Below, piece by piece: positions 1 through 64,000 of a stretch of DNA of 64,000 bases. Under the pieces are notes generated by a model, which made no database searches, was not told where the DNA came from, and saw only the letters and a program-made list of their open reading frames with translations. How positions within the stretch are numbered: position 1 is the stretch's first letter; every line of letters begins with the position of its first letter. Source of the DNA: Bryobacteraceae bacterium (GTDB lineage Bacteria > Acidobacteriota > Terriglobia > Bryobacterales > Bryobacteraceae). A program made the translations under genes and the position numbers. Location: positions 930,001 through 994,000 of the forward strand of contig BPGE01000001.1 in assembly GCA_026002875.1 (NCBI GenBank), given 5' to 3'.

Positions 1-2
1 TC

Positions 3-113
3 ACGCCCCAGGACATGCTGGCGGGACGGCAAGCGGAGATCCACGCCGCACGGGACCGCAAGTTGGAGGAGGCTCGCCGACAGCGGCAACTACGCCGTCA
101 GAAGGCAGCCTGA
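3..113 (+). CDS. C-terminal tail of an integrase-core transposase (partial, left edge)
   Basis: The first 36 codons are open from the window edge to a TGA at 111-113 and encode a highly charged tail rich in Arg, Glu and Gln, beginning TPQDMLAGRQAEIHAARDRK. This resembles the extreme C-terminus of rve/integrase-core transposases of IS481- or IS3-like elements, which often end in such an Arg-rich helix. The DDE catalytic part lies outside the window, so the family is not certain. The element probably caused the truncation of the P-type ATPase gene that begins at 644 and stops making sense near 350. Confidence 0.55.
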   Translation, partial: TPQDMLAGRQAEIHAARDRKLEEARRQRQLRRQKAA

Positions 114-349
114 CAAATGGAGTTAGAATGATCGTGCCAGGTGAAACGGAAGCGGGCTCTGCTGGGAAGCAACCACGCCGAGGGATAGCCTGGTGGGCTC
201 ATCGAGACGATGAGGCGGGGGCGTGCGGGAACAACCCTGCGCCCCTTCCAAACTTCATCGGATCGAAAGACCCCGATGCCTCGAAAATCCCCGCCCGAAG
301 GGCGGAATACTCGCTTACGGAGAACGCCGGTTCTCCATTTCCGGCTGAG
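114..349. other. Gene-free end of the left-edge mobile element
   Basis: No convincing gene is seen here; open frames in this stretch lack family features. A short perfect hairpin is present at 319-336, with arms GGAGAAC and GTTCTCC around a 4-nt loop, close to the point near 350 where the P-type ATPase homology ends. It may belong to the right end of the mobile element. The exact element boundary cannot be fixed without the intact ATPase sequence. Confidence 0.4.
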
Positions 350-644
350 CCAGCACAGAACGTCCGTGCCGGGCCCACCAGGACCTCTCCGGAGAAGGAG
401 AAGAACTATGTGAGTCGATGAGCCTTGCTCGCATTCCGGTTCGGCTGATAGCCTCCAGCAGGCGTGCTACTTGGGCTTCATCGGCGAGGCCAGCGACGCT
501 CATGACACCGTTGAGAACATCGAAGGTGAGGAGTTCTTCCCCTCCCACGATAGGTCCAACTTCCCGTTTCAGGATTGCCACCTCCTCGGCGCAATCCACG
601 CCCTCGATCTTGAATCTGCGTGGCTGCTCACTCGACGGCCCCAT
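350..644 (-). pseudogene. Zn/Cd/Co P-type ATPase, N-terminal fragment only
   Basis: The 5' part of a heavy-metal P1B-type ATPase. Residues 11-76 form a heavy-metal-associated domain with the motif GVDCAEEVAILKRE, followed by FDVLNG and the linker SWWARHGRSVL that precedes the first membrane helix in this family. After about residue 98 the similarity stops and unrelated sequence runs to a stop at 315. All membrane helices, the DKTG phosphorylation site and the nucleotide-binding domain are missing, so it cannot pump. Its ATG at 644 overlaps the czcA stop by 17 bp, so it was the last gene of the metal-efflux operon. The truncation is most simply explained by the transposable element at the left edge. 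The HMA domain alone could still be made. Confidence 0.75.
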
Positions 645-3600
645 CTGGTTCCTCCTTTCTTCGCGATGCCCAACTGAGCACTAGCGTCGGCAGCACCAGC
701 AGTGTCAGCAGAGTCGAAGTGGCCAATCCACCAATCACAACTGTGGCAAGAGGGCGCTGCACCTCCGCTCCGGCGCTCGTCGACAGGGCCATGGGCAGGA
801 AGCCCAGGCTCGCGACCGCGGCCGTCATCAACACGGGCCGAAGCCTGGACGCCGCACCGTTTCGCACAGCCTCGGCCCAGGCCATGCCGGACTGCCGGTT
901 CTGATTGATGAAGGCCAACATCACAACCCCGTTCAAGACCGCAACACCCGACACAGCGATGAAGCCGATGCCTGCGCTCATTGACAATGTCATCCCGCGC
1001 GCCAGCAGCGACAGCACACCGCCCGTGACGGCAAAGGGGATTCCCGTGAAAACCAGAGCGGCTTGGCCGGCGGAGTGAAAGGTGATGAACAGGAGGACGA
1101 AGATGAGCAGAAAAGTGAGCGGTACAACCACCATCAGACGCGCTCTGCCGGACTCAAGGTGTTCCCACAGCCCACCCCACACCATCAGGTATCCAGGCTT
1201 GAGTCTGACGGACTGCTCGACTCGCGCCTGCGCTTCTTCGACGAAGCTCCCGATGTCCCGCCCCCGCACGTTCACTTCAACCGAGATACGGCGCTGGCCG
1301 TTCTCCCGGCTCACCTCCAACGGGCCTTCCTCGCTCCGCAAGCTGGCGAGTTGAGCCAGAGGAATGTTCCGCCCGCTGGGCGCGCTGACAAGCAGGTTCG
1401 CGAAATCGCTGGCGCTCGAGCGTACCGCGGGATCGAGCCGGACCACCAGGCCGAAGCGCTTGAATCCTTCGAGTATGCGCCCGGCTTCCGAGCCGGCGAT
1501 CGCGGTTTGAATCAGGTGTTGCACGTCGGCGACGTTGATGCCGTGACGTGCGATCGCCTCGCGGTCGGCCTTGATGCTGAGCACTGGCTGCCCGCTCAAC
1601 TGCTGTACTTTCAGATCGGCCACCCCGCGTACGCCCGACATCACCTCCGCGACCCGATCCGCCTGGGCCCGCAGTTCGTCGAGATCATCTCCGAAGATCT
1701 TGACGACAACGTCGGAACGCGAGCCGACCCCCTCGATCAGCTCCATCATTCGAAACTCAATCGGCTGGGAGAACGTGTAACGCATCGTGGGAAGCTCCTG
1801 CCTTAGTTTCGCTTCCATCTTCTCCACGAGCTCCTCGCGCGACCCGGCGGAGGTCCACTCTTCATGTGGCTTCAGAAGCACGTAGGTATCGCTGAGATTC
1901 ACGCCCATCGGATCGGTGGCAATCTCTGGTCGTCCGATGCGCGTGAACGTCCTGGTGACCTCGGGGAATTCCTTCAGCGCCGCCTCCAGAGAACTCGTCA
2001 TTCTCACCGCTTCTGGTAGCGACACGCCTGGCAGCCGCATTGCGTTGACGACGAGCGCCCCTTCCTCCAGCTTGGGAAGAAACTCCGATCCGAGTCGCAT
2101 GCCCAAGGCGCCACAAACAATTACGAATGCCAGCGCGACACCAATCGTGACTCTCCTGTGCCGGAGCGTCAGGTCGAGAACCGGCACATAGAGCCTCTGC
2201 ATGAGGCGAACGACGGGGTTCTCTTCCTCGTGTTCGTCTGTTTGTTCCTCCCGCCGCCTTGCGGGCTTTCCCTCTTTCAGAAAGATGGCGCAAAGCGCGG
2301 GAATCAGCGTCAGGCTGAGAACGAGCGCTCCGGATAGAGCGAGGATGACGGTCAGCCCCATGGGACGAAACATCTTGCCCTCAATCCCAACCAGCGAAAC
2401 GATCGGCAGGTACGCGGCGATGATCAGGATCTCGCCAAACTGGCTTGCCTTCCGAACCTCAACGCTGGCCGCGAGGATGGTGGCGCGGCGCTCTTCGCCG
2501 CTCAAGGCCCGGCCGAGTCTTCTTCTCTCCTGCGATAACCGCCGGACACAGTTTTCGACGATGATGACGGCCGCGTCGACAATCAGACCAAAGTCGATGG
2601 CGCCCAGGCTCATCAGGTTGGCCGAGATGTTGAACTGCCGCATTCCGAGGATGGCCACGAGCATCGAAAGGGGGATCGCGGACGAAACGATCAGACCCGC
2701 CCTGATCTGAAGCAGGAAGAGAAACAGCACGGCGATGACGATCAAGCCTCCCTCCGCAAGGTTCTTAACGGCCGTGCGGACCGTCCGGTCCACCAGATCC
2801 CGCCGGTCGTAAACGATGTCGATCTCAACGCCCGGCGGCATCGCCCGATTCAACTGCTTCAGCCGGTTCACCGCGCGTGTGGCCACCTGACGGCTGTTCT
2901 CACCCTTGAGCATCATGACGACTCCGAGGACCGTTTCTCCTGCGCCGTCTCGCGTCGCCGCGCCCTGCCTGATTTGCGCGCCGTACCGAACCGAGGCAAT
3001 CGACCTCACATACACCGGCGTACCCCCGGCCTCGGCGACCACCACGTTCTCGATGTCGCGTAGCGACTCGATCATCCCCAAGCCGCGAATCAACTGCTGC
3101 TCGCCCGCGCGCTCCAGGTATGCGCCCCCAACGTTCAGGTTGTTCTTCTTGAGTGCTTCGATCACCTGCGGCAGTGTGAGCTTGAAACTGACCAGCTTGG
3201 CCGGGTCCACGAGCACTTCGTACTGCTGCTCTTCCCCGCCGTAGCTGTTCACTTCGATCACGCCCTGAACGGTCCTCAACTGGGGCTTGATGAACCAGTC
3301 GAGCAGTGTGCGAAGCTCCATCAAACTGTAAGGCCGTGGCGCGTTGGGCTTCACGTTCAGAGTGAACTGGACAATCTCTCCCAACCCGGTGCTCACCGGA
3401 GCCAATTCCGGGATCACTCCGTCGGGAAGCTGTTGCTGGGCCTCCAACAGCCGCTCCAGGACGAGTTGCCGGGCGCGGTAGATGTCGACGCCGTCCTCGA
3501 AAACCACCGTCACCTGTGAGAGGCCGAACTGCGAGATCGATCGAACTTCTTCCTTCTGCGGGAGATTGCTCATCGCAACCTCGATCGGGAACGTGACGTA

Positions 3601-3795
3601 CTGCTCCATCTCGAGCGGCGTGAAGGACGGCGCCTTCGTGTTGATCTGAACTTGATTGGTGGTGACGTCGGGGACGGCGTCGATCGGGAGATCCAGGGCC
3701 GCGTAGATGCCGGTGATGACGAGCAGCGCCGCGAAGGCCAGCACGGCGTACCGATAGCGAATGCTCCAGGCGAGTGCGCGGTCAATCATGCTCAT
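628..3795 (-). CDS. czcA: CzcA-type heavy-metal RND efflux permease
   Basis: A 1055-residue inner-membrane proton-driven pump of the heavy-metal-efflux RND family, normal in length. It exports divalent cations such as Zn, Co, Cd or Ni through a tripartite complex with CzcB and CzcC. The transmembrane-4 motif near residues 400-420 reads DFGLIVDAAVIIVEN. The Asp/Asp/Glu pattern is that of CzcA-like divalent-metal pumps, rather than the CusA pattern for Cu/Ag. A start at 3795 (MSMIDRAL) overlaps the czcB stop by 14 bp; the second Met at 3789 is equally possible. The gene sits in a minus-strand operon with overlapping junctions on both sides, consistent with translational coupling. The exact metal is inferred from the motif and from the neighbouring Zn/Cd-type ATPase fragment. 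Confidence 0.95.
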   Translation of the reverse strand: MSMIDRALAWSIRYRYAVLAFAALLVITGIYAALDLPIDAVPDVTTNQVQINTKAPSFTPLEMEQYVTFPIEVAMSNLPQKEEVRSISQFGLSQVTVVFEDGVDIYRARQLVLERLLEAQQQLPDGVIPELAPVSTGLGEIVQFTLNVKPNAPRPYSLMELRTLLDWFIKPQLRTVQGVIEVNSYGGEEQQYEVLVDPAKLVSFKLTLPQVIEALKKNNLNVGGAYLERAGEQQLIRGLGMIESLRDIENVVVAEAGGTPVYVRSIASVRYGAQIRQGAATRDGAGETVLGVVMMLKGENSRQVATRAVNRLKQLNRAMPPGVEIDIVYDRRDLVDRTVRTAVKNLAEGGLIVIAVLFLFLLQIRAGLIVSSAIPLSMLVAILGMRQFNISANLMSLGAIDFGLIVDAAVIIVENCVRRLSQERRRLGRALSGEERRATILAASVEVRKASQFGEILIIAAYLPIVSLVGIEGKMFRPMGLTVILALSGALVLSLTLIPALCAIFLKEGKPARRREEQTDEHEEENPVVRLMQRLYVPVLDLTLRHRRVTIGVALAFVIVCGALGMRLGSEFLPKLEEGALVVNAMRLPGVSLPEAVRMTSSLEAALKEFPEVTRTFTRIGRPEIATDPMGVNLSDTYVLLKPHEEWTSAGSREELVEKMEAKLRQELPTMRYTFSQPIEFRMMELIEGVGSRSDVVVKIFGDDLDELRAQADRVAEVMSGVRGVADLKVQQLSGQPVLSIKADREAIARHGINVADVQHLIQTAIAGSEAGRILEGFKRFGLVVRLDPAVRSSASDFANLLVSAPSGRNIPLAQLASLRSEEGPLEVSRENGQRRISVEVNVRGRDIGSFVEEAQARVEQSVRLKPGYLMVWGGLWEHLESGRARLMVVVPLTFLLIFVLLFITFHSAGQAALVFTGIPFAVTGGVLSLLARGMTLSMSAGIGFIAVSGVAVLNGVVMLAFINQNRQSGMAWAEAVRNGAASRLRPVLMTAAVASLGFLPMALSTSAGAEVQRPLATVVIGGLATSTLLTLLVLPTLVLSWASRRKEEPDGAVE

Positions 3796-4987
3796 GCTCC
3801 GATTGCAGTTCTTTGGCCAGGAACGCCGACTTCAACTGGAACGCGCCTCTCACGACAACGAGCTCGCCTTCCTTCAAGCCCGCAGTGATCTCGATCCGCG
3901 GTCCGTCGCCGAGCACTTGCACTTCGCGGGCTTCGAAGTGAAGATCGGCTTTCTTTACGAAGACAACCTGCCGCCGGCTAATCGTCTGGACCGCATCCGA
4001 CGGAAGAGTGAGCGCCAGGTGCGTGTCCGCGGTCGGAATCGCCACATTGGCGAACATCTCGAGTTTCAGCTTCCCCGCCGGATTCGCGAGTTCGCATCGG
4101 ACCGCGGCCGTGCGCGTCTGTGGATTGAGGATGTCCTTGATCGCGACGACACGGCCCCTGAAGACCTCTCCGGGGTAAGTCTCGACCGTAATGAGCGCGG
4201 GTTGGTTGATCCGGATCTTCCCAATGTCCTTCTCGTACACCTGCGCCTCGACGTAAACGCGGCTCAGATCGGCGATCGAGAATAGAATGCTGCTCGAGTC
4301 GACGACGTCTCCGGGAGCGGCTTCCGTCCTGATCACGACGCCGGCAAACGGAGCCCGGATCGCCGTCAGCGAAGCGTCGCTGTCGGTCGGCGCCCCAAAT
4401 CGCCTGAGCCGGGTTTCGATGCCGGCAAGGGTGCTTTGCTGCGCCCGCACCGCCTCTTCCAGCGCTCTCGCATCGGCCTCCGCCGCCTCATACTCCTTCA
4501 CTGCAACGGCACCGATATCGATTAGATTCCGCGCGCGCTCGGCCTGGCGGCGCGCGGTGGCGAGTTGAATCCTCAATCGTTGTAGTTCCGCGCGAGCGGC
4601 ATCCACCTGGCTGGACAGTTCGCCAGCCTCGATATTGTCGAATCGAGCCAACATCTGGTCTCGCTCTACTCGGTCGCCGATCTTCGCGAGCACCTGCACC
4701 ACGCGCCCCCGTGCCAGCGGCCGCAAATGGACGATCCGGCTGTCGATCGGCTGCACGGTGCCCGTCGCCTTGATCTGCACTTCGACAGTCCCGAGGCGCA
4801 CTTGCTGGACTTCGATTCCCGCCTGCTTTTGCGCCTCCATGCTCAGCTCGACGACGTTCGCCTCTTCAATGTGTTTCTCGTCATGGGCCTCGTCCCCGGT
4901 TCTCCCGGCCTTCCCAGCCTCGAACTGCTCTTTCTTCGCGCAGGAAGCCAGTGCGAAGCAAACCACCAACATCGTCAGGATTCTCAT
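3782..4987 (-). CDS. czcB: CzcB-type periplasmic adaptor (lipoprotein)
   Basis: A 401-residue membrane-fusion protein that bridges the CzcA pump and the CzcC outer-membrane channel. The N-terminus MRILTMLVVCFALASCAKKE carries a lipobox (LASC), so it should be lipid-anchored in the periplasm. It has the usual order of barrel-sandwich half, long alpha-helical hairpin rich in Ala, Arg and Glu (about residues 115-195), second sandwich half, beta-barrel and membrane-proximal domain. It ends in a His-rich tail (EHEHD) that could bind metal. The start ATG overlaps the stop of czcC by 4 bp (ATGA). There is no sign of damage. Confidence 0.92.
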   Translation of the reverse strand: MRILTMLVVCFALASCAKKEQFEAGKAGRTGDEAHDEKHIEEANVVELSMEAQKQAGIEVQQVRLGTVEVQIKATGTVQPIDSRIVHLRPLARGRVVQVLAKIGDRVERDQMLARFDNIEAGELSSQVDAARAELQRLRIQLATARRQAERARNLIDIGAVAVKEYEAAEADARALEEAVRAQQSTLAGIETRLRRFGAPTDSDASLTAIRAPFAGVVIRTEAAPGDVVDSSSILFSIADLSRVYVEAQVYEKDIGKIRINQPALITVETYPGEVFRGRVVAIKDILNPQTRTAAVRCELANPAGKLKLEMFANVAIPTADTHLALTLPSDAVQTISRRQVVFVKKADLHFEAREVQVLGDGPRIEITAGLKEGELVVVRGAFQLKSAFLAKELQSEHEHD

Positions 4988-6273
4988 TGCAGTTCTCCTC
5001 CGCTGGCTCGTTCCAGTTCCGCCAACCCTCGAAGGACCTCCAGCTTCGAGTCGACCGTCGCCAGTTGGGTGTCGAGCAGTCGCCGCTGTTCATTCAGGAC
5101 ATCCAGCAGGCGAAGCTGCCCGAGCTGGTAGGCGCGCTGAATCACCTCGAGGTTCTTCTCGGCTTGCCGCAGGACCGTCTCATCCAGCGTCTGGAAGGCT
5201 TGGCGCGCGCTCGTGAATCGGCGCCAGGCAGCCTCCACCTCCAGCGGGATCGATCGCTCCAGAAACTCTCTGCGGTACTGCGCTGCTCTGATTCTCGCGG
5301 CGGCCGCCTCGATGTTGCCGAGGTTGCGCTTGTGTCCGAACAGCGGAATCGAGACGCCGATGGTGAGCACGTCATCGCGGTCCCGCAAAGTGGCCGGAAC
5401 GCCCGCCGGCGTCAGGCCGAGCTGATCGTCAAACCGCGAGAACACGCGAGTGTACCCGGCTGAGAGAGTCACGTCTGCCCTTCCTTGAGCTTGAGCCAAC
5501 ACAGACTCCGCCTCGCTCTGCTGCCTGATGATCTCCGCGGCTCTGATGTCGGGCCGCTCAGCCAGTGCCTTGTCCTTGATCTGGCCCAGGTCGAAGTGGA
5601 TGAAAGGCAGCGGCTCAATTAGCGGAGGCGCGATGGCATGCGGATCGCTCAAGCCGGCCAGTCGGGCGAGCTCGGCACGGGCCGCTTCCATCCTGCCGAG
5701 GATCGCCGCGCGTTGCGCCTCGGTCCGGCTGACTTCGACCAGGAGCAGGTCGCGCTCCAACGCTGCCGCGTCCCCCTGCGCAACCCGCGCCTTCGTCAGA
5801 TCCAGCGAGCGTTGATAGGCGTCCCGCAACCGCTCGACAATCCGCAACCGCTCGGCTTCCGTCGCATATTCGGCATAGCGGGAACGCACCTCAAACCGAA
5901 GCTGGCGGACTCGCTCGTCGTACTCGGCCCCCGCGAGGGCGAGCTGCGCCTCGGCGACCCGGATTCGCTTCGAGCGCTTGCCGGCGGTTTCGAAAGTCTG
6001 CGCGATGCCGAAGCCGAACTGTTCCTCGCCCACGGTGGCGAGCGGCCGACCTGTCGCTGCGGACGTCTCCAGAGTCGGCGCGGGCCGCACGCCCGCCTGC
6101 CGCAAGAGCCCTCGGGCTTCTTCCACGCGTTGTCTTACCGCGAGCAACTCGCGGTTGTGTTCAATTGCCTTTGCCAGCAGAACGCTAGACGACAACGCCT
6201 GATCGGTTTGAGCCCGGCCAGGAATCGCCATCCATGCAACTGCCAATCCAACAGTGAGTCGGATAGGAAACAC
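4984..6273 (-). CDS. czcC: CzcC-type TolC-family outer-membrane factor
   Basis: A 429-residue outer-membrane efflux protein with two OEP repeats rich in Ala, Arg, Glu and Leu, the outer-membrane duct of the Czc complex. A signal peptide (about residues 1-22, ending IPGRAQ) starts the protein. An upstream in-frame TTG at 6285 is open, but the GTG at 6273 has the Shine-Dalgarno sequence GGAGG five bases upstream, so that start is preferred. The 3' end overlaps czcB by ATGA. The gap to the upstream small secreted gene is about 40 bp, so all five genes appear to be one transcription unit. Confidence 0.92.
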   Translation of the reverse strand: MFPIRLTVGLAVAWMAIPGRAQTDQALSSSVLLAKAIEHNRELLAVRQRVEEARGLLRQAGVRPAPTLETSAATGRPLATVGEEQFGFGIAQTFETAGKRSKRIRVAEAQLALAGAEYDERVRQLRFEVRSRYAEYATEAERLRIVERLRDAYQRSLDLTKARVAQGDAAALERDLLLVEVSRTEAQRAAILGRMEAARAELARLAGLSDPHAIAPPLIEPLPFIHFDLGQIKDKALAERPDIRAAEIIRQQSEAESVLAQAQGRADVTLSAGYTRVFSRFDDQLGLTPAGVPATLRDRDDVLTIGVSIPLFGHKRNLGNIEAAAARIRAAQYRREFLERSIPLEVEAAWRRFTSARQAFQTLDETVLRQAEKNLEVIQRAYQLGQLRLLDVLNEQRRLLDTQLATVDSKLEVLRGLAELERASGGELQ

Positions 6274-6312
6274 ACGGACCTCCAAGGAATCGAAATCAGA
6301 TTCGGTGAGAGG

Positions 6313-6606
6313 TCAGACTCTGGGAGGATGGTAGATGAGGGGAGATGGACCGTCGACCGCTGTTGGATCGGCAGAATCGGCAGTGGTGGTCGCAGGCGCG
6401 CTGACATCCAAAAGCAGGGGCCCCAAGACAACCACATGGGTACAACAGCAAATGCAGTTGTCATCGCCCGGTTGCGAACTGTTCTCCTTGGGGAAGCCAA
6501 AGCTCTCGCATCGCTCAGGGGCAATCGCTTCGCAGGCGAACAGCTCCGCTCCGATAAGGAGCAGAAACGCGGCTGCGACCACACGATATATGAGCGAGCG
6601 GCTCAC
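6313..6606 (-). CDS. Small secreted Cys-rich protein heading the czc operon
   Basis: A 97-residue protein with a GTG start and a clear signal peptide (MSRSLIYRVVAAAFLLLIGAE). The mature part has six Cys: two flanking Cys and a cluster reading NCICCCTHVVV near residues 50-60, followed by a Pro/Ala/Thr-rich tail ending YHPPRV. Proteins of this look precede metal-efflux operons in some Acidobacteria, but I know of no assigned function. The Cys cluster and position suggest a periplasmic metal-binding or sensing role, which is inference. It is transcribed with czcCBA. Confidence 0.7.
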   Translation of the reverse strand: MSRSLIYRVVAAAFLLLIGAELFACEAIAPERCESFGFPKENSSQPGDDNCICCCTHVVVLGPLLLDVSAPATTTADSADPTAVDGPSPLIYHPPRV

Positions 6607-6613
6607 AAATCCA

Positions 6614-6645
6614 ATTGTATCTCACATCTGACGCTCCAATAGCAA
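6614..6645 (-). promoter_or_regulatory. Candidate promoter of the metal-efflux operon
   Basis: On the minus strand TTGCTA (6640-6645) and TACAAT (6614-6619) are separated by 20 bp. A 19-20 bp spacer is a feature of MerR-controlled metal promoters, but no clear dyad fills the spacer and no merR gene is in the window. The -10 box ends only 7 nt before the GTG start, which would make the message leaderless. The call is weak. Confidence 0.3.
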
Positions 6646-6721
6646 TGCGTACCAGCAATCTCGTAGGTCGTCGGGCGCGCCGGCAAGAAATGCAAAATGC
6701 ACTTGCCAACTGCGCCTGGCT

Positions 6722-7699
6722 TCACGGAGTCGAATACAGCAGGATGTAGCCGAGGGTGGTCCCGGCCGGAGTTTTCACCTTGAGCACGCCGGACCAGCCG
6801 GAGGGATTGTTGGCAGCGGCGAGCTCGGCGAAGCGGTAGCCGTTGCCGGAACCGCCGGCGAGGATCAGTTCGCCGTTCGGTGTGAGTTCGAGGAGGGTGT
6901 TGTCGGCGAGGTCCGAGCCGGGGCCGTGGATCTTGAGGGGTGAGGTCGTATTGTCCTGGGCGGCGATGACGGTTGGACCTGCGGCGAGGCCGGAGGCGAT
7001 GTGCGGCGCCTGCGACGCCCAGGTGCGGGCGTAGGCTTTCTGGGGATCGTCGCCCCTCTGAAGGCAGGCGCCCCAGAGGTGGATGTCGCCGGTGGTCCAG
7101 TCGTCGCCGTTTGCGGTGTATTGGCGCACGACGACCCACAGGCCTGTCTGGCCTGAGGCGAGCGTGCCGGTGATCTTGAATCGCTGCCAGGAGGTCGTGA
7201 CGGTGATCTGCGTCGGGCCAGCGAGGTATGCGGCGTAGGGGTTGTCGACGATGGCGATCGACACCTTGCGGGTGCCGGAGGGGACGCGCGCCCAGACGTA
7301 GAAGGTATAGGTGCCGCCGTCGGCGAGGCCGGCGATCTGCTGCTGAATGACGGGCGTGTCCGTGACTGCCGTGACGACGTCCGCGGTCTGGTTGCCGTCC
7401 GGGGCGATGACAGCGTTCGAGGTGACCGAGCAGGAGGCGCCGTTGTTGTCCCAGGCCGTCGCGGCGAAATCTTCGGAGTACTTCGCCATGTTCTCGAGCG
7501 GGCCTCCGACGGTCTGATGGGGACCGCAGTCGATAGGCCCGGTGAAGTGCTCGCCCGCGCGGTTGGCCGGGATGTAGGCGAGGGCGTTCGTGATTTCGCC
7601 GGCCTCTGGCGGGCCCGCGCTGATGGTCACGCTCACGCGGTCGTTGGCGGGATCATCGGCGGCTGCGGTTCCTCGCCCGGCCGCCACAGGCACAGGCAT
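6722..7699 (-). pseudogene. Phage-fibre-like protein, 5' end replaced by an IS fragment
   Basis: A 325-codon frame. Residues from about 70 onward (ENMAKYSEDFAATAWDNNGA, then APDGNQTADVV) match the pattern of the phage head-spike/fibre carbohydrate-binding-like beta-sandwich fold. The C-terminus GVLKVKTPAGTTLGYILLYS is the short strand-rich ending common to phage tail or spike proteins. No signal peptide is seen. The first codons abut a truncated IS701 transposase at 7702, so the natural N-terminus has probably been lost. It looks like one of three separated pieces of a phage-type structural locus (others at 14490-14999 and 17355-18480). Confidence 0.55.
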
Positions 7700-7701
7700 G
7701 A

Positions 7702-8325
7702 TTACACGCCTACGACAAAGGCTAACCTTAACCCCGCCAGCCTTCCGCGAAACTTCGTGTCGCTTTTATAAGCCGCATCGGCCAACACCACGCCCACCGG
7801 CACGCCCTCTTCCAGCGCCCTCCCAATCATTCCCACGGCGATCTCCGGCTTGGTCTGAAACACGACCTCCTCGGGCGCTCCTGTCCGCTGCCGTCGCTCC
7901 CGGTCCCGCGCCCACTCTTCGGGCAGGTACAGCCGCCAGGCCACCGGCAGGCTTGCCTCCCACGTGGCCACGCTGAGACTCACCGCCACCCGGCAATTCT
8001 CCTGCTTACCCAGTTGCCCGCAGGACTGCCGTGCCACACCGACCGAGTGCCGCCCCTTCTTGGGAATCCCCGTGTCATCGACAATCCAGGCCACCACCGG
8101 CCCACGCCACTCAATGGCAGGCAGCACCTGCCGGCGAACCGCAGCCAGCACCATTTGATCGCTCCATGGCGACCACGCCACGAAGGGATGCAGCGACTGC
8201 CACGTCGCCTGCACGCGATCCTGACGGAGACGGGTGGCCGTCGGTTCAACGCTCTCCCGCTCACCCGGCAGCAGCAGTCCACGGCAGGAATCCTGCAACG
8301 GCTGGTGACGTCAGGCATCCCCTGG
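7702..8325 (-). pseudogene. IS701-family transposase, truncated at both ends
   Basis: The frame 7702-8298 encodes the middle of an IS701/IS4-type DDE transposase. The motifs are WIVDDTGIPKKGRHSVGVAR with the first catalytic Asp, the Gly/Gln-rich QSCGQLGKQENCRVAVSLS, LPVAWRLYLPEEWA, and VVLADAAYKSDTKFR with the second catalytic Asp. The N-terminal region is missing: an in-frame stop lies a few codons before the surviving homology near 8322. The C-terminal half, with the catalytic Glu, is cut off at 7702 exactly where the fibre-like gene begins. It cannot encode an active enzyme. Confidence 0.85.
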
Positions 8326-8819
8326 GGCCCTTGCTGAGGGCTCCACCTTGACGGCCAAGCGCGTACGACCAAGGCCAGGCCCCAGATCTACGCTGCGAAG
8401 GAACGAGTGGAGGACAAGGTCTTTCATTCCTCACCTGTGGGTGTTCTTGAACTCGCAAAAGGGTCCACTGCCTGTGGTTCTTCTCAAATCGCAGGCTCAC
8501 GTGGTGAGCCCCGCTGTGCCGCAACCTATAAAGGGAAGGCTGCTGGCAGCCGAGAGAATCATAGGATGTACTTCCAATTCAAACACTTGCGTCTCCGCGT
8601 GAACCGGAGCGCTACGGCCCCCGGGAGGAACGCTCCATGCGCGCCCCACGCAGGGGCTGAACCTCTGGAGGCCGCGCAAGTCCAAGCCGTCCCGGAACGT
8701 GCACGGCGTCCCGCTCCGGCCGAGCGGTCGGGACCGATCACGCTGCCCTCGGAGGTATTCCTTTGCTATTCCGCGCTTTCCATAAAGGTACAGCACCAGC
8801 GTTCGGCAATCCAGCCGCC
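8326..8819. other. Gene-free stretch between the IS701 fragment and the IS3 element
   Basis: No recognisable gene, RNA or repeat is seen. If the IS3 copy inserted into the CARDB gene, the lost 3' end of that gene might be expected on the minus strand here. None of the three frames continues it convincingly, so further deletion or recombination is likely. Confidence 0.4.
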
Positions 8820-8860
8820 TGTACCGCCCCCGATTTCTTGGACAGTTTTTTGAATTATCG

Positions 8861-9769
8861 TCATGCGGCAGCCTCGAGGGCAAGCAAGGCTTGGTGAGCC
8901 TGCCGCGGGGATTGGAAGTGGAGCCGTTCGACGAGCCACTGTTCGTTGTAGCGCTGGCGGAATTCTTCGAGCGCTTCGGCGAGTTCTTCCAGGGTTTCGA
9001 AGTGCCGCACCCAGAGAAGCTGCTCTTTGAGGGTGCGGAAGAAGCGTTCGATGCAACCGTTGCCTTCCGGCTCGCGGACGAAGGCCGGTGACGACTCCAG
9101 GCCGAGAAAGCGGATCTCGCGCTGGAAGTCGTCGCTCATGAATTGGGAGCCGTGGTCATGACGCAGCTTGACGCCCAAGGCGATGCCTTCGGAGAAGCCG
9201 CCGAACTGTTCACGCACGGCCTGGCGCACCGGTTCGAGCGCCTCGAACCGCGTGCCGCGTCTGGCGACGTGGATGCCCAGACAGCAGGCCGAGCAGTGGT
9301 CGATCATGGCGAAGATCGGAACTTGTCCGTCCTGGAGAGTGAAGCCGGCCGTGGCGTCGATGCCCCACATCTGGTTGGGCCGCTCAGCAAGGATCGTTCC
9401 CTCGTGCCGCTTCGGCTCGACCGGCTGCGGCTGCCGCTGCGGCGCCAGCAGCTCATGCTGGCGCATCAGGCGCAGCACGCGCCGCAGGGAGGTGCGCACG
9501 CCGGCCAGCCGCAGCCGCGCCCACACCTTGCGGTGGCCCTCGCCGTGGAAGGGCGATGTCTGGATCGTACGGCGGATCTCCCCAGCGAGCTGCTCATCGG
9601 TGTAGTGCGTCTTCGGACCGCGCCTGGCAGGCAGGCGAGGCGAAGCCCCATGGCGGCGCCGCTGGTAGAAGGTCGACCGCGGCAGGCCCCACGCCTTGAG
9701 TACCCGAGCCCGCCCGTAGCAGCGTCCCGTGGAGATCGACCGGGTACGGCTCATCTCTTCGACCTCCAC
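8861..9769 (-). CDS. IS3 transposase OrfB (integrase core)
   Basis: About 300 residues: an HTH_21-type segment followed by the rve integrase core. The DDE residues lie in MWGIDATAGF, RHDHGSQFMSDDF and EGNGCIERFFRTLK, so the catalytic triad is present. An upstream GTG at 9769 is open, but the ATG at 9754 overlaps the orfA stop as ATGA, pointing to termination-reinitiation coupling. OrfB is in the -1 frame relative to orfA, as is usual for IS3, but no A6G-type slippery heptamer is present in the overlap. The C-terminus (RQAHQALLALEAAA) is intact, so the element may still be mobile. Confidence 0.9.
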   Translation of the reverse strand: MEVEEMSRTRSISTGRCYGRARVLKAWGLPRSTFYQRRRHGASPRLPARRGPKTHYTDEQLAGEIRRTIQTSPFHGEGHRKVWARLRLAGVRTSLRRVLRLMRQHELLAPQRQPQPVEPKRHEGTILAERPNQMWGIDATAGFTLQDGQVPIFAMIDHCSACCLGIHVARRGTRFEALEPVRQAVREQFGGFSEGIALGVKLRHDHGSQFMSDDFQREIRFLGLESSPAFVREPEGNGCIERFFRTLKEQLLWVRHFETLEELAEALEEFRQRYNEQWLVERLHFQSPRQAHQALLALEAAA

Positions 9770-10140
9770 CGGAGAAAAGGCTTCTCTTCCTCCGTGCGCC
9801 GGATGCGCTCCCGCAGCAGTTCGTTCTCCATCGCCAGCTCGGCAATGACGGACTTCATCCGGCGGCCCTGCTCGTCAACCAGATCTTCCTGCCGGATCTT
9901 GAGGCCCTCCTCGCCGGCCGCCAGGAAGGCCTCGCGCCACTCCGACAGGGTCGCTGCCGTGACTCCGTACTTGCGGCTTGTAGCTTCCAGATCGGCGCCG
10001 CGGAGCAGCTCCAGCACCACGCTCATCTTGCGCTTGGCCGACCAACGGCCCTTGCCAGCGCGGCCGGAATCCAGGCCCGCTTCAGTCGCCCTCCGGGCTC
10101 CTTGCGCGGGCCCGGAATCCGAGTGTTTCGCGTTGGACAT
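9751..10140 (-). CDS. IS3 transposase OrfA (HTH protein)
   Basis: A 129-residue protein with the helix-turn-helix pattern of IS3 OrfA (RWSAKRKMSVVLELLRGADL, YGVTAATLSEWREAF) and a C-terminal leucine-zipper-like helix (AELAMENELLRERI) used for multimerisation. Its start lies about 50 bp inside the right inverted repeat at 10190. The stop TGA overlaps the orfB ATG. A frameshift-damaged homologue is found at 14117-14469. Confidence 0.9.
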   Translation of the reverse strand: MSNAKHSDSGPAQGARRATEAGLDSGRAGKGRWSAKRKMSVVLELLRGADLEATSRKYGVTAATLSEWREAFLAAGEEGLKIRQEDLVDEQGRRMKSVIAELAMENELLRERIRRTEEEKPFLRWRSKR

Positions 10141-12517
10141 CCTGATTCTCCTTATCGCAAATCAGTGTCCAAGGAAATCGTAGGGCGGGGGAATCTGCGC
10201 TAACGGAGCCAAGATCCACCAGTGTTCCGGACGGCTGTCTAAGGTACCGCTGGACGGCGCCCCGCGGTGTATAACCATAGCCTTGCAGGAAGAAAGTAGT
10301 TCCCTGCGGCCCGGACTGCAATGAGCTCTCCAGTGTTGGGTTCTCTGCCGCAACGATCGTGACCGTCACGCTGCCCGAGCACTGCGTGCTGCCTTGCGAG
10401 GCGCACACCCGGATCCAGATCGTCCTCGCCACCGTGTTGTTGACCGCTACCGTCAGCGACGTCGGGCCGTTGTAAGTCGGCGCCGCTGTCGCCCAGTCCC
10501 ACCTCGCTCCCCCGTCGATGGAAAACTGATGGTAGCTCGACGCCGTAAAGCCCGATCCCTGCAGCGTCACGTTCTGATACGAAATGCCCTGCGGAATCTG
10601 GTTCGGCACCGCCTGGGTCACCACCGGTGCCGGCGTCGACGCCGTCACCGTCACCGTCACGCTGCCCGAGCACTGCGTGCTGCCTTGCGAGGCGCACACC
10701 CGGATCCAGATCGTCCTCGCCACCGTGTTGTTGACCGCCACTGTCAGCGACGTCGGGCCGTTGTAAGTCGGCGCCGCCGTCGCCCAGCTCCAGCCCGCTC
10801 CCCCGTCGATGGAAAACTGATGGTAGCTCGACGCCGTAAAGCCCGATCCCTGCAGCGTCACGTTCTGATACGAAATGCCCTGCGGAATCTGGTTCGGCAC
10901 CGCCTGGGTCACCACCGGTGCCGGCGTCGACGCCGTCACCGTCACCGGCACCGCCAGCCGGTCGTTGGCCGTGTTCTGCCCCGCCACCGCGTTGTCGGCA
11001 TCCACAATCACCCACACGTAGTAAGTCCCCGGCGCCAGCGACGCCGGCACCGTCCCGCTCCCGTTCAGCGGCACCGACGCCCCAGCCGCCAGCGGAGGAG
11101 TCGGCAACGACGCCAGCAGAGGATCGCTCGTGCTCGGCGCGCTCGCGCTCGCGCTCAGCCGCACCCGCGTCGTCGTCGTCACGTTCACCGCCGCAGTGCC
11201 CTGGTTGCGCACCGTGAAGCTGAAACCCAGCGTCTGGCCCGCCTGCACCGGGTTCGGACTCACCACCAGCGTCCCGGAAACCGGCACCAGATCCGGCGTC
11301 CCGGCCCCACCCACCGTCACCGGCACCGCCAGCCGGTCGTTGGCCGTGTTCTGCCCCGCCACCGCGTTGTCGGCATCCACAATCACCCACACGTAGTAAG
11401 TCCCCGGCGCCAGCGACGCCGGCACCGTCCCGCTCCCGTTCAGCGGCACCGACGCCCCAGCCGCCAGCGGAGGAGTCGGCAACGACGCCAGCAGAGGATC
11501 GCTCGTGCTCGGCGCGCTCGCGCTCGCGCTCAGCCGCACCCGCGTCGTCGTCGTCACGTTCACCGCCGCAGTGCCCTGGTTGCGCACCGTGAAGCTGAAA
11601 CCCAGCGTCTGGCCCGCCTGCACCGGGTTCGGACTCACCACCAGCGTCCCGGAAACCGGCACCAGATCCGGCGTCCCGGCCCCACCCACCGTCACCGGCA
11701 CCGCCAGCCGGTCGTTGGCCGTGTTCTGCCCCGCCACCGCGTTGTCGGCATCCACAGTCACCCACACGTAGTAAGTCCCCGGCGCCAGCGACGCCGGCAC
11801 CGTCCCGCTCCCGTTCAGCGGCACCGACGCCCCAGCCGCCAGCGGAGGAGTCGGCAACGACGCCAGCAGAGGATCGCTCGTGCTCGGCGCGCTCGCGCTC
11901 GCGCTCAGCCGCACCCGCGTCGTCGTCGTCACGTTCACCGCCGCAGTGCCCTGGTTGCGCACCGTGAAGCTGAAACCCAGCGTCTGGCCCGCCTGCACCG
12001 GGTTCGGACTCACCACCAGCGTCCCGGAAACCGGCACCAGATCCGGCGTCCCGGCCCCACCCACCGTCACCGGCACCGCCAGCCGGTCGTTGGCCGTGTT
12101 CTGCCCCGCCACCGCGTTGTCGGCATCCACAATCACCCACACGTAGTAAGTCCCCGGCGCCAGCGACGCCGGCACCGTCCCGCTCCCGTTCAGCGGCACC
12201 GACGCCCCAGCCGCCAGCGGAGGAGTCGGCAACGACGCCAGCAGAGGATCGCTCGTGCTCGGCGCGCTCGCGCTCGCGCTCAGCCGCACCCGCGTCGTCG
12301 TCGTCACGTTCACCGCCGCAGTGCCCTGGTTGCGCACCGTGAAGCTGAAACCCAGCGTCTGGCCCGCCTGCACCGGGTTCGGATTCACCACCAGCGTCCC
12401 GGAAACCGGCACCAGATCCGGGCTTTGAGCAAGCCCAAAAGCAAAGGAGAAAATAGACGCTATAATTGCTCGGGCAACAGTATGCTTGAATATCGGAGTT
12501 TCTGTCTCAGCCGTCAT
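10082..12517 (-). CDS. Secreted CARDB/TIG repeat protein, 3' end lost to IS3 insertion
   Basis: An 811-codon frame, of which roughly residues 1-775 are native. It has an N-terminal export signal (hydrophobic AIIASIFSFAFGLA, residues 17-30, cleavage near AQS), four CARDB domains of 125 residues each (SPDLVPVSGTLVV, NPVQAGQTLGFSFTVRN and so on) and two TIG/IPT-like units of 97 residues (PVVTQAVPNQIPQG, FSIDGGAGWSWATA). CARDB and TIG folds are extracellular Ig-like adhesion or stalk modules. From about 10190 the frame enters the IS3 inverted repeat and runs in the wrong frame through orfA to a chance stop at 10082, so the native C-terminus is gone. The protein may still be exported, but any C-terminal anchor or sorting domain would be lacking. 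Confidence 0.8.
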   Translation of the reverse strand: MTAETETPIFKHTVARAIIASIFSFAFGLAQSPDLVPVSGTLVVNPNPVQAGQTLGFSFTVRNQGTAAVNVTTTTRVRLSASASAPSTSDPLLASLPTPPLAAGASVPLNGSGTVPASLAPGTYYVWVIVDADNAVAGQNTANDRLAVPVTVGGAGTPDLVPVSGTLVVSPNPVQAGQTLGFSFTVRNQGTAAVNVTTTTRVRLSASASAPSTSDPLLASLPTPPLAAGASVPLNGSGTVPASLAPGTYYVWVTVDADNAVAGQNTANDRLAVPVTVGGAGTPDLVPVSGTLVVSPNPVQAGQTLGFSFTVRNQGTAAVNVTTTTRVRLSASASAPSTSDPLLASLPTPPLAAGASVPLNGSGTVPASLAPGTYYVWVIVDADNAVAGQNTANDRLAVPVTVGGAGTPDLVPVSGTLVVSPNPVQAGQTLGFSFTVRNQGTAAVNVTTTTRVRLSASASAPSTSDPLLASLPTPPLAAGASVPLNGSGTVPASLAPGTYYVWVIVDADNAVAGQNTANDRLAVPVTVTASTPAPVVTQAVPNQIPQGISYQNVTLQGSGFTASSYHQFSIDGGAGWSWATAAPTYNGPTSLTVAVNNTVARTIWIRVCASQGSTQCSGSVTVTVTASTPAPVVTQAVPNQIPQGISYQNVTLQGSGFTASSYHQFSIDGGARWDWATAAPTYNGPTSLTVAVNNTVARTIWIRVCASQGSTQCSGSVTVTIVAAENPTLESSLQSGPQGTTFFLQGYGYTPRGAVQRYLRQPSGTLVDLGSVSADSPALRFPWTLICDKENQDVQRETLGFRARARSPEGD
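10360..10943 (-). repeat. Two tandem 291-bp TIG-like-coding repeats
   Basis: The stretch containing GCTGCCCGAGCACTGCGTGC (plus strand) recurs at 10370 and 10661, giving a 291-bp (97-codon) period. The copies differ at a few positions, for example GAGWSWATA versus GARWDWATA in the protein. The second unit in gene order runs into the final native segment of the protein. Confidence 0.85.
10921..12421 (-). repeat. Four tandem 375-bp CARDB-coding repeats
   Basis: Units begin at about 12421, 12046, 11671 and 11296 on the minus strand, each 375 bp (125 codons). The DNA is almost identical between copies: by eye I see only isolated changes, such as an A/G difference that alters Ile to Val (near 11758), and an Asn/Ser change in the first unit. 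Such identity points to recent duplication or gene conversion rather than old domain repetition. Confidence 0.9.
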
Positions 12518-12562
12518 AGTCGGTTTTTGTATGGTTCAACAAATTACATCCAATACCAATCG

Positions 12563-13426
12563 TCATTCCAATAATCGGAAAGTGTATATTTTCCCCAGCT
12601 GGGCTCCGGCATGTTGAGAGCCGACTGCGCCAGGCGGCAGGAATCCGTATTCACCTGGGCCGATGTTGGGAAGGATTACTGTCCACATGCGTGGAGCAAT
12701 CTTCTTGCCCTCGAACGGCACGAGGTCGCGGGTCGCTCCACCGGATGCGTGCAGAATCCCTCCCGTAACGGTACGGAATTCGCGCCGGTCAGATTTTTGG
12801 CGGAGGCGCAACAATTGATATTCCGTAATTGCGACACCTTCAGGTGCGTAGACGAGAAACTCCAAAGGAGTCTTGACTGTATTGCGGCTGTTTGGACCTT
12901 GAATAATACCATTCACATCACCCTTGACAAGGCCTGCGCTGGCGACCGATTTCAGAACTCCCCCAGTTCGCCAGTTTACGACTTCAGGTAAAAGTTCCAC
13001 CCACTGATCGCCTTTCTTGAAGTAAACCCCTACCTCTGTGACCTTCGGATCACCAGGCGCCACGCTGCGTACTTGTAACGCCGCTGCGTCTGAGCCAGAC
13101 TTGGGCGAGGGCGCCTGTCGGGAGGCTTTGGCGATCATGGCATCGATCACTGCACTCGGCACCCCTCCCTCCTTGAGCGCCAGAATGTCGGCAAGACTTG
13201 TGGAGTAATTGCCAGGCTGCTGCTGGATGAGTTGAATGACGCTGCTCTCCGACAGGCCAGCTTTGACCATCTTCAGTATTGCTTCATTATTCAGAACCTC
13301 TTGCGCTTTTAGAGAGCCTGCCAGAAAAGCAGGGAACGCCACAAGAATCAATCCGAGCCGCGCGGCCTTTATCACTGCGGCAGTTCTATAGAGTACTGGA
13401 GCCAAATGCTTAAATGCTGAGGTCAT
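12563..13426 (-). CDS. Secreted protein with N-terminal helical repeat, function unknown
   Basis: 287 residues with a signal peptide ending near SLKAQE (residue 42). Residues 43-95 form a short helical domain (LNNEAILKMVKAGLSESSVI, then LADILALKEGGVPSAVIDAMIAK). It resembles the SHOCT-like helical domain seen at the start of many secreted acidobacterial proteins. The rest is a beta-rich domain with no recognised catalytic motif. It lies 45 bp upstream of the CARDB-repeat gene on the same strand and could be co-transcribed. The base composition looks lower in GC than the flanking core genes, fitting an accessory region. Confidence 0.75.
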   Translation of the reverse strand: MTSAFKHLAPVLYRTAAVIKAARLGLILVAFPAFLAGSLKAQEVLNNEAILKMVKAGLSESSVIQLIQQQPGNYSTSLADILALKEGGVPSAVIDAMIAKASRQAPSPKSGSDAAALQVRSVAPGDPKVTEVGVYFKKGDQWVELLPEVVNWRTGGVLKSVASAGLVKGDVNGIIQGPNSRNTVKTPLEFLVYAPEGVAITEYQLLRLRQKSDRREFRTVTGGILHASGGATRDLVPFEGKKIAPRMWTVILPNIGPGEYGFLPPGAVGSQHAGAQLGKIYTFRLLE

Positions 13427-13519
13427 GGCTCTGAGCTAACACGTTCTCTTCGGGAAGTCAATGTCCCTAAATGTGTGAATCCCCCTCCCCTGGTGGCACA
13501 CTTATTTCCACGGCGCGTG

Positions 13520-14041
13520 CGCACTTCCTGCTAATTCGTGCCGCGGCTACTGCACGAACACGGATTGCTGGCACCGCAGTCTGTCGTGCCGAACCGGCAC
13601 GATAACGCCATCCCGGCCGGGCGGCCTACCCATCAGATGTGCGACGTCGGCACCACGGCCGACTTGACTCTCCGTAACGTCCGAGGGGCATCTTCGTTTT
13701 GTCAACTACTTCATGGCCCGATACCCGGGTATCCAGGGTCCGCACGCGGCGCACGGTTCGAAGCGCTCGAGCCTGTGCGCCAGGTTGTGCGTGAACAATT
13801 CGGCGGCTTCTGCGAAGGCATCGCCGTGGGCGTGAAGCCGCGCCGTGACCACGACTCCCACCTCATGAGCGACGACTTTCAGTGCGAGATCCGCTTTCTC
13901 AGCCTGGAATCTTCTCCGGCCTTTGTCCGCGGGCCGGAAGGCAACGGTTCGGTCGAACGCTTCCGCACCCTCAAGAAGCAGCTTCCATGCGTGTTTCACT
14001 TCGACACCTTGGCGCGACTCACCGAAGCGCTCAAAGAATAA
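13520..14041 (+). pseudogene. Decayed IS3 orfB remnant
   Basis: A frame of about 168 codons (13538-14041) aligns with the C-terminal two thirds of OrfB of the intact IS3 at 8.8-10.2 kb. Shared blocks include ARGARFEALEPVRQVVREQF, FGGFCEGIAVGVK, SSPAFVRGPEGNGSVERF and RTLKKQL. The region of the first catalytic Asp has changed (MWGIDAT to MCDVGTT), one Phe codon is deleted in the Glu motif, and the frame ends early at 14041. It is an old, inactive copy. Confidence 0.85.
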
Positions 14042-14068
14042 CGCTGGAACGAACTGTGGCTGGTTCCA

Positions 14069-14469
14069 ACGCCCCACGATTTCGTTGGACACTGATTTGC
14101 GATAAGGAGTGCCAGGATGTCCAACACGAAGCAAGCGGATTCCAGGCCCGCGCAAGGAGCCCGGAGGGCGAGCTCGACACGGCGTAATCCGGCCGTGGCG
14201 GCAAGGGCCGCTGGTCAGCCAGGCGCAAAATGAGAGTGGTGCTGGAGCTGCTCCGCGGCACTGGCCGGGAGACAACGAGCAGGAAGTAAGGTGCGACGGC
14301 GGCGACTCTGTCGGAGTGGCGCGAGGCCATCGCCGCGGCAGGCGAGGAAGGGCTCAAGATCCGGCAGGAGGATCTGGTCGACAAGCAGGGCCGCCGCGAG
14401 AGGCGAGCCATCGCCAATCTGGCGATGGAGAACGAACTGCTGCGGGAGCGCATCCGGTGCACGGAGTGA
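14069..14469 (+). pseudogene. Decayed IS3 left end with orfA remnant
   Basis: An IS3 terminal repeat (CGCCCCACGATTTCGTTGGA from 14069) is followed by the same leader as the intact element and an ATG at 14117 (MSNTKQADSRPAQGARRA). The frame is broken: a frameshift near 14225 and a TAA near 14287 interrupt orfA, after which ATLSEWREAIAAAGEEGLK and AMENELLRERI are still recognisable up to a stop at 14467-14469. It lies directly behind the orfB remnant in the same orientation. This is therefore a tandem junction of two truncated elements rather than one rearranged copy. Confidence 0.85.
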
Positions 14470-14489
14470 AGTGCGGCACGACAAGTGGG

Positions 14490-14999
14490 CCCTCGGCGTT
14501 TCTCGTGAAAAGCAGGCGAGATGGCGGCGCTACGTGGGCGCCGCTCGGGTACATGGGCATCGCGCAGGCGCTGCCCGACGCCTACAAGACCACCTATGAC
14601 TTTCTGGTGAACAACGGAGGTTACGGCCTGCCCTCCACCCGCCTCCTCCCTTACGCCGACTACGGCCTCGTGCTGATCTCAGCGGTAACGGCTGGGCCCG
14701 ATCTGCAGACGTTGCAGACCGCCTCCTGCGGCGCGAATCGGCTTGGCCTCGTTCCCGGCGGCTTCGTCTTTCTCGATCCCGGCGGCGCGAACGAGGAGTA
14801 CGTCCGCGTGATGAGCGTCGATCCCGAGAACCAGTCGTTCGAGGCGATCGTGACCAAGGATCATGCCGCAGGCGAGCGCATCAGTCCAACCATCTGGCCG
14901 ACGCCAGTGCTCAATGAGGGTGACGACCTGGCGTTCGATATCCTGGCCGTCGCCTCGCCGGATCCGGGGAGCGACCTGAGCGTCGTCATCCAGACGTGA
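14490..14999 (+). pseudogene. Phage-structural-like fragment (GANEEYVRV module)
   Basis: About 170 codons in one frame with no start of their own. The reading begins inside the decayed IS3 and the homologous part probably starts near 14500. The sequence includes YKTTYDFLVNNGGYGLPS, then GGFVFLDPGGANEEYVRVMS and SFEAIVTKDHAAGERI. The same motif pattern (D-x-x-GAN-[DE]-E-x-V-[RK]-V-x-SV, then SF-x-A and H-x-AG) recurs at 18340-18450 in the third phage-like piece, so the two are related. No confident family name; a tail- or baseplate-type structural protein is inferred from the company it keeps. Confidence 0.45.
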
Positions 15000-15016
15000 A
15001 ACCGGCGCCCGCAGGC

Positions 15017-15910
15017 TCAATGCACAAAACCAAGCGTGTTGATCCCTTGCAGCATCAGTCCGATGTTATCGATCTTCACGATTCGTCCGGAAACCACCTT
15101 AAAGACTTCCGACACATACATCTTCTGCTGGTTCGGGTGCTTCGGGTAGTGGAGTAAGGTGATGCCCAGGACGATACCGCGCTCCGGGTCGATGACCGGG
15201 AATCGCTGTTCCGTGGCAGGTCCCCACGGCCGGTCGCCCTCAAGCGAACTGGCGCAGGTGCGCGGGGAGCCACCTTCGACCGTATTCCGCGTGGTATTGG
15301 TGATCCGCTCACCGCTGTGATAGCGGTCGCAGCGCTCATCGAAGTCGGTCGTTACTGCGACATGCGTCGAAAGACTATGAAAGTAGCGCCGTGCAAGCGC
15401 CTCCAGGTTCTCCCGCGACATCCGCTGCTCAACCGGCAGCACGGCGCTGAACAGGGGATCGAGGTTCCAAACATACGAGGCCACCACGCGGGCGGACGTG
15501 TCGGCGCTGATTTCGATGTCCGTGATCCGCCCTCCAGGCCCAACCCTGAGCCGTGTCGAAATATAGCCGGGTTTGCCATCGACGAGTTCAACCCCCGCGC
15601 GGGACGCGACGTTACCGCTGACAGGATCGCTGAAAGTCATGACCGACTTGATGGTCTTCACTCGTTTCCACGCGGTCTCAGTGAGCGCAACAGGTTTCGC
15701 GTTCTCCCGAATCTCCGCCTGATCGGCGAGTGGAACCAAACCTGGCGTGTTCGTGGTCACGGCCTGAATGAAGTTGGCCATCAACTCCGAAAGACACGCA
15801 CTATCGCAGAAAGTCGTCGTCGTGGTTGCCTGCCCTGCGGCGCCCTGCACCGTGGCAGCGCCGAGCAGCAGGACCAAAGCCAGAATTGAAGAACGCAGGG
15901 ATCGAATCAT
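15017..15910 (-). CDS. Secreted DUF8021-like protein, function unknown
   Basis: Using the ATG at 15910 (MIRSLRSSILALVLLLGAAT), the protein is 297 residues with a typical signal peptide. An upstream ATG at 15922 would add MEAA. The mature part starts with FCDSACLSELMANFIQAVTT and contains the SnoaL-like pattern of the DUF8021 family (a short helical Cys motif, then a cone-shaped alpha+beta barrel). No catalytic residues are evident. It lies 40 bp downstream of the qorB-like gene on the same strand and may be transcribed with it. Confidence 0.65.
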   Translation of the reverse strand: MIRSLRSSILALVLLLGAATVQGAAGQATTTTTFCDSACLSELMANFIQAVTTNTPGLVPLADQAEIRENAKPVALTETAWKRVKTIKSVMTFSDPVSGNVASRAGVELVDGKPGYISTRLRVGPGGRITDIEISADTSARVVASYVWNLDPLFSAVLPVEQRMSRENLEALARRYFHSLSTHVAVTTDFDERCDRYHSGERITNTTRNTVEGGSPRTCASSLEGDRPWGPATEQRFPVIDPERGIVLGITLLHYPKHPNQQKMYVSEVFKVVSGRIVKIDNIGLMLQGINTLGFVH

Positions 15911-15951
15911 TGCCGCCTCCACGGGATTGCAGGGCTCGTTAAGAATGACTT

Positions 15952-16806
15952 TCAGACGCTTCCTCTCAGGGCCTGAGCTACCGAGACGGGAAGGGGTGTT
16001 GTCGGCCGGCCGATCAGACGGGAGAGTTGATGGCCGTCGTCGAACAGAGCGCCTTGTGCGGCGGCGACGTCAAAACTGGCGTATGCCCTTGCCATCGGTT
16101 CAGGAAAACCGAAGCCGACCAACACTGCGGCGTATTCAGCCTCAGTCAGATTCTTGTAGGGAATGGCCTTGCCAGTTTGTCGGGAGATCTCGGCGGCGAG
16201 ATCGGTCAGAGTCCAGGCATAGTCACCGGCCAGTTCGTATGTCTTACCATCGTGGTCTCCGCTCGTCAGAACCGTAACCGCCGCTTCGGCATAGTCGGCG
16301 CGCGACGCGGACGAAATCCTCGCTTCGCCTGCGCAACCTGGGAACGCTCCGTACGTAATGGCGCTGGGGATGAAGGCTGTGTAGTTCTCCGTGTACCAGC
16401 CGTTTCGCAGAATCGTGTACGGAATACCAGAGGCCTTCAAAGCGAGTTCGGTTTCATGATGCTCACCTGCCAAGCTCAGCGCCGACGAATCCGCGCGTAG
16501 GAGGCTGGTGTAGACGATTCGTTTCACGCCTGCCATCCTTGCAGCGCTGATCACGTTTCTATGCTGAACCGCACGTCGCCCGATTTCGTTGGAGGAGATC
16601 AGCAACAGCGTGTCTACAGTATGCAGGGCTCTTTCAAGCGTTTCGGGTTTGTTGTAGTCGGCCTCAGACACTGTCAGGCCGAGATCGGCAGCCCTGCTCG
16701 CCGAACGCGCCAGCGCCACTATCGCTGCCGAATCGACTCTTTCCTTCAGTTTCGCAAGCACCAGCCGGCCGAGCTGTCCTGTCGCGCCGGTGATTCCAAT
16801 AGTCAT
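15952..16806 (-). CDS. QorB-like NAD(P)H:quinone reductase / NmrA-family SDR
   Basis: 284 residues, close to E. coli QorB (YtfG). An N-terminal Rossmann glycine motif (TIGITGATGQLGRLVLAKL) binds NAD(P)H. The NmrA-type features VDTLLLISSNEIGRRAVQHR and GIPYTILRNGWYTENYTAFI follow. This family reduces quinones by two electrons or senses the NADP redox state. The gene is preceded by an Rrf2-family regulator on the same strand and by a half-conserved copy of that regulator's putative operator (16849-16867). Control by thiol or quinone stress is therefore likely but inferred. Family assignment is firm; substrate is not. Confidence 0.85.
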   Translation of the reverse strand: MTIGITGATGQLGRLVLAKLKERVDSAAIVALARSASRAADLGLTVSEADYNKPETLERALHTVDTLLLISSNEIGRRAVQHRNVISAARMAGVKRIVYTSLLRADSSALSLAGEHHETELALKASGIPYTILRNGWYTENYTAFIPSAITYGAFPGCAGEARISSASRADYAEAAVTVLTSGDHDGKTYELAGDYAWTLTDLAAEISRQTGKAIPYKNLTEAEYAAVLVGFGFPEPMARAYASFDVAAAQGALFDDGHQLSRLIGRPTTPLPVSVAQALRGSV

Positions 16807-16848
16807 CGTCTTCTCCTACCAGTCGTTGGTTTCAATAGTCATTTCATT

Positions 16849-16867
16849 CGCAACTATAGCAGTTACA
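16849..16867 (-). promoter_or_regulatory. Putative Rrf2 operator in front of the qorB-like gene
   Basis: CGCAAC, a 7-bp spacer, then GTTACA, 43 bp upstream of the ATG at 16806. The right half and the spacing are the same as in the perfect dyad in front of the Rrf2 gene at 17326-17344; the left half matches at 4 of 6 positions. Confidence 0.5.
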
Positions 16868-16884
16868 GATTCTGTCAAAAAAGC

Positions 16885-17313
16885 TCAGTCCCCCTTCCGG
16901 ATCTGAACGGACCGAAGAAGTCCTTGCACCGTCGTGAGCGCCAATTCGGATTCCATCGCCAGTTCCGCTCGGCTGTAGACACTTGCGAGTGCCGCCTGAA
17001 TGTTCCGGCCGACTGGACATGCCGGGTTTGGAGGTTGGCTGTGCATCGCAAAGGGTGAGCCCTCATTCACAGCGCGGCGCACGTCCAGAAGAGTGATTGC
17101 GTCAGGGTCACGTGTGAGTTGCCATCCTCCTCCGCTGCCGGGCTGCGACGAAACGAATCCTCTCTTCCGGAGCAACCCAAGCAGCCGGCGAACGACAACA
17201 GGGTTCGTGTTCACGCTTCCAGCAATGAACTCGGAGGTGAGCGCCCGCCCGCGACTAGAGGCCAGCAACGTCAGGATGTGCAGTGCAATGGTGAACCTTG
17301 TGCTGACATTCAT
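16885..17313 (-). CDS. Rrf2-family transcriptional regulator
   Basis: A 142-residue winged-helix repressor. MNVSTRFTIALHILTLLA begins the DNA-binding domain, then NTNPVVVRRLLGLLRKRGFV (recognition helix) and the wing SQPGSGGGWQLTRDPDAITL. A single Cys in PACPVG sits where IscR/NsrR members have their cluster ligands. The three-Cys set for an Fe-S cluster is absent, so it resembles the YwnA-like subgroup. The frame is open from an ATG at 17337, but that start falls inside the operator dyad at 17326-17344, so 17313 is preferred. It precedes the qorB-like gene by about 80 bp and probably regulates it and itself. Confidence 0.85.
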   Translation of the reverse strand: MNVSTRFTIALHILTLLASSRGRALTSEFIAGSVNTNPVVVRRLLGLLRKRGFVSSQPGSGGGWQLTRDPDAITLLDVRRAVNEGSPFAMHSQPPNPACPVGRNIQAALASVYSRAELAMESELALTTVQGLLRSVQIRKGD

Positions 17314-17325
17314 GCCTTGCTTGTA

Positions 17326-17344
17326 TGTAACCAGCATAGTTACA
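17326..17344 (-). promoter_or_regulatory. Perfect inverted repeat, putative Rrf2 autoregulatory operator
   Basis: TGTAAC, seven bases, GTTACA: a perfect 6-bp dyad ending 13 bp upstream of the preferred Rrf2 start. A related site lies before the qorB-like gene. Position and repetition suggest the operator of this Rrf2 protein. Confidence 0.6.
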
Positions 17345-17354
17345 ATTCACTGCG

Positions 17355-18480
17355 ATGTCAATACCTGCGCTCGCGACCCAATTGCCTTCGTTGTCACGAT
17401 TCACGCCTGTAGAACCGCTTCATCTCTCCGACCCGCGCCGCACGGTCCAAATCCAAGGCTTCTACGGCCGCGCGGCGACGACCACCATGCACGACGCCAC
17501 CGAGACCGGCTTCCAGATCTCGGGCATCTTCCAGGCGGCCGGGGACTTCGCCAACATTCAGCTCTTCTCGGCCTACGACTACTTCAACCACCTGCGCCTG
17601 AAGCCGCTCCCGGTGACGGATCTCTCAGGGCAGACCCTTCAGTACGACCTGCAGATCCTTCCCAATGGCGGGGAGGGCAATGTGCGGCCCGACTGCGTGC
17701 GCTACGCCTCGGTCAGGCGGGACAAACTCACCATCACGATCGGCGCACGCGATTTCTGCGAAGTCCCGCTCATGCACCACGCCGCAGTCGTTTCAGGCGA
17801 CTACACTCCCGGCAGCTTCGGCTTCTCGCTTCACGACCGCGATGCCGCCACGCTCGACGAATTGCTCGTCGGCAAGCCTGCCCCTGCGCTCACCGACAAG
17901 GCCTGCGTCTATTTCATGGGTACGCGATGGTCCTGCTCCTCGGCAGAGGCGATTGCCTTCTGCGAACTCGAAAGCGATCTCGCTCATGGCGCCGGCAGCC
18001 CGGATGCCCCTTCGACCGAGCAGGCCATCTGGTGGCAAGACGACTGGTGGTTCTGGCACAACTTCTTCATCGACAACACGACCGTCGCGGTCGGTCCCCA
18101 GAGCGGATTTTCGGACGCGGCAGAGATCGACCAGTACTTCGCCAACTGGATCAACAACGATCCGAACGTCAACGGACTCGTCGCCTGCTCGGCGTCGGGC
18201 AACGTCGTCACCGTGACGCTGAAGCCCGGCGTGACTGGCCCCATCGTCGTCTGATCGAACAGCGGGTCGGCGCCGGCGACGCTCACCCGCTTCGTGCCGG
18301 GCGTCTATACCGCGCGCGTGGCGTCATCGGGCGAGATCCGCGAGGGCGACTATGTGGGGCTGGATATTGCAGGCGCCAACGACGAGGTCGTCAAGGTCCT
18401 CTCGGTATCGTGCGGGAGCTTCACGGCGCACTTCAGCCATCGACACATGGCCGGCGCTGCATGCCGGGTGCTGCCTCGTG
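17355..18480 (+). pseudogene. Phage-structural-like protein with in-frame stop
   Basis: The frame opens at an ATG at 17355. Phage-like homology runs from about 17400 (PRRTVQIQGFYGRAATTTM, GFQISGIFQAAGDFANIQLF, then a Trp-rich AIWWQDDWWFWHNFFIDNTT). A segment follows of the type seen in tail proteins (EIDQYFANWINNDPNVNG, ACSASGNVVTVTLKPG). A TGA at 18252-18254 interrupts the frame. The same frame then continues as TRFVPGVYTARVASSGEIRE, DYVGLDIAGANDEVVKV and SFTAHFSHRHMAGA to about 18480, so the TGA is a nonsense mutation in a longer gene. The second part is related to the fragment at 14490-14999. No SECIS-like or readthrough context is evident. Confidence 0.5.
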
Positions 18481-19850
18481 CCCGGCACTTCGGACGGGTG
18501 CTGAAGAGCGCAGGGTGGACGCGCCGCGGCCGGATTACGGCATGCAGCCAAGCAGCCTCGCTGTCAAGCAGTTCGCGATTACTCACTCGTCTTCAAAGCC
18601 TACACTGCAACTGTCCAGCCCCTCGGGTTCACCTCACACTTGAAGCCACACGGACACAAGCGGTGCCATGGCCGGTGCTTGACTCGTGCGATTCATGAAC
18701 GGGCCGTCATTCCCCTCCTGTAGTTCGTCCATCTGCCCGCCGGAATCCGCGCTCTCGCGCGTCCGGAAGCCGCGAGGTGCACGGACCGGAAGACACTGGC
18801 CTTGCCCCATTGCGAGGACAACTCGAATGGCACCGCAAGTACATCGGCTGCCTCTCCGCTGCGCTCGGTGAGACGATTGCCGGTGCGGCGGGGCAGGTCG
18901 CTGAGCCGGGTACCCGATTGGATGTCGCGTGACCCGACGAGGTTTGGGTGCAGGACGCTACAGAAGCGAAAATGTTGCGATCCGGAACGCGGGCACAGTG
19001 GCAGTTTCTCGATGCCCATCAGCCAGACGCTAATGAAAACCGGTTGGTGTCGGTGGGTTGTGGGCGGCCGTGACAGGAGGGGCTTGAGAGCGCGAACAGC
19101 ATCGATGAAAAGCAGGCAAATACAGCCCTCAGACGAGCACCCTCAAGATGGAGGAGAGCGGATTTTACGAACCCCCGTCCGTGGGTGTCTGCTGGGTGTC
19201 GGGATTGCGACACCAGGCGGGGCACAACCGCGAAGTCTCGGGAAAAACCAGGAAAAACGGCAACCTGCAGGACAGTCGGAAGGATGCCGGTAATTCGCTG
19301 CATCTAAAAGAATTACATCGATCAGTACCAGCCGTCTCCCACCCTCACCGCCACTCTTCCCTGAATTTCTCCAGCTGGATTATGTTGGGCATCCTGGTGC
19401 GGTCTGGCCGCCAGTAATAGCCTGATCGACGGCATCCGGTTCTGGCCATCCAGACCAGTCCTCGCGGCTTTCTGCTCGATCACCTCCGTCTTGACAAGGG
19501 CCTGCTGCCGCGTTGCGGAACGCCCGGGGCAGGGACGGGCGCCCTGGCACGGATTGAGCCCGGGGCAGTGCAAGGACCGTGGCAGAAGAGCAGGTTTGCC
19601 AGCACGCCCCAAAAGAAGCACCGCATGGCGCGACAGGACATTCTCTGCGGCTGTCCGGACATCGCCTGGCTGCGGAAGCCATGATGCGGGCCGAAATCGG
19701 CGGTGCGAAGCGGCCCGCCTGCGCCAACCAGCGGCACGGAAGCGGAAGGGCCGCACGGTCCGGCCTTCGACGGTGAACTTCGATCCTTCCCTTCTCAGGC
19801 GCCCGTCTGCATATAGCGGAAGTGGCGACAGGGCTCAAGGCAGCATCGTG
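18481..19850. other. 1.4-kb stretch without a recognisable gene
   Basis: Open frames in both strands are short, with compositions typical of chance GC-rich frames. A short minus-strand frame ending near 19345 (last residues MPNIIQLEKFREEWR) looks more protein-like than its surroundings. It is only some 40 codons and has no family resemblance I can name. The stretch separates the phage/IS zone from the intact gene block that starts at 19851 and is probably degraded accessory DNA. Confidence 0.4.
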
Positions 19851-21326
19851 TCAGGTGAGGTCGAGCCATTCGATGCCCGCTTTCGAGAGGGCGTAGCCGA
19901 CTTCCTTGCGCCAGTCGCCGTAACAGGTCATCCAGTGGAAGCCACGCATGGCCGAGGCGAGCCTGTATGAATCGCAGCGGAAGCCGACGTCGATCTGTGC
20001 GCGGCAGATCGGCAGGAAGGGATTGGCGACGATTTCGCCCTCGAATCCGACCCAGCGTTTGAAGCTGAAATCGGGAATGATATTGGTGACTTTCTGGCCG
20101 ATGCGCATGTCGACTTTCGGCGCAGCGCCATAGTCGCTTTCGAAATGCGTGACCATGCGGACGGGCTCCGGATTCCTGCCGTCCATCTTCCGCGGGGCCG
20201 TGCAATGAGCGAGCGTGACAAGGCCGTGGTGCGGCGTGGTGGGATCGTTCAGGAAGACGGGCAGCCCGGAAATCGCCTGAAGCAAAATTCCGGAGGGAAT
20301 GACAACAAAATCGGACTCGCAAAATGCAAGATATCCTTCGTCATTGAGCAGGCTGAGCGGCAGGCAGGCGGTGGTCTCGCCGATGGGCATGATGGTGGAC
20401 ATGCAATGGTTGATCGTGATGGCGGTTGCGCCGGCTTCGCGCATCATGCCGCGGAGGACGTGGGTGAGGAGAAACGCGTTGTCGACGTACTCGCGGCGCG
20501 TTTCGAGCTTGACGCCTTTTCTGCCGAGATAGTCTCCGGCCTCGAGCGCCGCCTGTTTGACGAGCCTGTCGTCTTTTCGCGCGGCCTGCAGACGGCGGCC
20601 GAGTTCGTCATAGGAGACATCGACGAGATCGAGGCCGAAGCGCTCGCGCGCGAGTTGCGGCGCCCTGCGGCCTCCGGCGCCCCAGCCGGAGGCGCCGCCA
20701 AGGCACAGAACCCGGCGGCCCTGCGTATGCTTCAGGCCGCCCAGCGCGCGGAGGCGCCAGGCGACGTCAGCCGTTTCATCGACCACCACGTCCATCGCAT
20801 CCGCCCCGGGCTGACCCCAGTCGTCGTCGGTCTTGCGGAGGAATCGCGGGTGGACGATCTCGTACCACTCGTAGACAGGCCCCGAGCGGTGACGGACAAA
20901 GATGACCGTGGGCGTCTCGGGCTTCGCGACGCTCTCCAGCAGCCGCACGCTGCCAGAAGCCGGATACATCAGCAGCGTGTCGTATTCGCCGGCGGCCACG
21001 GTCTTGCCTTCCTCCACGGAGCGGATTTCGCGCAGCGGAAGGAACTCGATTGGGTACGCGGCCGCGCGGGCGATGGACTCGAGCCCGCGGGCGATGCGTG
21101 CCCGCTCCTCGGCGACTTCTCTTTCTGTAAACAGGCCGCCCCAGGGCCGCCAGCTTGTCTGCGGGCGGGGCTGGAAAATCTGGTAGATGAGCACAGGCTG
21201 GACGCGCAGCGTGCGGCGCGCGCCCGGCTCGAGAGGGTGGCCGCCGGAAGGCGCTGCCACAAGGGGAAGGGCGGCGCCGGTTTTCAGCAGCGTGCGCCGG
21301 CTCATGGCGGACATGCAGCAGGGCAT
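19851..21326 (-). CDS. Tat-exported sugar-isomerase-like protein (FucI/AraA fold)
   Basis: 491 residues. A twin-arginine signal (MSRRTLLKTGAALPLVAAP) directs a folded protein to the periplasm. The rest resembles the L-fucose/L-arabinose isomerase superfamily, most clearly in the C-terminal half. There ATAITINHCMSTIMPIGETT, PLSLLNDEGYLAFCESDFVV and NDPTTPHHGLVTLAHCTAPR correspond to the isomerase active-site region with its conserved acidic and His residues. The export signal is unusual for such enzymes, which are cytoplasmic. It could be an exported epimerase/isomerase or a sugar-binding relative. The start at MSRRTL (near 21305) is likelier than the ATG at 21326, since it places the Arg pair at the usual position. 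No obvious operon partner. Confidence 0.65.
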   Translation of the reverse strand: MPCCMSAMSRRTLLKTGAALPLVAAPSGGHPLEPGARRTLRVQPVLIYQIFQPRPQTSWRPWGGLFTEREVAEERARIARGLESIARAAAYPIEFLPLREIRSVEEGKTVAAGEYDTLLMYPASGSVRLLESVAKPETPTVIFVRHRSGPVYEWYEIVHPRFLRKTDDDWGQPGADAMDVVVDETADVAWRLRALGGLKHTQGRRVLCLGGASGWGAGGRRAPQLARERFGLDLVDVSYDELGRRLQAARKDDRLVKQAALEAGDYLGRKGVKLETRREYVDNAFLLTHVLRGMMREAGATAITINHCMSTIMPIGETTACLPLSLLNDEGYLAFCESDFVVIPSGILLQAISGLPVFLNDPTTPHHGLVTLAHCTAPRKMDGRNPEPVRMVTHFESDYGAAPKVDMRIGQKVTNIIPDFSFKRWVGFEGEIVANPFLPICRAQIDVGFRCDSYRLASAMRGFHWMTCYGDWRKEVGYALSKAGIEWLDLT

Positions 21327-21401
21327 GAGGGCCTCCTGTCGGGAAAAGTTCGCCCTACTCTTATTTCAGATTCCCGAGTCTGATTCAAGCCCCGGCGCCG
21401 T

Positions 21402-24400
21402 TCAGCCGCCGATCGTGCGTTCGAGTTCCGCCACCGCGAGACGCAGGCCCGCGCGGGCCTCTTCCGCCAGGGCCTCGGCTTCCGCGGCGGCCGCCTGAGC
21501 TTCAGCGAGTTTCACAGGCGGGGCGACGCCGGTTTCGACGGCATCCGAAGTAATGCGGAGAGCTTCGCGGCGGGCTTCGAGGGCGCGCTCGGCGACGCGG
21601 ACCAGATCCTGGAAGCGCTCGACCTTGCGGCGGGCCTTCTCGACGTCGATCTGTACGCGATGGCGGACGCGCAGGAGATTCTGTTCAGCCTGCTCCAGCT
21701 GCGCGCGGCGCTCGCCGACGAGAGCGCGCTTCTTGCCGCCGTCGAACAGATCCCACGACAGGCGCGCGCCGACGGCGGCATTGGAAGAGGGCAGGAAGGG
21801 CACGCCGCGCTGCTGCGCGTGCGTGGCGAACAGCGCGATGTCCGGGATGAACTCGGCCTGCGCGGCGCGGACGGCGCGGCGGGCCTTTTCGACTGCGGCT
21901 TCGGCGGCTTTCACTTCGGGGCTGCGCTCGAGGGCGCGTTGCCCCAGCGCCTCGGCCGGCTCGACCGGCGGCGCAGCCCAGAGAGAGGGGACGAGCTCGA
22001 GTTCTGCGTCCGGATCCAGGCCGATCAGGTCGGCGAGTTCCGCCAGCACGTCGGCGCGCTGGTTTTCGAGCTGAAGCAGAGTGTTTTTCGCTTCCAGCAG
22101 GCGGGCGTCGGCCTCGAGAAGTTTGACGTCGAGTGCGGCGCCGGACTCGACGGCGTTGGCGGCGTCGGCGCGGGCGGCTTCAGCGGCCTCGACTTTCCGG
22201 CGCGCGGCAGCGATGCGCTTTTCGAGCAGGAGGGCACCGAGATAGGCTTCCTGAACTTTCAGGGCGATTTCGTTTTCGGCGCGGCGGGTTTCCGCTTCCG
22301 CGATGCGGATGTCCTGCTCGGCGGCGCGCGTGCCGGCGCGGATGCGGATGAGAGGCGTGAGAGGTTGGGCGGCCGTCGTCATGGAAAGGCCGAACGTGTT
22401 GGCGCCCTGCAGCAGGCGCAGGTCGTCCGATGGGACTGGGCTGAGCTGCGGCAGCACGCCGAGAAAGCCCCGCGGGATGGCGACGTTCTGCAACTGGCTG
22501 TTGTAGAGGAGGCTCGATTCATTGGAAAGGCGCGGGAAGGCGTTGGCGCGGATGGCGTCGCGTTTGCGGGCCGATTCGCGCTCCTTCAGACGCTGGATTT
22601 TCAGGATCGGGTTCTGCTGGCGGGCCATGGCGAGGGCCTCGTCGAGCGTGATGCGGCGCGGTTCGGCGCGGAGACCCGGCTGGAACAAAAGTAGCAGCAG
22701 GACGGGCGCCAGGGTGGCCGGGCGCCAGCGGGCGGCGCGGCGCTTGGCCACGACGTAAAGCACAGGCACGACGACGAGCGTGAAGAACATGGAGCAGATG
22801 AGCCCGACGGCGATGGCGCTGGCCAGCGGGGACCACAGGCTGGACCCGCTGAGGATCATGGGCAGCACGCCCACGGCCGCCGCAGCAGTGGTCAGGAAAA
22901 TCGGCCGCAGGCGGCGTTCGCCGGCCTCAAGAGCGGCCGTTTCCAGCGGAGCGCCCGCGCGCTGTCGTTCATGGATGTAATCGACGAGGATGATCGCGTT
23001 GCGCACAACCACGCCGGAAAGGCTGATGACGCCCATAAACGCCGTAAAGCTGAACGGATTTCCCGTCAGAATCAGCCCGAAGACCGCCCCTGGCAGGGCC
23101 AGTGGAATGGACATCATCACGACCAGCGTGTCGACGGGCGAGCGGAACTGGAAGAGCAGGATCAGGAAAATCAGCAGAATGCTCAGGGCCAGCACGACGT
23201 GCATTTCTCCGAATGTTTCTTTCTGCCCCTCGATTTCTCCGCCATATTCGATGCGGTATCCGGGCGGAAGCGGGATGGCGGCGAGCTGTTGCTGCGCCGA
23301 TTTCAGGATTTGCGAGGGCAGGTGCGCCTCGTCGGGGATGGCCATGACGGTGAGCGTGCGCAGGCCGTTGCGGCGGACGATGCGGCTGGGGCGCCACTCG
23401 GGCTCGACGCTGGCGACGCTGCGAAGGGGAACGCGCGCGCCCGTCAGCGCGCTGACGACGTAAGCGTCTCCGACATCGTCGAAGGTGTTTCGGTACTGCT
23501 CCTCGAGGCGCAGTACGACGGGGATGTCGCGGTCGCCCTCCCAGAACGTGGTGACAGGCAGACCGCTGAAACCGCCCGCCATCTGGAGAGCGAGCATGGA
23601 ATTGCTGAAACCCAGGCGGTTGGCGACCTCTTCGTTCACGCGCAGGGAGAGCTCCGGCGCATCTTCGTGGAAGTCGTCGAAGACATATTCGGCGCCCGCC
23701 GTGCGGCGCAGGATCGCCTCAGCCTGATCGCCGATTTCGCGCAGGCGGCGGAGGTCGTCTTCGCCATCCAGCGTGGAGACAATGCGCACTTCGACCGGCG
23801 CCTTCATGACCGTGCCCTGTTCGAGCTCGCGCACGATGGCAAGCGCCTCCGGCGCGACGGCCTGCAGCTCGCGGCGCAGGCGGAACACAAGCGGAGGCGT
23901 ATCTTCCGCGCTCCGGGTGTTGACCACGATCTGGGCATAATTTCGGGCGGGGAATTCTGGGTCGACGTTGTAATAGAAGCGCGGAGCGGAGTCGCCGACA
24001 AAAGACGCGAAACTCGTGACGAGCGGCTCCTTGCGGAGATGCTGTTCGATGCGGCGAACGGCGGCGTCGGTCTTTTCGAGGCGCGTCCCTTCAGGAAGCC
24101 AGAGATGGATGACGAACTGGTTGCGCTCGGCGGTGGGGAAGAAGCGCTCGGGCACGACAGTGCGCAGGAGCACGATTCCCAGAAGGAAGACGGCGGCGCC
24201 GCCGGCGAGGGTGAGGGCCTTGTTGCGCATGGCGGCGTGGATGACGCGGTTGTAGCTGGACTGCATGAAGTCGATGGCGTTGAAGCGCTTCCTGCGCGGT
24301 TCGGCCTCGGGCGGATGGAGTCCGCGGCGGATGAAGAACCGGCAGAGCCACGGCGTGACCAGCATGGCCACGGCGTAGGAGCAGGAGAGAGCGACGGCGA

Positions 24401-25802
24401 CGGCGACCGGCAGCGCCTGGATGAATTCGCCCACCGCTCCGCTGATGATGAGCATCGGCAGGAACGCGGCGATGATGGTGAGCGTGGCGGTGAGCACGGG
24501 CAGCCAGAGTTCAGTGGCGCAGCGCCATGCGGCTTCCATCCGGGGGGTGCCGCGGTCGAGGTGCTCGACGTAGTTGTCGGCGATGACGATGGCGTCGTCG
24601 ACCACCATGCCGAGCACGACGATCAGAGCGGAAATGGAAACCTGGTGCAGTTCGACGCCGATCGCGTGCAGCAGGGCGAACGTGGCGGCGACGGTGACGG
24701 GAATGGCAAGGCTGGCGATGAGCGCCACGCGCAGGGGCAGCAGGATGATGGTGACGAGGATGACGGCGCTGATGGCGATGCCGAACTCGCGGATGAAGTG
24801 CGTGATGCGGCGCTCGACGACGGCGGGCTGATCGGCGAGGATGTCGATGCGGAGGTCGGGAGGCAGCGTGGCGCGCACCTCGGCGAGCTTTTCACGCAGG
24901 GCGCGGCCGAACTCGACGATGTTGTAGCCCTCCTGCATTTCGACGCTGACCAGGACGGCGGGCTCGCCGTTGAAACGGCACAGCGAGCGGGGCTCGCCTT
25001 CGACGCGCTCGACGCGGGCCAGATCGCCGAGATAGACGGGCTGGCCGGTTGGCGAGACGTCGATCATGACGCGCCGGATCTCGTCCACGTCCTGGAAAAG
25101 GCCGGACGCGCGCATGGGCTGCGCCGCCGCGCCGGTCTTCAGCTCGCCGCCGTACTGGACCACGTTGCGGCCGCGGAGGGCCTGGATCACCTTCATCGGC
25201 GAGAGCGCATACTGGGACACGCGCTCCATGGACGAGGTGATGCGGATCTCTTCCTTCTGCTCGCCGATGCGCTTCAGCTTGGCCACGGCGCGCAGGGTGC
25301 GGAATTCGTCTTCGAGCCGTTCGGCGTACTCTTTCAGATCCGTGTAGCTGTAACGGCTGCCGTGCACGGCCACCAGCAGCGCGACCGTGTCGCCGAAATC
25401 GTCGCGCACAACAGGGCCCTGCACGCCCTCCGGCAGTTCCGTGAGCTTGAGCTCGATCAACGCATGGCGGAGCTTCGACCAGAAGACGTCGGGCTGTTTG
25501 ACATGGTCTTCGAGTTCGACATGGATGACGCAGAGGTCGCTGCGGCTGGTGGACCAGGTCTTCGCCTTGCGGACTTCCTCGAAACGGAAGAGCCGGTCTT
25601 CGATCTTGCGCGTGACCTGCTTTTCGACCTGCTCGGCGGTGGCGCCCGGGTACATGGCGATGACGAGGCCTGTGCGGATGGTGATCTTCGGGTCTTCGCG
25701 CCGCGGCATGGTGAGCAGCGACGTGATGCCGGTGGCGAGGACGGCGGCCGTGAGAAGCAGCGTGACCTGCGGGTACCGGAGGGCGGACTTGACGGGGTTC
25801 AT
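21402..25802 (-). CDS. RND efflux permease fused to a TolC-family outer-membrane factor
   Basis: A single 1466-residue frame with two proteins' worth of domains. Residues 1-1020 are a complete RND permease: 12 membrane helices in two halves, two large periplasmic loops, and TM4 VVLGMVVDDAIVIADNYVEH with the paired Asp of the proton relay. Residues 1029-1046 (ATLAPVLLLLLFQPGLRA) look like a signal-peptide hydrophobic core with a cleavage site at LRA|EP. Residues 1047-1466 are a full TolC-type factor (ITLDEALAMARQQNPILKI, a second OEP repeat near 1270, ending AVAELERTIGG). Usually these are separate genes. Cleavage by signal peptidase after residue 1046 could release the outer-membrane part. 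No frameshift is visible and codon use is uniform. The start ATG overlaps the adaptor's stop by 4 bp. Confidence 0.9.
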   Translation of the reverse strand: MNPVKSALRYPQVTLLLTAAVLATGITSLLTMPRREDPKITIRTGLVIAMYPGATAEQVEKQVTRKIEDRLFRFEEVRKAKTWSTSRSDLCVIHVELEDHVKQPDVFWSKLRHALIELKLTELPEGVQGPVVRDDFGDTVALLVAVHGSRYSYTDLKEYAERLEDEFRTLRAVAKLKRIGEQKEEIRITSSMERVSQYALSPMKVIQALRGRNVVQYGGELKTGAAAQPMRASGLFQDVDEIRRVMIDVSPTGQPVYLGDLARVERVEGEPRSLCRFNGEPAVLVSVEMQEGYNIVEFGRALREKLAEVRATLPPDLRIDILADQPAVVERRITHFIREFGIAISAVILVTIILLPLRVALIASLAIPVTVAATFALLHAIGVELHQVSISALIVVLGMVVDDAIVIADNYVEHLDRGTPRMEAAWRCATELWLPVLTATLTIIAAFLPMLIISGAVGEFIQALPVAVAVALSCSYAVAMLVTPWLCRFFIRRGLHPPEAEPRRKRFNAIDFMQSSYNRVIHAAMRNKALTLAGGAAVFLLGIVLLRTVVPERFFPTAERNQFVIHLWLPEGTRLEKTDAAVRRIEQHLRKEPLVTSFASFVGDSAPRFYYNVDPEFPARNYAQIVVNTRSAEDTPPLVFRLRRELQAVAPEALAIVRELEQGTVMKAPVEVRIVSTLDGEDDLRRLREIGDQAEAILRRTAGAEYVFDDFHEDAPELSLRVNEEVANRLGFSNSMLALQMAGGFSGLPVTTFWEGDRDIPVVLRLEEQYRNTFDDVGDAYVVSALTGARVPLRSVASVEPEWRPSRIVRRNGLRTLTVMAIPDEAHLPSQILKSAQQQLAAIPLPPGYRIEYGGEIEGQKETFGEMHVVLALSILLIFLILLFQFRSPVDTLVVMMSIPLALPGAVFGLILTGNPFSFTAFMGVISLSGVVVRNAIILVDYIHERQRAGAPLETAALEAGERRLRPIFLTTAAAAVGVLPMILSGSSLWSPLASAIAVGLICSMFFTLVVVPVLYVVAKRRAARWRPATLAPVLLLLLFQPGLRAEPRRITLDEALAMARQQNPILKIQRLKERESARKRDAIRANAFPRLSNESSLLYNSQLQNVAIPRGFLGVLPQLSPVPSDDLRLLQGANTFGLSMTTAAQPLTPLIRIRAGTRAAEQDIRIAEAETRRAENEIALKVQEAYLGALLLEKRIAAARRKVEAAEAARADAANAVESGAALDVKLLEADARLLEAKNTLLQLENQRADVLAELADLIGLDPDAELELVPSLWAAPPVEPAEALGQRALERSPEVKAAEAAVEKARRAVRAAQAEFIPDIALFATHAQQRGVPFLPSSNAAVGARLSWDLFDGGKKRALVGERRAQLEQAEQNLLRVRHRVQIDVEKARRKVERFQDLVRVAERALEARREALRITSDAVETGVAPPVKLAEAQAAAAEAEALAEEARAGLRLAVAELERTIGG

Positions 25803-26992
25803 CGCAGCACCTCCGCCTGGACGCGCATGCCGTCTTTGACCTTGTGCTGGCCGCCCACAACGACCAGGTCGCCATCGCCAAGCCCCTCCGCGATCTCGAC
25901 CTCGCGGCCAGCCCCGCGGCCGGTGCGGACGCGCCGCGCATGAACGCGTCCGCTCTGGGGCGAGTAGACGTAGACGTGCGTGGCGCCCTGCGGATCGCGC
26001 CAGACGGCTTCCGCGGGAACGGTGCGCACCGGGACGCGCGAGTCGGTCTCAATCTCGGCTTCGGCGATCATGCCGGCGCGCAGTTCCAGCGCGGGGTTCG
26101 GCGCCAGCAGCCGCACCGGGAAGGTCCGCGACTGCGGCTCCGCAGCGAAGCCGACAAGTTCGACTTTTGCGGGGAATTCGCGCCCGCCGAGAGAAGGAAT
26201 GCGGACGCGCGCGGTCTGCCCGATCCTGACCTTCCCGATTTCCGCTTCAGGCACGCCGGCGCGGACGCGCGCCGGGTGGAGCTGCATCAGCGCCACAACG
26301 GGCATCCCGGCAGCGATCATCTCGCCCGTGTCGGCCAGGCGGCGGGCCACGACGCCAGAAATGGGCGCGCGGAGCTGCGTGTCCTCGACGCGCTTGCGAT
26401 TGAGCCGGGCGTTGGCTTCGGCCTGTCGGGCCTTGGCCTCGGCGGCCTCGCGGTCTTCGCGGCGCGCGCCTTCCAGGGCTTCCTCGTACCGCTGCTTCGC
26501 CACCTGCCAGTGCGTTTCGATTTTCCTGAAATCGTTCGGCGCAAGGCTTTTCCGCTCGAACAGGATCTTCATGCGCCGGTACTCGTCTTCGGCCTGCTCG
26601 TAGGCGGCGCGGGCCTGCTCAAGCTCCTGTCTGCGCGCCCCGGCGCGGGCTTTCTCGGCCATCGCCCGCGCAGCCGCGGCTTCGCCTTCCGCAATCTCTG
26701 CGCCGAGCGAATAGTCGGTGGGGTCGAGTTCCGCCAGCAACTGCCCCTGGCGGACGACCTGCCCCTCCTCGACCAGCACCCGGCGGATGCGCCCAGCCAC
26801 CTGGAAGCCGACTTCGGAGGATTCGTACGCCTCCACGTTACCGCCAACCCGGATCACTTCGGCTCGCTCGAGTTTCGCCGCCTCCCGAACCTGCACGGCG
26901 GCCACCGGCTCCGGCGCCTGTGCGGTCCGCTTTCCGCATGCGGCAAATGAGAGGATCAGAACCGCCACTGCCCAACGACCGGAATTCAGCAT
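25799..26992 (-). CDS. RND efflux periplasmic adaptor (lipoprotein)
   Basis: 397 residues from the ATG at 26992 (MLNSGRWAVAVLILSFAACG), which gives a proper lipoprotein signal with lipobox FAAC. The frame is open further upstream to 27055, but that extension crosses the promoter and operator dyad. The domain order is typical: lipoyl/barrel-sandwich (VGGNVEAYESSEVGFQVAGR), a long Ala/Arg/Glu helical hairpin (about 95-190), barrel and membrane-proximal domains. It couples to the permease-TolC fusion immediately downstream (ATGA overlap), making a two-gene tripartite pump. Substrate unknown. Confidence 0.92.
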   Translation of the reverse strand: MLNSGRWAVAVLILSFAACGKRTAQAPEPVAAVQVREAAKLERAEVIRVGGNVEAYESSEVGFQVAGRIRRVLVEEGQVVRQGQLLAELDPTDYSLGAEIAEGEAAAARAMAEKARAGARRQELEQARAAYEQAEDEYRRMKILFERKSLAPNDFRKIETHWQVAKQRYEEALEGARREDREAAEAKARQAEANARLNRKRVEDTQLRAPISGVVARRLADTGEMIAAGMPVVALMQLHPARVRAGVPEAEIGKVRIGQTARVRIPSLGGREFPAKVELVGFAAEPQSRTFPVRLLAPNPALELRAGMIAEAEIETDSRVPVRTVPAEAVWRDPQGATHVYVYSPQSGRVHARRVRTGRGAGREVEIAEGLGDGDLVVVGGQHKVKDGMRVQAEVLR

Positions 26993-27034
26993 CTGAAACA
27001 CCCTCCACTGTCTATCGTGGCATATGCTTCGCCT

Positions 27035-27078
27035 TTTGTCACTATACAGTGACAAATACTGTAATCAATCATTTACAG
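27035..27078 (-). promoter_or_regulatory. Promoter covered by two dyads (repressor operator) of the RND operon
   Basis: On the minus strand a -35 TTGATT (27063-27068) and a -10 TATAGT (27041-27046) are 16 bp apart. A perfect dyad with 9-bp arms TTTGTCACT and AGTGACAAA around a 4-bp centre (27035-27056) covers the -10 and spacer. A second dyad, CTGTAA and TTACAG with an 8-bp centre (27059-27078), covers the -35. The arrangement is that of a TetR/AcrR-type or similar repressor site. No regulator gene is adjacent. The leader to the ATG at 26992 would be about 40 nt. Confidence 0.65.
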
Positions 27079-27114
27079 ACGAACTCAGACCTTCCCCGGC
27101 CCCGACAGCAGGCG

Positions 27115-28263
27115 CTAGGGGAGCAGTTCGGCCGCCTGAGCGGCATCGTCAGGCGAAAGATAAAAGTGCGGACTGAGCCGCAGCCAGCCCTGGCGCGGGG
27201 CGGCGATGATGCCGGAATCGCGGAGGCGCGTCCACAGCCAGCGCGCGTCGACGCCCTCCTTGCGGATAGAGATGATGCCGGAGCCGTGGTCCGGCGTGGG
27301 TTCGAACATCACTTCGTAGCGCTTTTCTTTCGCCCATCCGGCGAGCAGGCCGGCAAGGTGCAGGACATGCGGGGCGATGTTGTCGACGCCCGCCTCGAGC
27401 AGCAGTTCGATCGAGGCTCGAAGACCGAAGCAGCCGATGACGTTCAGCGTGCCGGGCTCGTAACGGCCGGCGTCGCTGCGCAGGGTCATGTCGCGGGAGG
27501 AGTAGTCCTGCCAGCCGGCGACGTTGGTCCAGCCGAATTCGACGGGCTCGATCAGGTCCTGCATGTCGCGCTGAATGTAGAGGATGCCGCAGCCCTCGGG
27601 ACCGAGGAGCCATTTGTGGCCGTCGGCCGAGAGCGCGTGGATGCGGGCCTTGCGGACGTCGAGGGGAAAAGCGCCAAGGCCCTGAATGGCGTCCACGAAG
27701 AAGAAGACGCCGTGCCGCGCGCAGATCTCGCCGATGGCTTCGAGATTGGCGCGGTAGCCGCTGAGATACTGGACGAAGCTGATGGAAAGGAGCCGCGCGC
27801 CGCGGGCGGCGCGGTCAATCTCTTCCAGCGGCGCCATGCAGCTGAGCCATTCCACGCGGACGCCCTTCCACTGCTCCAGCTTCTTCCAGATGTAGAAGTT
27901 GGCTGGGAACTCCTCCCGGAAGGCGACGATGCGGTCGCCGGGGCGCCAGTCGAGGCCAAGAGCGACGGTGGCGATGCCCTCGCTGGTGTTCTTGACGGTG
28001 GCGATTTCCGCGGGCTCGGCGTTGATCAGGCGGGCTGCGGCGCGCTTGACGCCATCGACGGCGTCCATCCAGTCCGGGTAGTGCAGCGCCCCGTAGTCAA
28101 GGGCGTCCTGGGCCATGCGCTGCATGGCCTCAGCCGAACGCCGGGGCAGGGGAGCGACGGCGGCATGGTTCATGTACACGAGGTTCTTCGTGACCGGGAA
28201 CTCGTGCCGCCACGCGCGCCAGATCTCTTGCGTCGCCGGATTATCGTAACCCATCCATTTCAA
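27115..28263 (-). CDS. Class V aminotransferase-fold PLP enzyme
   Basis: 382 residues of the cysteine desulfurase/isopenicillin-N-epimerase-like fold type I family. The PLP-binding Lys lies in LSADGHKWLLGPEGCGIL. The Asp/Gln pair that holds the pyridine ring lies in FFFVDAIQGLGAFPL. An N-terminal FPVTKNLVYMNHAAVAPLP matches the substrate-entry loop of the group. The mobile-loop Cys typical of true IscS/NifS desulfurases is not obvious, so the reaction (desulfurase, selenocysteine lyase or epimerase-like) is open. The second Met (27115-28254, MGYDNP) is an alternative start. Divergent from the M48 protease gene, with only 32 bp between them. Confidence 0.85.
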   Translation of the reverse strand: MKWMGYDNPATQEIWRAWRHEFPVTKNLVYMNHAAVAPLPRRSAEAMQRMAQDALDYGALHYPDWMDAVDGVKRAAARLINAEPAEIATVKNTSEGIATVALGLDWRPGDRIVAFREEFPANFYIWKKLEQWKGVRVEWLSCMAPLEEIDRAARGARLLSISFVQYLSGYRANLEAIGEICARHGVFFFVDAIQGLGAFPLDVRKARIHALSADGHKWLLGPEGCGILYIQRDMQDLIEPVEFGWTNVAGWQDYSSRDMTLRSDAGRYEPGTLNVIGCFGLRASIELLLEAGVDNIAPHVLHLAGLLAGWAKEKRYEVMFEPTPDHGSGIISIRKEGVDARWLWTRLRDSGIIAAPRQGWLRLSPHFYLSPDDAAQAAELLP

Positions 28264-28295
28264 TGTACGTTAGTCTTAAGTGAGGGGACGGGCCC

Positions 28296-29339
28296 ATGAA
28301 GCGCACAATCCTGGCCGTGATACTCGCCCTGGCGGTGGCGTCGTTTGCGCCGCCGGTGCGGGCTCAGGAGTCGACTGAACAGTCCAAAGACCAGAAGCAG
28401 CAGAAGCAGAAGGTCATCAAGGACAAGAAGAAAGACCCCGACGCCATCGGCGAGCGCGACGTCGGCAAAGGGCTGAACTGGTATTCGATCGAAAAAGAAA
28501 TCGCGATGGGCAAGGCGTTCGCGATGGAGATCGAGCGGGTGGCCAAGATCGTCGACGACCCGATCATCGCCGAGTACGTCAACCGCGTGGGTCAGAACCT
28601 CGTGCGGAACTCCGACGCCAAGGTGCCGGTGACGATCAAGGTGATCGACACCGAAGAGCCCAACGCGATGGCGCTGCCGGGCGGGTTCTTCTACGTGAAC
28701 ACCGGATTGATCACCCTGGCCGAGAACGAGTCCGAGCTGGCGGGCGTGATGGGCCATGAGATCGCGCACATTGCGGCGCGGCACGGCACGCGGCAGGCCA
28801 CGCGCGGCAATCTGGCCAACCTGGCGACGATTCCACTGATCTTCATGGGCGGCTGGACCGGGTTCGGCATCCGCCAGGCGGCTTCCGTGGCGATCCCGTT
28901 GAGCTTCCTGTCGTTCTCGCGCGCCTTCGAGCGCGAAGCGGATCTGCTCGGCCTGCAGTACATGTACAAGGCCGGCTACGACCCGAACGGCTTCGTGGAC
29001 TTCTTCGAGCGTCTGGAATCGCTCGAAAAGCGCAAGCCGGGGACGATTTCCAAGGCTTTCCGCAGCCACCCGCCGACGGCGGACCGGATCGAGGAGGCGC
29101 AGAAGAACATCTCCGAGCTGCTGAAGGAGCGCCCCGAGTACGTGATCACGACCTCCGAGTTCGAGGAGGTGAAGGAGCGGATCATCGCGATGAGCAACCG
29201 GCGGAAGCTGGGACCGAACGATGATCCGAACCGCCCGCGGCTGAAGAAGGCGCCGGGCGCGGGCACGGAGCCCGTGGAAGGCGACGGCAAGAAGACCGAG
29301 GATCCGGACGAACGTCCCACCCTGAAGCGGCGGAACTAG
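28296..29339 (+). CDS. M48-family metallopeptidase, secreted
   Basis: 347 residues with a signal peptide (MKRTILAVILALAVASFAPP, ending VRAQE). The zinc-protease motif is in ELAGVMGHEIAHIAARHG (HExxH) and the third ligand in FEREADLLGLQYMYKAGYDP. It has the short BepA/LoiP-like catalytic domain but lacks the C-terminal TPR repeats of BepA and ends in a charged Pro/Glu/Lys tail. The likely role is periplasmic quality control of outer-membrane proteins. It is followed by a strong terminator and stands alone. Confidence 0.9.
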   Translation: MKRTILAVILALAVASFAPPVRAQESTEQSKDQKQQKQKVIKDKKKDPDAIGERDVGKGLNWYSIEKEIAMGKAFAMEIERVAKIVDDPIIAEYVNRVGQNLVRNSDAKVPVTIKVIDTEEPNAMALPGGFFYVNTGLITLAENESELAGVMGHEIAHIAARHGTRQATRGNLANLATIPLIFMGGWTGFGIRQAASVAIPLSFLSFSRAFEREADLLGLQYMYKAGYDPNGFVDFFERLESLEKRKPGTISKAFRSHPPTADRIEEAQKNISELLKERPEYVITTSEFEEVKERIIAMSNRRKLGPNDDPNRPRLKKAPGAGTEPVEGDGKKTEDPDERPTLKRRN

Positions 29340-29364
29340 TCTATCAGCGCATTGAAGAAGGAGG

Positions 29365-29402
29365 GCCGCTGGCGCGAGCTGAGCGCCAGCGGCTTTCTTT
29401 TA
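29365..29402 (+). terminator. Rho-independent terminator after the M48 gene
   Basis: A perfect 11-bp stem (GCCGCTGGCGC / GCGCCAGCGGC) with a 7-nt loop, followed by TTTCTTTT, 25 bp after the stop codon of the M48 gene. Confidence 0.9.
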
Positions 29403-29468
29403 CCTTTCGCTTCGGGTGCAGGGCCACTTCTTCCTGTGGCCGCCCGGTTTCGAGCGGGCGGAATTGCC

Positions 29469-29762
29469 CTATGCCTGCCGCCGCGGTGTGATGCGGATCA
29501 GCTTGTGGTGGCTGGTGGCGCCGGCGACGATTTCAACCGATTCGCGGGAAACGCCGAATTCGGCGGCGAGGAAACGGATCAGCTCCTCGTTCGCTTTGCC
29601 GCGTTCGGGAGGTGCGGCGACCTTGATTTTCCAGTCGCCGCTTTCGAGGAAACCGGCCCATTCGGTTCTCGGGCTGCGGGGGACGATGCGCACCTGAAGA
29701 GACAGCTTGCCTTCGGCTTTCAGACGGTCGTGGAGACGGGCGATATCCATGGCGTTAGTCAT
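29469..29762 (-). CDS. DUF167 (YggU-family) protein
   Basis: 97 residues. LQVRIVPRSPRTEWAGFLES, then WKIKVAAPPERGKANEELIRFL and SVEIVAGATSHHKLIRI are the family signature. The fold is a small alpha/beta domain; its function is not established. The ATG at 29762 sits in ATGACTAA, overlapping the stop of the upstream receiver-fusion gene by 8 bp, which supports this start and translational coupling. MDIARL at 29750 is an alternative. Confidence 0.88.
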   Translation of the reverse strand: MTNAMDIARLHDRLKAEGKLSLQVRIVPRSPRTEWAGFLESGDWKIKVAAPPERGKANEELIRFLAAEFGVSRESVEIVAGATSHHKLIRITPRRQA

Positions 29763-31404
29763 GGCTGAACGAGACCATTTCTCCCACGTTGAGCTGCCAG
29801 CCATTTTCCGGGATGGCGGGGGCTGGGGCGGCGACAGGTCGGCAGCGCGAGTCGAAAGTCAGGAACTTTCCCAGCCTGGCGATGCGGCAGCGGCCGTTTT
29901 TGGGGACGGGCTGCCGTTCCAGGTCCCGGCGGGAAAGGCACTGGAAAGCGAATTCCGAGATTTCGGAAAAAGCGCGTCCGTCCGCCAATTCCACTGCGGT
30001 GCGGGCCCAGCCGCCCCGCTCGATGAAATTCCTGGCGATGCCCAGAGAAGAACCGCGCCAGAGATTCTCGCCGCGGAAACGGTACAGGAGCTGAACGGCG
30101 GCGTTCTGTGTTTCCGCGCGGAATTCAGCAACAAAATAGAGGGCCGGATCGGCGATTTTTTCTCCGTCGATCCATGCGCCTGGCGCGCGGATTTTGCCCT
30201 CGCGCCGGATCTCCTTGCAGGCGATCTCGTAGGTGAACGGCTCGCTGTCCATGACAAGCTCGCGGGAGCCGCCGGCGAGATCGGCGAGCACGGGCGCGAG
30301 CTGGAACCGCAGCGGAGGCGCATCGCCCGCGACGGGCTCGACCATGTTGTTGTCGGTGACGGGCACGAGCATCGGGTGAAGGCCGAAGTAGGGGCCGTCA
30401 TACGGGACGTCCTGATGCTCGCGCGTCTGGATGAGAGTGCGGGCCGGACGGCCTTCCGGGTCGAGCCACACGCGGTAGACGTATTCGATATCCGTGGTGC
30501 GGCCCCAGCGGGCCATCAGGTCGCGCGCCGAGGTGCCGCCGTCTTCGTTGGAGAACACGGCCGTGTATTCGAGCCACGGGCCGCGGGCGTCGCGTCCGCG
30601 CCTGCAATAGACGAGCAGGGGCGCATCGCTGAAGCGGCCGATCGTGTCCGCGCGGGCGAAGAGCACGGGCGCATGCCGGACGGGCTCGAAGAGAGGGTCG
30701 CCGGGCGGGAGCGGCCGGATCCGGGCGCCGCCGATGACCAGATCCGAACCGGCGGCAGAGTGGCGCGGGTCGCGCCCGACGGAAAGCGTGTGAGGGCCGG
30801 GCCCGAGAGGTCCGAGGAAGACGCGGTAGAGGCGCGAGTCCTTTTCAGCAAAAACAAAAACGTGATGTTTTGTTTCTCCATCGAGGCCGATGGCGGCGAC
30901 GGCGGCCTCGCGGCCGGCGGCGCCCCAATCCGAGGACGGGGAAGAGAGTTCGAGCTCGGCGACGACTTCGGCGGGACTGTCCAGAGTAAACGGGAAGCTG
31001 CGCTGCTGCGCGAAGGCCGGCGCTGCGAGCCAGAAGGCCAGCAGCAGCGAAGCCAGGCGCGAGAGCGCGCTGAGGAGCCGCTCCGTGCGGACCGGTTTGC
31101 GCAACACCTCGCGGACCATGGCCCGCTCCGGCGAGGACTCGAAGCCGGCTGCGCCCGTGAGCACGATGACCGGCAGGCCGGGGTGCAGCTCGTGCAGCGC
31201 GCGGATGAGGCGGCGGCCGTCCTCCGTGCGCGGCAGGCGGAGGTCCATCAGCACGCAGTCCGGCAGCGTGTCCGACGCGGAGAGCTGGTGCAGGGCTTCC
31301 TCCGCGCAGCTGGCGGGGTGCACCTGATGCCCGCGCGACTCGAGCAGGAGCGTGCGCAACCGGCGCTGGTCGGGATCATCTTCGATGAGCAGGACGCGCG
31401 GCAT
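29755..31404 (-). CDS. Response-regulator receiver fused to an exported domain
   Basis: 549 residues. Residues 1-116 are a full CheY-like receiver: acidic pair at D9/D10, phospho-acceptor D54 in DCVLMDLRLPR, T83 in VLTGAAG and K103 in VLRKPV. Immediately after the last receiver helix comes a hydrophobic stretch and cleavage site (LASLLLAFWLAAPAFAQQ, 117-134). About 415 residues of beta-rich sequence follow, with no HTH or enzyme motif I recognise. A receiver directly joined to a signal peptide is topologically odd. Met96 (31119) has GGAG six bases upstream and would by itself start a normal secreted protein, so two products are possible. The gene begins 4 bp after the stop of the membrane protein gene at 31409 and overlaps the DUF167 gene. 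Confidence 0.8.
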   Translation of the reverse strand: MPRVLLIEDDPDQRRLRTLLLESRGHQVHPASCAEEALHQLSASDTLPDCVLMDLRLPRTEDGRRLIRALHELHPGLPVIVLTGAAGFESSPERAMVREVLRKPVRTERLLSALSRLASLLLAFWLAAPAFAQQRSFPFTLDSPAEVVAELELSSPSSDWGAAGREAAVAAIGLDGETKHHVFVFAEKDSRLYRVFLGPLGPGPHTLSVGRDPRHSAAGSDLVIGGARIRPLPPGDPLFEPVRHAPVLFARADTIGRFSDAPLLVYCRRGRDARGPWLEYTAVFSNEDGGTSARDLMARWGRTTDIEYVYRVWLDPEGRPARTLIQTREHQDVPYDGPYFGLHPMLVPVTDNNMVEPVAGDAPPLRFQLAPVLADLAGGSRELVMDSEPFTYEIACKEIRREGKIRAPGAWIDGEKIADPALYFVAEFRAETQNAAVQLLYRFRGENLWRGSSLGIARNFIERGGWARTAVELADGRAFSEISEFAFQCLSRRDLERQPVPKNGRCRIARLGKFLTFDSRCRPVAAPAPAIPENGWQLNVGEMVSFSHD

Positions 31405-31408
31405 GGCT

Positions 31409-31912
31409 TCAGTTTTCGAAGTCGATCCGCGCGATGACGAGCTGCGGCAGCACCTGGTTCCAGCCGGAGGGGATGTTGTCGAACGGCAGGCGGAAGGGGC
31501 GGGTTTCGCCGGGCTGGAAGGGCTTGCCTTTGACCCGGCGGACAATCGGGACGCGTTCGCGGAGGACCGGCTGGCCGTAGGGGTCGTAGAAGATGCAGTT
31601 CAGCTCCACAACGGCGATGGGGCGCGGACCCTTGTTGGTGATGTTGCCCGTGATCTCGACGAGCGTAGTCATCATGTAATTCTCGGCGGCTTTCATCTCG
31701 ACGCCGGAGAGAGCCAGATAGCCGTTGCGGACGTACTCGCGCGCCTCTTCTGTCAGTGGCGGCGGCTCGGGAGGCTCTGGAGGAGTGCGAAGAACGAACC
31801 ACCAGAGAGCAGTTCCTGCGAGTGCGAAAAAAACGAGGATTGCGAGCGCGTAAACAGGGAAGGAGGAGTTGCCTGTGGGAGACGCAGGGGAGGACTGGGG
31901 TTTCAATGCCAC
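31409..31912 (-). CDS. Single-pass membrane protein with FxLYD-like domain
   Basis: 167 residues: a short Pro/Ser-rich cytoplasmic N-terminus, one membrane helix (FPVYALAILVFFALAGTALW, residues 18-37), a Pro-rich linker (PPEPPEPPPL) and an extracytoplasmic beta domain. The latter (MMTTLVEITGNITNKGPRPI, NCIFYDPYGQPV) resembles FxLYD/DUF2393-type Ig-like domains. Function unknown. It is the first gene of a run with the receiver fusion and DUF167 genes, so it may share a cell-envelope role with the exported part of that fusion. Confidence 0.7.
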   Translation of the reverse strand: MALKPQSSPASPTGNSSFPVYALAILVFFALAGTALWWFVLRTPPEPPEPPPLTEEAREYVRNGYLALSGVEMKAAENYMMTTLVEITGNITNKGPRPIAVVELNCIFYDPYGQPVLRERVPIVRRVKGKPFQPGETRPFRLPFDNIPSGWNQVLPQLVIARIDFEN

Positions 31913-31992
31913 GGGCCAATGACCTCCTGGATCAGGGGTGGCGGACGTCCACCCTCAGGAATAGTTTGACACGCCGCGGCAGGCGAGCCAAC

Positions 31993-33102
31993 TCAGGGGT
32001 CGAACAGGCTGCCCTGCATGCGCGAGGCGGCGCGCGAGATGTCGCGGACGAGAGCGCGGTAAGGGATGTCTTCGATGGAAGAGAAGGGCCGCCACTCGGC
32101 GTCGCGCGAGGCGCTGTAAAACCACTGGGCGAGCAGGGCGATGTGCTCGGAGCGCTGCGCGAGCGTCAGGCGGGGCGGCGCGAGCGATGTGAAGAGGGAG
32201 CGCAGGCGCGAGTCGAGGCTGATCGACTGTCCCGTCGCCGTGACCGGAAACGCGCACAGCGGCAGCCAGGCGCCGGAGAGCATGACGGCGATCTGCAGCA
32301 CGCCGGGCTCAGGCGACGGCAGCACTGCCGCCCCAGAGAGGCGGTCGAGCGGCGCGGCCAGATCTCCGCACAGGGAAGCGGCCTCGCGGATCCGGAGCCA
32401 GCGCTCGTGCCAGCGGCTGGCCTGCTCGAAGTCGAGCTCTTCGCTGGCGCGGTCGCGCGCGGCTGCGGCGGACTCCAGCAGGCTGCGCCCGCGCGTTTCC
32501 AGAAACCGGACCAGCCGCGCGGCTTCCGCCGAATATTCTTCGCGGGAAACGGCCTCCTGGCAGGGCCGCAGGCATTTGCCCATTTCGCCGTAGATGCAGC
32601 CGGGGTGGTCCGGCGCGGGGGCCAGGTCTTCCAGGCAGCGCCGGATCTGAAACAGATCGAGCACTTCCTGTTCAAAACGTGATGCGGCCGTCCTGTTCTG
32701 AAACGGGCCGAAGCAGAAAGACGAGCCGCGGCTGAGGCGCGTGGAGACCGATGTGCGGGGCCACGGATTGGACAGCAGCACCTTGACGAACACGGCCGGA
32801 CGCAGGCGCAGGCGGCGGGCGGCGCCTTCGGGCGAGTGGAGGTTCAGCAGTTCGTAGTGGCGGAGCAGGGCGGCGAGGTTCGACGGGGCGAGTTCGTATT
32901 CGACGGCGGTGGCGAGTTCTCCAAGACGAAGAGCGCGGCCGGCGATGCCCGACGGCGAGAGCAGGCGGCGCAGGCGGCGGCGCAGGCGGCGCGTGCGGCT
33001 GACGTAAGGCTCGCCCTCGCGCAGATGGACGACGAACACGGCCGGCGCATCGGGCGCCAGCGAGAGATCGAAGGGCGGCTCGATGCGGGCGGCGGGCGTC
33101 AT
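31993..33102 (-). CDS. UvrC-like protein with degenerate GIY-YIG domain
   Basis: 369 residues. The N-terminal 95 residues resemble the GIY-YIG nuclease fold (AVFVVHLREGEPYVSRTRRL), but the GIY and YIG tripeptides are not preserved, so nuclease activity is doubtful. The middle keeps the four Cys of UvrC's central region: FQIRRCLED, then HPGCIYGEMGKCLRPCQEAV, known as an Fe-S-type site in UvrC. A UVR motif follows (SEELDFEQASRWHERWLRI, about 222-240). The C-terminal RNase H-like endonuclease and HhH domains of real UvrC are absent. It is therefore a Cho/UvrC paralogue of unknown role. The start ATG overlaps the stop of the aldo/keto reductase gene (ATGA). Confidence 0.8.
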   Translation of the reverse strand: MTPAARIEPPFDLSLAPDAPAVFVVHLREGEPYVSRTRRLRRRLRRLLSPSGIAGRALRLGELATAVEYELAPSNLAALLRHYELLNLHSPEGAARRLRLRPAVFVKVLLSNPWPRTSVSTRLSRGSSFCFGPFQNRTAASRFEQEVLDLFQIRRCLEDLAPAPDHPGCIYGEMGKCLRPCQEAVSREEYSAEAARLVRFLETRGRSLLESAAAARDRASEELDFEQASRWHERWLRIREAASLCGDLAAPLDRLSGAAVLPSPEPGVLQIAVMLSGAWLPLCAFPVTATGQSISLDSRLRSLFTSLAPPRLTLAQRSEHIALLAQWFYSASRDAEWRPFSSIEDIPYRALVRDISRAASRMQGSLFDP

Positions 33103-34154
33103 GCTTCCGTTTCAAAGAGCGACAGCCAGCGCTCGAGCGGCGCGGGAGGCACGGTGCTGAGGGCGAGGTTCTCTTCGACGTGCCGGAGCGAGCTCATGCC
33201 GGCGAGAACAGTGGTGATGCCGGGCGCGGACCGCGCGAACTGCAGCGCCCGCTGGGCGTCGGTCCAGCATTCGGGGAAGGCGTCGCGCACGCGCCCCGGC
33301 AGGGACGATGCAAGCCGGGCCTGCAACAGCGGGGCGCTGGCGACGACGGTCACGCCGAGCCGCGCGGCGAGTTCGAGCAGCGTGGCGTGGTTCGGCGGTT
33401 CGCCCTGATGCGCCCGCGTGAAGGCCTCGGGCATGGCGAGATTGAAGGGAAGCTGAACGAAGCGGAAATGGCAGTCTTCGCCTGCGGCTTCGCGCGCGAT
33501 TTCAGCCACGCGCGGCAGGCTGAGGCGGAGATCGGAGTCCTGCCGCAGCCGGAGGCCGTCCCAGGTGGCGATGCCGTAGGCGGCGATGCGGCCCTCGCGG
33601 CACAGGCGCTCGAGCGTGGCGAAAGCGGCGCGGAGACGGTCTTCGAAGACGGCGCGCGGAACGAAGCGAAGCTGCGTTTCCGGATTGTGCAGGTAGAAAA
33701 CGTCGATCGTCTCCAGACCGAGGTTCGAGAGGCTGCGCGCAATCTGATCTTCCAGAAAGGCGGGCGCCATGCAGTGCATGCGTCCTGCAACTTCGGGCGA
33801 ATCAGGAATGCCCTCGGGGAGGGCGCCGGGCGTGAGGAAGCCCGCTTTCGTGCAGACGAGGAGTTCGTCGCGCGCGGCGGCGCCCTGCCCGAACAGCGTT
33901 TTCAGAGCCGCGCCGATGGACCGCTCGGAACGCTGATGGCGGTAGTTGATCGCGGTGTCGATGACGTTGACGCCTTTCCGGACGGCGGCTTCGACAGCCG
34001 CCGTATAACGGGCGTCGTCTTCTTCGGTGGGTTCGCCGAGATAGGTGCCGATTCCGATGGAAGACAGCAGGCAGCTCTGGGCAAGACGGTAGAAACCGTT
34101 GTCCAGAGCCTCGGCGAAGCGCCCGGCGAAGCGGCGGGAGCCTTCCGGCGTCAT
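33099..34154 (-). CDS. Aldo/keto reductase
   Basis: 351 residues, NADPH-dependent TIM-barrel oxidoreductase. The catalytic tetrad is visible: Asp and Tyr in NVIDTAINYRHQRSERSIG, Lys in ELLVCTKAG and His in IDVFYLHNPE. The frame is open far upstream, but the ATG at 34154 (MTPEGSRRFAGRF) is the last plausible start before the intergenic region shared with the divergent acyltransferase gene. Coupled to the UvrC-like gene by a 4-bp overlap. Substrate unknown. Confidence 0.88.
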   Translation of the reverse strand: MTPEGSRRFAGRFAEALDNGFYRLAQSCLLSSIGIGTYLGEPTEEDDARYTAAVEAAVRKGVNVIDTAINYRHQRSERSIGAALKTLFGQGAAARDELLVCTKAGFLTPGALPEGIPDSPEVAGRMHCMAPAFLEDQIARSLSNLGLETIDVFYLHNPETQLRFVPRAVFEDRLRAAFATLERLCREGRIAAYGIATWDGLRLRQDSDLRLSLPRVAEIAREAAGEDCHFRFVQLPFNLAMPEAFTRAHQGEPPNHATLLELAARLGVTVVASAPLLQARLASSLPGRVRDAFPECWTDAQRALQFARSAPGITTVLAGMSSLRHVEENLALSTVPPAPLERWLSLFETEA

Positions 34155-34247
34155 GTGCAGTGCGGCCACCTCTCGATTGTATCGGGGCTGTCCCGCGTGT
34201 CGTACACTTGCGGTAACGCGGTGCGAAATCCGCGCCATCGAGGAGCG

Positions 34248-36392
34248 ATGCTGCAACTGCTGGTCCGTCTGCTGCTGCGTTTGCTGTACCGGCTCGAGGT
34301 GCATGGGCAGCCGCCGCGCAGCGGCCGCGGTCTGGTGATCGCCAACCACCAGTCGTTTCTGGATGCGCCTATCCTGTGGTCGATGCTGCCTCGCGACGCG
34401 CTGTGGCTGGTTCATACGCAGGTAATGGAGCAGTGGGTGTTCCGCTTCCTGCTGAAGGCGGCGGATCACATCGTGATCGACGTCACGAAACCGCTGGGCG
34501 TGAAAGAGGCGATGGCGGCGCTGGAGCGCGGGCGGCAGGTGGTCATCTTTCCCGAAGGCCGTGTCACGGTGACCGGCGCGCTGATGAAGATCTACGACGG
34601 ACCCGCGTTTATCGCGGCGAAGACGGAAGCCCCGGTGACGGTGGCCGTGATCGACGGGGCGGCGCGCGCCCGCGGCTTCACGCGGATGCGCGGCGACTAT
34701 CCGCTGGCGTGGCTGCCGAAGATCCGGGTGACGTGGTTCGAGCCGCAGGTCATCCGCATGCCGGAAGGGCGCACGGGGCGCGAGCGGCGGCGCGCGGCCA
34801 GCGAAGCGATGCGGCGGCTGCTGCAAAGGTCCATGTGCCTGGCGAAGCCGAAGCGGAGCCTGTTTGAAGCCTTTCTGGAAGCTGTGGACGTCTTTGGCCG
34901 CGGCCGCGACATGGTGGAGGACGCGGGCGGTACGCGAATGACCTACGGTCGGCTCCTGCGCGGCGCGCTCGCCCTGGGGCGGCTGACAGCGAAATTCACC
35001 GCCGAGGGCGAGGCTGTGGGCGTTCTGATGCCGAACGCCGCGGCGACGCTCGCTCTCGTGCTGGGACTGATGAGCCGCCGCCGCGTGCCGGCGATGCTGA
35101 ACTTCACGGCGGGGCTCGAGGGAATGCAGAGCGCGATGCGCGCGGCGCAGGTGAAAACCGTGATCACGTCGCGGACGTTCCTCGAGCGGGCGAAGCTCGA
35201 AGAAACGGTCGCGCGGCTGGAAGGCGCGCACGTCGTGCTGCTCGAAGACCTGCGCGCCCGGCTGACGCCTGCCGACAAGCTGTGGCTGCTGCTGTTCGCG
35301 CTGCGTTTCCCGCGCCGGGCTGCGCGGCACGCGGCGCCGGAGGAGCCGGCGGCGGTGCTGTTCACTTCAGGCAGCGAGGGCAAGCCGAAGGGCGTCGTGT
35401 TGAGCCACTGGTCCATTCTGAGCGACATTGAACAGGCGCTGACCGTGCTGGACGTCTCGCCGGCGGACAAGATTTTCTCGGCCATGCCTGTGTTCCACAG
35501 TTTCGGATTGATGGCCGGATTCCTGCTGCCCGTGGTGAGCGGAATTCGCGTTTATCTCTATCCGACGCCGCTGCATTACGCGGTGATTCCGGAGCTGTAC
35601 TACGACCGCGATGCCACGGTGATGTTTGCGACGCCGACGTTTCTCAAGCATTACGCGAAGCGCGCGCATCCATACGACTTCCGGCGGACGCGGCTGCTGG
35701 TGGCCGGCGCGGAGAAGCTGACGGAAGAAGTGGAACAGACCTATTTCGAGAAATTCGGGCAGAAGATTTACGAGGGCTACGGAGCGACGGAGTGTTCGCC
35801 GGTGATCAGCGTCTGCACGCCGATGCGGGCGCGGCGGGGCACGGTGGGCGAGCCGCTGCCTTTGATGGAAGTCCGTCTCGAGCCTGTGGAGGGGCTCGAG
35901 GAAGGCGGGATGCTGCACGTGCGCGGGCCGAATGTGATGCTCGGCTATGTGCGCGAGAGCCGTCCGGGCGTGTTTGAGCCGCCCGAGTCGCGGTTCGGCC
36001 CCGGATGGTACGCGACCGGCGACCTGGCGGTCATCGAAGACGGTTTCATCCGGCTGCTGGGACGGCAGAAGCGCTTCGCGAAAGTGGCCGGCGAAATGAT
36101 TTCCCTCGAACTGCCGGAGCGGATCGCCGGGCGGGCTTCGCCGAAGCATCTGCATGCGGCGGTGGCGCGCCCGGATCCGGCGCGCGGCGAAATGATCGTG
36201 CTGGCTACGGAGGACGCCGCTCTGGCGCGCGAAGCCCTGCAGGCGGCGGCGCGCGAAATGGGCGCGCCGGAGCTGGCTTTGCCGCGCCGCATCGTCGCCG
36301 TGGAGAAACTGCCCCTGCTCGGAACCGGCAAGCTGGATTACCCGAAGATCGCCGCAATGGTGGAGGAGCGTCTTGGCGGAAGCAGGAGCTGA
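34248..36392 (+). CDS. Bifunctional acyltransferase / acyl-ACP synthetase (Aas-like)
   Basis: 714 residues from an ATG preceded by GAGGAG. Residues 1-190 are a PlsC-type acyltransferase with LVIANHQSFLDAPILW (the HX4D motif) and VVIFPEGRVTVTGAL. Residues 200-714 are an AMP-binding synthetase: VLFTSGSEGKPKGVVLS (P-loop), YEGYGATECSPVISVCTP, GWYATGDLAVIEDGFI and a C-terminal GTGKLDYPK Lys. The same order and length (719) occur in E. coli Aas, which re-acylates 2-acyl-lysophosphatidylethanolamine using acyl-ACP. Membrane phospholipid repair is the expected role. An MFS gene overlaps its end, as in the common aas-lplT type pairing. Confidence 0.92.
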   Translation: MLQLLVRLLLRLLYRLEVHGQPPRSGRGLVIANHQSFLDAPILWSMLPRDALWLVHTQVMEQWVFRFLLKAADHIVIDVTKPLGVKEAMAALERGRQVVIFPEGRVTVTGALMKIYDGPAFIAAKTEAPVTVAVIDGAARARGFTRMRGDYPLAWLPKIRVTWFEPQVIRMPEGRTGRERRRAASEAMRRLLQRSMCLAKPKRSLFEAFLEAVDVFGRGRDMVEDAGGTRMTYGRLLRGALALGRLTAKFTAEGEAVGVLMPNAAATLALVLGLMSRRRVPAMLNFTAGLEGMQSAMRAAQVKTVITSRTFLERAKLEETVARLEGAHVVLLEDLRARLTPADKLWLLLFALRFPRRAARHAAPEEPAAVLFTSGSEGKPKGVVLSHWSILSDIEQALTVLDVSPADKIFSAMPVFHSFGLMAGFLLPVVSGIRVYLYPTPLHYAVIPELYYDRDATVMFATPTFLKHYAKRAHPYDFRRTRLLVAGAEKLTEEVEQTYFEKFGQKIYEGYGATECSPVISVCTPMRARRGTVGEPLPLMEVRLEPVEGLEEGGMLHVRGPNVMLGYVRESRPGVFEPPESRFGPGWYATGDLAVIEDGFIRLLGRQKRFAKVAGEMISLELPERIAGRASPKHLHAAVARPDPARGEMIVLATEDAALAREALQAAAREMGAPELALPRRIVAVEKLPLLGTGKLDYPKIAAMVEERLGGSRS

Positions 36393-37692
36393 GCCGCAAT
36401 ACAGCCCGCGCGAACAGCGCGCCTGGTACTTCTACGATTTCGCCAACTCGGCGTTTTCCTCGACGGTCGTCACGCTGTTCCTGGGACCGTATCTGACGGC
36501 TCTGGCCAAGGCGGCGGCGGATGCCGGCGGCATGGTGCGACCCCTGGGCATCCCCGTGGACGCGCGCAGTTACTGGAGCTACCTGATCTCGATCTCCGTG
36601 CTGAGCCAGGTCGCCGTGCTGCCCGTCGTCGGCGCCGTAGCCGACGCAAGTCCGAACAAGAAGCGCGTGCTCGGCGTGCTGGCTTACACGGGCGCGGCGG
36701 CGACGATTGCGATGTTCGCGTTGAGCGACGGAATGTACCTGTTGGGGGGAGCGCTGTTCCTGCTGGCGAACCTGGCGTTCGGGGCGTCGATCGTGGTGTA
36801 CAACAGCTTTCTGAACGACATCGCGCCGCCGGAGCAAAGGGACGCGGTGTCGAGCAGGGGCTGGGGAATCGGATATCTGGGGGGCGGGATTCTGCTGGGG
36901 CTGAATCTGCTGCTCTATCAGCAGGCGCCGCGGCTCGGGCTCGACGAAGCGATGGCTGTGCGGATCAGCCTGGGTTCGGCGGGGGCGTGGTGGGCGTTTT
37001 TCACGGTGATTCCGATGATGGGCCTGCGGGCGCGCGGCGCGGCCCATCCGCAGCAGCAGGCCGTCTGGAAAGAGGGCTTCACGCAGCTCGGCCGCACTGT
37101 CCGGAGCCTGATGCGGTACCGTCAGGCGCTCCTGTTCCTGGCCGCGTATCTTTTGTACAACGATGCGATTCAGGCGGTCATCACGTTATCGGGCCAGTTC
37201 GGCGCCGATCATCTGAAGATGCCGATGAGCGAGCTGACGATGGCCATCCTGATGGTGCAGTTCGTGGCGTTTCTCGGAGCGATGGGAATTCAGAAAATTG
37301 CGGAGCTCCTCGGCGCCTACCGGACGGTTATGGGGAGCCTGTTCGTCTGGACGGCGCTCATATGCGGCGTCTTTTTCATCCGGAGCTCGCGCGACTTCTT
37401 CATCGCGGCTGCTCTGGTCGCCCTGATCATGGGCGGCACGCAGGCGCTGAGCCGGTCGCTGTTCTCCATCATGATTCCGAAAGGCAAAGAAGCCGAATAT
37501 TTCGCGCTGTACGAGATCAGCGACAAGGGCACGAGCTGGCTGGCGCCCCTGATATTCGGCCTTGCGCTGCAGTTTACGGGCAGCTATGAGTGGGCGGTGG
37601 CCAGCCTGATCGTCTTCTTCGTGGCGGGCATCCTCGTGCTCGGCCGGGTGGACGTGCAGCGCGGCATGCAGGAGGCGGAAGCACGGCAATGA
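36373..37692 (+). CDS. MFS permease of the UMF1/Atg22 family
   Basis: 439 residues with about 12 membrane helices. The N-terminal EQRAWYFYDFANSAFSSTVV is the Atg22/UMF1 signature. The start is TTG at 36373, inside the aas 3' end by 20 bp, with GAGGAG upstream. In enterobacteria aas is fused or paired with the lysophospholipid flippase LplT. This MFS member is not clearly LplT, but its tight coupling suggests transport of a lipid-related substrate, which is inference. The 3' end overlaps the next gene as ATGA. Confidence 0.85.
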   Translation: MAEAGAEPQYSPREQRAWYFYDFANSAFSSTVVTLFLGPYLTALAKAAADAGGMVRPLGIPVDARSYWSYLISISVLSQVAVLPVVGAVADASPNKKRVLGVLAYTGAAATIAMFALSDGMYLLGGALFLLANLAFGASIVVYNSFLNDIAPPEQRDAVSSRGWGIGYLGGGILLGLNLLLYQQAPRLGLDEAMAVRISLGSAGAWWAFFTVIPMMGLRARGAAHPQQQAVWKEGFTQLGRTVRSLMRYRQALLFLAAYLLYNDAIQAVITLSGQFGADHLKMPMSELTMAILMVQFVAFLGAMGIQKIAELLGAYRTVMGSLFVWTALICGVFFIRSSRDFFIAAALVALIMGGTQALSRSLFSIMIPKGKEAEYFALYEISDKGTSWLAPLIFGLALQFTGSYEWAVASLIVFFVAGILVLGRVDVQRGMQEAEARQ

Positions 37693-38756
37693 AGGTTCAG
37701 GCGTACCACGGCGGGGCGTCGTTCGAGGCGATCGGAGTGGACCTGACGCACCTCGAACGCGCCGGCGAGGTCATCACGGCAGACGTGCTGGACGCCTGGT
37801 TCGATCCGGCGCCGGAGGTGCTGGCGGCGCTGCGGGAGCACCTGGCGTTTCTGCTGAAGAGCTCGCCGCCGAGCCACGCGGAAGGCTTCGTCGAAGAAGT
37901 GGCGCGGCGGCGCGGCGTGCCGCCGGAGAGCGTGCTGCCCGGCGCCGGCTCTTCCAGCCTGCTGTTCGCATGCCTGCCGAGAATGCTGGAAGCAGGGCGT
38001 CCTGTGGCCGTGCTGGACCCGATGTACAGCGAGTACGAGCATATCGCCGGCGCGCTGCTCGGCTGCCCGCTGCTGCGCGCCGGGCTGCGCGAGGAAGACG
38101 GGTTCGCCGTCCGGACGGAGACGCTCATTGATCTGATCCGGCGGGAACGGCCTCAGGCTGTGCTGCTCGTCAACCCGAACAATCCTACGGGGCGGTGCTG
38201 GCCGAGGGAGGAAGTTCTGGAATTCGTGACAGCCGTGGGTTCCGGCACGCTGGTCGTGGTGGATGAAACGTATCTCGAGTTCGCCGGCGAAGGACTGTCT
38301 CTTGAGCCGGAGGCGGCGCGGCGGCGGAACCTGGCCGTCGTCAAGTCCATGTCCAAGGTCTATGCGCTGAGCGGCGCGCGCGTCGGCTACATGGTTCTTC
38401 ATCCGGAAACGGCTGAAGAGATGTCGAAGTGGCTGCCGCCCTGGCCCGTCGGGCTGCTGTCGCAGGCAGCGGCGATGGAGGCGCTGCGGCATCCGGAATA
38501 CTACCGGCGGCGCTACGAAGAAACGCGCTCGTTGCGCGAGGAGTTCCGGCAGGCGCTGGCGGGCCTGAACCCGCTGCCTTCCTGCACGAACTACTTCCTG
38601 ATCCGGCCGCCGCAGCCTGCGGAACTGGCCGCGCGGCTCCGCGCCCGCAGCATCTTTGTCCGGGAGTTTTTCTCCGGAGTCCTGGCCGGAAAATATCTCC
38701 GTGTGACGGTCAGATCGAGAGAAGAAAACCTGCGGATGATCGGCGCCATGGGGTGA
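37689..38756 (+). CDS. HisC-family class I/II aminotransferase
   Basis: 355 residues. It has the fold type I elements VLLVNPNNPTGRCW, VVVDETYLEFAG and the PLP Lys in VVKSMSKVYALSGARVGY, ending with an Arg in LRVTVRSREEN that binds the substrate carboxylate. It is shorter and more divergent than biosynthetic HisC and could be CobD-like or another specialised transaminase. Start ATG overlaps the MFS stop (ATGA); the end overlaps the GNAT start (GTGA). The four genes from 34248 to 39307 therefore look like a single coupled operon. Confidence 0.85.
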   Translation: MKVQAYHGGASFEAIGVDLTHLERAGEVITADVLDAWFDPAPEVLAALREHLAFLLKSSPPSHAEGFVEEVARRRGVPPESVLPGAGSSSLLFACLPRMLEAGRPVAVLDPMYSEYEHIAGALLGCPLLRAGLREEDGFAVRTETLIDLIRRERPQAVLLVNPNNPTGRCWPREEVLEFVTAVGSGTLVVVDETYLEFAGEGLSLEPEAARRRNLAVVKSMSKVYALSGARVGYMVLHPETAEEMSKWLPPWPVGLLSQAAAMEALRHPEYYRRRYEETRSLREEFRQALAGLNPLPSCTNYFLIRPPQPAELAARLRARSIFVREFFSGVLAGKYLRVTVRSREENLRMIGAMG

Positions 38757-39307
38757 AATTCGCCTACCGGGCCGCGGAATCACCGGAGGATTTCGACAGA
38801 ATCCGGCAGCTGAACCACGCAGCTTTCGCCGAAGAGCTGGGCCAGCACGAGCGGCGCGCGGACGGGCGCCTGACCGACCGGTTCGAGGCGAAGAGCCGCT
38901 TTCTGCTGGCGCTCGACGGCGACCGGCTGGCCGCGATGGTCTGCTGGTCGATGGAGCGGCCGTTTTCCGTCGAGTCGCGGCTCGGCGATCCGCACGTGCT
39001 GGACGCTCTGCCTCAGCCGCTGTGCGAGGTCCGGCTGCTGGCCATTGCGCGGGACTACCGGCATACAACGGTGTTCGCCGGATTGCTGGCGAAGCTGCTG
39101 GAAGAGGTGAGACAGGCAGGCGCGGCCACACTGTTGATCAGCGGGTTCGAAGAGCGCGCCGGGATGTACGGGAAAATGGGCTTCCGCGCGCTGGGTCCGG
39201 CCGTGCCGCAGGGTGCGGCGCGGTTTGTGCCGATGGCCTTGCGGCTGGACGAGCTTCCGGAGCGGATCGCGCACGAGGCGGCGCGCGTTCAGCGGCGGAT
39301 TTCCTGA
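38753..39307 (+). CDS. GNAT-family N-acetyltransferase
   Basis: 184 residues from a GTG in GTGA overlapping the aminotransferase stop. It has a GNAT-like core: LLALDGDRLAAMVCWSM (beta strands), CEVRLLAIARDYRHTTVFAG where the acetyl-CoA loop lies, and LLISGFEERAGMYGKMGFRA, typical of the last helix and strand. The canonical Q/RxxGxG/A loop is weak. Substrate unknown. The last 19 bp overlap the end of the convergent ABC transporter gene. Confidence 0.78.
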   Translation: MKFAYRAAESPEDFDRIRQLNHAAFAEELGQHERRADGRLTDRFEAKSRFLLALDGDRLAAMVCWSMERPFSVESRLGDPHVLDALPQPLCEVRLLAIARDYRHTTVFAGLLAKLLEEVRQAGAATLLISGFEERAGMYGKMGFRALGPAVPQGAARFVPMALRLDELPERIAHEAARVQRRIS

Positions 39308-41106
39308 TCCCTGTACTGCAGCTGGTAGAGCTTCCAGTAAATGCCGCGGCGGGCGAGCAACTCCTGGTGCGTGCCTGTCTCGCGCAGCTGCCCCTTGTGC
39401 ATGACGAAGATGCGGTGCGCGCGCTGGATGGTGGACAGTCGGTGGGCGATGATGATGGACGTCCGGCCCTCCACCATCGCCTCGAGCGCCTCGCGGACCT
39501 TGAGTTCCGTCTCCGTGTCCACGCTCGATGTCGCCTCGTCGAGGATCAGATACAGAGGATCGTGGGCCAGCGCGCGGGCGAAGCTGATGAGCTGTTTCTG
39601 GCCCGTGGACAGTCCGGCGCCGCGCTCGCGGACCGGATGGTCGAAGCGGCTGGGCAGCTCTTCGATGAAGTCGAGGAGGTTGACCTGTTCGGCGGCCATC
39701 TCGATGGCGTCTTCGGTGACGTGGGCCGAACCGAGGCGGATGTTGTCCGCGATGGTGCCCGTGAACAGCGTCGGGTCCTGCAGCACGACGCCGAACCGGC
39801 GGCGGAGTTCGCGCGGGTCGAACTCGCGGATGTCCACGCCGCCGATGCGGATCGAGCCGCGCTGAACGTCGTAGAACCGCAGCAGCAGGTTGGTCAGCGT
39901 CGTCTTGCCGGCGCCGGTATGGCCGACCACGGCGATCACTTCGCCGGGCTGGATGGTGAACGAAACGCCGCGCAGAACCCAGTCCTCGTCCTTGTAGGCG
40001 AACCAGACGTCATCGAACTCGATCGGCGCGATGGATTCCGGAAACGGGCGGGGGCGCGGAGGCGGCAGAATGCGGGGCTGCGTGTCGAGCAGCTCGAAGA
40101 TGCGCTCGGCGGCGGCGAGGGCTGTCTGAAGGATGTTGTAACGCTCGCTGAGATCCTGAATGGGCCGGAAGAGCCGCATCGCGTACTGGAAAAACGCAAT
40201 CAGGATGCCGAGCGAGAGCGCATTCTGGCGGACCTGCCAACCGCCGGCGACAAGCAGCGAGGCGACGGTCAGCACGCTGACGAATTCGATGGACGGATAG
40301 AACCAGCCGTAGGCGCGGATCGAGTCGAAGTAGGCGTCGCGGTGGGCGGCGTTGACGGCGGCGAAATCGCGCGCCGCGCGGGTCTCGCGGTTGTACAGCT
40401 GCAGGACGGCGATGCCGGAGACGTGTTCCTGAAGGAAGCTGTTGATCCGGGCGACGGCGGCGCGGATGCGGCGGTTGCTGGCGGCGACGGCGCGGCGGAA
40501 GAGGATGGTGACAAGGAACACGAGCGGCAGGGCCGCGAGCATCAGCAGCGTCAGCGCGGGGCTGAGCCGGAACATGGCCCCGAGGATGAACAGCACGACC
40601 AGAGCGTCGCCCAGCAGCGAGACCAGCCCGGAGGCGAACAGCTCGTTGAGAGCGTCCACGTCGCTGGTGACGCGCGTCACGAGCCGCCCGACGGGGTTCG
40701 TGTCGAAGAAGCGCAGATCCAGCCGGTGCAGGTGATCCAGGATGCGCCGGCGCAGCGAGAACATCGCCTGCTGCCCGGTCCACTGCATGACCAGCTGCTG
40801 GGAAAAATCGAGCAGCAGTCCGGCGGCGAGGATGCCGAAGTACAGCAGGCTGACGCTGGCGATGCCCGCGATCGGCTCGGACGGAAGGCGCTGTTCAAGC
40901 CACGGGAGCGTCGTCGTTGGCGCCGGCGCCAGGTAGCGGTCGATGGCGATTTTCGTCAGCAGCGGAGACAGAATCTGCAGGACGCTGTTGACCAGCAGGC
41001 AGGCGAGCGCCAGCAGAACAAACGGCCAGTAAGGAAGCACGAGAGCCAGCAGGCGGCGCGTCAGGCGGGGATCGAAGGAACGGGAGAGCGAGACCTCTTC
41101 CTGCAC
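39289..41106 (-). CDS. ABC exporter, fused permease and ATPase (MsbA/MdlB type)
   Basis: 605 residues. Six membrane helices lie in the first 330 residues, with the intracellular-loop motif FFDTNPVGRLVTRVTSDVDA. The ATPase follows, with Walker A VVGHTGAGKTTLTNLL, signature GLSTGQKQLISFARALAHDP, Walker B PLYLILDEATSSVDTETEL and the H-loop IIIAHRLSTI. It is a half-transporter that must dimerise, either with itself or with a partner elsewhere. Substrate cannot be told; lipid or drug export is usual for the group. Single gene, convergent with the GNAT gene. Confidence 0.92.
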   Translation of the reverse strand: MQEEVSLSRSFDPRLTRRLLALVLPYWPFVLLALACLLVNSVLQILSPLLTKIAIDRYLAPAPTTTLPWLEQRLPSEPIAGIASVSLLYFGILAAGLLLDFSQQLVMQWTGQQAMFSLRRRILDHLHRLDLRFFDTNPVGRLVTRVTSDVDALNELFASGLVSLLGDALVVLFILGAMFRLSPALTLLMLAALPLVFLVTILFRRAVAASNRRIRAAVARINSFLQEHVSGIAVLQLYNRETRAARDFAAVNAAHRDAYFDSIRAYGWFYPSIEFVSVLTVASLLVAGGWQVRQNALSLGILIAFFQYAMRLFRPIQDLSERYNILQTALAAAERIFELLDTQPRILPPPRPRPFPESIAPIEFDDVWFAYKDEDWVLRGVSFTIQPGEVIAVVGHTGAGKTTLTNLLLRFYDVQRGSIRIGGVDIREFDPRELRRRFGVVLQDPTLFTGTIADNIRLGSAHVTEDAIEMAAEQVNLLDFIEELPSRFDHPVRERGAGLSTGQKQLISFARALAHDPLYLILDEATSSVDTETELKVREALEAMVEGRTSIIIAHRLSTIQRAHRIFVMHKGQLRETGTHQELLARRGIYWKLYQLQYRDQEIRR

Positions 41107-41206
41107 TCAGCATTCAGTGTAGCGGTTCAGGAGGCGGATTCGCGGGCCGGACGGTACAATGGAAGATTGCGCCGGCCGCGCGGAGCGCGCCTGCGCCCTC
41201 TCCTGC

Positions 41207-42100
41207 ATGAACGAAGTACTGAACGGAGCCGTCGTCGTCGACAAGCCGGCCGGGTGGACGTCGCACGACGTGGTCAATAAAGTCCGCCGCATTTTCGGAA
41301 CCAAGAAAGTCGGCCACCTGGGCACGCTGGATCCTCCGGCGACAGGCGTGCTGCCGCTGCTGATCAACCGCGCCACCCGCCTGGCGCAGTTCTTCAGCGC
41401 GGGGCAGAAGGAATATGTCGGCGTCATCCGCTTCGGCCACGCCACGACGACCTACGATGCCGATGGCGAGCCGCTTGGCGAAGACCTGCCGCCGGAGCTG
41501 ACCTGGGAGGACGTCGAACGCGCGCTGAAGCCTTTCCGCGGCACGTTCCTGCAGACGCCTCCGCCGGTTTCGGCGAAGAAGATCGGCGGCCGGCCGGCGT
41601 ATCAGCTCGCCCGGAAAAACGTGGAGTTCGAGCTGAAGCCCGTGGAAGTGACCGTCTATGCGGTGGAGATCCTGGGCGTGGAAGGCTGCCGGCTGAAGCT
41701 GAAGGTGCGGTGCAGCCCCGGAACCTACCTGCGGGCGATCGCGCACGAGGCTGGGCGCATTCTGGGCTGCGGCGCGTTTCTCGAGTCGTTGCGGAGAACC
41801 GTTTCCGGGCCGTTCGCCGAGCGGCAGGCGCGCACGCTTGAGGAGCTGGAACGGCTCGCCGAAGAGGGGCGGCTGAAAGAAGCGCTCGTGCCGGCGTCGG
41901 AACTGCTGCCCGAGTTTCCGGCGCAGGTGGTGGACACGATCACCGAGACGCAGATCCGGCAGGGGCGCGACTTCCGCGTGTCGCCCTTCCGCGGGGCGGG
42001 CGGCGCGAAATACGTGAAAGCCGTCAATGGCCGCGGCGAGCTGGTGGCGATCGGCGAGGCGGCGATGCCGAACATCTACCACCCCGTCGTCGTGCTGTAG
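41207..42100 (+). CDS. truB: tRNA pseudouridine(55) synthase TruB
   Basis: 297 residues from the ATG at 41207 (MNEVLNGAVVVDKPAGWTSH). The upstream extension to 41159 is not conserved-looking. The catalytic Asp is in KVGHLGTLDPPATGVLPLL, with Tyr in the AGQKEYVGVIRFG strand, SAKKIGGRPAYQLAR, and RCSPGTYLRAIAHEAG. It makes pseudouridine 55 in the T-loop of tRNAs. The C-terminal PUA-like part is the short bacterial type. In many bacteria truB follows rbfA/nusA, but not here. Convergent with fhs, 21 bp between stops. Confidence 0.95.
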   Translation: MNEVLNGAVVVDKPAGWTSHDVVNKVRRIFGTKKVGHLGTLDPPATGVLPLLINRATRLAQFFSAGQKEYVGVIRFGHATTTYDADGEPLGEDLPPELTWEDVERALKPFRGTFLQTPPPVSAKKIGGRPAYQLARKNVEFELKPVEVTVYAVEILGVEGCRLKLKVRCSPGTYLRAIAHEAGRILGCGAFLESLRRTVSGPFAERQARTLEELERLAEEGRLKEALVPASELLPEFPAQVVDTITETQIRQGRDFRVSPFRGAGGAKYVKAVNGRGELVAIGEAAMPNIYHPVVVL

Positions 42101-42121
42101 TCTTCCCGCGGATCCGTCCGT

Positions 42122-43744
42122 TCATCGCAGGCCGATGATCTGGCCGTCCGCATCGACATCCATGCGCACGGCCTGCGGCTCGCGGCCGAGTCCGGGCATG
42201 CGCATCATGTTGCCGGCGATGACGACCACGAAGCCGGCCCCGGCGGCAAGGTCGGCGTCGGTGATGGTGAGAGTCCAGCCCGTGGGCGCGCCGTAAATCT
42301 TCGGATTATCGGTGAAAGACGACTGGGTTTTCGCCATGCAGACGGGCAGATGCCCGAACCCGGCCGCCGTAAACCGTTCGAGTTTTTTCTTCGCCTTGCT
42401 CTCGATATAGACGGCCGCCGCGCCGTAAATCTCGCGGGCCACGGTCTCGATTTTCGTGCGCAGGCTGACTTCCGGCTTGTAGAGCGGTTCGGGCGCGGCC
42501 GTGCGGTTTTCCAGCAGGTCCAGCACCGCCTCGGCGAGCTCGATGGCGCCGTCGCCTCCGCGCGAGAAGGCCTCGACGGGCGCGGCGGGGATGTCGCGTT
42601 CGCTGGCGAACAGGCGGATCTCGCGGATCAGGTCGTCGGTGTCGTCGGGGAACCGGTTGATGGCGATGACGACGGGGACGTGGAATTTCTGGAGATTGTC
42701 GAGGTGGCGTTCGAGGTTCGACAGGCCGCGGCGCAGGGCGTCGGCCGTGGAAGGGCCTTTCTCTCCGCCGTTGCCCTGGGCGCAGAGGGCGCGGGCGCTG
42801 GCGATCAGAACGGCGGCATCGGGCCGCAGCCCGCTGGACGGCATGACGATGTTGAAGTACTTCTCCGCGCCGAGGTCGGCGCCGAAGCCGGTCTCGTTGA
42901 CGACGTAATCCGCCAGCGCCAGCGCCATGCGCTGGGCGATGACGCTGGAGGTGCCGTGGGCGATGTTGGCGAACGGCCCGGCGTGAACCAGGGCGGGCGC
43001 GCCTTCGGTGGTCTGCACCAGGTTCGGCATGATGGCCTCGTTGAGGAGGACCATCATGGCGCCCGTGGCCCCCAGATCGGCGGCGCGGACAGGCTCGCCT
43101 TTCAGGTTGAGGCCGATGACGATGCGGCCGAGGCGCGCGCGGAGGTCTTCGCGGTCCCGGGCCAGAGCGAGAATGGCCATGACCTCGCTGGCGGCCGTGA
43201 TGACGAACCCGGTCTCGCGCGGAACTCCGTTTGCCTTGCCTCCCAGGCCGACGATGACGTGGCGCAGGGCGCGGTCGTTCATGTCGAGGGCGCGCGGCCA
43301 CGTGATTTCGTCGACATCGATGCCCAGCGGATTGCCGTGATGGAGGTGCGCGTCGATCATCGCCGCCAGCAGGTTGTGCGCGCTGGTGACGGCGTGGAAA
43401 TCGCCGTTGAAGTGGAGATTGATCATCTCGCTGGGGATGACCTGGGAACGGCCTCCGCCCGTGGCGCCGCCTTTCAGGCCGAAGACAGGGCCGAGCGAAG
43501 GCTCGCGCAGAGTGACGGCGGCGCGGCGGCCGAGTTTTTCGAGCGCCTGCGTCAGCCCGATGGACACGACCGTTTTGCCTTCGCCGTGGCTGGTGGGCGT
43601 GATGGCGGTGACGAGAATCAGCCTGCCGCGGCGCTGGGGATTTTCGAGCAGTTCCAGGCGGAGCTTGGCGGTGTATTTGCCGTAATATTCGAGGGCGTCT
43701 TCGGGGATGCCGAGTTTGTCTGCAACAGAGCGGATAAGCAACAT
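42122..43744 (-). CDS. fhs: Formate-tetrahydrofolate ligase
   Basis: 540 residues, ATP-dependent synthesis of 10-formyl-THF from formate and THF in one-carbon metabolism. The P-loop TPTSHGEGKTVVSIGLTQAL is characteristic, followed by LREPSLGPVFGLKGGATGGG and FNGDFHAVTSAHNLLAAMID, and the C-terminal AGNMMRMPGLG. The start at 43744 (MLLIRSVADKLGI) is preferred to the ATG-like codon at 43765. Length is a little below the usual 555-560. Stand-alone gene, complete. Confidence 0.95.
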   Translation of the reverse strand: MLLIRSVADKLGIPEDALEYYGKYTAKLRLELLENPQRRGRLILVTAITPTSHGEGKTVVSIGLTQALEKLGRRAAVTLREPSLGPVFGLKGGATGGGRSQVIPSEMINLHFNGDFHAVTSAHNLLAAMIDAHLHHGNPLGIDVDEITWPRALDMNDRALRHVIVGLGGKANGVPRETGFVITAASEVMAILALARDREDLRARLGRIVIGLNLKGEPVRAADLGATGAMMVLLNEAIMPNLVQTTEGAPALVHAGPFANIAHGTSSVIAQRMALALADYVVNETGFGADLGAEKYFNIVMPSSGLRPDAAVLIASARALCAQGNGGEKGPSTADALRRGLSNLERHLDNLQKFHVPVVIAINRFPDDTDDLIREIRLFASERDIPAAPVEAFSRGGDGAIELAEAVLDLLENRTAAPEPLYKPEVSLRTKIETVAREIYGAAAVYIESKAKKKLERFTAAGFGHLPVCMAKTQSSFTDNPKIYGAPTGWTLTITDADLAAGAGFVVVIAGNMMRMPGLGREPQAVRMDVDADGQIIGLR

Positions 43745-44058
43745 GGCCGGGCCTCCGCCAGTCATGCTATCCGAACCGCATGTCGAAAGGAAAACCCCCG
43801 CAGCGCGTCAGCGCCGCCCGGCGGGACGCCCGCTGCCGGTTCCGGTCACCGGCGCCAGAAGGCCACTGCACCGCCCCCGCGGGAAGAGCACGATGACGAA
43901 ACCCGGCTGACTTCCGGGCGGGAATTCCGTGACAACATCCGGAATTCGATCCCTCCGGCCGCGGTTCCGTGAGAAAATCGAGTGTCAGCGCCTCCCGCGA
44001 TCAGACTGGAGAAAAATGCGCCTGCCATCCGAGTGCGAAACAATGCCGGGGAGGAAGA
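43745..44058. other. Intergenic region between fhs and the accessory cluster
   Basis: About 310 bp with no gene. It is very GC-rich with several short inverted repeats (for example around GGAATTCCG at 43922) but no clear terminator or promoter pair I would defend. Confidence 0.35.
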
Positions 44059-44226
44059 ATGGACCCGGAATCAAAGCCAGAATGGGAGGCTGAAGGTCCG
44101 GATTTCTGCAGAATCGGCCTGCAGCGGCCGATCAGAGAAACGATGGACGCGAGCGCGTTTCGGAGAGCCCGGAACTCCGGGCGGCGGCATGAGCCCGGAG
44201 CGGCGTCCCGCCCGGCCGGGGCTTGA
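44059..44226 (+). CDS. Possible 55-residue protein with strong ribosome binding site
   Basis: An ATG at 44059 is preceded by GGGGAGGAAGA, the best Shine-Dalgarno sequence in this area. The 55-residue product starts MDPESKPEWEAEGPDFCRIG and ends at 44226, 12 bp before the next ATG. No domain is recognised. The good binding site and spacing to the next gene favour a real small gene, but the second half is compositionally like a chance GC-rich frame. Confidence 0.3.
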   Translation: MDPESKPEWEAEGPDFCRIGLQRPIRETMDASAFRRARNSGRRHEPGAASRPAGA

Positions 44227-44238
44227 CCGGAGACATGG

Positions 44239-44811
44239 ATGGCACTCTCCCATCTGGTCTGGATTGGATTGGCCATTCGCGCCTGCCGGTTCCTGTCCCT
44301 GGCTGCTGCCAGGACAGTGGAATCGGCGCTCGCTGGTAAGGACTCGGGAAAGCCCGCCCCGGCGCCTCGCGGCCAGAACCCGTGGTTCCGCCCGCCGCAG
44401 TCCGCTCCGGCGCGGCAGGCTGGACGACCGCCCCGGCGATGGTTCTGGTTCATCCGTCCCGAACCTCCCGCCCCGCCTCAGCCCGGCTTCTGGGAGCGGA
44501 TCCGGAGAGGGTGGCAGCCGCCGCAGCCGCCACCGCCCCCGCCCGGGCTCGGGGAAAGGATCCGAACGTGGTGGCGCGCCCGCACGACAGCGCCCACGCG
44601 GCAGCGGAAAGCGGAACCGAAGGCGTCAGCCGCCAGGAACGGCCGGATGGGCACGCTGGGCGCTTTCGCCGTGCTGCTCGTCTGGATGCCTGCAGTCGCC
44701 GTGGCCGTGAGCGACCCGGAGCTGTTCGACCGTCTGCTGCCATTGGCCGCCGCGAGCGGCGGGCTGCTGTGGCTGATGCGGAGCGGCGGCAGACAGGAGG
44801 ACGACGCGTGA
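44239..44811 (+). CDS. Proline-rich membrane protein, function unknown
   Basis: 190 residues. A hydrophobic N-terminus (MALSHLVWIGLAIRACRFLS) is followed by a long Pro/Arg/Trp-rich segment with two similar units, PQPGFWERIRRGWQPPQ and PPPGLGERIRTWWRA. Two C-terminal membrane segments follow (LGAFAVLLVWMPAVAVAV and LLPLAAASGGLLWLM). GGAGAC precedes the ATG. It is 28 bp upstream of the RDD gene and likely co-transcribed with it. No family recognised; the basic Trp/Arg stretches could associate with membranes or nucleic acid. Confidence 0.55.
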   Translation: MALSHLVWIGLAIRACRFLSLAAARTVESALAGKDSGKPAPAPRGQNPWFRPPQSAPARQAGRPPRRWFWFIRPEPPAPPQPGFWERIRRGWQPPQPPPPPPGLGERIRTWWRARTTAPTRQRKAEPKASAARNGRMGTLGAFAVLLVWMPAVAVAVSDPELFDRLLPLAAASGGLLWLMRSGGRQEDDA

Positions 44812-44839
44812 AGCCGGCGCCCTGTCCCCGGAGGCGGCC

Positions 44840-45490
44840 ATGAGCGGGTTCCTGCCCTGGCCATGGCGACGAAGGCGCGAGGAAGGCTCAAAGGCGGGGC
44901 CGCGCCTGGCCCTGCTGCGCCTGCTGGCGCGGCTGTTCGACTACGCGCTGTTCGGACTGCTGCTGATGCTGGCTTCCATGCAGTCCGGCCGCTGGGCTTT
45001 CACCGGCTTCTGGCTGCCCGTGAAGCTCGCGCTGCTGGCCGCGCCGTGGATGGCCCTGTGGACGGCGCTCCTCGGGGCGACGCCCGGGAAGATGCTGTTA
45101 CGGCTGCGGGTGCGGAGTCTCGAGCCGGGGCGCGTCGGGCTGGCGGCGGCGATGCGGCGCGAGGGGCGCTGCCTGCTGTCCGGCGTGGCGCTGGGCACGC
45201 CGCTGGCGGTGTTCACCATGATCAACGCAGGGCTGGCCTGTACTTTCCATTTCGGCCCGGTCTGGGACCGCCGCGCCCGCACGCGCGTCGTGCTGCTGCC
45301 GGCGGCTGCGGGCTGGCCGCCCGTTCTGCACTGGCTCGGCGCGGCCATCCGCCTTGCGGTTCTCGCGGCCGTCTTCCGGCTGTTCACGCTGGGTCTCGAT
45401 CCGCGGCCGGACGCGCTGCGCGCGGCGCTGGAAACCGCCGCCGCCCGGGCCGCTGCGCTGCAGGCGGGCTGGGCCGCCCTGCTGCCATGA
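44840..45490 (+). CDS. RDD-family membrane protein
   Basis: 216 residues with GGAGG upstream of the ATG. It has four or so hydrophobic segments and the RDD-type signature: LARLFDYALFGLLLMLAS (Arg and Asp in the first helix) and LLGATPGKMLLRLRVRSLEP, the conserved GxTxGK-x-x-x-x-x-x-V segment. RDD proteins are small membrane proteins, some implicated in ion transport; no function can be assigned here. A terminator follows at 45549. Its company (a proline-rich membrane protein upstream, a broken cas6 downstream) may be accidental. Confidence 0.75.
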   Translation: MSGFLPWPWRRRREEGSKAGPRLALLRLLARLFDYALFGLLLMLASMQSGRWAFTGFWLPVKLALLAAPWMALWTALLGATPGKMLLRLRVRSLEPGRVGLAAAMRREGRCLLSGVALGTPLAVFTMINAGLACTFHFGPVWDRRARTRVVLLPAAAGWPPVLHWLGAAIRLAVLAAVFRLFTLGLDPRPDALRAALETAAARAAALQAGWAALLP

Positions 45491-45548
45491 TGGTCCTGTT
45501 TCTGCCGGAAGGGCCGCGGGAATTCGGCTGCGCCCAGGCTGCCCTGAG

Positions 45549-45596
45549 CCGCGGCTAACGGATCCGATAAGCTGGAAATTCGCCGCGGGTTTTTTT
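45549..45596 (+). terminator. Terminator-like hairpin between the RDD gene and cas6
   Basis: Arms CCGCGGC (45549-45555) and GCCGCGG (45582-45588) with a long 26-nt loop, then a run of seven T. It lies 60 bp after the RDD stop codon, with the T-run ending at the ATG at 45597 of the cas6 remnant. Confidence 0.55.
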
Positions 45597-46582
45597 ATGG
45601 ATTTCCATTTTGTGGAAATTCCGTTTCCTTCCTGCCGGGAGGGCGCCTCTCCGCCCGGCCTTTTCCCTTTTGCGCCCCTCGAGCTCGAATTCGCCGCTCC
45701 CGGCGAGCTGCGCTGGCCGGAAGACAAAGGCGGACTCTTCCGCAGCGGCCTGGGCCTGTTCCTGCGCGAGCAGGCCTGCATCACGGGCGCGCCCGCCTGC
45801 GGCGGCTGCCCCCACCTGGCCCGCTGCGCCTGCGCCCCTTGTTTTCGAAAATCCCATCCAGCCTGATGAGGCGGCCGTGCTGCGCCGCTACACGCATGCT
45901 CCGCACCCGTTCCTGCTGCGGCCGCCCCTCGAGCCGGGCACGCGGCTGGCCGCCGGGACGGTCTCCCGCGCCGGCCTCGCCGTCTTCGGACCGGCGCACG
46001 GGCTGCTGCCCGCGCTGCTCGAGGCGCTGGACCGCATGGGCTGCTCGGGCTGCTACGGCGGCCCGTTCCGGCTTGTCTGCGTGCGGTCGGCCCTCACCGG
46101 CGTCGAGCTGGCCCGGAGCGGCGGCGAGGGATGGCTGCGCGAGCCGCCTCTCTGGCGTCCTGGCCCGGCCCGAGGGACCGTGCATGGCACGGCTCGAGTT
46201 CCTCACGCCGCTGCGCATCCGCACCCGCGGCCGCTACAACCCGCGGCCCGGCTTCCTCGCCATCACCCACGCGCTGCGGCGGCGGCTGCATCTGCCGGCC
46301 GCCGTCCATGCCGGCGGGCCGGCCGGTTCCGGCTGGATGCGCCCGCTGCTCGAGGCCGCCGACCGCATCACCACGCGCCGCGCCGAATGGACGCTGTACC
46401 GCTGGTCGCGGCTGAGCGGCCGCCAGCAGGCCGACATCCCGATGGACGGCCTGCCCGGCTCGCTCGAAGCCGAAGGCGAGCTTGACCCGCTGCTGCCCTA
46501 CCTCGAAGCTGGCCAATGGCTCCAGGTCGGCTCCGGCACGAGCGCCGGGCTCGGCGCCTACCGGCTCGCCATGGCCGAATGA
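45597..46582 (+). pseudogene. cas6: cas6 (CRISPR pre-crRNA endoribonuclease), broken by two frameshifts
   Basis: Three consecutive reading frames join into one Cas6-type RAMP protein of about 325 residues. Frame one has LFRSGLGLFLREQACITGAP and CGGCPHLARCAC, the Cys-rich segment of the family. A shift near 45838 leads to PLVFENPIQPDEAA, HAPHPFLLRPPLEPGTRLAA and LLPALLEALDRMGCSG. A second shift near 46150 leads to MARLEFLTPLRIRTRG, RRLSGRQQADIPMDGLPG-type sequence and the Gly-rich C-terminal loop WLQVGSGTSAGLGAYRLA. The family order and C-terminal motif are clear. Two frameshifts make an intact product impossible unless the assembly is wrong. With a truncated cas1 2 kb away, it points to a dead CRISPR-Cas locus. 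Confidence 0.8.
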
Positions 46583-46615
46583 GGGCGGCGGCCAGGCTGC
46601 GGTCTGCCGTCCCCG

Positions 46616-46657
46616 CCGGCGCCGGTTCCTGCAGGTGCGCCCCTGCTCCGGCGCCGG
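46616..46657. other. GC-rich hairpin between convergent genes
   Basis: The self-complementary decamer CCGGCGCCGG occurs at 46616 and 46648 and can pair into a 10-bp stem between the cas6 remnant and the convergent secreted-protein gene. No T-run follows on either strand, so it is not a classic terminator. Confidence 0.4.
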
Positions 46658-46663
46658 GCCGCT

Positions 46664-47497
46664 TCACCAGCTCACTGAAGACGTCACCGGCACCGTGGTC
46701 ACCGACCCAGTCGGATTGAACAGCAGCCCCAGCGCGGCAAAGCCGCCGTATTCGCTCACCCGCTTCAGCACGATCAGACCCTCGCGGCCCGCTGCAGCTG
46801 GCCACCGCTCGGCCGTCTGAAACGCCATGTGGTTCAGCTCCGGCAGCCGTTCCCGGTAGGTCTCCAGCAGGCGGCCTTCCCTGTCCCGGATCTCCACCTC
46901 CAGCTCGAGCGGATAGCTCGGAAAGGGATTGACGACCGCGATCGCCGTGCCGAACCCGTTGCGGTTGTCAAACGGCACCAGACCGTCTCCGGGGCTGAAA
47001 TCAAGCGGGACGAGGGCTTCGTAGTCGGGCTTGTCAGGAATTTTCGCCCGGAACGTGGCAAACACAACCCCGTCGCCCTCCAGGCCTGTCTTCGGATAGA
47101 AGCTCGCCCAGCCCACCTGCACATCTGGACTGCTGGAAACCGTCTCCAGCCGCAGCGAGCCCGACGGCGGCAGCCGCAGCTCGAATGTATGACCCGTCTG
47201 ACGCTTCGCTCCGTCGTCCAGCGTCAATGTCATCCGCTCGCCCCGGCTCGTGCGGAACCAGAAATCATAGACCGCCTCGGCCGTCTCCGACGTGTTGATC
47301 ACCGTAAAAATCGTCCTCCAGGGGCCGCCCATTGCCACATGCGCGATGTGGCCGCCGCGGCGATCGATCAGCATCGCCCGGCCTTCCTTGCCCGTGGCGC
47401 GCGCCTCCTCCCAGTCCCGGCTGAACCAGACCTGCCCCGGGCAGGCCAGCCCCAGCCCGACAAACAGACACCAGGCCTTCGCAATGGTTCTGTTCAT
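46664..47497 (-). CDS. Secreted beta-rich protein, paralogue 1
   Basis: 277 residues from the ATG at 47497 (MNRTIAKAWCLFVGLGLACP), with AGGA upstream and a signal peptide. It contains two Ig-like halves: HVAMGGPWRTIFTVINTSET and VPFDNRNGFGTAIAVVNPFP, ending GLLFNPTGSVTTVPVTS. No catalytic motif. It is closely related over its length to the next gene upstream (47551-48375), with the same motif order, so the two are tandem duplicates. Similar single-domain exoproteins occur in Bryobacterales; function unknown. Confidence 0.75.
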   Translation of the reverse strand: MNRTIAKAWCLFVGLGLACPGQVWFSRDWEEARATGKEGRAMLIDRRGGHIAHVAMGGPWRTIFTVINTSETAEAVYDFWFRTSRGERMTLTLDDGAKRQTGHTFELRLPPSGSLRLETVSSSPDVQVGWASFYPKTGLEGDGVVFATFRAKIPDKPDYEALVPLDFSPGDGLVPFDNRNGFGTAIAVVNPFPSYPLELEVEIRDREGRLLETYRERLPELNHMAFQTAERWPAAAGREGLIVLKRVSEYGGFAALGLLFNPTGSVTTVPVTSSVSW

Positions 47498-47550
47498 GAT
47501 TCCTGCTCTCTGCATGGCTCGCTCTCCCTGGCAACTCTCCTCAGAACCAC

Positions 47551-48375
47551 TCACCGGATGCTGACCACCGGCACCGTCGTCACCGATCTGCTCGGGTTGA
47601 ACAGCAACCCCAACGCCGTGAAGTCCCAGTTGCCGACCCGGCGGATCCGGATCAGGCCAGCCCGCTCGGCCGTCGCCGGCCACCGCTCGGCCGTCTGGAA
47701 TGCCGCGTGGCCTCCCGGGTCGAGCCGCTCGCGGTACTTCTGCACCAGCTTGCCGTCCTCGCCATAGATCTCCACGTCCAGCTCGAGCGGCTCGCTGGCG
47801 TAAGGATTCACCACGGCCACCGCCGTGCCGAACCCATTGCGGTTGTCAAACGGCACCACCGCGCGCGGCCTGGCCGGCTCGCTGGGCACCAGCGCCTCAT
47901 AGTCGGGCTGGCCCGGCACAACGGCGCGGAACGTCGCGTAGGCGGCCACGAAGCAGTCCCGGCCCTCGCGCCTCTCGAGCGTCGCCCAGCCCATCCGCAC
48001 CTCCGGATCCTCGGTCAACGTGATCAGCCGGATCGAGCCAAGCGGCGGCAGGCTGACCGGAAACACGCTCCCGGTGCGCGCCTCGGTTCCGCCGTCCAGC
48101 TTCACGGTGAGCGGCTCGCCCTTCTGGGACCGGAACCGCAGCTCGCACTCGGCGGGCTTCTCCACATGCGTATTGACCACGGTCACCAGGGTCCGCCATG
48201 GGCCTCCCACCGCCACGTGCGTGAAAACGCCGCCATAAGGCAGCACCATCGCCCGTTCCGGACCGCCGCCCGCCGCAGCCGCCGCCGGACCGTCCGCCGC
48301 GGGCAGCGCCAGCCTGCCGCCCGGCAGCAGCCCGAGAGCGGCCGCCAGCATCCAGACAAACCGGTTCATCTTCAA
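47551..48375 (-). CDS. Secreted beta-rich protein, paralogue 2
   Basis: 274 residues (or 272 from the second Met, MNRFVWMLAAALGLLPGGRL), with a signal peptide. Shared blocks with its neighbour are HVAVGGPWRTLVTVVNTHVE, DYEALVP, VPFDNRNGFGTAVAVVNPYA, AFQTAERWPA and GLLFNPSRSVTTVPVVS. It differs in an Ala/Gly-rich N-terminal linker. It lies 53 bp upstream of paralogue 1 and probably in the same transcript. Confidence 0.75.
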   Translation of the reverse strand: MKMNRFVWMLAAALGLLPGGRLALPAADGPAAAAAGGGPERAMVLPYGGVFTHVAVGGPWRTLVTVVNTHVEKPAECELRFRSQKGEPLTVKLDGGTEARTGSVFPVSLPPLGSIRLITLTEDPEVRMGWATLERREGRDCFVAAYATFRAVVPGQPDYEALVPSEPARPRAVVPFDNRNGFGTAVAVVNPYASEPLELDVEIYGEDGKLVQKYRERLDPGGHAAFQTAERWPATAERAGLIRIRRVGNWDFTALGLLFNPSRSVTTVPVVSIR

Positions 48376-48684
48376 CCAACCTCCTGCCAGTTCGTGTGAT
48401 CGCAGTTCCCTATTTCAGGAACTGAAACTCCAGAATCTGCGGGCCGGACCGCTGTTCCGGAAGCGCTCCGCCGGAGCGGCCGCAGCCCCACGCCCTATTT
48501 ATCGGCAAAGGTTCCGGAAGGCTGCAGTCCCCCGATGGCGCGCCGGGGGGATGCGGTCCGCCGCCCTGTTTCCACCCGTCTGCGCGGCTCCCCGGCGGGG
48601 GCCCGTGAAACGGATGCCCGATGCACTCGCGGGGAGGCGGCGGCCGGGCCAGGAGCAGGCATTCCTGTCCGTCGCTGGCCGCGC

Positions 48685-48964
48685 GGTCTTGCGCCAGCCG
48701 CACCCCGGCCTGACGGCTCAGCGCCGGGGCCAGGCGTCCGCGCAGCCACCCCTGCCGCCACAGGAACGCCACCGGAACCCCGCGCCGGAACAGCAGCGCG
48801 AGCGCCTGCGCCGTCACCTGGACCGGGCCGACCAGCACCACGGCGGCCGTCTCGCGCACCGGGATTTCGACCGGATCGCAGCCCTCCAGCCGCACCTCCA
48901 GGCGGCGGCTCCGCCGGGACACGACGCCGCCCGGCCCGCGGACGAACACCGTGGTGAGCGGCAT
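48685..48964 (-). pseudogene. cas1: cas1 N-terminal fragment
   Basis: The first 93 codons of a frame running to 48410 are the N-terminal beta-sandwich domain of Cas1, the CRISPR spacer integrase: TVFVRGPGGVVSRRSRRLEV, VEIPVRETAAVVLVGPVQVT, AQALALLFRRGVPVAFLWRQ and RGRLAPALSRQAGVRLAQ. Beyond that point the sequence no longer matches; the helical catalytic domain with its metal-binding Glu/His/Asp residues is absent in all frames of this strand. No cas2 is found. With the broken cas6 it marks a decayed CRISPR-Cas locus. Confidence 0.8.
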
Positions 48965-50172
48965 GGTTTCTCTCCGGTCAGACGCCTGCGTAACCTACTC
49001 CGAAGACGGCCGCGAATGGACGCGGTTTTCTTCCGCTCCAGCGGCGGGCTTGGGATGTCCCGAATCCGCTACCCGGCCGGTGCGCCGCTGCGCAGCGGGC
49101 GGAAGAGAGGCGACTGCCAGCGCCCGCGGCTGGAATGCGCGTCCGGGAACCGGGCGGTGCGGTCCGGGCAGGGCGCGTCCGGTATGCGGCCAACAGCCGC
49201 GCGCGAAGGGATAGCGAGCTGGTGGACTGGGGCAATCGTGGGGAAACGCTCCATCGAACCGCCCTGACACGAGGGGCAGGGGATGCGGAGGACTGGCCGC
49301 GCCTGCGGCGCGATGGGGGTGTTGGTTGGCTGGAGAGGTTTGATAACCGCTCGGTCGCAGCCCTTCGGGCTGCTCCCTCGCGGCTCTGTTTGCGCGGGGC
49401 GGGTTCCGGTCCGTTTCGCAAAACTGCGGTTTTGGGTTTTGGAGGGTGCTGCGGGACAACGGTTTGCGGGAGGGGACACAGTTGGGATGCAGCCCTCGCG
49501 CGAGCGCGGCGGGAAGCCCGTCGGCGAGGGCGCGGCTCGCTCACGGCGAGTGCGTGCGCGTCTCCATCGCCACAAGGTACCGCCGCCGCCCCCAGACCCG
49601 ACCGGCCCCTGCCCGTGCCCGCCACGCTCCCCTTGCCGGCCGGCGAGAAAGGCACGTGCCCGTGAAACGGCATCCGCAGAATCACAGGGTGACGGCCACG
49701 ACTTTGTGACCGGGTGGCATCATTAATTCAGCAATCTGCCGGATCAGACCGCCGCCCTGGGAAGCGTTGGCCGAAGCGGGCCCGACGGCTCCCTGCCCGT
49801 CGCCGCCACCCGCCGCTCCTGCACCACTTCGCTCCCCGAGTCGAGCACGAAGCGCAGGGGCTCCACCGGTTTCCCGGATCCGGTCCAACCGTCCGCTCCG
49901 GACGGTCCGCTGCTGCCAACCGCCCCGTCCTGCCCGAGCCATGCTCCTTCATGGCCGGTCTCTTCTTGCACAGGAAGAGTGCGCCTGATCCTGACGGTCG
50001 CCGCGAGCGGATGGCAGCCCGCGGGGGACTGGTCCTGTTGTCGCGTGCCGCAGCACGCTTCGAGCCCGCGGGGAGATTCGCCACGCGGATGGGCTGCAGG
50101 GACGTGATGGATTTCCTGAATGGTCCGGGCGGCGGGGATGGGGTTCGAAAGAATTCGAAAGAAAAGAGGGGA
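48965..50172. other. 1.2-kb gene-free, GC-rich stretch before tRNA-Arg
   Basis: No gene or RNA is recognised. I looked for a CRISPR array (regular 28-37-bp repeats with spacers), which would be expected next to cas1, and saw none; only dispersed short GC-rich inverted repeats occur (for example CAGCCCTTCGGGCTG near 49358). The stretch is probably the eroded remainder of the CRISPR or another accessory locus, ending at the tRNA gene. Confidence 0.5.
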
Positions 50173-50249
50173 TGGTGCGCCCGGAGTGATTCGAACACCC
50201 GACCTACTGGTTCGTAGCCAGTTGCTCTATCCAGCTGAGCTACGGGCGC
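50173..50249 (-). tRNA. tRNA-Arg (anticodon ACG)
   Basis: 77 nt on the minus strand including an encoded CCA. Acceptor arms are GCGCCCG and CGGGCGC with discriminator A. The D-arm (GCTCAGCTGGATAGAGC), anticodon stem ACTGG/CCAGT with loop CTACGAA (anticodon ACG), and T-loop GTTCGAATC are all present. It borders the accessory region on its 3' side. Confidence 0.97.
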
Positions 50250-50357
50250 ACTGCGTTTTCATCCTCGATTATAGCGAGCCGCGAGGGGTGGGGCAAGAGC
50301 CCGGCGGGCGGGCGGGACGCGTGGCGGGGCGGCCGGGCGCGGTGGCAAGATGGCGTC

Positions 50358-51083
50358 ATGACACTCGATCTGACAGGGAAGACGGCGCTGGTGACGGGCG
50401 GTTCGCGGGGTATCGGGCGGGCCATTGTGGAACGGCTGCTGCAGGCGGGGGCGGCGGTGGTTTTCTGCGGGCGGGACGCCGGCGGGGTGGAGCGGACGCT
50501 CGGGGAGCTGCGGCGGCAATTTCCGGCGGAAACCCTAAAAATCCGCGGCCGGGCCGCCGATGTTCGGAGTGAGGCATCCGTTCGGGACCTGTTCGAATGG
50601 ATGGATCTCGAGACGGGAGGGCCGGACATCCTGGTGAACAACGCCGGCGTGGGCGTGTTCGGGGATGTGACCGCGCTCGGGCCCGAGGAGTGGAATCTGG
50701 TGATCGAGACGAACCTGGGAGGCGTGTACCGGTGCTCGCGCCAGGCGATCCCGCGGATGCGGGCGCGCGGCGGAGGCTGGATTGTGAACATCGGCAGCCT
50801 GGCCGGGCGGAACGCGTTCGCGGGCGGCGCGGCCTACAACGCCTCCAAGTTCGGGCTCGTCGGCATGAGCGAAGCGATGATGCTGGACCACCGCCATGAA
50901 GGGATCCGCGTGGCCTGCATTCTGCCCGGAAGCGTGAACACGGGTTTCGGGCGGGGCGGGGAGGCGCCGTGGAAGATGGCGCCGGAAGACGTGGCCGAGG
51001 CGGTGGCGGCGGTGCTGTCCATGCCGGAGCGGACGCTGGTCAGTCTGGTGGAGATGCGGCCGTCGCGGCCACCGAAACGGTGA
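50358..51083 (+). CDS. Short-chain dehydrogenase/reductase
   Basis: 241 residues, classical SDR: cofactor motif ALVTGGSRGIGRAIVERL, NNAGVG, and the catalytic set Ser in IGSLAGRNAF, then Tyr and Lys in AAYNASKFGLVGMSEAM. The Rossmann Arg in VVFCGRDAGG suggests NADP(H). Substrate unknown; similar to FabG-type 3-oxoacyl reductases but with a shortened C-terminus. Lies 43 bp or less upstream of the AAA+ gene and may be co-transcribed. Confidence 0.9.
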   Translation: MTLDLTGKTALVTGGSRGIGRAIVERLLQAGAAVVFCGRDAGGVERTLGELRRQFPAETLKIRGRAADVRSEASVRDLFEWMDLETGGPDILVNNAGVGVFGDVTALGPEEWNLVIETNLGGVYRCSRQAIPRMRARGGGWIVNIGSLAGRNAFAGGAAYNASKFGLVGMSEAMMLDHRHEGIRVACILPGSVNTGFGRGGEAPWKMAPEDVAEAVAAVLSMPERTLVSLVEMRPSRPPKR

Positions 51084-51114
51084 GCCGGGGCGGGCGCGGG
51101 AAAGGAATTTCGAG

Positions 51115-52383
51115 TTGGGCGATGCAATGAGGCTCCTGGACGCGGCGGCCCCGGCGGCGCCGGTGACGGGCGAGGGACGGCGGTTTCCGTTCCCGCGCAA
51201 GGCAGGCCTGAGGACGGGCGCGAAGCCTCCGGTTCCGGAGGTTCTGGATCCCCGCCGGACGGGAAGCGAGGCGGCGGAGCTGGAAGAGGGGCTGCGCGCG
51301 CTGGTCGTGGGCCAGGAAGAGGCGATCGAGCAGATCGTCAACGTGTACCAGATGTATCTGACGGGGCTGTGTCCGCCGCAGCGGCCGGTGGCCAACCTGC
51401 TGTTCCTCGGGCCGACGGGGACGGGCAAGACGCGCATCGTGGAGGCGCTGGCCGAGACGCTGGTGGGCACGCCGCGGGCCGTGATCAAGGTGGACTGCGC
51501 CGAGTTCCAGCACAGCCACGAGATCGCCAAGCTGATCGGGTCGCCCCCGGGCTACCTGGGGCACCGGGAGACGCATCCGCTGCTGAGCCAGGAGGTGCTG
51601 AACCAGTACCATACGGACCGCGTGAAGCTCAGCTTCGTGCTGTTCGACGAAATCGAGAAGGCCTCCGACGCGCTGTGGAACCTGCTGCTGGGAATACTGG
51701 ACAAGGCGACGCTGACGCTGGGGGACAACCGCAAGGTGGATTTCTCGCGCGCGATGATTTTCATGACGTCCAATCTCGGGGCGGCGGAAATGCAATCGCT
51801 CATGAGTCCGCGGCTGGGCTTCGCCATGAGCGCTCCGCCGCCGGCCGGCGGCCGGATGGAGGGACGGATCCGGCGCAGCGGGATCGAGGCGGCGCGGAAG
51901 AAGTTCACGCCGGAATTCATGAACCGGCTGGACAAGATCGTGGTGTTCCGGCCGCTGGGAGACGCCGAGCTGCGCCGCATCCTGGACATCGAGCTCGGAT
52001 TCGTGCAGCAGCGGGTGCTGGCCGCCTCGGCCGAGCGGGCCTTCGTCTTCCGGCTCACGGACGCGGCCAAAGAGGCGCTGCTGGCCGACGGGGTGGACCT
52101 GCGCTATGGAGCGAGGCATCTGAAGCGGTCGATCGAGCGGATGCTGGTGCAGCCGCTGTCGAATCTGATCGCCACGGGTCAGGTGCGTGGGGGCGACGTG
52201 CTCTGCGTGGACTGGGATGAGGACGGCCGCTGCCTGAGGTTCGTGCGGGAGGACGAAGGCGTGCCGGTGCAGGCTCTGGCGGAGATGCTGGAGCCGCGGG
52301 TGCGGTCGTGGGCCCGTACGGCGGCGGTGGCGCAGCCCGTGCCGCAGCGGGCGCCGGCCGCGCGAGGTTCGCGGCGGCTCTGA
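51115..52383 (+). CDS. Stand-alone ClpB/ClpA C-terminal-type AAA+ ATPase
   Basis: 422 residues with a single AAA+ module like the second ATPase domain of ClpA/ClpB. Walker A is in LLFLGPTGTGKTRIVEALAE, the pore-type loop in IAKLIGSPPGYLGHRE, Walker B in SFVLFDEIEKASDALWN, sensor 1 in IFMTSNLGAA, the Arg finger in FTPEFMNRLDKIVVFRPL and sensor 2 in GARHLKRSIERML. The N-terminal Clp domain, first AAA domain and ClpP-binding loop are missing. A TTG at 51115 has AAGGA seven bases upstream and is preferred to the ATG at 51127. It might be a substrate remodeller for the adjacent pilin-type genes, but that is only proximity. Confidence 0.85.
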   Translation: MGDAMRLLDAAAPAAPVTGEGRRFPFPRKAGLRTGAKPPVPEVLDPRRTGSEAAELEEGLRALVVGQEEAIEQIVNVYQMYLTGLCPPQRPVANLLFLGPTGTGKTRIVEALAETLVGTPRAVIKVDCAEFQHSHEIAKLIGSPPGYLGHRETHPLLSQEVLNQYHTDRVKLSFVLFDEIEKASDALWNLLLGILDKATLTLGDNRKVDFSRAMIFMTSNLGAAEMQSLMSPRLGFAMSAPPPAGGRMEGRIRRSGIEAARKKFTPEFMNRLDKIVVFRPLGDAELRRILDIELGFVQQRVLAASAERAFVFRLTDAAKEALLADGVDLRYGARHLKRSIERMLVQPLSNLIATGQVRGGDVLCVDWDEDGRCLRFVREDEGVPVQALAEMLEPRVRSWARTAAVAQPVPQRAPAARGSRRL

Positions 52384-52482
52384 CGTCCGCCCTCCGGATG
52401 GCCCGGCGCCCGGCAGGCGGACGTGCGCGGACGGGGACCGGTCCGGAGGCGGGCTGGAGGCGCGGGCGTCCGGCAAAAAAGG

Positions 52483-52520
52483 TCGGTGATTTCCCCGAAT
52501 TCGGGATGAATAATCACCGA
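52483..52520. promoter_or_regulatory. Nested inverted repeats upstream of the TadE operon
   Basis: An outer dyad TCGGTGATT (52483-52491) and AATCACCGA (52512-52520) encloses a perfect 12-bp palindrome CCCGAATTCGGG (52494-52505). It lies 54-90 bp before the first TadE-like gene and 100 bp after the AAA+ gene. It could be an operator or an RNA hairpin; no T-run follows. Confidence 0.5.
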
Positions 52521-52573
52521 AAAGGGCCGAAAGCATAAAGAAATGTAGTACATCTTCCGTCAGAAGGACAGAG

Positions 52574-53071
52574 ATGCCACAGCCACTCGTGTCGAAATCT
52601 GCCGCCAGCCCGCGGCGGCGGCGCCGCAGCCGGGGCAACACCGCCGTGGAGACGGCGATGATCCTGCTGCCGCTGCTGGCCCTGACGCTGGCCTTCATCG
52701 ACCATGGACTGGTCGTGTTCCTGCAGTCGACCTTCCAGCATGCAGTGCGGGAGGGTGTCCGCTATGCGGTGACGTACCAGACGGTCAGCGGCATGGGCCA
52801 CGACGATTCGATCCGGCACATCGTTGTGAGTCAGTCGATGGGATTCCTGGCGGGACGGGGCAATTCGGTCAAGATCCGGTATTTTGATCCCACGACGTTC
52901 CAGGAAGTGCCGGACAACATGCCGGGCAATATCGTGGAGGTTTCGATCGAAGGATACCAGTACAGCTGGCTGGCGCCGCTGTGGAGGGCGCCGGGAACCA
53001 TTTTCATCGGCGCCCGGGCGGCGGACCGGATGGAGGGGCTGCCGACAGGCGCCTCGCCGCCGCCCCGGTGA
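52574..53071 (+). CDS. TadE-like pseudopilin
   Basis: 165 residues, with GGACAGAG before the ATG. An Arg-rich cytoplasmic leader (PRRRRRSRGN) precedes TAVETAMILLPLLALTLAFI, which is the TadE pattern: prepilin-type Gly, then a Glu at +5 within a hydrophobic helix. The remaining 120 residues are extracytoplasmic. TadE/TadF are minor pseudopilins of Flp/Tad pili. First gene of a three-gene set; the Tad ATPases, peptidase and secretin are not in the window. Confidence 0.82.
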   Translation: MPQPLVSKSAASPRRRRRSRGNTAVETAMILLPLLALTLAFIDHGLVVFLQSTFQHAVREGVRYAVTYQTVSGMGHDDSIRHIVVSQSMGFLAGRGNSVKIRYFDPTTFQEVPDNMPGNIVEVSIEGYQYSWLAPLWRAPGTIFIGARAADRMEGLPTGASPPPR

Positions 53072-53095
53072 GACCGGCTGGAGGAGGACAGCGAT

Positions 53096-53716
53096 ATGAG
53101 CGGAAGGAGATCGGGAAGGCAGCGGGGCAATTCGCTGATCGAGTTCGGACTGGCGTTGTCGCTGCTTCTGGCGCTTTACGTCTGGATGCTCGTGTTCGGC
53201 CTGGACCTGAGGCGCATGATGCAGACCAGCCAGGTGAGCCGGGACGCAGGCCATATGTACGCGCGGGGCGTGGACTTTTCGCTGCCGGGCAACCAGGATG
53301 TGCTGGTGCGGCTGGCGGCGGGAATGAATATGACGCGGACGGGCGGCTCGGGCGTCGTGATCCTGACGCGGCTCCTGAAGGTCGGCTCGCAGGAATGCAC
53401 GGATGGCGGCGTGGCGCTCGCCTCCTGCTCCAACCTGGGCAAGACCGTGGTGACCCAGCGCCTGGTGGTGGGCAACGCCAGCCTGAAGCCGAGCAAGGTG
53501 GCCTCGCCGCCGGGGACGCTGCTGCAGGCGGACGGGTCGATCACGCCGGCCGATTACCTGACCAAGAGCGGAGCGGTGGCTACCAACTTTGAATCGATCC
53601 TCCCGTTGGCGGATGGCGAGACCGCATATGTGGCGGAGGCGTGGTTCGAATCGCCAGTAAAGAATTTTCCAACGATGAACAACAGGGGGCCGATTTATGC
53701 AAGGACGATCTTCTGA
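53096..53716 (+). CDS. TadE/TadG-like pseudopilin
   Basis: 206 residues. GRQRGNSLIEFGLALSLLLA has the same processing pattern (Gly, then Glu at +5) and a membrane helix, followed by a beta-rich extracytoplasmic domain with two Cys (QECTDGGVALASCS) that could form a disulfide. GGAGGA precedes the ATG. It overlaps the next gene by 20 bp, so the three genes are translated together. Confidence 0.8.
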   Translation: MSGRRSGRQRGNSLIEFGLALSLLLALYVWMLVFGLDLRRMMQTSQVSRDAGHMYARGVDFSLPGNQDVLVRLAAGMNMTRTGGSGVVILTRLLKVGSQECTDGGVALASCSNLGKTVVTQRLVVGNASLKPSKVASPPGTLLQADGSITPADYLTKSGAVATNFESILPLADGETAYVAEAWFESPVKNFPTMNNRGPIYARTIF

Positions 53717-55229
53717 GAACCGGCGGGGCATCGCCCTCGTGATGCTTGCGGTCAGCCTCGCACTGATCGTGTTTATGGTGGGCCTGGCAGTCGATGCGTC
53801 CTATCTTTACACGGTGAGGGCGAAACTGTCGATGGCCTGCGACGCCGCTGCGTTGGCCGCGGCCCGCTCGCTGAATGTCGGCCTGTCGATGGCCGCGCAG
53901 GAGGCGTCAGCCCGGGCCCGGGCGCAGGCGTTCTTCGATGCGAATTTCCCCGACGGCGCATTGAGCACGCGCAACCGGACTTCCAGCATCTCCGTGGAAG
54001 AAACAGCGTTGCGGACCCGCTCGGTCACTGTCTCGGCCTCAGTCGTGGCGCCCACCTACTTCATGCGGCTGGCTGGCATTCCTTCGGTGCCGGTCTCGGC
54101 CCTGGGCAAAGCGTCCCGCCGCGACGTGAACATGATGATGGTCCTGGACCGCTCGGGCAGCATGCAGTCGGCCGGCGCCTGCGAGCCCATGAAGTCGGCC
54201 GCCAGAAGCTTCGTGTCCCGCTTTGCGGAAGGACGCGACCGGCTGGGCATGATCACCTTTAGCACGGCGTGGCATCTGGCCTATCCGTTGACAAAGAACT
54301 TCAAGACCCAGTCGCCGACCCTGGACTCGGTGATCGGCACGATCTCCTGCGTGGGCGGCACTTCGACGGCGATGGCGATCAGCGAGGCTTACAATCAGCT
54401 CCTCACAGTGAGCGAGCCGGGCGCGCTGAACATCATCATGCTCTTCACCGATGGCATCCCCACAGGACTGACCGCGCAATTCCAGGTCAAGACCGCGACG
54501 GATACACGCTTCGGCAACGGGGAGAACCGGACCGTGGACGGAATTTACCACAACTACCCCAACACGGGAACGACCTACAGCATGCTGCCAAGCGGCTGCC
54601 GCGACACGGCCAACAGGACCTATCCCACCGCTGGCTGGGCGCCGGCGGACCGCATCGGCGTGCTGGTGACCAGCGGCGACGGCACGGCCAGCACCGGCGC
54701 CACCTACGGCCTCGTGAAACCATACGCTACTTCGATTACCGCGACGGACCGCTCTCTGGACGGGCCGACGGGAACCATGACGAGCGGCACGGGGTGCGCC
54801 TTCGGCGCAGGCACCACGGATTACAACCTGATGCGCTACGTGCGGCGCGATATCGCCTTCGTGCCGAATTTCGACCTCTACAACAATCGGATGGACTGCT
54901 GCTACCGCACTGTCTCCTACTTCAGCAGCGGACCCTATGCCGGCCGGATCCGGCCTGACAGGCCGTCATCCGTAGGGGCGGCTGCGACCAACGCCGCCGA
55001 TAACGCCGCCAAACGGATCCGGCAGGACACCAACATGCCCACCATTTTCTACGTGATCGGATTGGGCGACGTAGACAATGTTCTGCTGCGGCGCATCGCC
55101 AACGATCCGGCAAGCCCGACCTACAACAGGGACGAGCCGACCGGGCTCTACGTCTTTGCGCCAGACAAGACGCAATTGAACCAGGCCTTCGCCCGCATTG
55201 CGTCCGAAATCCTGCGCCTGGCCCAGTAG
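53697..55229 (+). CDS. TadG-like protein with von Willebrand A domain
   Basis: 510 residues. SENRRGIALVMLAVSLALIV is the TadG-type N-terminal helix, followed by VDASYLYTVRAKLSMACDAA typical of the Tad_N region. From about 145 there is a VWA domain with an intact metal-ion site (MMVLDRSGSMQ, then GGTSTAMA and LFTDGIPTG). A Cys-containing insert and a C-terminal FYVIGLGDVDNVLLRRIAND complete it. TadG-type proteins anchor or cap Flp pili; the MIDAS suggests surface ligand binding. Last gene of the set. Confidence 0.85.
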   Translation: MQGRSSENRRGIALVMLAVSLALIVFMVGLAVDASYLYTVRAKLSMACDAAALAAARSLNVGLSMAAQEASARARAQAFFDANFPDGALSTRNRTSSISVEETALRTRSVTVSASVVAPTYFMRLAGIPSVPVSALGKASRRDVNMMMVLDRSGSMQSAGACEPMKSAARSFVSRFAEGRDRLGMITFSTAWHLAYPLTKNFKTQSPTLDSVIGTISCVGGTSTAMAISEAYNQLLTVSEPGALNIIMLFTDGIPTGLTAQFQVKTATDTRFGNGENRTVDGIYHNYPNTGTTYSMLPSGCRDTANRTYPTAGWAPADRIGVLVTSGDGTASTGATYGLVKPYATSITATDRSLDGPTGTMTSGTGCAFGAGTTDYNLMRYVRRDIAFVPNFDLYNNRMDCCYRTVSYFSSGPYAGRIRPDRPSSVGAAATNAADNAAKRIRQDTNMPTIFYVIGLGDVDNVLLRRIANDPASPTYNRDEPTGLYVFAPDKTQLNQAFARIASEILRLAQ

Positions 55230-55327
55230 TCCGCCGGGCGGCGGCGGAAGACGGCCGAGGGCGGATGCTTCCGGTGCATGCATTCCAGCGCGCCTCCATG
55301 CACAATGAAAGGCACGGGAGGCGCATC

Positions 55328-56164
55328 ATGGGATCGGGACGCATCGCACTGCTGGCGGCTGCTTCCGTGGCATTCTGCGCCGGCCAGACGAGCCGGGAGT
55401 TGCAGGAGCTGAACTGGGCCGAGTTCGCCGAGCTCGTGCCCGCCCGCATCCAGACCGTGCTTCTGCCAACGGGCACGATCGAGGCCCACGGCGCCATCCA
55501 CAACGGGGCTGACAACACGGCTCCGGTGGAAATCGCCAAAGCCCTCGCCCCCCGGCTGAATGCGCTGATCGCGCCGCTGATTCCCTATGGCGTCACAGGC
55601 AGCCTGGACGGGTATCCGGGCACTTTTCAGATCTCGGAGGCCGCATACCGGCCGTTTGTCGCGGACGTGCTGAAAGGCCTGGCGCGCAACGGATTCCGGA
55701 ACATCATCCTCGTCAACGGCCACGGAGGGCCGCAGACGGCCATCCTGAGCGATCTGGCCGAGCAGGCCAGCCGCGAGCACCGCGTCCGCGTGATGGTGGT
55801 CAACTGGTGGGCGGCGTGCTCCGGCGCCACGCTCAAAGTGTTCGGCGAAGACGGCGGGCACGCCGGCTGGAACGAGACAGCGTTCACGCAGGCCACGCAC
55901 CCGCATCTGGTGCGCCGCGAGCGGTTCAGCCCGGCTCTGGAAATGCCCCGCCCGCCGGCGGGCAGCTGGGCCGCATATCCTTTCCCGGCGCCGGTGATCC
56001 TCTATCAGCCGGGCCAGGGTTCGGTGCGATTTGACGACAGGAAGGCCAGGGAGTATTTTCAGGCTGTCGTGGACTGCGTGACAGAATTGGTCAGGGGGAC
56101 GATCGAACGATGGGACCGCATGAACCTCTATCCCGCCGCGGCTTCGCCCGCGCCGCCGCGCTAG
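55328..56164 (+). CDS. Secreted creatininase-family amidohydrolase
   Basis: 278 residues from the ATG at 55328 (MGSGRIALLAAASVAFCAGQ), which gives a signal peptide; the frame opens further upstream. Creatininase-fold metal ligands are present: Glu and His in PTGTIEAHG, Asp in IHNGADNTAPVE, His in VNGHGGPQTA and Glu in GHAGWNETA. Members hydrolyse cyclic amides or formamides. Export to the periplasm is less usual. The 3' end overlaps the aminotransferase gene by 55 bp in another frame. Confidence 0.85.
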   Translation: MGSGRIALLAAASVAFCAGQTSRELQELNWAEFAELVPARIQTVLLPTGTIEAHGAIHNGADNTAPVEIAKALAPRLNALIAPLIPYGVTGSLDGYPGTFQISEAAYRPFVADVLKGLARNGFRNIILVNGHGGPQTAILSDLAEQASREHRVRVMVVNWWAACSGATLKVFGEDGGHAGWNETAFTQATHPHLVRRERFSPALEMPRPPAGSWAAYPFPAPVILYQPGQGSVRFDDRKAREYFQAVVDCVTELVRGTIERWDRMNLYPAAASPAPPR

Positions 56165-57222
56165 GCGCGCTGCCGCTGCCTGTTCTGACCGAGCGGGCGC
56201 TGGCGCAGATGAGTTATCCGGGCGAAGCGCCGCCGGACGCTGTGTTCCTCAACGCCAACGAGAACCCGCTGGGGCCGTGCGCCGAGGCGCTGGAGGCCAT
56301 GAGCCGGGCGCTGCGCAGCGGCGGCCGGTATCAGTTCGGCGAGACGCTGCGGCTGGCGCGCACGGCCGCGCAGATGGAGGGCGTTCCGGCGGAATGCGTG
56401 CAGTCGTATGCCGGATCCAGTGATCCTCTGCACCGGGTTGTTCTGGCCTTCTGCGGGCCGGGACGCGCGTTCGTGACCGCGGATCCCGGCTATGAAGCAG
56501 GCGAAAGAGCCGCGGCGTTCGTGCAGGCGCCCGTGCACCGTGTTCCCCTGACGCGGGACTACGCACACGACGTCGAGGCCATGCTCCGCACGGCGGGCAA
56601 GGAAGCGGGCGTCTTTTACATCTGCAATCCGAACAATCCGACCGGAACGCTGACGCCGCGCGAGGCGATCGAGCACCTGGTGCGTTCGAAGCCCTCTGGC
56701 AGCGTGGTTCTGATCGACGAGGCCTACATCCACTTCTGCCAGGCGCCGTCCTGCATGGAGATGGTGCGCAGCGGGCGCGATGTGTTCGTGCTCAGAACAT
56801 TCTCAAAGATTTATGGCATGGCGGGGCTGCGCGCCGGGCTCGCCTTCGCCCGCCCGGACCTGCTCGACAGAATCCGTCCCTACGGAACCGGCTTCCTTCC
56901 AGTCACCGGCATGGTGGGGGCGATCGCAAGCCTCGAGGCGAAGGGGCTGGTGGCGGAGCGCCGCGAGTACGTCCGCCGGATCCGCGAGGACCTGATGGCC
57001 TGGCTGCGGGCGAAGCGGATCGATTTCGTGCCCAGTGTCAGCAACAAGATCATGATCCGCACGGCGAGGCCAGGGCGGGAGGTCGCGGCGGCGATGCGCG
57101 AGCGGAAGGTCATGATCGGCCGCTCGTGGCCCTCCTGGCCCAATCATGTCCGCGTGACGCTGGGCACGCCGGAGGAAATGGAGAAATTCAAAGCGGCGTT
57201 TCTCCAGGTGATCTCCTCCTGA
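56110..57222 (+). CDS. Tat-exported HisC-like aminotransferase
   Basis: 370 residues. The N-terminus PLSRRGFARAAALGALPLPV is a twin-arginine signal (SRRGF) with the hydrophobic stretch and a likely cleavage at ALAQ. The mature part is a fold type I PLP enzyme with NANENPLGP, FYICNPNNPTGTLTP, VVLIDEAYIHF and PLP Lys in LRTFSKIYGMAGLRAGLAF, ending VRVTLGTPEEM. Cytoplasmic HisC homologues lack such a leader. Export through Tat fits an enzyme that folds around PLP before transport. It overlaps the secreted creatininase gene by 55 bp, so the two may act together outside the cytoplasm. Confidence 0.85.
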   Translation: MGPHEPLSRRGFARAAALGALPLPVLTERALAQMSYPGEAPPDAVFLNANENPLGPCAEALEAMSRALRSGGRYQFGETLRLARTAAQMEGVPAECVQSYAGSSDPLHRVVLAFCGPGRAFVTADPGYEAGERAAAFVQAPVHRVPLTRDYAHDVEAMLRTAGKEAGVFYICNPNNPTGTLTPREAIEHLVRSKPSGSVVLIDEAYIHFCQAPSCMEMVRSGRDVFVLRTFSKIYGMAGLRAGLAFARPDLLDRIRPYGTGFLPVTGMVGAIASLEAKGLVAERREYVRRIREDLMAWLRAKRIDFVPSVSNKIMIRTARPGREVAAAMRERKVMIGRSWPSWPNHVRVTLGTPEEMEKFKAAFLQVISS

Positions 57223-57388
57223 TTTTCCCGCCATCCTGGCGAAAATCCCCTCAGGCGCGGCGTGACCTTTGTAAATCCGGCGGCCGCTGGCGCCGAGTTT
57301 ACAGCACAAAACGGCTCTGCCTGCGTATGGACCTGTGAAGGCAAAGGCGGGCCGCCAGCCCGCAAACACAGAAAGAGAGGGCAGGAGC

Positions 57389-57811
57389 ATGATCAGAACA
57401 CGCGTGTGGGCGGCGGCTGCGGCCGCAGTCCTGGCATTGGGGATGATTCCCGGCGTGACCCGCGCGGAGGGGAGAAAGATCCGGGCCGAAATTCCGTTCG
57501 CCTTCCAGGCGGGCAATCACCCGTTCGCTGCGGGGACTTATCTGTTCGAGCACGTGGGCGAGAAGCCGGTGCTGGTGATCACGGCGCCGGACGGAGAACG
57601 CACCGCCCTGCTGACGCACCCGGCGGGCAACGTCCCGCAGCCCGCCGCGCCCGGCCTGGTGTTCGAGCGCACCGGGGGGAGCTACAGGCTGGCCGAGGTC
57701 TGGGCTCCGGGAGCAGCGCACCGTGCCGGCGTCGACCGGACGAAGAGTGCAGGGCTGCTCGCTTCTTCCCGGGAGAGAGTCCGCATTGCGGCCACGCTCG
57801 CCGTGCGGTGA
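57389..57811 (+). CDS. Small secreted protein, function unknown
   Basis: 140 residues starting MIRTRVWAAAAAAVLALGMI, with a signal peptide ending near TRAEG and AGGAGC before the ATG. The mature domain begins IRAEIPFAFQAGNHPFAAGT and continues YLFEHVGEKPVLVITAPDG. This is a compact beta fold that is common as single-copy secreted proteins in Acidobacteria, with no known function. Probably monocistronic. Confidence 0.7.
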   Translation: MIRTRVWAAAAAAVLALGMIPGVTRAEGRKIRAEIPFAFQAGNHPFAAGTYLFEHVGEKPVLVITAPDGERTALLTHPAGNVPQPAAPGLVFERTGGSYRLAEVWAPGAAHRAGVDRTKSAGLLASSRERVRIAATLAVR

Positions 57812-57900
57812 GCCAGCCGCCGCGGGGATCCGTCGCCCTGAGAAAAACGGCCGCGGGGCGGAGAATGCAAACCGCGCATCTCCGCTCCGCGGCGCATTGC

Positions 57901-57930
57901 TTGAGGGATGGCGCTTCGATTTTCTATACA
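57901..57930 (+). promoter_or_regulatory. Candidate sdhCAB promoter
   Basis: TTGAGG (57901-57906) and TATACA (57925-57930) with an 18-bp spacer, about 90 bp upstream of the sdhC ATG. The AT-rich -10 region stands out against the GC-rich background. Confidence 0.5.
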
Positions 57931-58018
57931 ATGAGAAGTTCCGGGCATCAGCAATAGCAGGCAGGCCCGGATGCCTGCGAGTCGCCTGAACGTCTCAGGA
58001 AACAGCGGAGCGCCTCCA

Positions 58019-58702
58019 ATGGGAACGATTGCCTTGAACAGCGGTCTGGAAAAGACCGCTTTTTTCTATCAGTCCGTCGTGGGCAAGAAGGTGGTGATGG
58101 CCGTGACGGGCTGCGTCCTCTGCCTCTTCGTGCTCGGCCATATGCTGGGCAATCTGCAGATTTATCAGGGGCCTGAGAAGCTCAACACGTACGCCGCCTT
58201 CCTCCAGGGGCTCGGAGCGGGACTCTGGGCCGTGCGGCTGGTGCTTCTGGCGTGCGTGGGCCTGCACGTCCTGAGCGCCTATCAGCTCTGGAGGCTGAAA
58301 CTGGAAGCGCGGCCGACGCCGTATGTCAAGAAAGCGACGGTGGCTACGACCTACGCGGCGCGGACGATGATCTGGAGCGGGCCGATCGTACTGGCCTTCA
58401 TCATCTACCACCTGCTCCACTTCACCACCGGCCACGCGCATCCGGATTTCCGCCACGGCGATGTCTACCACAACGTGATCGCGGGCTTCAGCAATCCGGC
58501 GGCGAGCCTTTTCTACATCGCCGCCAACATCCTGCTGGCGATTCACCTCTATCACGGCGTCTGGAGCATGTTTCAGACGGTGGGCGTGAACCATCCCCGG
58601 TACACGCCCTGGCTGAAACGCCTGTCGAAAGCCTACGCGTGGGTGATCGGCCTCGGCAACGTGTCCATTCCGCTGGCCGTGCTGACGGGCGTTGTGAAGT
58701 AG
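58019..58702 (+). CDS. sdhC: Succinate dehydrogenase cytochrome b subunit (type B)
   Basis: 227 residues from ATG 58019 ([20 protein letters not shown]), with GGAG upstream. Five membrane helices with His in [36 protein letters not shown] and [15 protein letters not shown] give four axial ligands for two b hemes. This is the single-subunit diheme anchor of type-B succinate:quinone oxidoreductases, so no SdhD is needed. First gene of sdhCAB. Confidence 0.93.
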
Positions 58703-58721
58703 GACGGGAGGGAAAGCACTC

Positions 58722-60641
58722 ATGGCATTCCAACTGGATCCCCGGACCCCATCGGGACCGCTGGAGCACCGCTGGGCGAAGGCCAAGCAGGAAATGAAGC
58801 TGGTCAGCCCGGCCAACCGGCGCAAGTACTCCGTCATCGTTGTCGGCTCCGGGCTTGCCGGAGGCAGCGCGGCGGCGACGCTGGGCGAACTGGGCTACAA
58901 CGTGAAATGCTTCTGCTTCCAGGATTCGCCGCGCCGTGCGCACTCCATCGCCGCGCAGGGCGGCATCAACGCCGCCAAGAACTACCAGAACGACGGCGAC
59001 AGCGTCTACCGCCTGTTCTACGACACGATCAAAGGCGGCGATTTCCGCTCGCGCGAATCCAACGTGTACCGCCTGGCCGAAGTCAGCGTGAACATCATCG
59101 ACCAGTGCGTGGCGCAGGGAGTGCCGTTCGCGCGCGAGTACGGGGGGACGCTCGCCAACCGCAGCTTCGGCGGCGCGCAGGTGTCGCGCACGTTTTACGC
59201 GCGCGGGCAGACAGGGCAGCAGCTCCTGCTTGGCTGCTACCAGGCGCTGGAGCGCCAGGTGGACGCGGGCCGCGTGCAGATGTTCTCCCGCCATGAAATG
59301 CTCGATCTGGTCGTCATCGACGGGCGGGCGCGCGGCATCATCACGCGCAACCTGGTCACCGGCTCCATCGACTGCCATGTGGCGGACGCCGTGGTGCTGG
59401 CCACGGGCGGCTACGGCAACGTTTTCTATCTCTCCACGAACGCCAAGGGCTCCAACGCCACCGCCATCTGGCGCGCCTACAAGCGCGGCGCCGGTTTCGG
59501 CAATCCCTGTTTCACGCAGATCCATCCCACCTGCATCCCGCAGAGCGGCGACTATCAGTCCAAGCTCACGCTGATGAGCGAGTCGCTGCGCAACGACGGC
59601 AGGATCTGGGTTCCGAAGAAGAAGGGCGACACGCGCAACCCGAACGAGATTCCTGAAGAGGAGCGCGATTACTACCTCGAGCGGATGTACCCGGCCTTCG
59701 GCAACCTCTGCCCGCGAGACATCGCCTCGCGCGCCGCGAAGGTGATGTGCGACCAGGGCTACGGCGTGGGCCCCGGCGGCCGCGGCGTCTATCTCGACTT
59801 CAAGGAAGCCATCCAGCGGCTGGGCCGCAAGACGATCGAGGAGCGCTACGGCAACCTGTTCGAGATGTACGAGCGCATCACCGGCGAGGATCCTTACACG
59901 GTGCCGATGCGCATCTACCCGGCGGTCCATTACACGATGGGCGGCCTGTGGGTGGACTATCACCTGCAGAGCACGATTCCCGGCCTGTTCGTGCTGGGCG
60001 AAGCCAATTTCAGCGACCACGGCGCCAACCGTCTGGGCGCCAGCGCGCTGATGCAGGGCCTGGCCGACGGCTACTTCATCATTCCCTACACGATCGGTCA
60101 TTTCCTGGCCCAGGTGAAGCCCGGCGGGGTCGGAGCAGACCACCCCGAATTCGTTGCAGCCCGCAAGCAGGTGGATGAGCGGACCCGGCGCCTGCTTTCC
60201 ATCAAGGGCAGGAAGACGGTCGACGACTTCCACCGCGAACTCGGCAGGATCATGTGGGAGTACTGCGGCATGGCCCGCAACGCGTCGGGACTGAAGCACG
60301 CCCTGGAGAAGATCCCCGAGCTGCGGGAAGAATTCTGGCAGAACGTCAACGTTCCCGGCAGCGCTGAAGAACTGAATCAGAGCCTGGAAAAGGCCGGCCG
60401 CGTGGCTGATTTCCTCGAACTCGGCGAACTGATGTGCCTGGACGCGCTCGAGCGCGAGGAGAGCTGCGGCGGGCACTTCCGCGAGGAGTACCAGACCGAG
60501 GATGGCGAGGCGAAGCGCGACGACGAGCGCTTCTGCCATGTGGCCGTCTGGGAGCATGCGGGCGAAGGCAGGCGCCCGGTGCGCCATGTGGAGCCGCTGC
60601 AGTTCGAATTCGTCCATCTGGCGCAGCGCAGCTACAAGTGA
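58722..60641 (+). CDS. sdhA: Succinate dehydrogenase flavoprotein subunit
   Basis: 639 residues. The FAD-binding [20 protein letters not shown] and the covalent-flavin His in [20 protein letters not shown] are present. The active-site parts include [16 protein letters not shown]-type Arg/His sequence, [13 protein letters not shown], and the capping domain. It oxidises succinate to fumarate and passes electrons to SdhB. The long form (about 640) matches type-B enzymes. 19 bp after sdhC; full length. Confidence 0.95.
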
Positions 60642-60653
60642 GGAGCACTGGCG

Positions 60654-61427
60654 ATGAAGATCATCCTGAACATCTGGCGTCAGAAGAACTCTTCGAGCCC
60701 CGGCAAGATGGTGCGCTACGAGCTCGACAACGTGAACGAGCACATGTCGTTTCTCGAGATGCTCGACGTGCTCAACGAAGAACTGACGCGCAAGGGCGAA
60801 GACCCGGTGACGTTCGAGCACGACTGCCGCGAAGGCATCTGCGGCTGCTGCGGCTTCATGATCAACGGCATCCCGCACGGTCCGGAGCGCGGCACGACGG
60901 TTTGCCAGCTGCACATGCGCCACTTCAGGGATGGCGACGAGCTGTGGCTGGAGCCGTTCCGGGCAAAAGCGTTTCCCGTGATCAAGGACCTGATGGTGGA
61001 CCGCAGCGCCTTCGACCGCATCATTTCCGCGGGCGGCTACATCAGCGTGAACACGGGCTCGGCGCCGGAGGCGAATTCAATTCCGGTGAAGAAGCAGTGC
61101 GCCGACCGCGCCATGGACGCAGCGGCGTGCATCGGCTGCGGCGCCTGCGTTGCCGCCTGCCCGAACGCCAGCGCGTCGCTGTTCGTCTCGGCCAAGATTG
61201 CGCACCTGGGGCTGCTGCCGCAGGGGCAGCCCGAGCGCGACCGGCGCGCCATGCGCATGGTGTTGAAGATGACGGAAGAGGGTTTCGGCTACTGCACCAA
61301 CACGGGCGAGTGCGAAGCCATCTGCCCCAAGGGCGTGAAGATCGAGAACATCGCCATGATGCACCGTGATTTCACGCGCGCCGTGGCGCTGTTCCGGGAA
61401 GAGGCCAAGGTGGGAGGCGCCGGCTGA
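60654..61427 (+). CDS. sdhB: Succinate dehydrogenase iron-sulfur subunit
   Basis: 257 residues. The [2Fe-2S] ligands are in [18 protein letters not shown] with the fourth Cys in GTTVCQLHM. The [4Fe-4S]/[3Fe-4S] sites are in [17 protein letters not shown] and [17 protein letters not shown]. It carries electrons from SdhA to the cytochrome. GAGGAG before the ATG. Complete; last gene of the operon. Confidence 0.95.
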
Positions 61428-61501
61428 CGCCGTCTCGCGCGCAGACCGAATTCCGGTTCGGAAACTCGAAAAACGGGGCCCTGCGGTGCTATTCTGGCAT
61501 C

Positions 61502-61972
61502 GTGAAGCGGCCCCGTTTGCTGTTCCTGCCCCTGTTGGCCTTCACCCTTCTGCTGCCCGCCGCCTTCTCCTCCGCTCCTCCGAAATCGTCTTCAAAGAAG
61601 TCCGCGGGACAGTCCGGCCGGCAGGGGGCTGCCAAAAGGCAGGCTGCCGGCAAGCGGAGCTCCTCCCGCAAGGCATCCCCGGCCAGAGTGCAACCCTACC
61701 GGCAGCAGCAGCCCGAACCGCAGCGCATCCGTGAAATCCAGCAGGCGCTGGCCAGCCGCGGATATGCAGTGGAGCCCACCGGCGTCTGGGACGCTGCGAC
61801 GGTGGAAGCGCTCAGGAAGTTTCAGGAGGATCACGAGATCAGGAACCTGAGCGGACGGGGCAAGCTCGATCCGCTCACCCTGATCGCTCTCGGACTCGGT
61901 CCGGCCCACTCCCGCCCCGCGCCGTCCGGCGCCGCGGCGTCAGAGAATTCCATGGAAGGAAGACAACCATGA
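61502..61972 (+). CDS. Secreted peptidoglycan-binding protein
   Basis: 156 residues from a GTG start with a signal peptide ([20 protein letters not shown]). A very basic Ser/Lys/Arg/Ala linker (residues 25-65) is followed by a PG_binding_1 domain: [46 protein letters not shown]. It probably binds the cell wall non-enzymatically. It overlaps the alanine dehydrogenase start by ATGA, an odd functional pairing unless linked through alanine/peptidoglycan metabolism. Confidence 0.82.
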
Positions 61973-63081
61973 TCATTGGCGTACCCCGCGAAGTGAAGGA
62001 CCACGAATCCCGCGTCGGACTCGTCCCCCACGGCGTCACCGCGCTGGTGGAGGCGGGCCATCAGGTCGTCGTGCAGACCCGCGCCGGCAGCCTCAGCTCC
62101 ATTACGGACGAAGAATATCTCGAGGCGGGCGCCCGCATCGCTCCCACGGCGGCGGATGTCTGGAACGCCGCCGACATCATCGTCAAGGTCAAGGAGCCCC
62201 AGCCCTCCGAATACGGCTTCTTTCGAGAAGGGCTCACCATCTTCACCTATCTGCATCTGGCGCCGCTGCCGGAGCTGACGCAGAAGATGATGGAGACGAA
62301 AGTCACCGGCATCGCCTACGAGACGATCCAGGAAGAGGACGGCTCGCTGCCGCTGCTGACGCCGATGAGCGAAGTGGCCGGCCGTATGGCTGTGCAGATC
62401 GGCGCGCAGTATCTGGAGGCGCCCAACGGCGGACGCGGCGTGCTGCTGGGCGGCATTCCGGGCGTCGCTCCGGGCAATGTCGTCGTGCTCGGCGGAGGCA
62501 CCGTCGGCCACAATGCGGCGCGCATGGCCCATGGCCTCGGCGCGAACGTCACCATCATCGACAAGAACCTCAACCGCCTGCGGGAGCTTGATGACATTTA
62601 CAACGGCGGCGTCATCACGCTGGCGTCCAACGCCTGGACCATCCGCGAATCGCTGCGTCACGCCGATCTCGTCATCGGCGCCGTGCTCATCCCCGGCGCG
62701 AGCGCGCCCAAGCTTGTCAAGCGCGACATGCTTCAGGTGATGAAGCGCAACGCCGTCATTGTCGACGTGGCCATCGACCAGGGCGGCTGCTGCGAGACCT
62801 CCCGCCCCACCACCCACACCGACCCGATCTATTTCGTCGACAACGTGCTTCACTACTGCGTCTCCAACATGCCTGCCGCCGTGCCCCACACCTCCACCTA
62901 CGGACTCACCAACGCCACGTTCCCCTATCTCATGCAGCTCGTGCAGCACGGCGTCCACGAAGCCATCGCCTCCAACCCTGCGCTGGCGCTCGGCGTGAAC
63001 ACTTACAAGGGCCACTGCACGCATCCCGCGGTGGCCGAGTCGCAGAACATCCAGTACACGGAACTTTCGAAACTTCTGTAG
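61969..63081 (+). CDS. ald: Alanine dehydrogenase
   Basis: 370 residues, the family's usual length. [20 protein letters not shown] opens the enzyme, and the substrate Lys lies in [11 protein letters not shown] with His in FTYLHLAPL. The NAD motif is [20 protein letters not shown], and [16 protein letters not shown] completes the signature. It interconverts L-alanine and pyruvate with NAD and ammonia. Followed by a strong terminator. Confidence 0.96.
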
Positions 63082-63095
63082 AGCTCTGTTCAACC

Positions 63096-63139
63096 GGCCG
63101 CGCCGCGGTCCCGCTGCAGGGGCTCCGGCGCGGCCTTTT
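63096..63139 (+). terminator. Rho-independent terminator after ald
   Basis: A perfect 10-bp stem GGCCGCGCCG (63096-63105) / CGGCGCGGCC (63126-63135) with a 20-nt loop, followed by TTTT, 15 bp after the ald stop codon. Confidence 0.85.
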
Positions 63140-63205
63140 CGTTCCTGAACACCTCTCCTGACGCGAGCCGCCGCGCTGCGCTATCGTGGTGTTTCCCCCG
63201 CAGCC

Positions 63206-64000
63206 ATGGCACGCATCCATCCACTCCGCGCGCTGCGCTACACGTCCCGCGCCGGCGACATCGCCGCGCTGGCCACGCTCCCTTACGATGTCATTCCGGA
63301 AGAGCTGGAGCGCGAGTACAAGGCGCGCAGCCCGTACAACTTCGCGCACCTGATCCTGCCCCGCGGCGATTACGCGGGCGCGGCGGCGCGGCTCGAAGAA
63401 TGGCGACGCGAGGGCATCCTCGCGCAGGACCGCGAAGAAGCCGTGTTTGTCTACGAGCAGGTCTTTCCCGTGCCGGATGGCGGCGGGACGCTCGCGCGGG
63501 TCGGCTTCATCGCTCTGGGCGTCACGGAGCCCTATGGCGAAACCGTGTTCCGCCACGAGCGGACGCTCAGCGGGCCGAAAGAAGACCGTTTCCGCCTGCT
63601 CGAGGCCACGCGCGTGCAGTTCGACTCGATCTTCATGCTGTTCCCTGACCCGGAACAGGACGTGGAAGAAATGTTGCATGCCGCCGCGGCGCAGCCGACG
63701 GAGCTGGAATACACGGATCACCAGAAGACGCGGCACCGGCTGTGGCGCGTGACGGACGCGGAGTGGATCCGGCGGCTGCAGGAGAAAATGGCGCCGCGAA
63801 AGCTGCTCATCGCCGACGGCCATCACCGCTACGAGACGGCGCTGCGCATGGGGCAGGAATATACGTTGATGACCTTCGTGGCGCTGGAGTCTCCCGGGCT
63901 GCGCTGCTTTGCCACGCACCGGCTGGTGCACTCGCTGCCGGATTTCGACTGCGGCGCCTTTCTGTCCTCCCTGCCGAATCTCGCGCCCGGACCCGATCCG
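63206..64000 (+). CDS. DUF1015-family protein (partial, right edge)
   Basis: The ATG at 63206 opens a frame of at least 265 codons that runs off the window. MARIHPLRALRYTSRAGDIA, TLPYDVIPEELEREYKARSP and LLIADGHHRYETALRMGQEY are the DUF1015 signature. The family is often next to serA and is linked to serine or small-molecule metabolism in some organisms, but its biochemical function is not settled. Its C-terminal part lies outside the window. Confidence 0.88.
   Translation, partial: MARIHPLRALRYTSRAGDIAALATLPYDVIPEELEREYKARSPYNFAHLILPRGDYAGAAARLEEWRREGILAQDREEAVFVYEQVFPVPDGGGTLARVGFIALGVTEPYGETVFRHERTLSGPKEDRFRLLEATRVQFDSIFMLFPDPEQDVEEMLHAAAAQPTELEYTDHQKTRHRLWRVTDAEWIRRLQEKMAPRKLLIADGHHRYETALRMGQEYTLMTFVALESPGLRCFATHRLVHSLPDFDCGAFLSSLPNLAPGPDP

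Follow-up and report, generated by a model that had tools for sequence, protein, structure and literature searches.

A locus in a 64,000-nucleotide stretch of DNA from a Bryobacteraceae bacterium (the window) raised the question of whether one gene could supply both the RND permease and the outer membrane factor (OMF) of a tripartite pump. The open reading frame at 21402..25802 on the minus strand was a single ORF of 1466 codons with an ATG start and no internal stop, as determined from the ORF list and the translation of the window. A sequence-only reading had described this frame as an RND pump (residues 1-1020), a signal-peptide-like segment (1029-1046) and a full OMF (1047-1466), and the ORF, translation and Pfam analyses bore out this description. 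The permease part (22743..25802, minus strand) matched ACR_tran (PF00873) over residues 5-1019 on profile positions 3-1020 (E 3.7e-187; 624.6 bits versus a cut-off of 28), indicating a full-length RND permease, and its last helix ended at PVLY (residues 1013-1016). MexK and 6vej headed the PDB sequence matches, MdtB and AcrB ranking lower, and among the best 60 of 83 matched the best stretches fell in the permease part only. Residues D402 and D403, which we take to be the Asp pair of TM4 known from AcrB, were invariant across the nine fused rows of alignment A1, as was Arg934, which presumably occupies the position of the TM10 Lys of AcrB. Comparison with the NCBIfam RND subfamilies (RND_permease_1/2, 2A0602 and CusA/CzcA) placed the permease below all curated cut-offs (best score, 530.7 versus 1250), the CusA/CzcA model giving 360.6 against a cut-off of 701.45. 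The OMF part, predicted to be mature from residue 1047 (21405..22664, minus strand), contained two stretches of OEP (PF02321; E 1.3e-52, 178.8 bits, best stretch 1288-1465), and was modelled as a TolC fold with a mean pLDDT of 86.3. TolC-family structures matched this model with query-normalised TM scores of 0.69-0.76 among the first 38 matches, the best being TolC, a P. aeruginosa OMF (5azo), ST50 and OprN. Scores for this part were under the NCBIfam cut-offs of type_I_sec_TolC (90.2 versus 225.15) and outer_NodT (60 versus 210.05). Both Pfam domains were present in all 20 fused proteins scanned, including that of the window. A chance origin of the frame was rejected on the basis of its 1466 codons and two full Pfam domains with E values below 1e-50.

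The fused frame was present in three of four congeners searched, at 83-91% identity. Uninterrupted fused frames were found within the genus (G001, G002 and G003) and the family (G009, G011, G031, G032 and G034), the G034 frame being followed up to the contig end only. In a search of 61 genomes, 8 of 10 other matches at ≥53% identity were fused and the other two were split with ATGA/GTGA overlaps; in 396 genomes of the phylum, with at most two candidates scored per genome (as in one further survey), 8 of 10 other matches at ≥48% were uninterrupted full-length fused frames. Both searches used the whole fusion as the query and hence favour fused relatives. Open-frame length alone does not prove fusion, as a 1557-aa frame in G032 held a permease of 1189 aa, the OMF being encoded by a gene of its own. 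The objection, anticipated by the earlier reading, that relatives always have separate genes was not upheld: most relatives were fused, with split orthologues (separate RND and OMF genes with 4-base overlaps) in two members of the same family, G030 and G019. The use of separate genes by these two, and likewise by Emticicia, Pedobacter, Spirosoma and Chitinophaga, indicated that co-supply from one gene is not essential.

The distribution of such fusions extended well beyond these relatives. The window genome carries a second, distant RND-OMF fusion, and fusions also turned up in other RND clades, in Gemmatirosa and Persicobacter, and in one Bacteroidota clade of the CusA/CzcA type. The protein of Persicobacter psychrovividus (WP_338399011.1; 1467 aa) belongs to the same wider clade as that of the window and has the same fused architecture with a leader. 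The Bacteroidota proteins (~1440-1520 aa) have the same RND-leader-OMF order, with both Pfam domains in 6/6 scanned, but represent another RND subfamily, scoring over the TIGR00914 cut-off. Fusion-length frames accounted for 90 of 98 CusA/CzcA-type Bacteroidota matches at ≥50% identity to a Spirosoma query but for 0 of 34 below 50%; at most four candidates were scored per genome in this survey, and 28 of the 90 fusion-length matches, those with loci, were read at the junction. By hand count, 8 of 21 matches over the CusA/CzcA family cut-off in eight Bacteroidota genomes had fusion-length frames. Fusion therefore prevails in the clade at ≥50% identity to the query and not among the CusA/CzcA-type permeases of Bacteroidota as a whole. 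A quick RND tree, which carried warnings on long branches and odd composition, required at least 11 changes between the fused and not-fused states, of which well-supported branches enforced 8. Rows were scored as not fused when they lacked a fused frame, and only for some of them was a neighbouring OMF gene demonstrated; one gene (G044) was entered twice, the changes were counted without the interrupted frames of G436 and G028, and the L026 entry for G004 was removed because it duplicated L061. The statement that the two pump parts are normally separate genes held for well-studied pumps, but fusion is recurrent.

The junction of the window protein was then considered. A positively charged loop, RRAARWRP (residues 1021-1028; 22719..22742, minus strand), preceded a leader-like segment, ATLAPVLLLLLFQPGLRA (residues 1029-1046; 22665..22718, minus strand), which was followed by EPRRITLDEA. 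An n-region of KRRAARWRP, a core mean of 2.59 and a predicted cut after Ala1046 (LRA/E) gave this segment the features of a signal peptidase I substrate, the Leu at -3 being tolerable but less than optimal. The structure model contained a helix at 1028-1039 and then a low-confidence stretch, with ~9 residues between the leader helix and the OMF fold. A hydrophobic leader was present at all 72 distinct fused junctions read (sets of 40 and 33, with the Persicobacter row common to both) and an AxA-like site at most of them, in agreement with the earlier proposal that the leader of the OMF was kept inside the fusion. Within the set of 40, which includes G436 (its OMF part is interrupted further along) and G034 (which runs off its contig), the mean Kyte-Doolittle value of the 12-residue core was ≥1.97 in every junction and the loop before the leader had at least two K/R residues in 39. 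An AxA-like site followed the leader in 37/40 junctions versus 132/382 of the remaining hydrophobic segments in these permeases, a control that comprised segments of both orientations. A loose AxA pattern was observed in 40/40 (shuffled tails: mean, 33.4; largest, 39) and a strict pattern in 36/40 (mean, 28.3; largest, 36, and so not above every shuffle); this comparison is a weak test on its own because shuffled Ala-rich tails also score high. Ka/Ks values for three congener pairs were 0.045-0.07 for the RND part, 0.14-0.27 for the loop and leader (only 28-30 codons) and 0.10-0.13 for the OMF part. These values, all below 1, indicated purifying selection on both sides of the junction and across it.

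A more specific signature was available in Bacteroidota, in which signal peptidase I usually exposes Gln at +1 (the Q-rule), with a published average of 71% Gln at the sites predicted for that phylum (PMC5837995). The junctions of the Bacteroidota fusions obeyed this rule: a small-x-small motif followed directly by Gln was present at 31 of 33, as against a mean of 10.0 and a maximum of 18 in 2000 shuffles; elsewhere in those permeases, only 8 of 407 hydrophobic segments carried it. In the two exceptions, L235 (...YSQE) and L255 (...ALTQP), Gln also adjoins the leader, with the -3 or -1 residue outside the residue classes used. The contrast between 31/33 junctions and 8/407 controls constitutes independent evidence for a cut internal leader, the strongest obtained, and applies to homologous architectures in a phylum other than that of the window rather than to the window's own protein.

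The best reading of these data, to which we assign a probability of about 0.85, is that the gene encodes a pump polyprotein that signal peptidase I would divide into RND and OMF in equal amounts. The RND part would insert with 12 helices and its C terminus in the cytoplasm; the leader retained from the former OMF gene would then enter the translocon as a thirteenth helix in an N-in/C-out orientation and carry the OMF part to the periplasm. Following a cut after Ala1046, the OMF would be handed on to the outer membrane and its trimers would join those of the RND part again via the separately encoded adaptor. Such a fusion may provide an equal supply of RND and OMF for a 3:6:3 pump, with both made in one place.

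Two alternatives to cleavage were weighed. The leader could remain uncut as a thirteenth transmembrane helix, with the OMF part functioning in a form still attached to the permease. In its favour, the hydrophobicity of the segment would suffice for a membrane helix and cleavage is so far a prediction. The ~9 residues available argue against a tethered OMF, as such a link is too short to bridge the distance from one part to the other: in the reconstituted pumps (PMC4754349), RND and OMF make no direct contact and ~6 nm separates the periplasmic part of MexB (7 nm) from OprM. An uncut leader would also leave the AxA-like sites, and the Gln at +1 of 31/33 Bacteroidota junctions, unexplained, and we consider it unlikely. 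It is less probable still that the OMF arises also or mainly from an internal translation start, the fusion being only apparent. Most of the 40 junctions had one or more in-frame GTG, ATG or TTG codons close to the leader, and a Shine-Dalgarno-like stretch preceded such a codon in two (L063 and L065). However, the scanned stretch was free of in-frame start codons in 9/40 junctions, including that of the second fusion of the window genome, 38/40 had no Shine-Dalgarno-like match, and the sole candidate in the window, a GTG at residue 1018, also lacked one. The scan was made with a simple pattern that single cases may escape, and its results led to rejection of an internal start as a general explanation. 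Cleavage of the polyprotein by signal peptidase, as the sequence-only reading had suggested, thus gained support from the leaders, the Gln signature and the shortness of the link.

An error of assembly or sequencing, with loss of a stop and a start codon, was judged extremely improbable; nothing spoke for it beyond the existence of split orthologues with 4-base overlaps in G030 and G019. The window lies within a single-contig 4.86-Mb assembly, G002 is also a single contig, and these two genomes of the genus share the frame; the Persicobacter fusion is one RefSeq protein. Independently assembled genomes contained the same frame, with identities of 83-91%, 53-64% and 48-57%. An indel or missing-stop artefact was therefore excluded by the single-contig assembly, the uninterrupted frame in relatives and the Ka/Ks values below 1, and the loss of bases near the junction, against which the earlier reading had cautioned, was not borne out.

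A cleaved polyprotein has a precedent in FbcH, the cytochrome b/c1 polyprotein of Bradyrhizobium, in which two envelope proteins of one complex are made as one precursor and the signal sequence of the second is kept inside and cut. Both FbcH products remain in the inner membrane, unlike those of the window fusion, one of which must reach the outer membrane. Polyproteins are seldom used by bacteria; if the proposed cleavage is correct, a single precursor feeds two different membranes. Tripartite RND pumps with MexK-, MdtB- or AcrB-type permeases and OprM/TolC-type factors likewise comprise a full permease, a full OMF and an adaptor gene in the operon, but their permease and OMF are separate genes whereas here the two form one frame. 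Engineered RND-MFP fusions, which serve pump structure work (PMC4754349), also join pump parts covalently but are man-made, combine RND with the adaptor and are meant to stay whole. A natural RND-OMF fusion was described neither in the papers found by a literature search confined to open-licence PMC papers nor in the accessible portions of PMC8277102 and PMC4827864. It is probable that RND-OMF polyproteins are a widespread and apparently undescribed build of tripartite pumps, which arose by repeated fusion in several RND subfamilies with the OMF leader kept, so that cleavage at an internal signal by signal peptidase I in a 13-helix precursor would be an obligatory step that couples the motor with its exit duct at a 1:1 ratio and on the spot. 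With this design it could be tested cleanly whether the parts of a pump must be equal in amount or made in the same place, and whether signal peptidase I can act on a signal located behind twelve transmembrane helices. The Persicobacter protein is named only "efflux RND transporter permease subunit" in RefSeq and its OMF half, absent from the annotation, has therefore been missed; pumps seemingly without an outer membrane channel may carry an OMF inside the permease gene.

The adaptor gene lies directly upstream. Its ORF was listed up to 27055 with a TTG, but the likely start is the ATG at 26992, giving a gene at 25799..26992 on the minus strand whose stop overlaps the ATG of the fusion by 4 bases (ATGA). 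A TIGR01730 score of 217.8 versus a cut-off of 94.9 indicated an RND adaptor (MFP), and the product contains a lipobox-like FAAC. Ahead of the likely start, a pattern search detected an operator-like inverted repeat, TTTGTCACTATACAGTGACAAA, with perfect 9-base arms (27035..27056); this was the one match in the window, with 0 expected. The repeat was not found in L049 by this pattern, but a similar one was present in L048 and a weaker one in L050.

The RND-OMF fusion gene (21402-25802, reverse strand) was found to be one ATG-started frame of 1,466 codons. Pfam matches placed a whole RND permease at residues 5-1019 and two outer-membrane efflux repeats in the fusion, with the top-scoring repeat at 1288-1465. 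Between these lay a short charged loop, AKRRAARWRP, the leader segment ATLAPVLLLLLFQPGLRA and then EPRRITLDEA, resembling the beginning of a mature outer-membrane factor (OMF). The frame, the domains and the intervening leader bore out the sequence-only reading of a permease and a TolC-type factor joined through an internal signal peptide. The RND part scored below the cut-offs of all NCBIfam models listed. Residue 934, which we take to be the position of the essential TM10 lysine in AcrB, was an arginine (VVRNAI) that was invariant across nine aligned fusions. The structure of residues 1017-1466 was modelled using 12 OMFs taken from named contigs. The model (mean pLDDT, 86.3) predicted, in this order, a leader helix at 1028-1039, a loose segment at approximately 1040-1048 and a TolC fold. 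Foldseek matches of this model included TolC, OprN, OprM and OprJ among others, and the first 38 matches had query-normalised TM scores of 0.69 to 0.76. The preceding adaptor gene (25799-26992, reverse strand) ended in a four-base overlap, ATGA, with the start of the fusion, and its product had a profile score above the RND adaptor cut-off and a lipobox-like stretch at the N terminus, counting from the likely start at 26992.

The fusion is real and conserved. A survey of 60 relatives (61 genomes in all) yielded 10 matches at ≥53% identity, of which 8 were fused, both within the genus (G001, G002 and G003; 83 to 91% identity) and beyond it (G009, G011, G031, G032 and G034; 53 to 64%). The other two (G030 and G019) had the RND and OMF parts in separate genes with four-base overlaps (GTGA and ATGA), while the fourth congener, G004, had no orthologue at this threshold. 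A wider survey, of 396 genomes sampled from the phylum, added 10 matches at ≥48% identity; 8 were fused, full-length, uninterrupted frames and one fused frame (G351) was ended by a contig edge. The tenth, in the single-contig genome G436 (L188), was fused and broken within the OMF part, through either gene decay or sequencing error. As the window genome is itself assembled as one contig and relatives carry uninterrupted fused frames, an assembly error at the junction can be dismissed, and relatives do not always have separate genes. Ka/Ks values in three congener pairs were 0.045 to 0.07 for the RND part, 0.10 to 0.13 for the OMF and 0.14 to 0.27 for the loop and leader (28 to 30 codons only), indicating that all three are maintained as coding sequence. 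The leader was the loosest of the three parts; signal peptides are usually the loosest-conserved part.

Junctions were then compared in 40 fused proteins, with the CusA/CzcA type left out. A hydrophobic 12-mer (mean Kyte-Doolittle value, 1.97 to 3.23) was present in all 40, and the preceding loop had at least two K/R residues in 39. An AxA-like site followed the 12-mer at 37 of 40 junctions, versus 132 of 382 other hydrophobic segments of the same permeases. In a weaker control with shuffled tails, a loose AxA pattern was observed 40 times (shuffled mean, 33.4; largest, 39) and a strict pattern 36 times (shuffled mean, 28.3; largest, 36). None of 72 distinct junctions inspected was a leaderless permease-OMF join; all had a leader, in agreement with the proposal that the leader of the former downstream gene was kept.

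A search for other in-frame fusions was successful, and the architecture is not confined to the window gene. The same genome encodes a second RND-OMF fusion of 1,593 aa (L047 1941-6722; genome C1:1194940-1199721, reverse strand), which belongs to another RND clade, shares 29% identity with the window fusion, and has its own adaptor gene ahead and a leader at the junction. Frames of 1,567 to 1,627 aa for this type occurred in 13 of 61 genomes; seven of those junctions, plus six from another search, were inspected. Window-type fusions were detected on plasmids of Gemmatirosa (two) and Persicobacter (one; 1,467 aa, publicly annotated as a permease only), and more distant clades also had fused frames (L194-L199). 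Both Pfam domains were present in 20 of 20 fused proteins scanned. In Emticicia, Pedobacter, Spirosoma and Chitinophaga the window-type pump was unfused, with separate genes tightly packed or overlapping. A quick tree built from 94 RND domains required no fewer than 11 changes between the fused and unfused states, and well-supported branches force at least 8 of these changes; gains and losses are indistinguishable in this count.

Fusions of the CusA/CzcA type were counted by hand in 17 named genomes, eight of them Bacteroidota. Frames of 1,455 to 1,485 aa made up 8 of 21 Bacteroidota matches above the CusA/CzcA cut-off, and Nitrosomonas had one fusion-length match (1,471 aa); all five fusion-length proteins inspected had a leader and an OMF. 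With a Spirosoma permease as the query against 198 genomes of its phylum, 90 of 98 matches at ≥50% identity had frames of 1,437 to 1,523 aa, while none of 34 matches below 50% was of fusion length. The Bacteroidota CusA/CzcA-type clade was mostly of fusion length (e.g., L227, L229, L230 and L236), and its inspected junctions conformed to the signal peptidase I Gln rule. According to PMC5837995, cleavage by signal peptidase I in Bacteroidota leaves glutamine at the N terminus of ∼71% of predicted substrates. We assembled 33 Bacteroidota junctions (five from the 17-genome survey, that of Persicobacter and 27 of 89 further fusion-length matches from the 198-genome survey). In 31 of them, Gln came immediately after a small-x-small site (shuffled mean, 10.0; largest, 18 in 2,000), an arrangement present in just 8 of 407 other hydrophobic segments of the same permeases. 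This signature, seen in homologous architectures rather than in the window's protein, is the strongest evidence for junction cleavage of RND-OMF precursors.

Established RND topology puts the C terminus of the permease part in the cytoplasm, and hence the leader would be positioned as a normal N-in signal. Most likely, the leader would act as a thirteenth helix carrying the OMF into the periplasm, where signal peptidase I would release it from the precursor. An uncut leader, with the OMF permanently tethered to the permease, is unlikely, since MexB and OprM are described in passages of PMC4754349 as not being in direct contact (7-nm periplasmic part; gap of ∼6 nm), whereas the model predicts only about nine residues between the leader helix and the OMF fold. 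Nor would an uncut helix give a reason for Gln after small-x-small at the Bacteroidota junctions. Production of the OMF from an internal translation start within the fused frame is not general, as 9 of 40 junctions lacked an in-frame start codon in the scanned stretch and just 2 of 40 had a Shine-Dalgarno-like match. Release from a polyprotein would provide equal amounts of RND and OMF with the adaptor made separately, which fits the 3:6:3 pump make-up given in the same passages (PMC4754349) and may be of benefit.

The individual pump parts are ordinary, and the fused architecture already exists among publicly annotated proteins, though it is not identified there as a fusion. Searches of open-licence papers on the architecture or on internal-signal polyproteins, and passages of reviews, yielded no description of a natural RND-OMF fusion. 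The nearest known precedent is the FbcH cytochrome b/c1 precursor; the apparently new feature here is that two components of a tripartite RND pump would come from one polyprotein.

The region 19851-21326, which immediately follows the fusion gene and has the same orientation, encodes a protein of 491 aa whose N terminus is twin-arginine-like (SRRTLLKTG). This protein matched no Pfam or NCBIfam model at the thresholds applied. Just upstream of the likely adaptor start, an inverted repeat with perfect 9-base arms, TTTGTCACTATACAGTGACAAA (27035-27056), was the only match to its pattern within the window. No counterpart was found by pattern at the corresponding place in locus L049; L048 had a close variant and L050 a weaker one at the same place. 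The repeat probably serves as operator for the pump operon.
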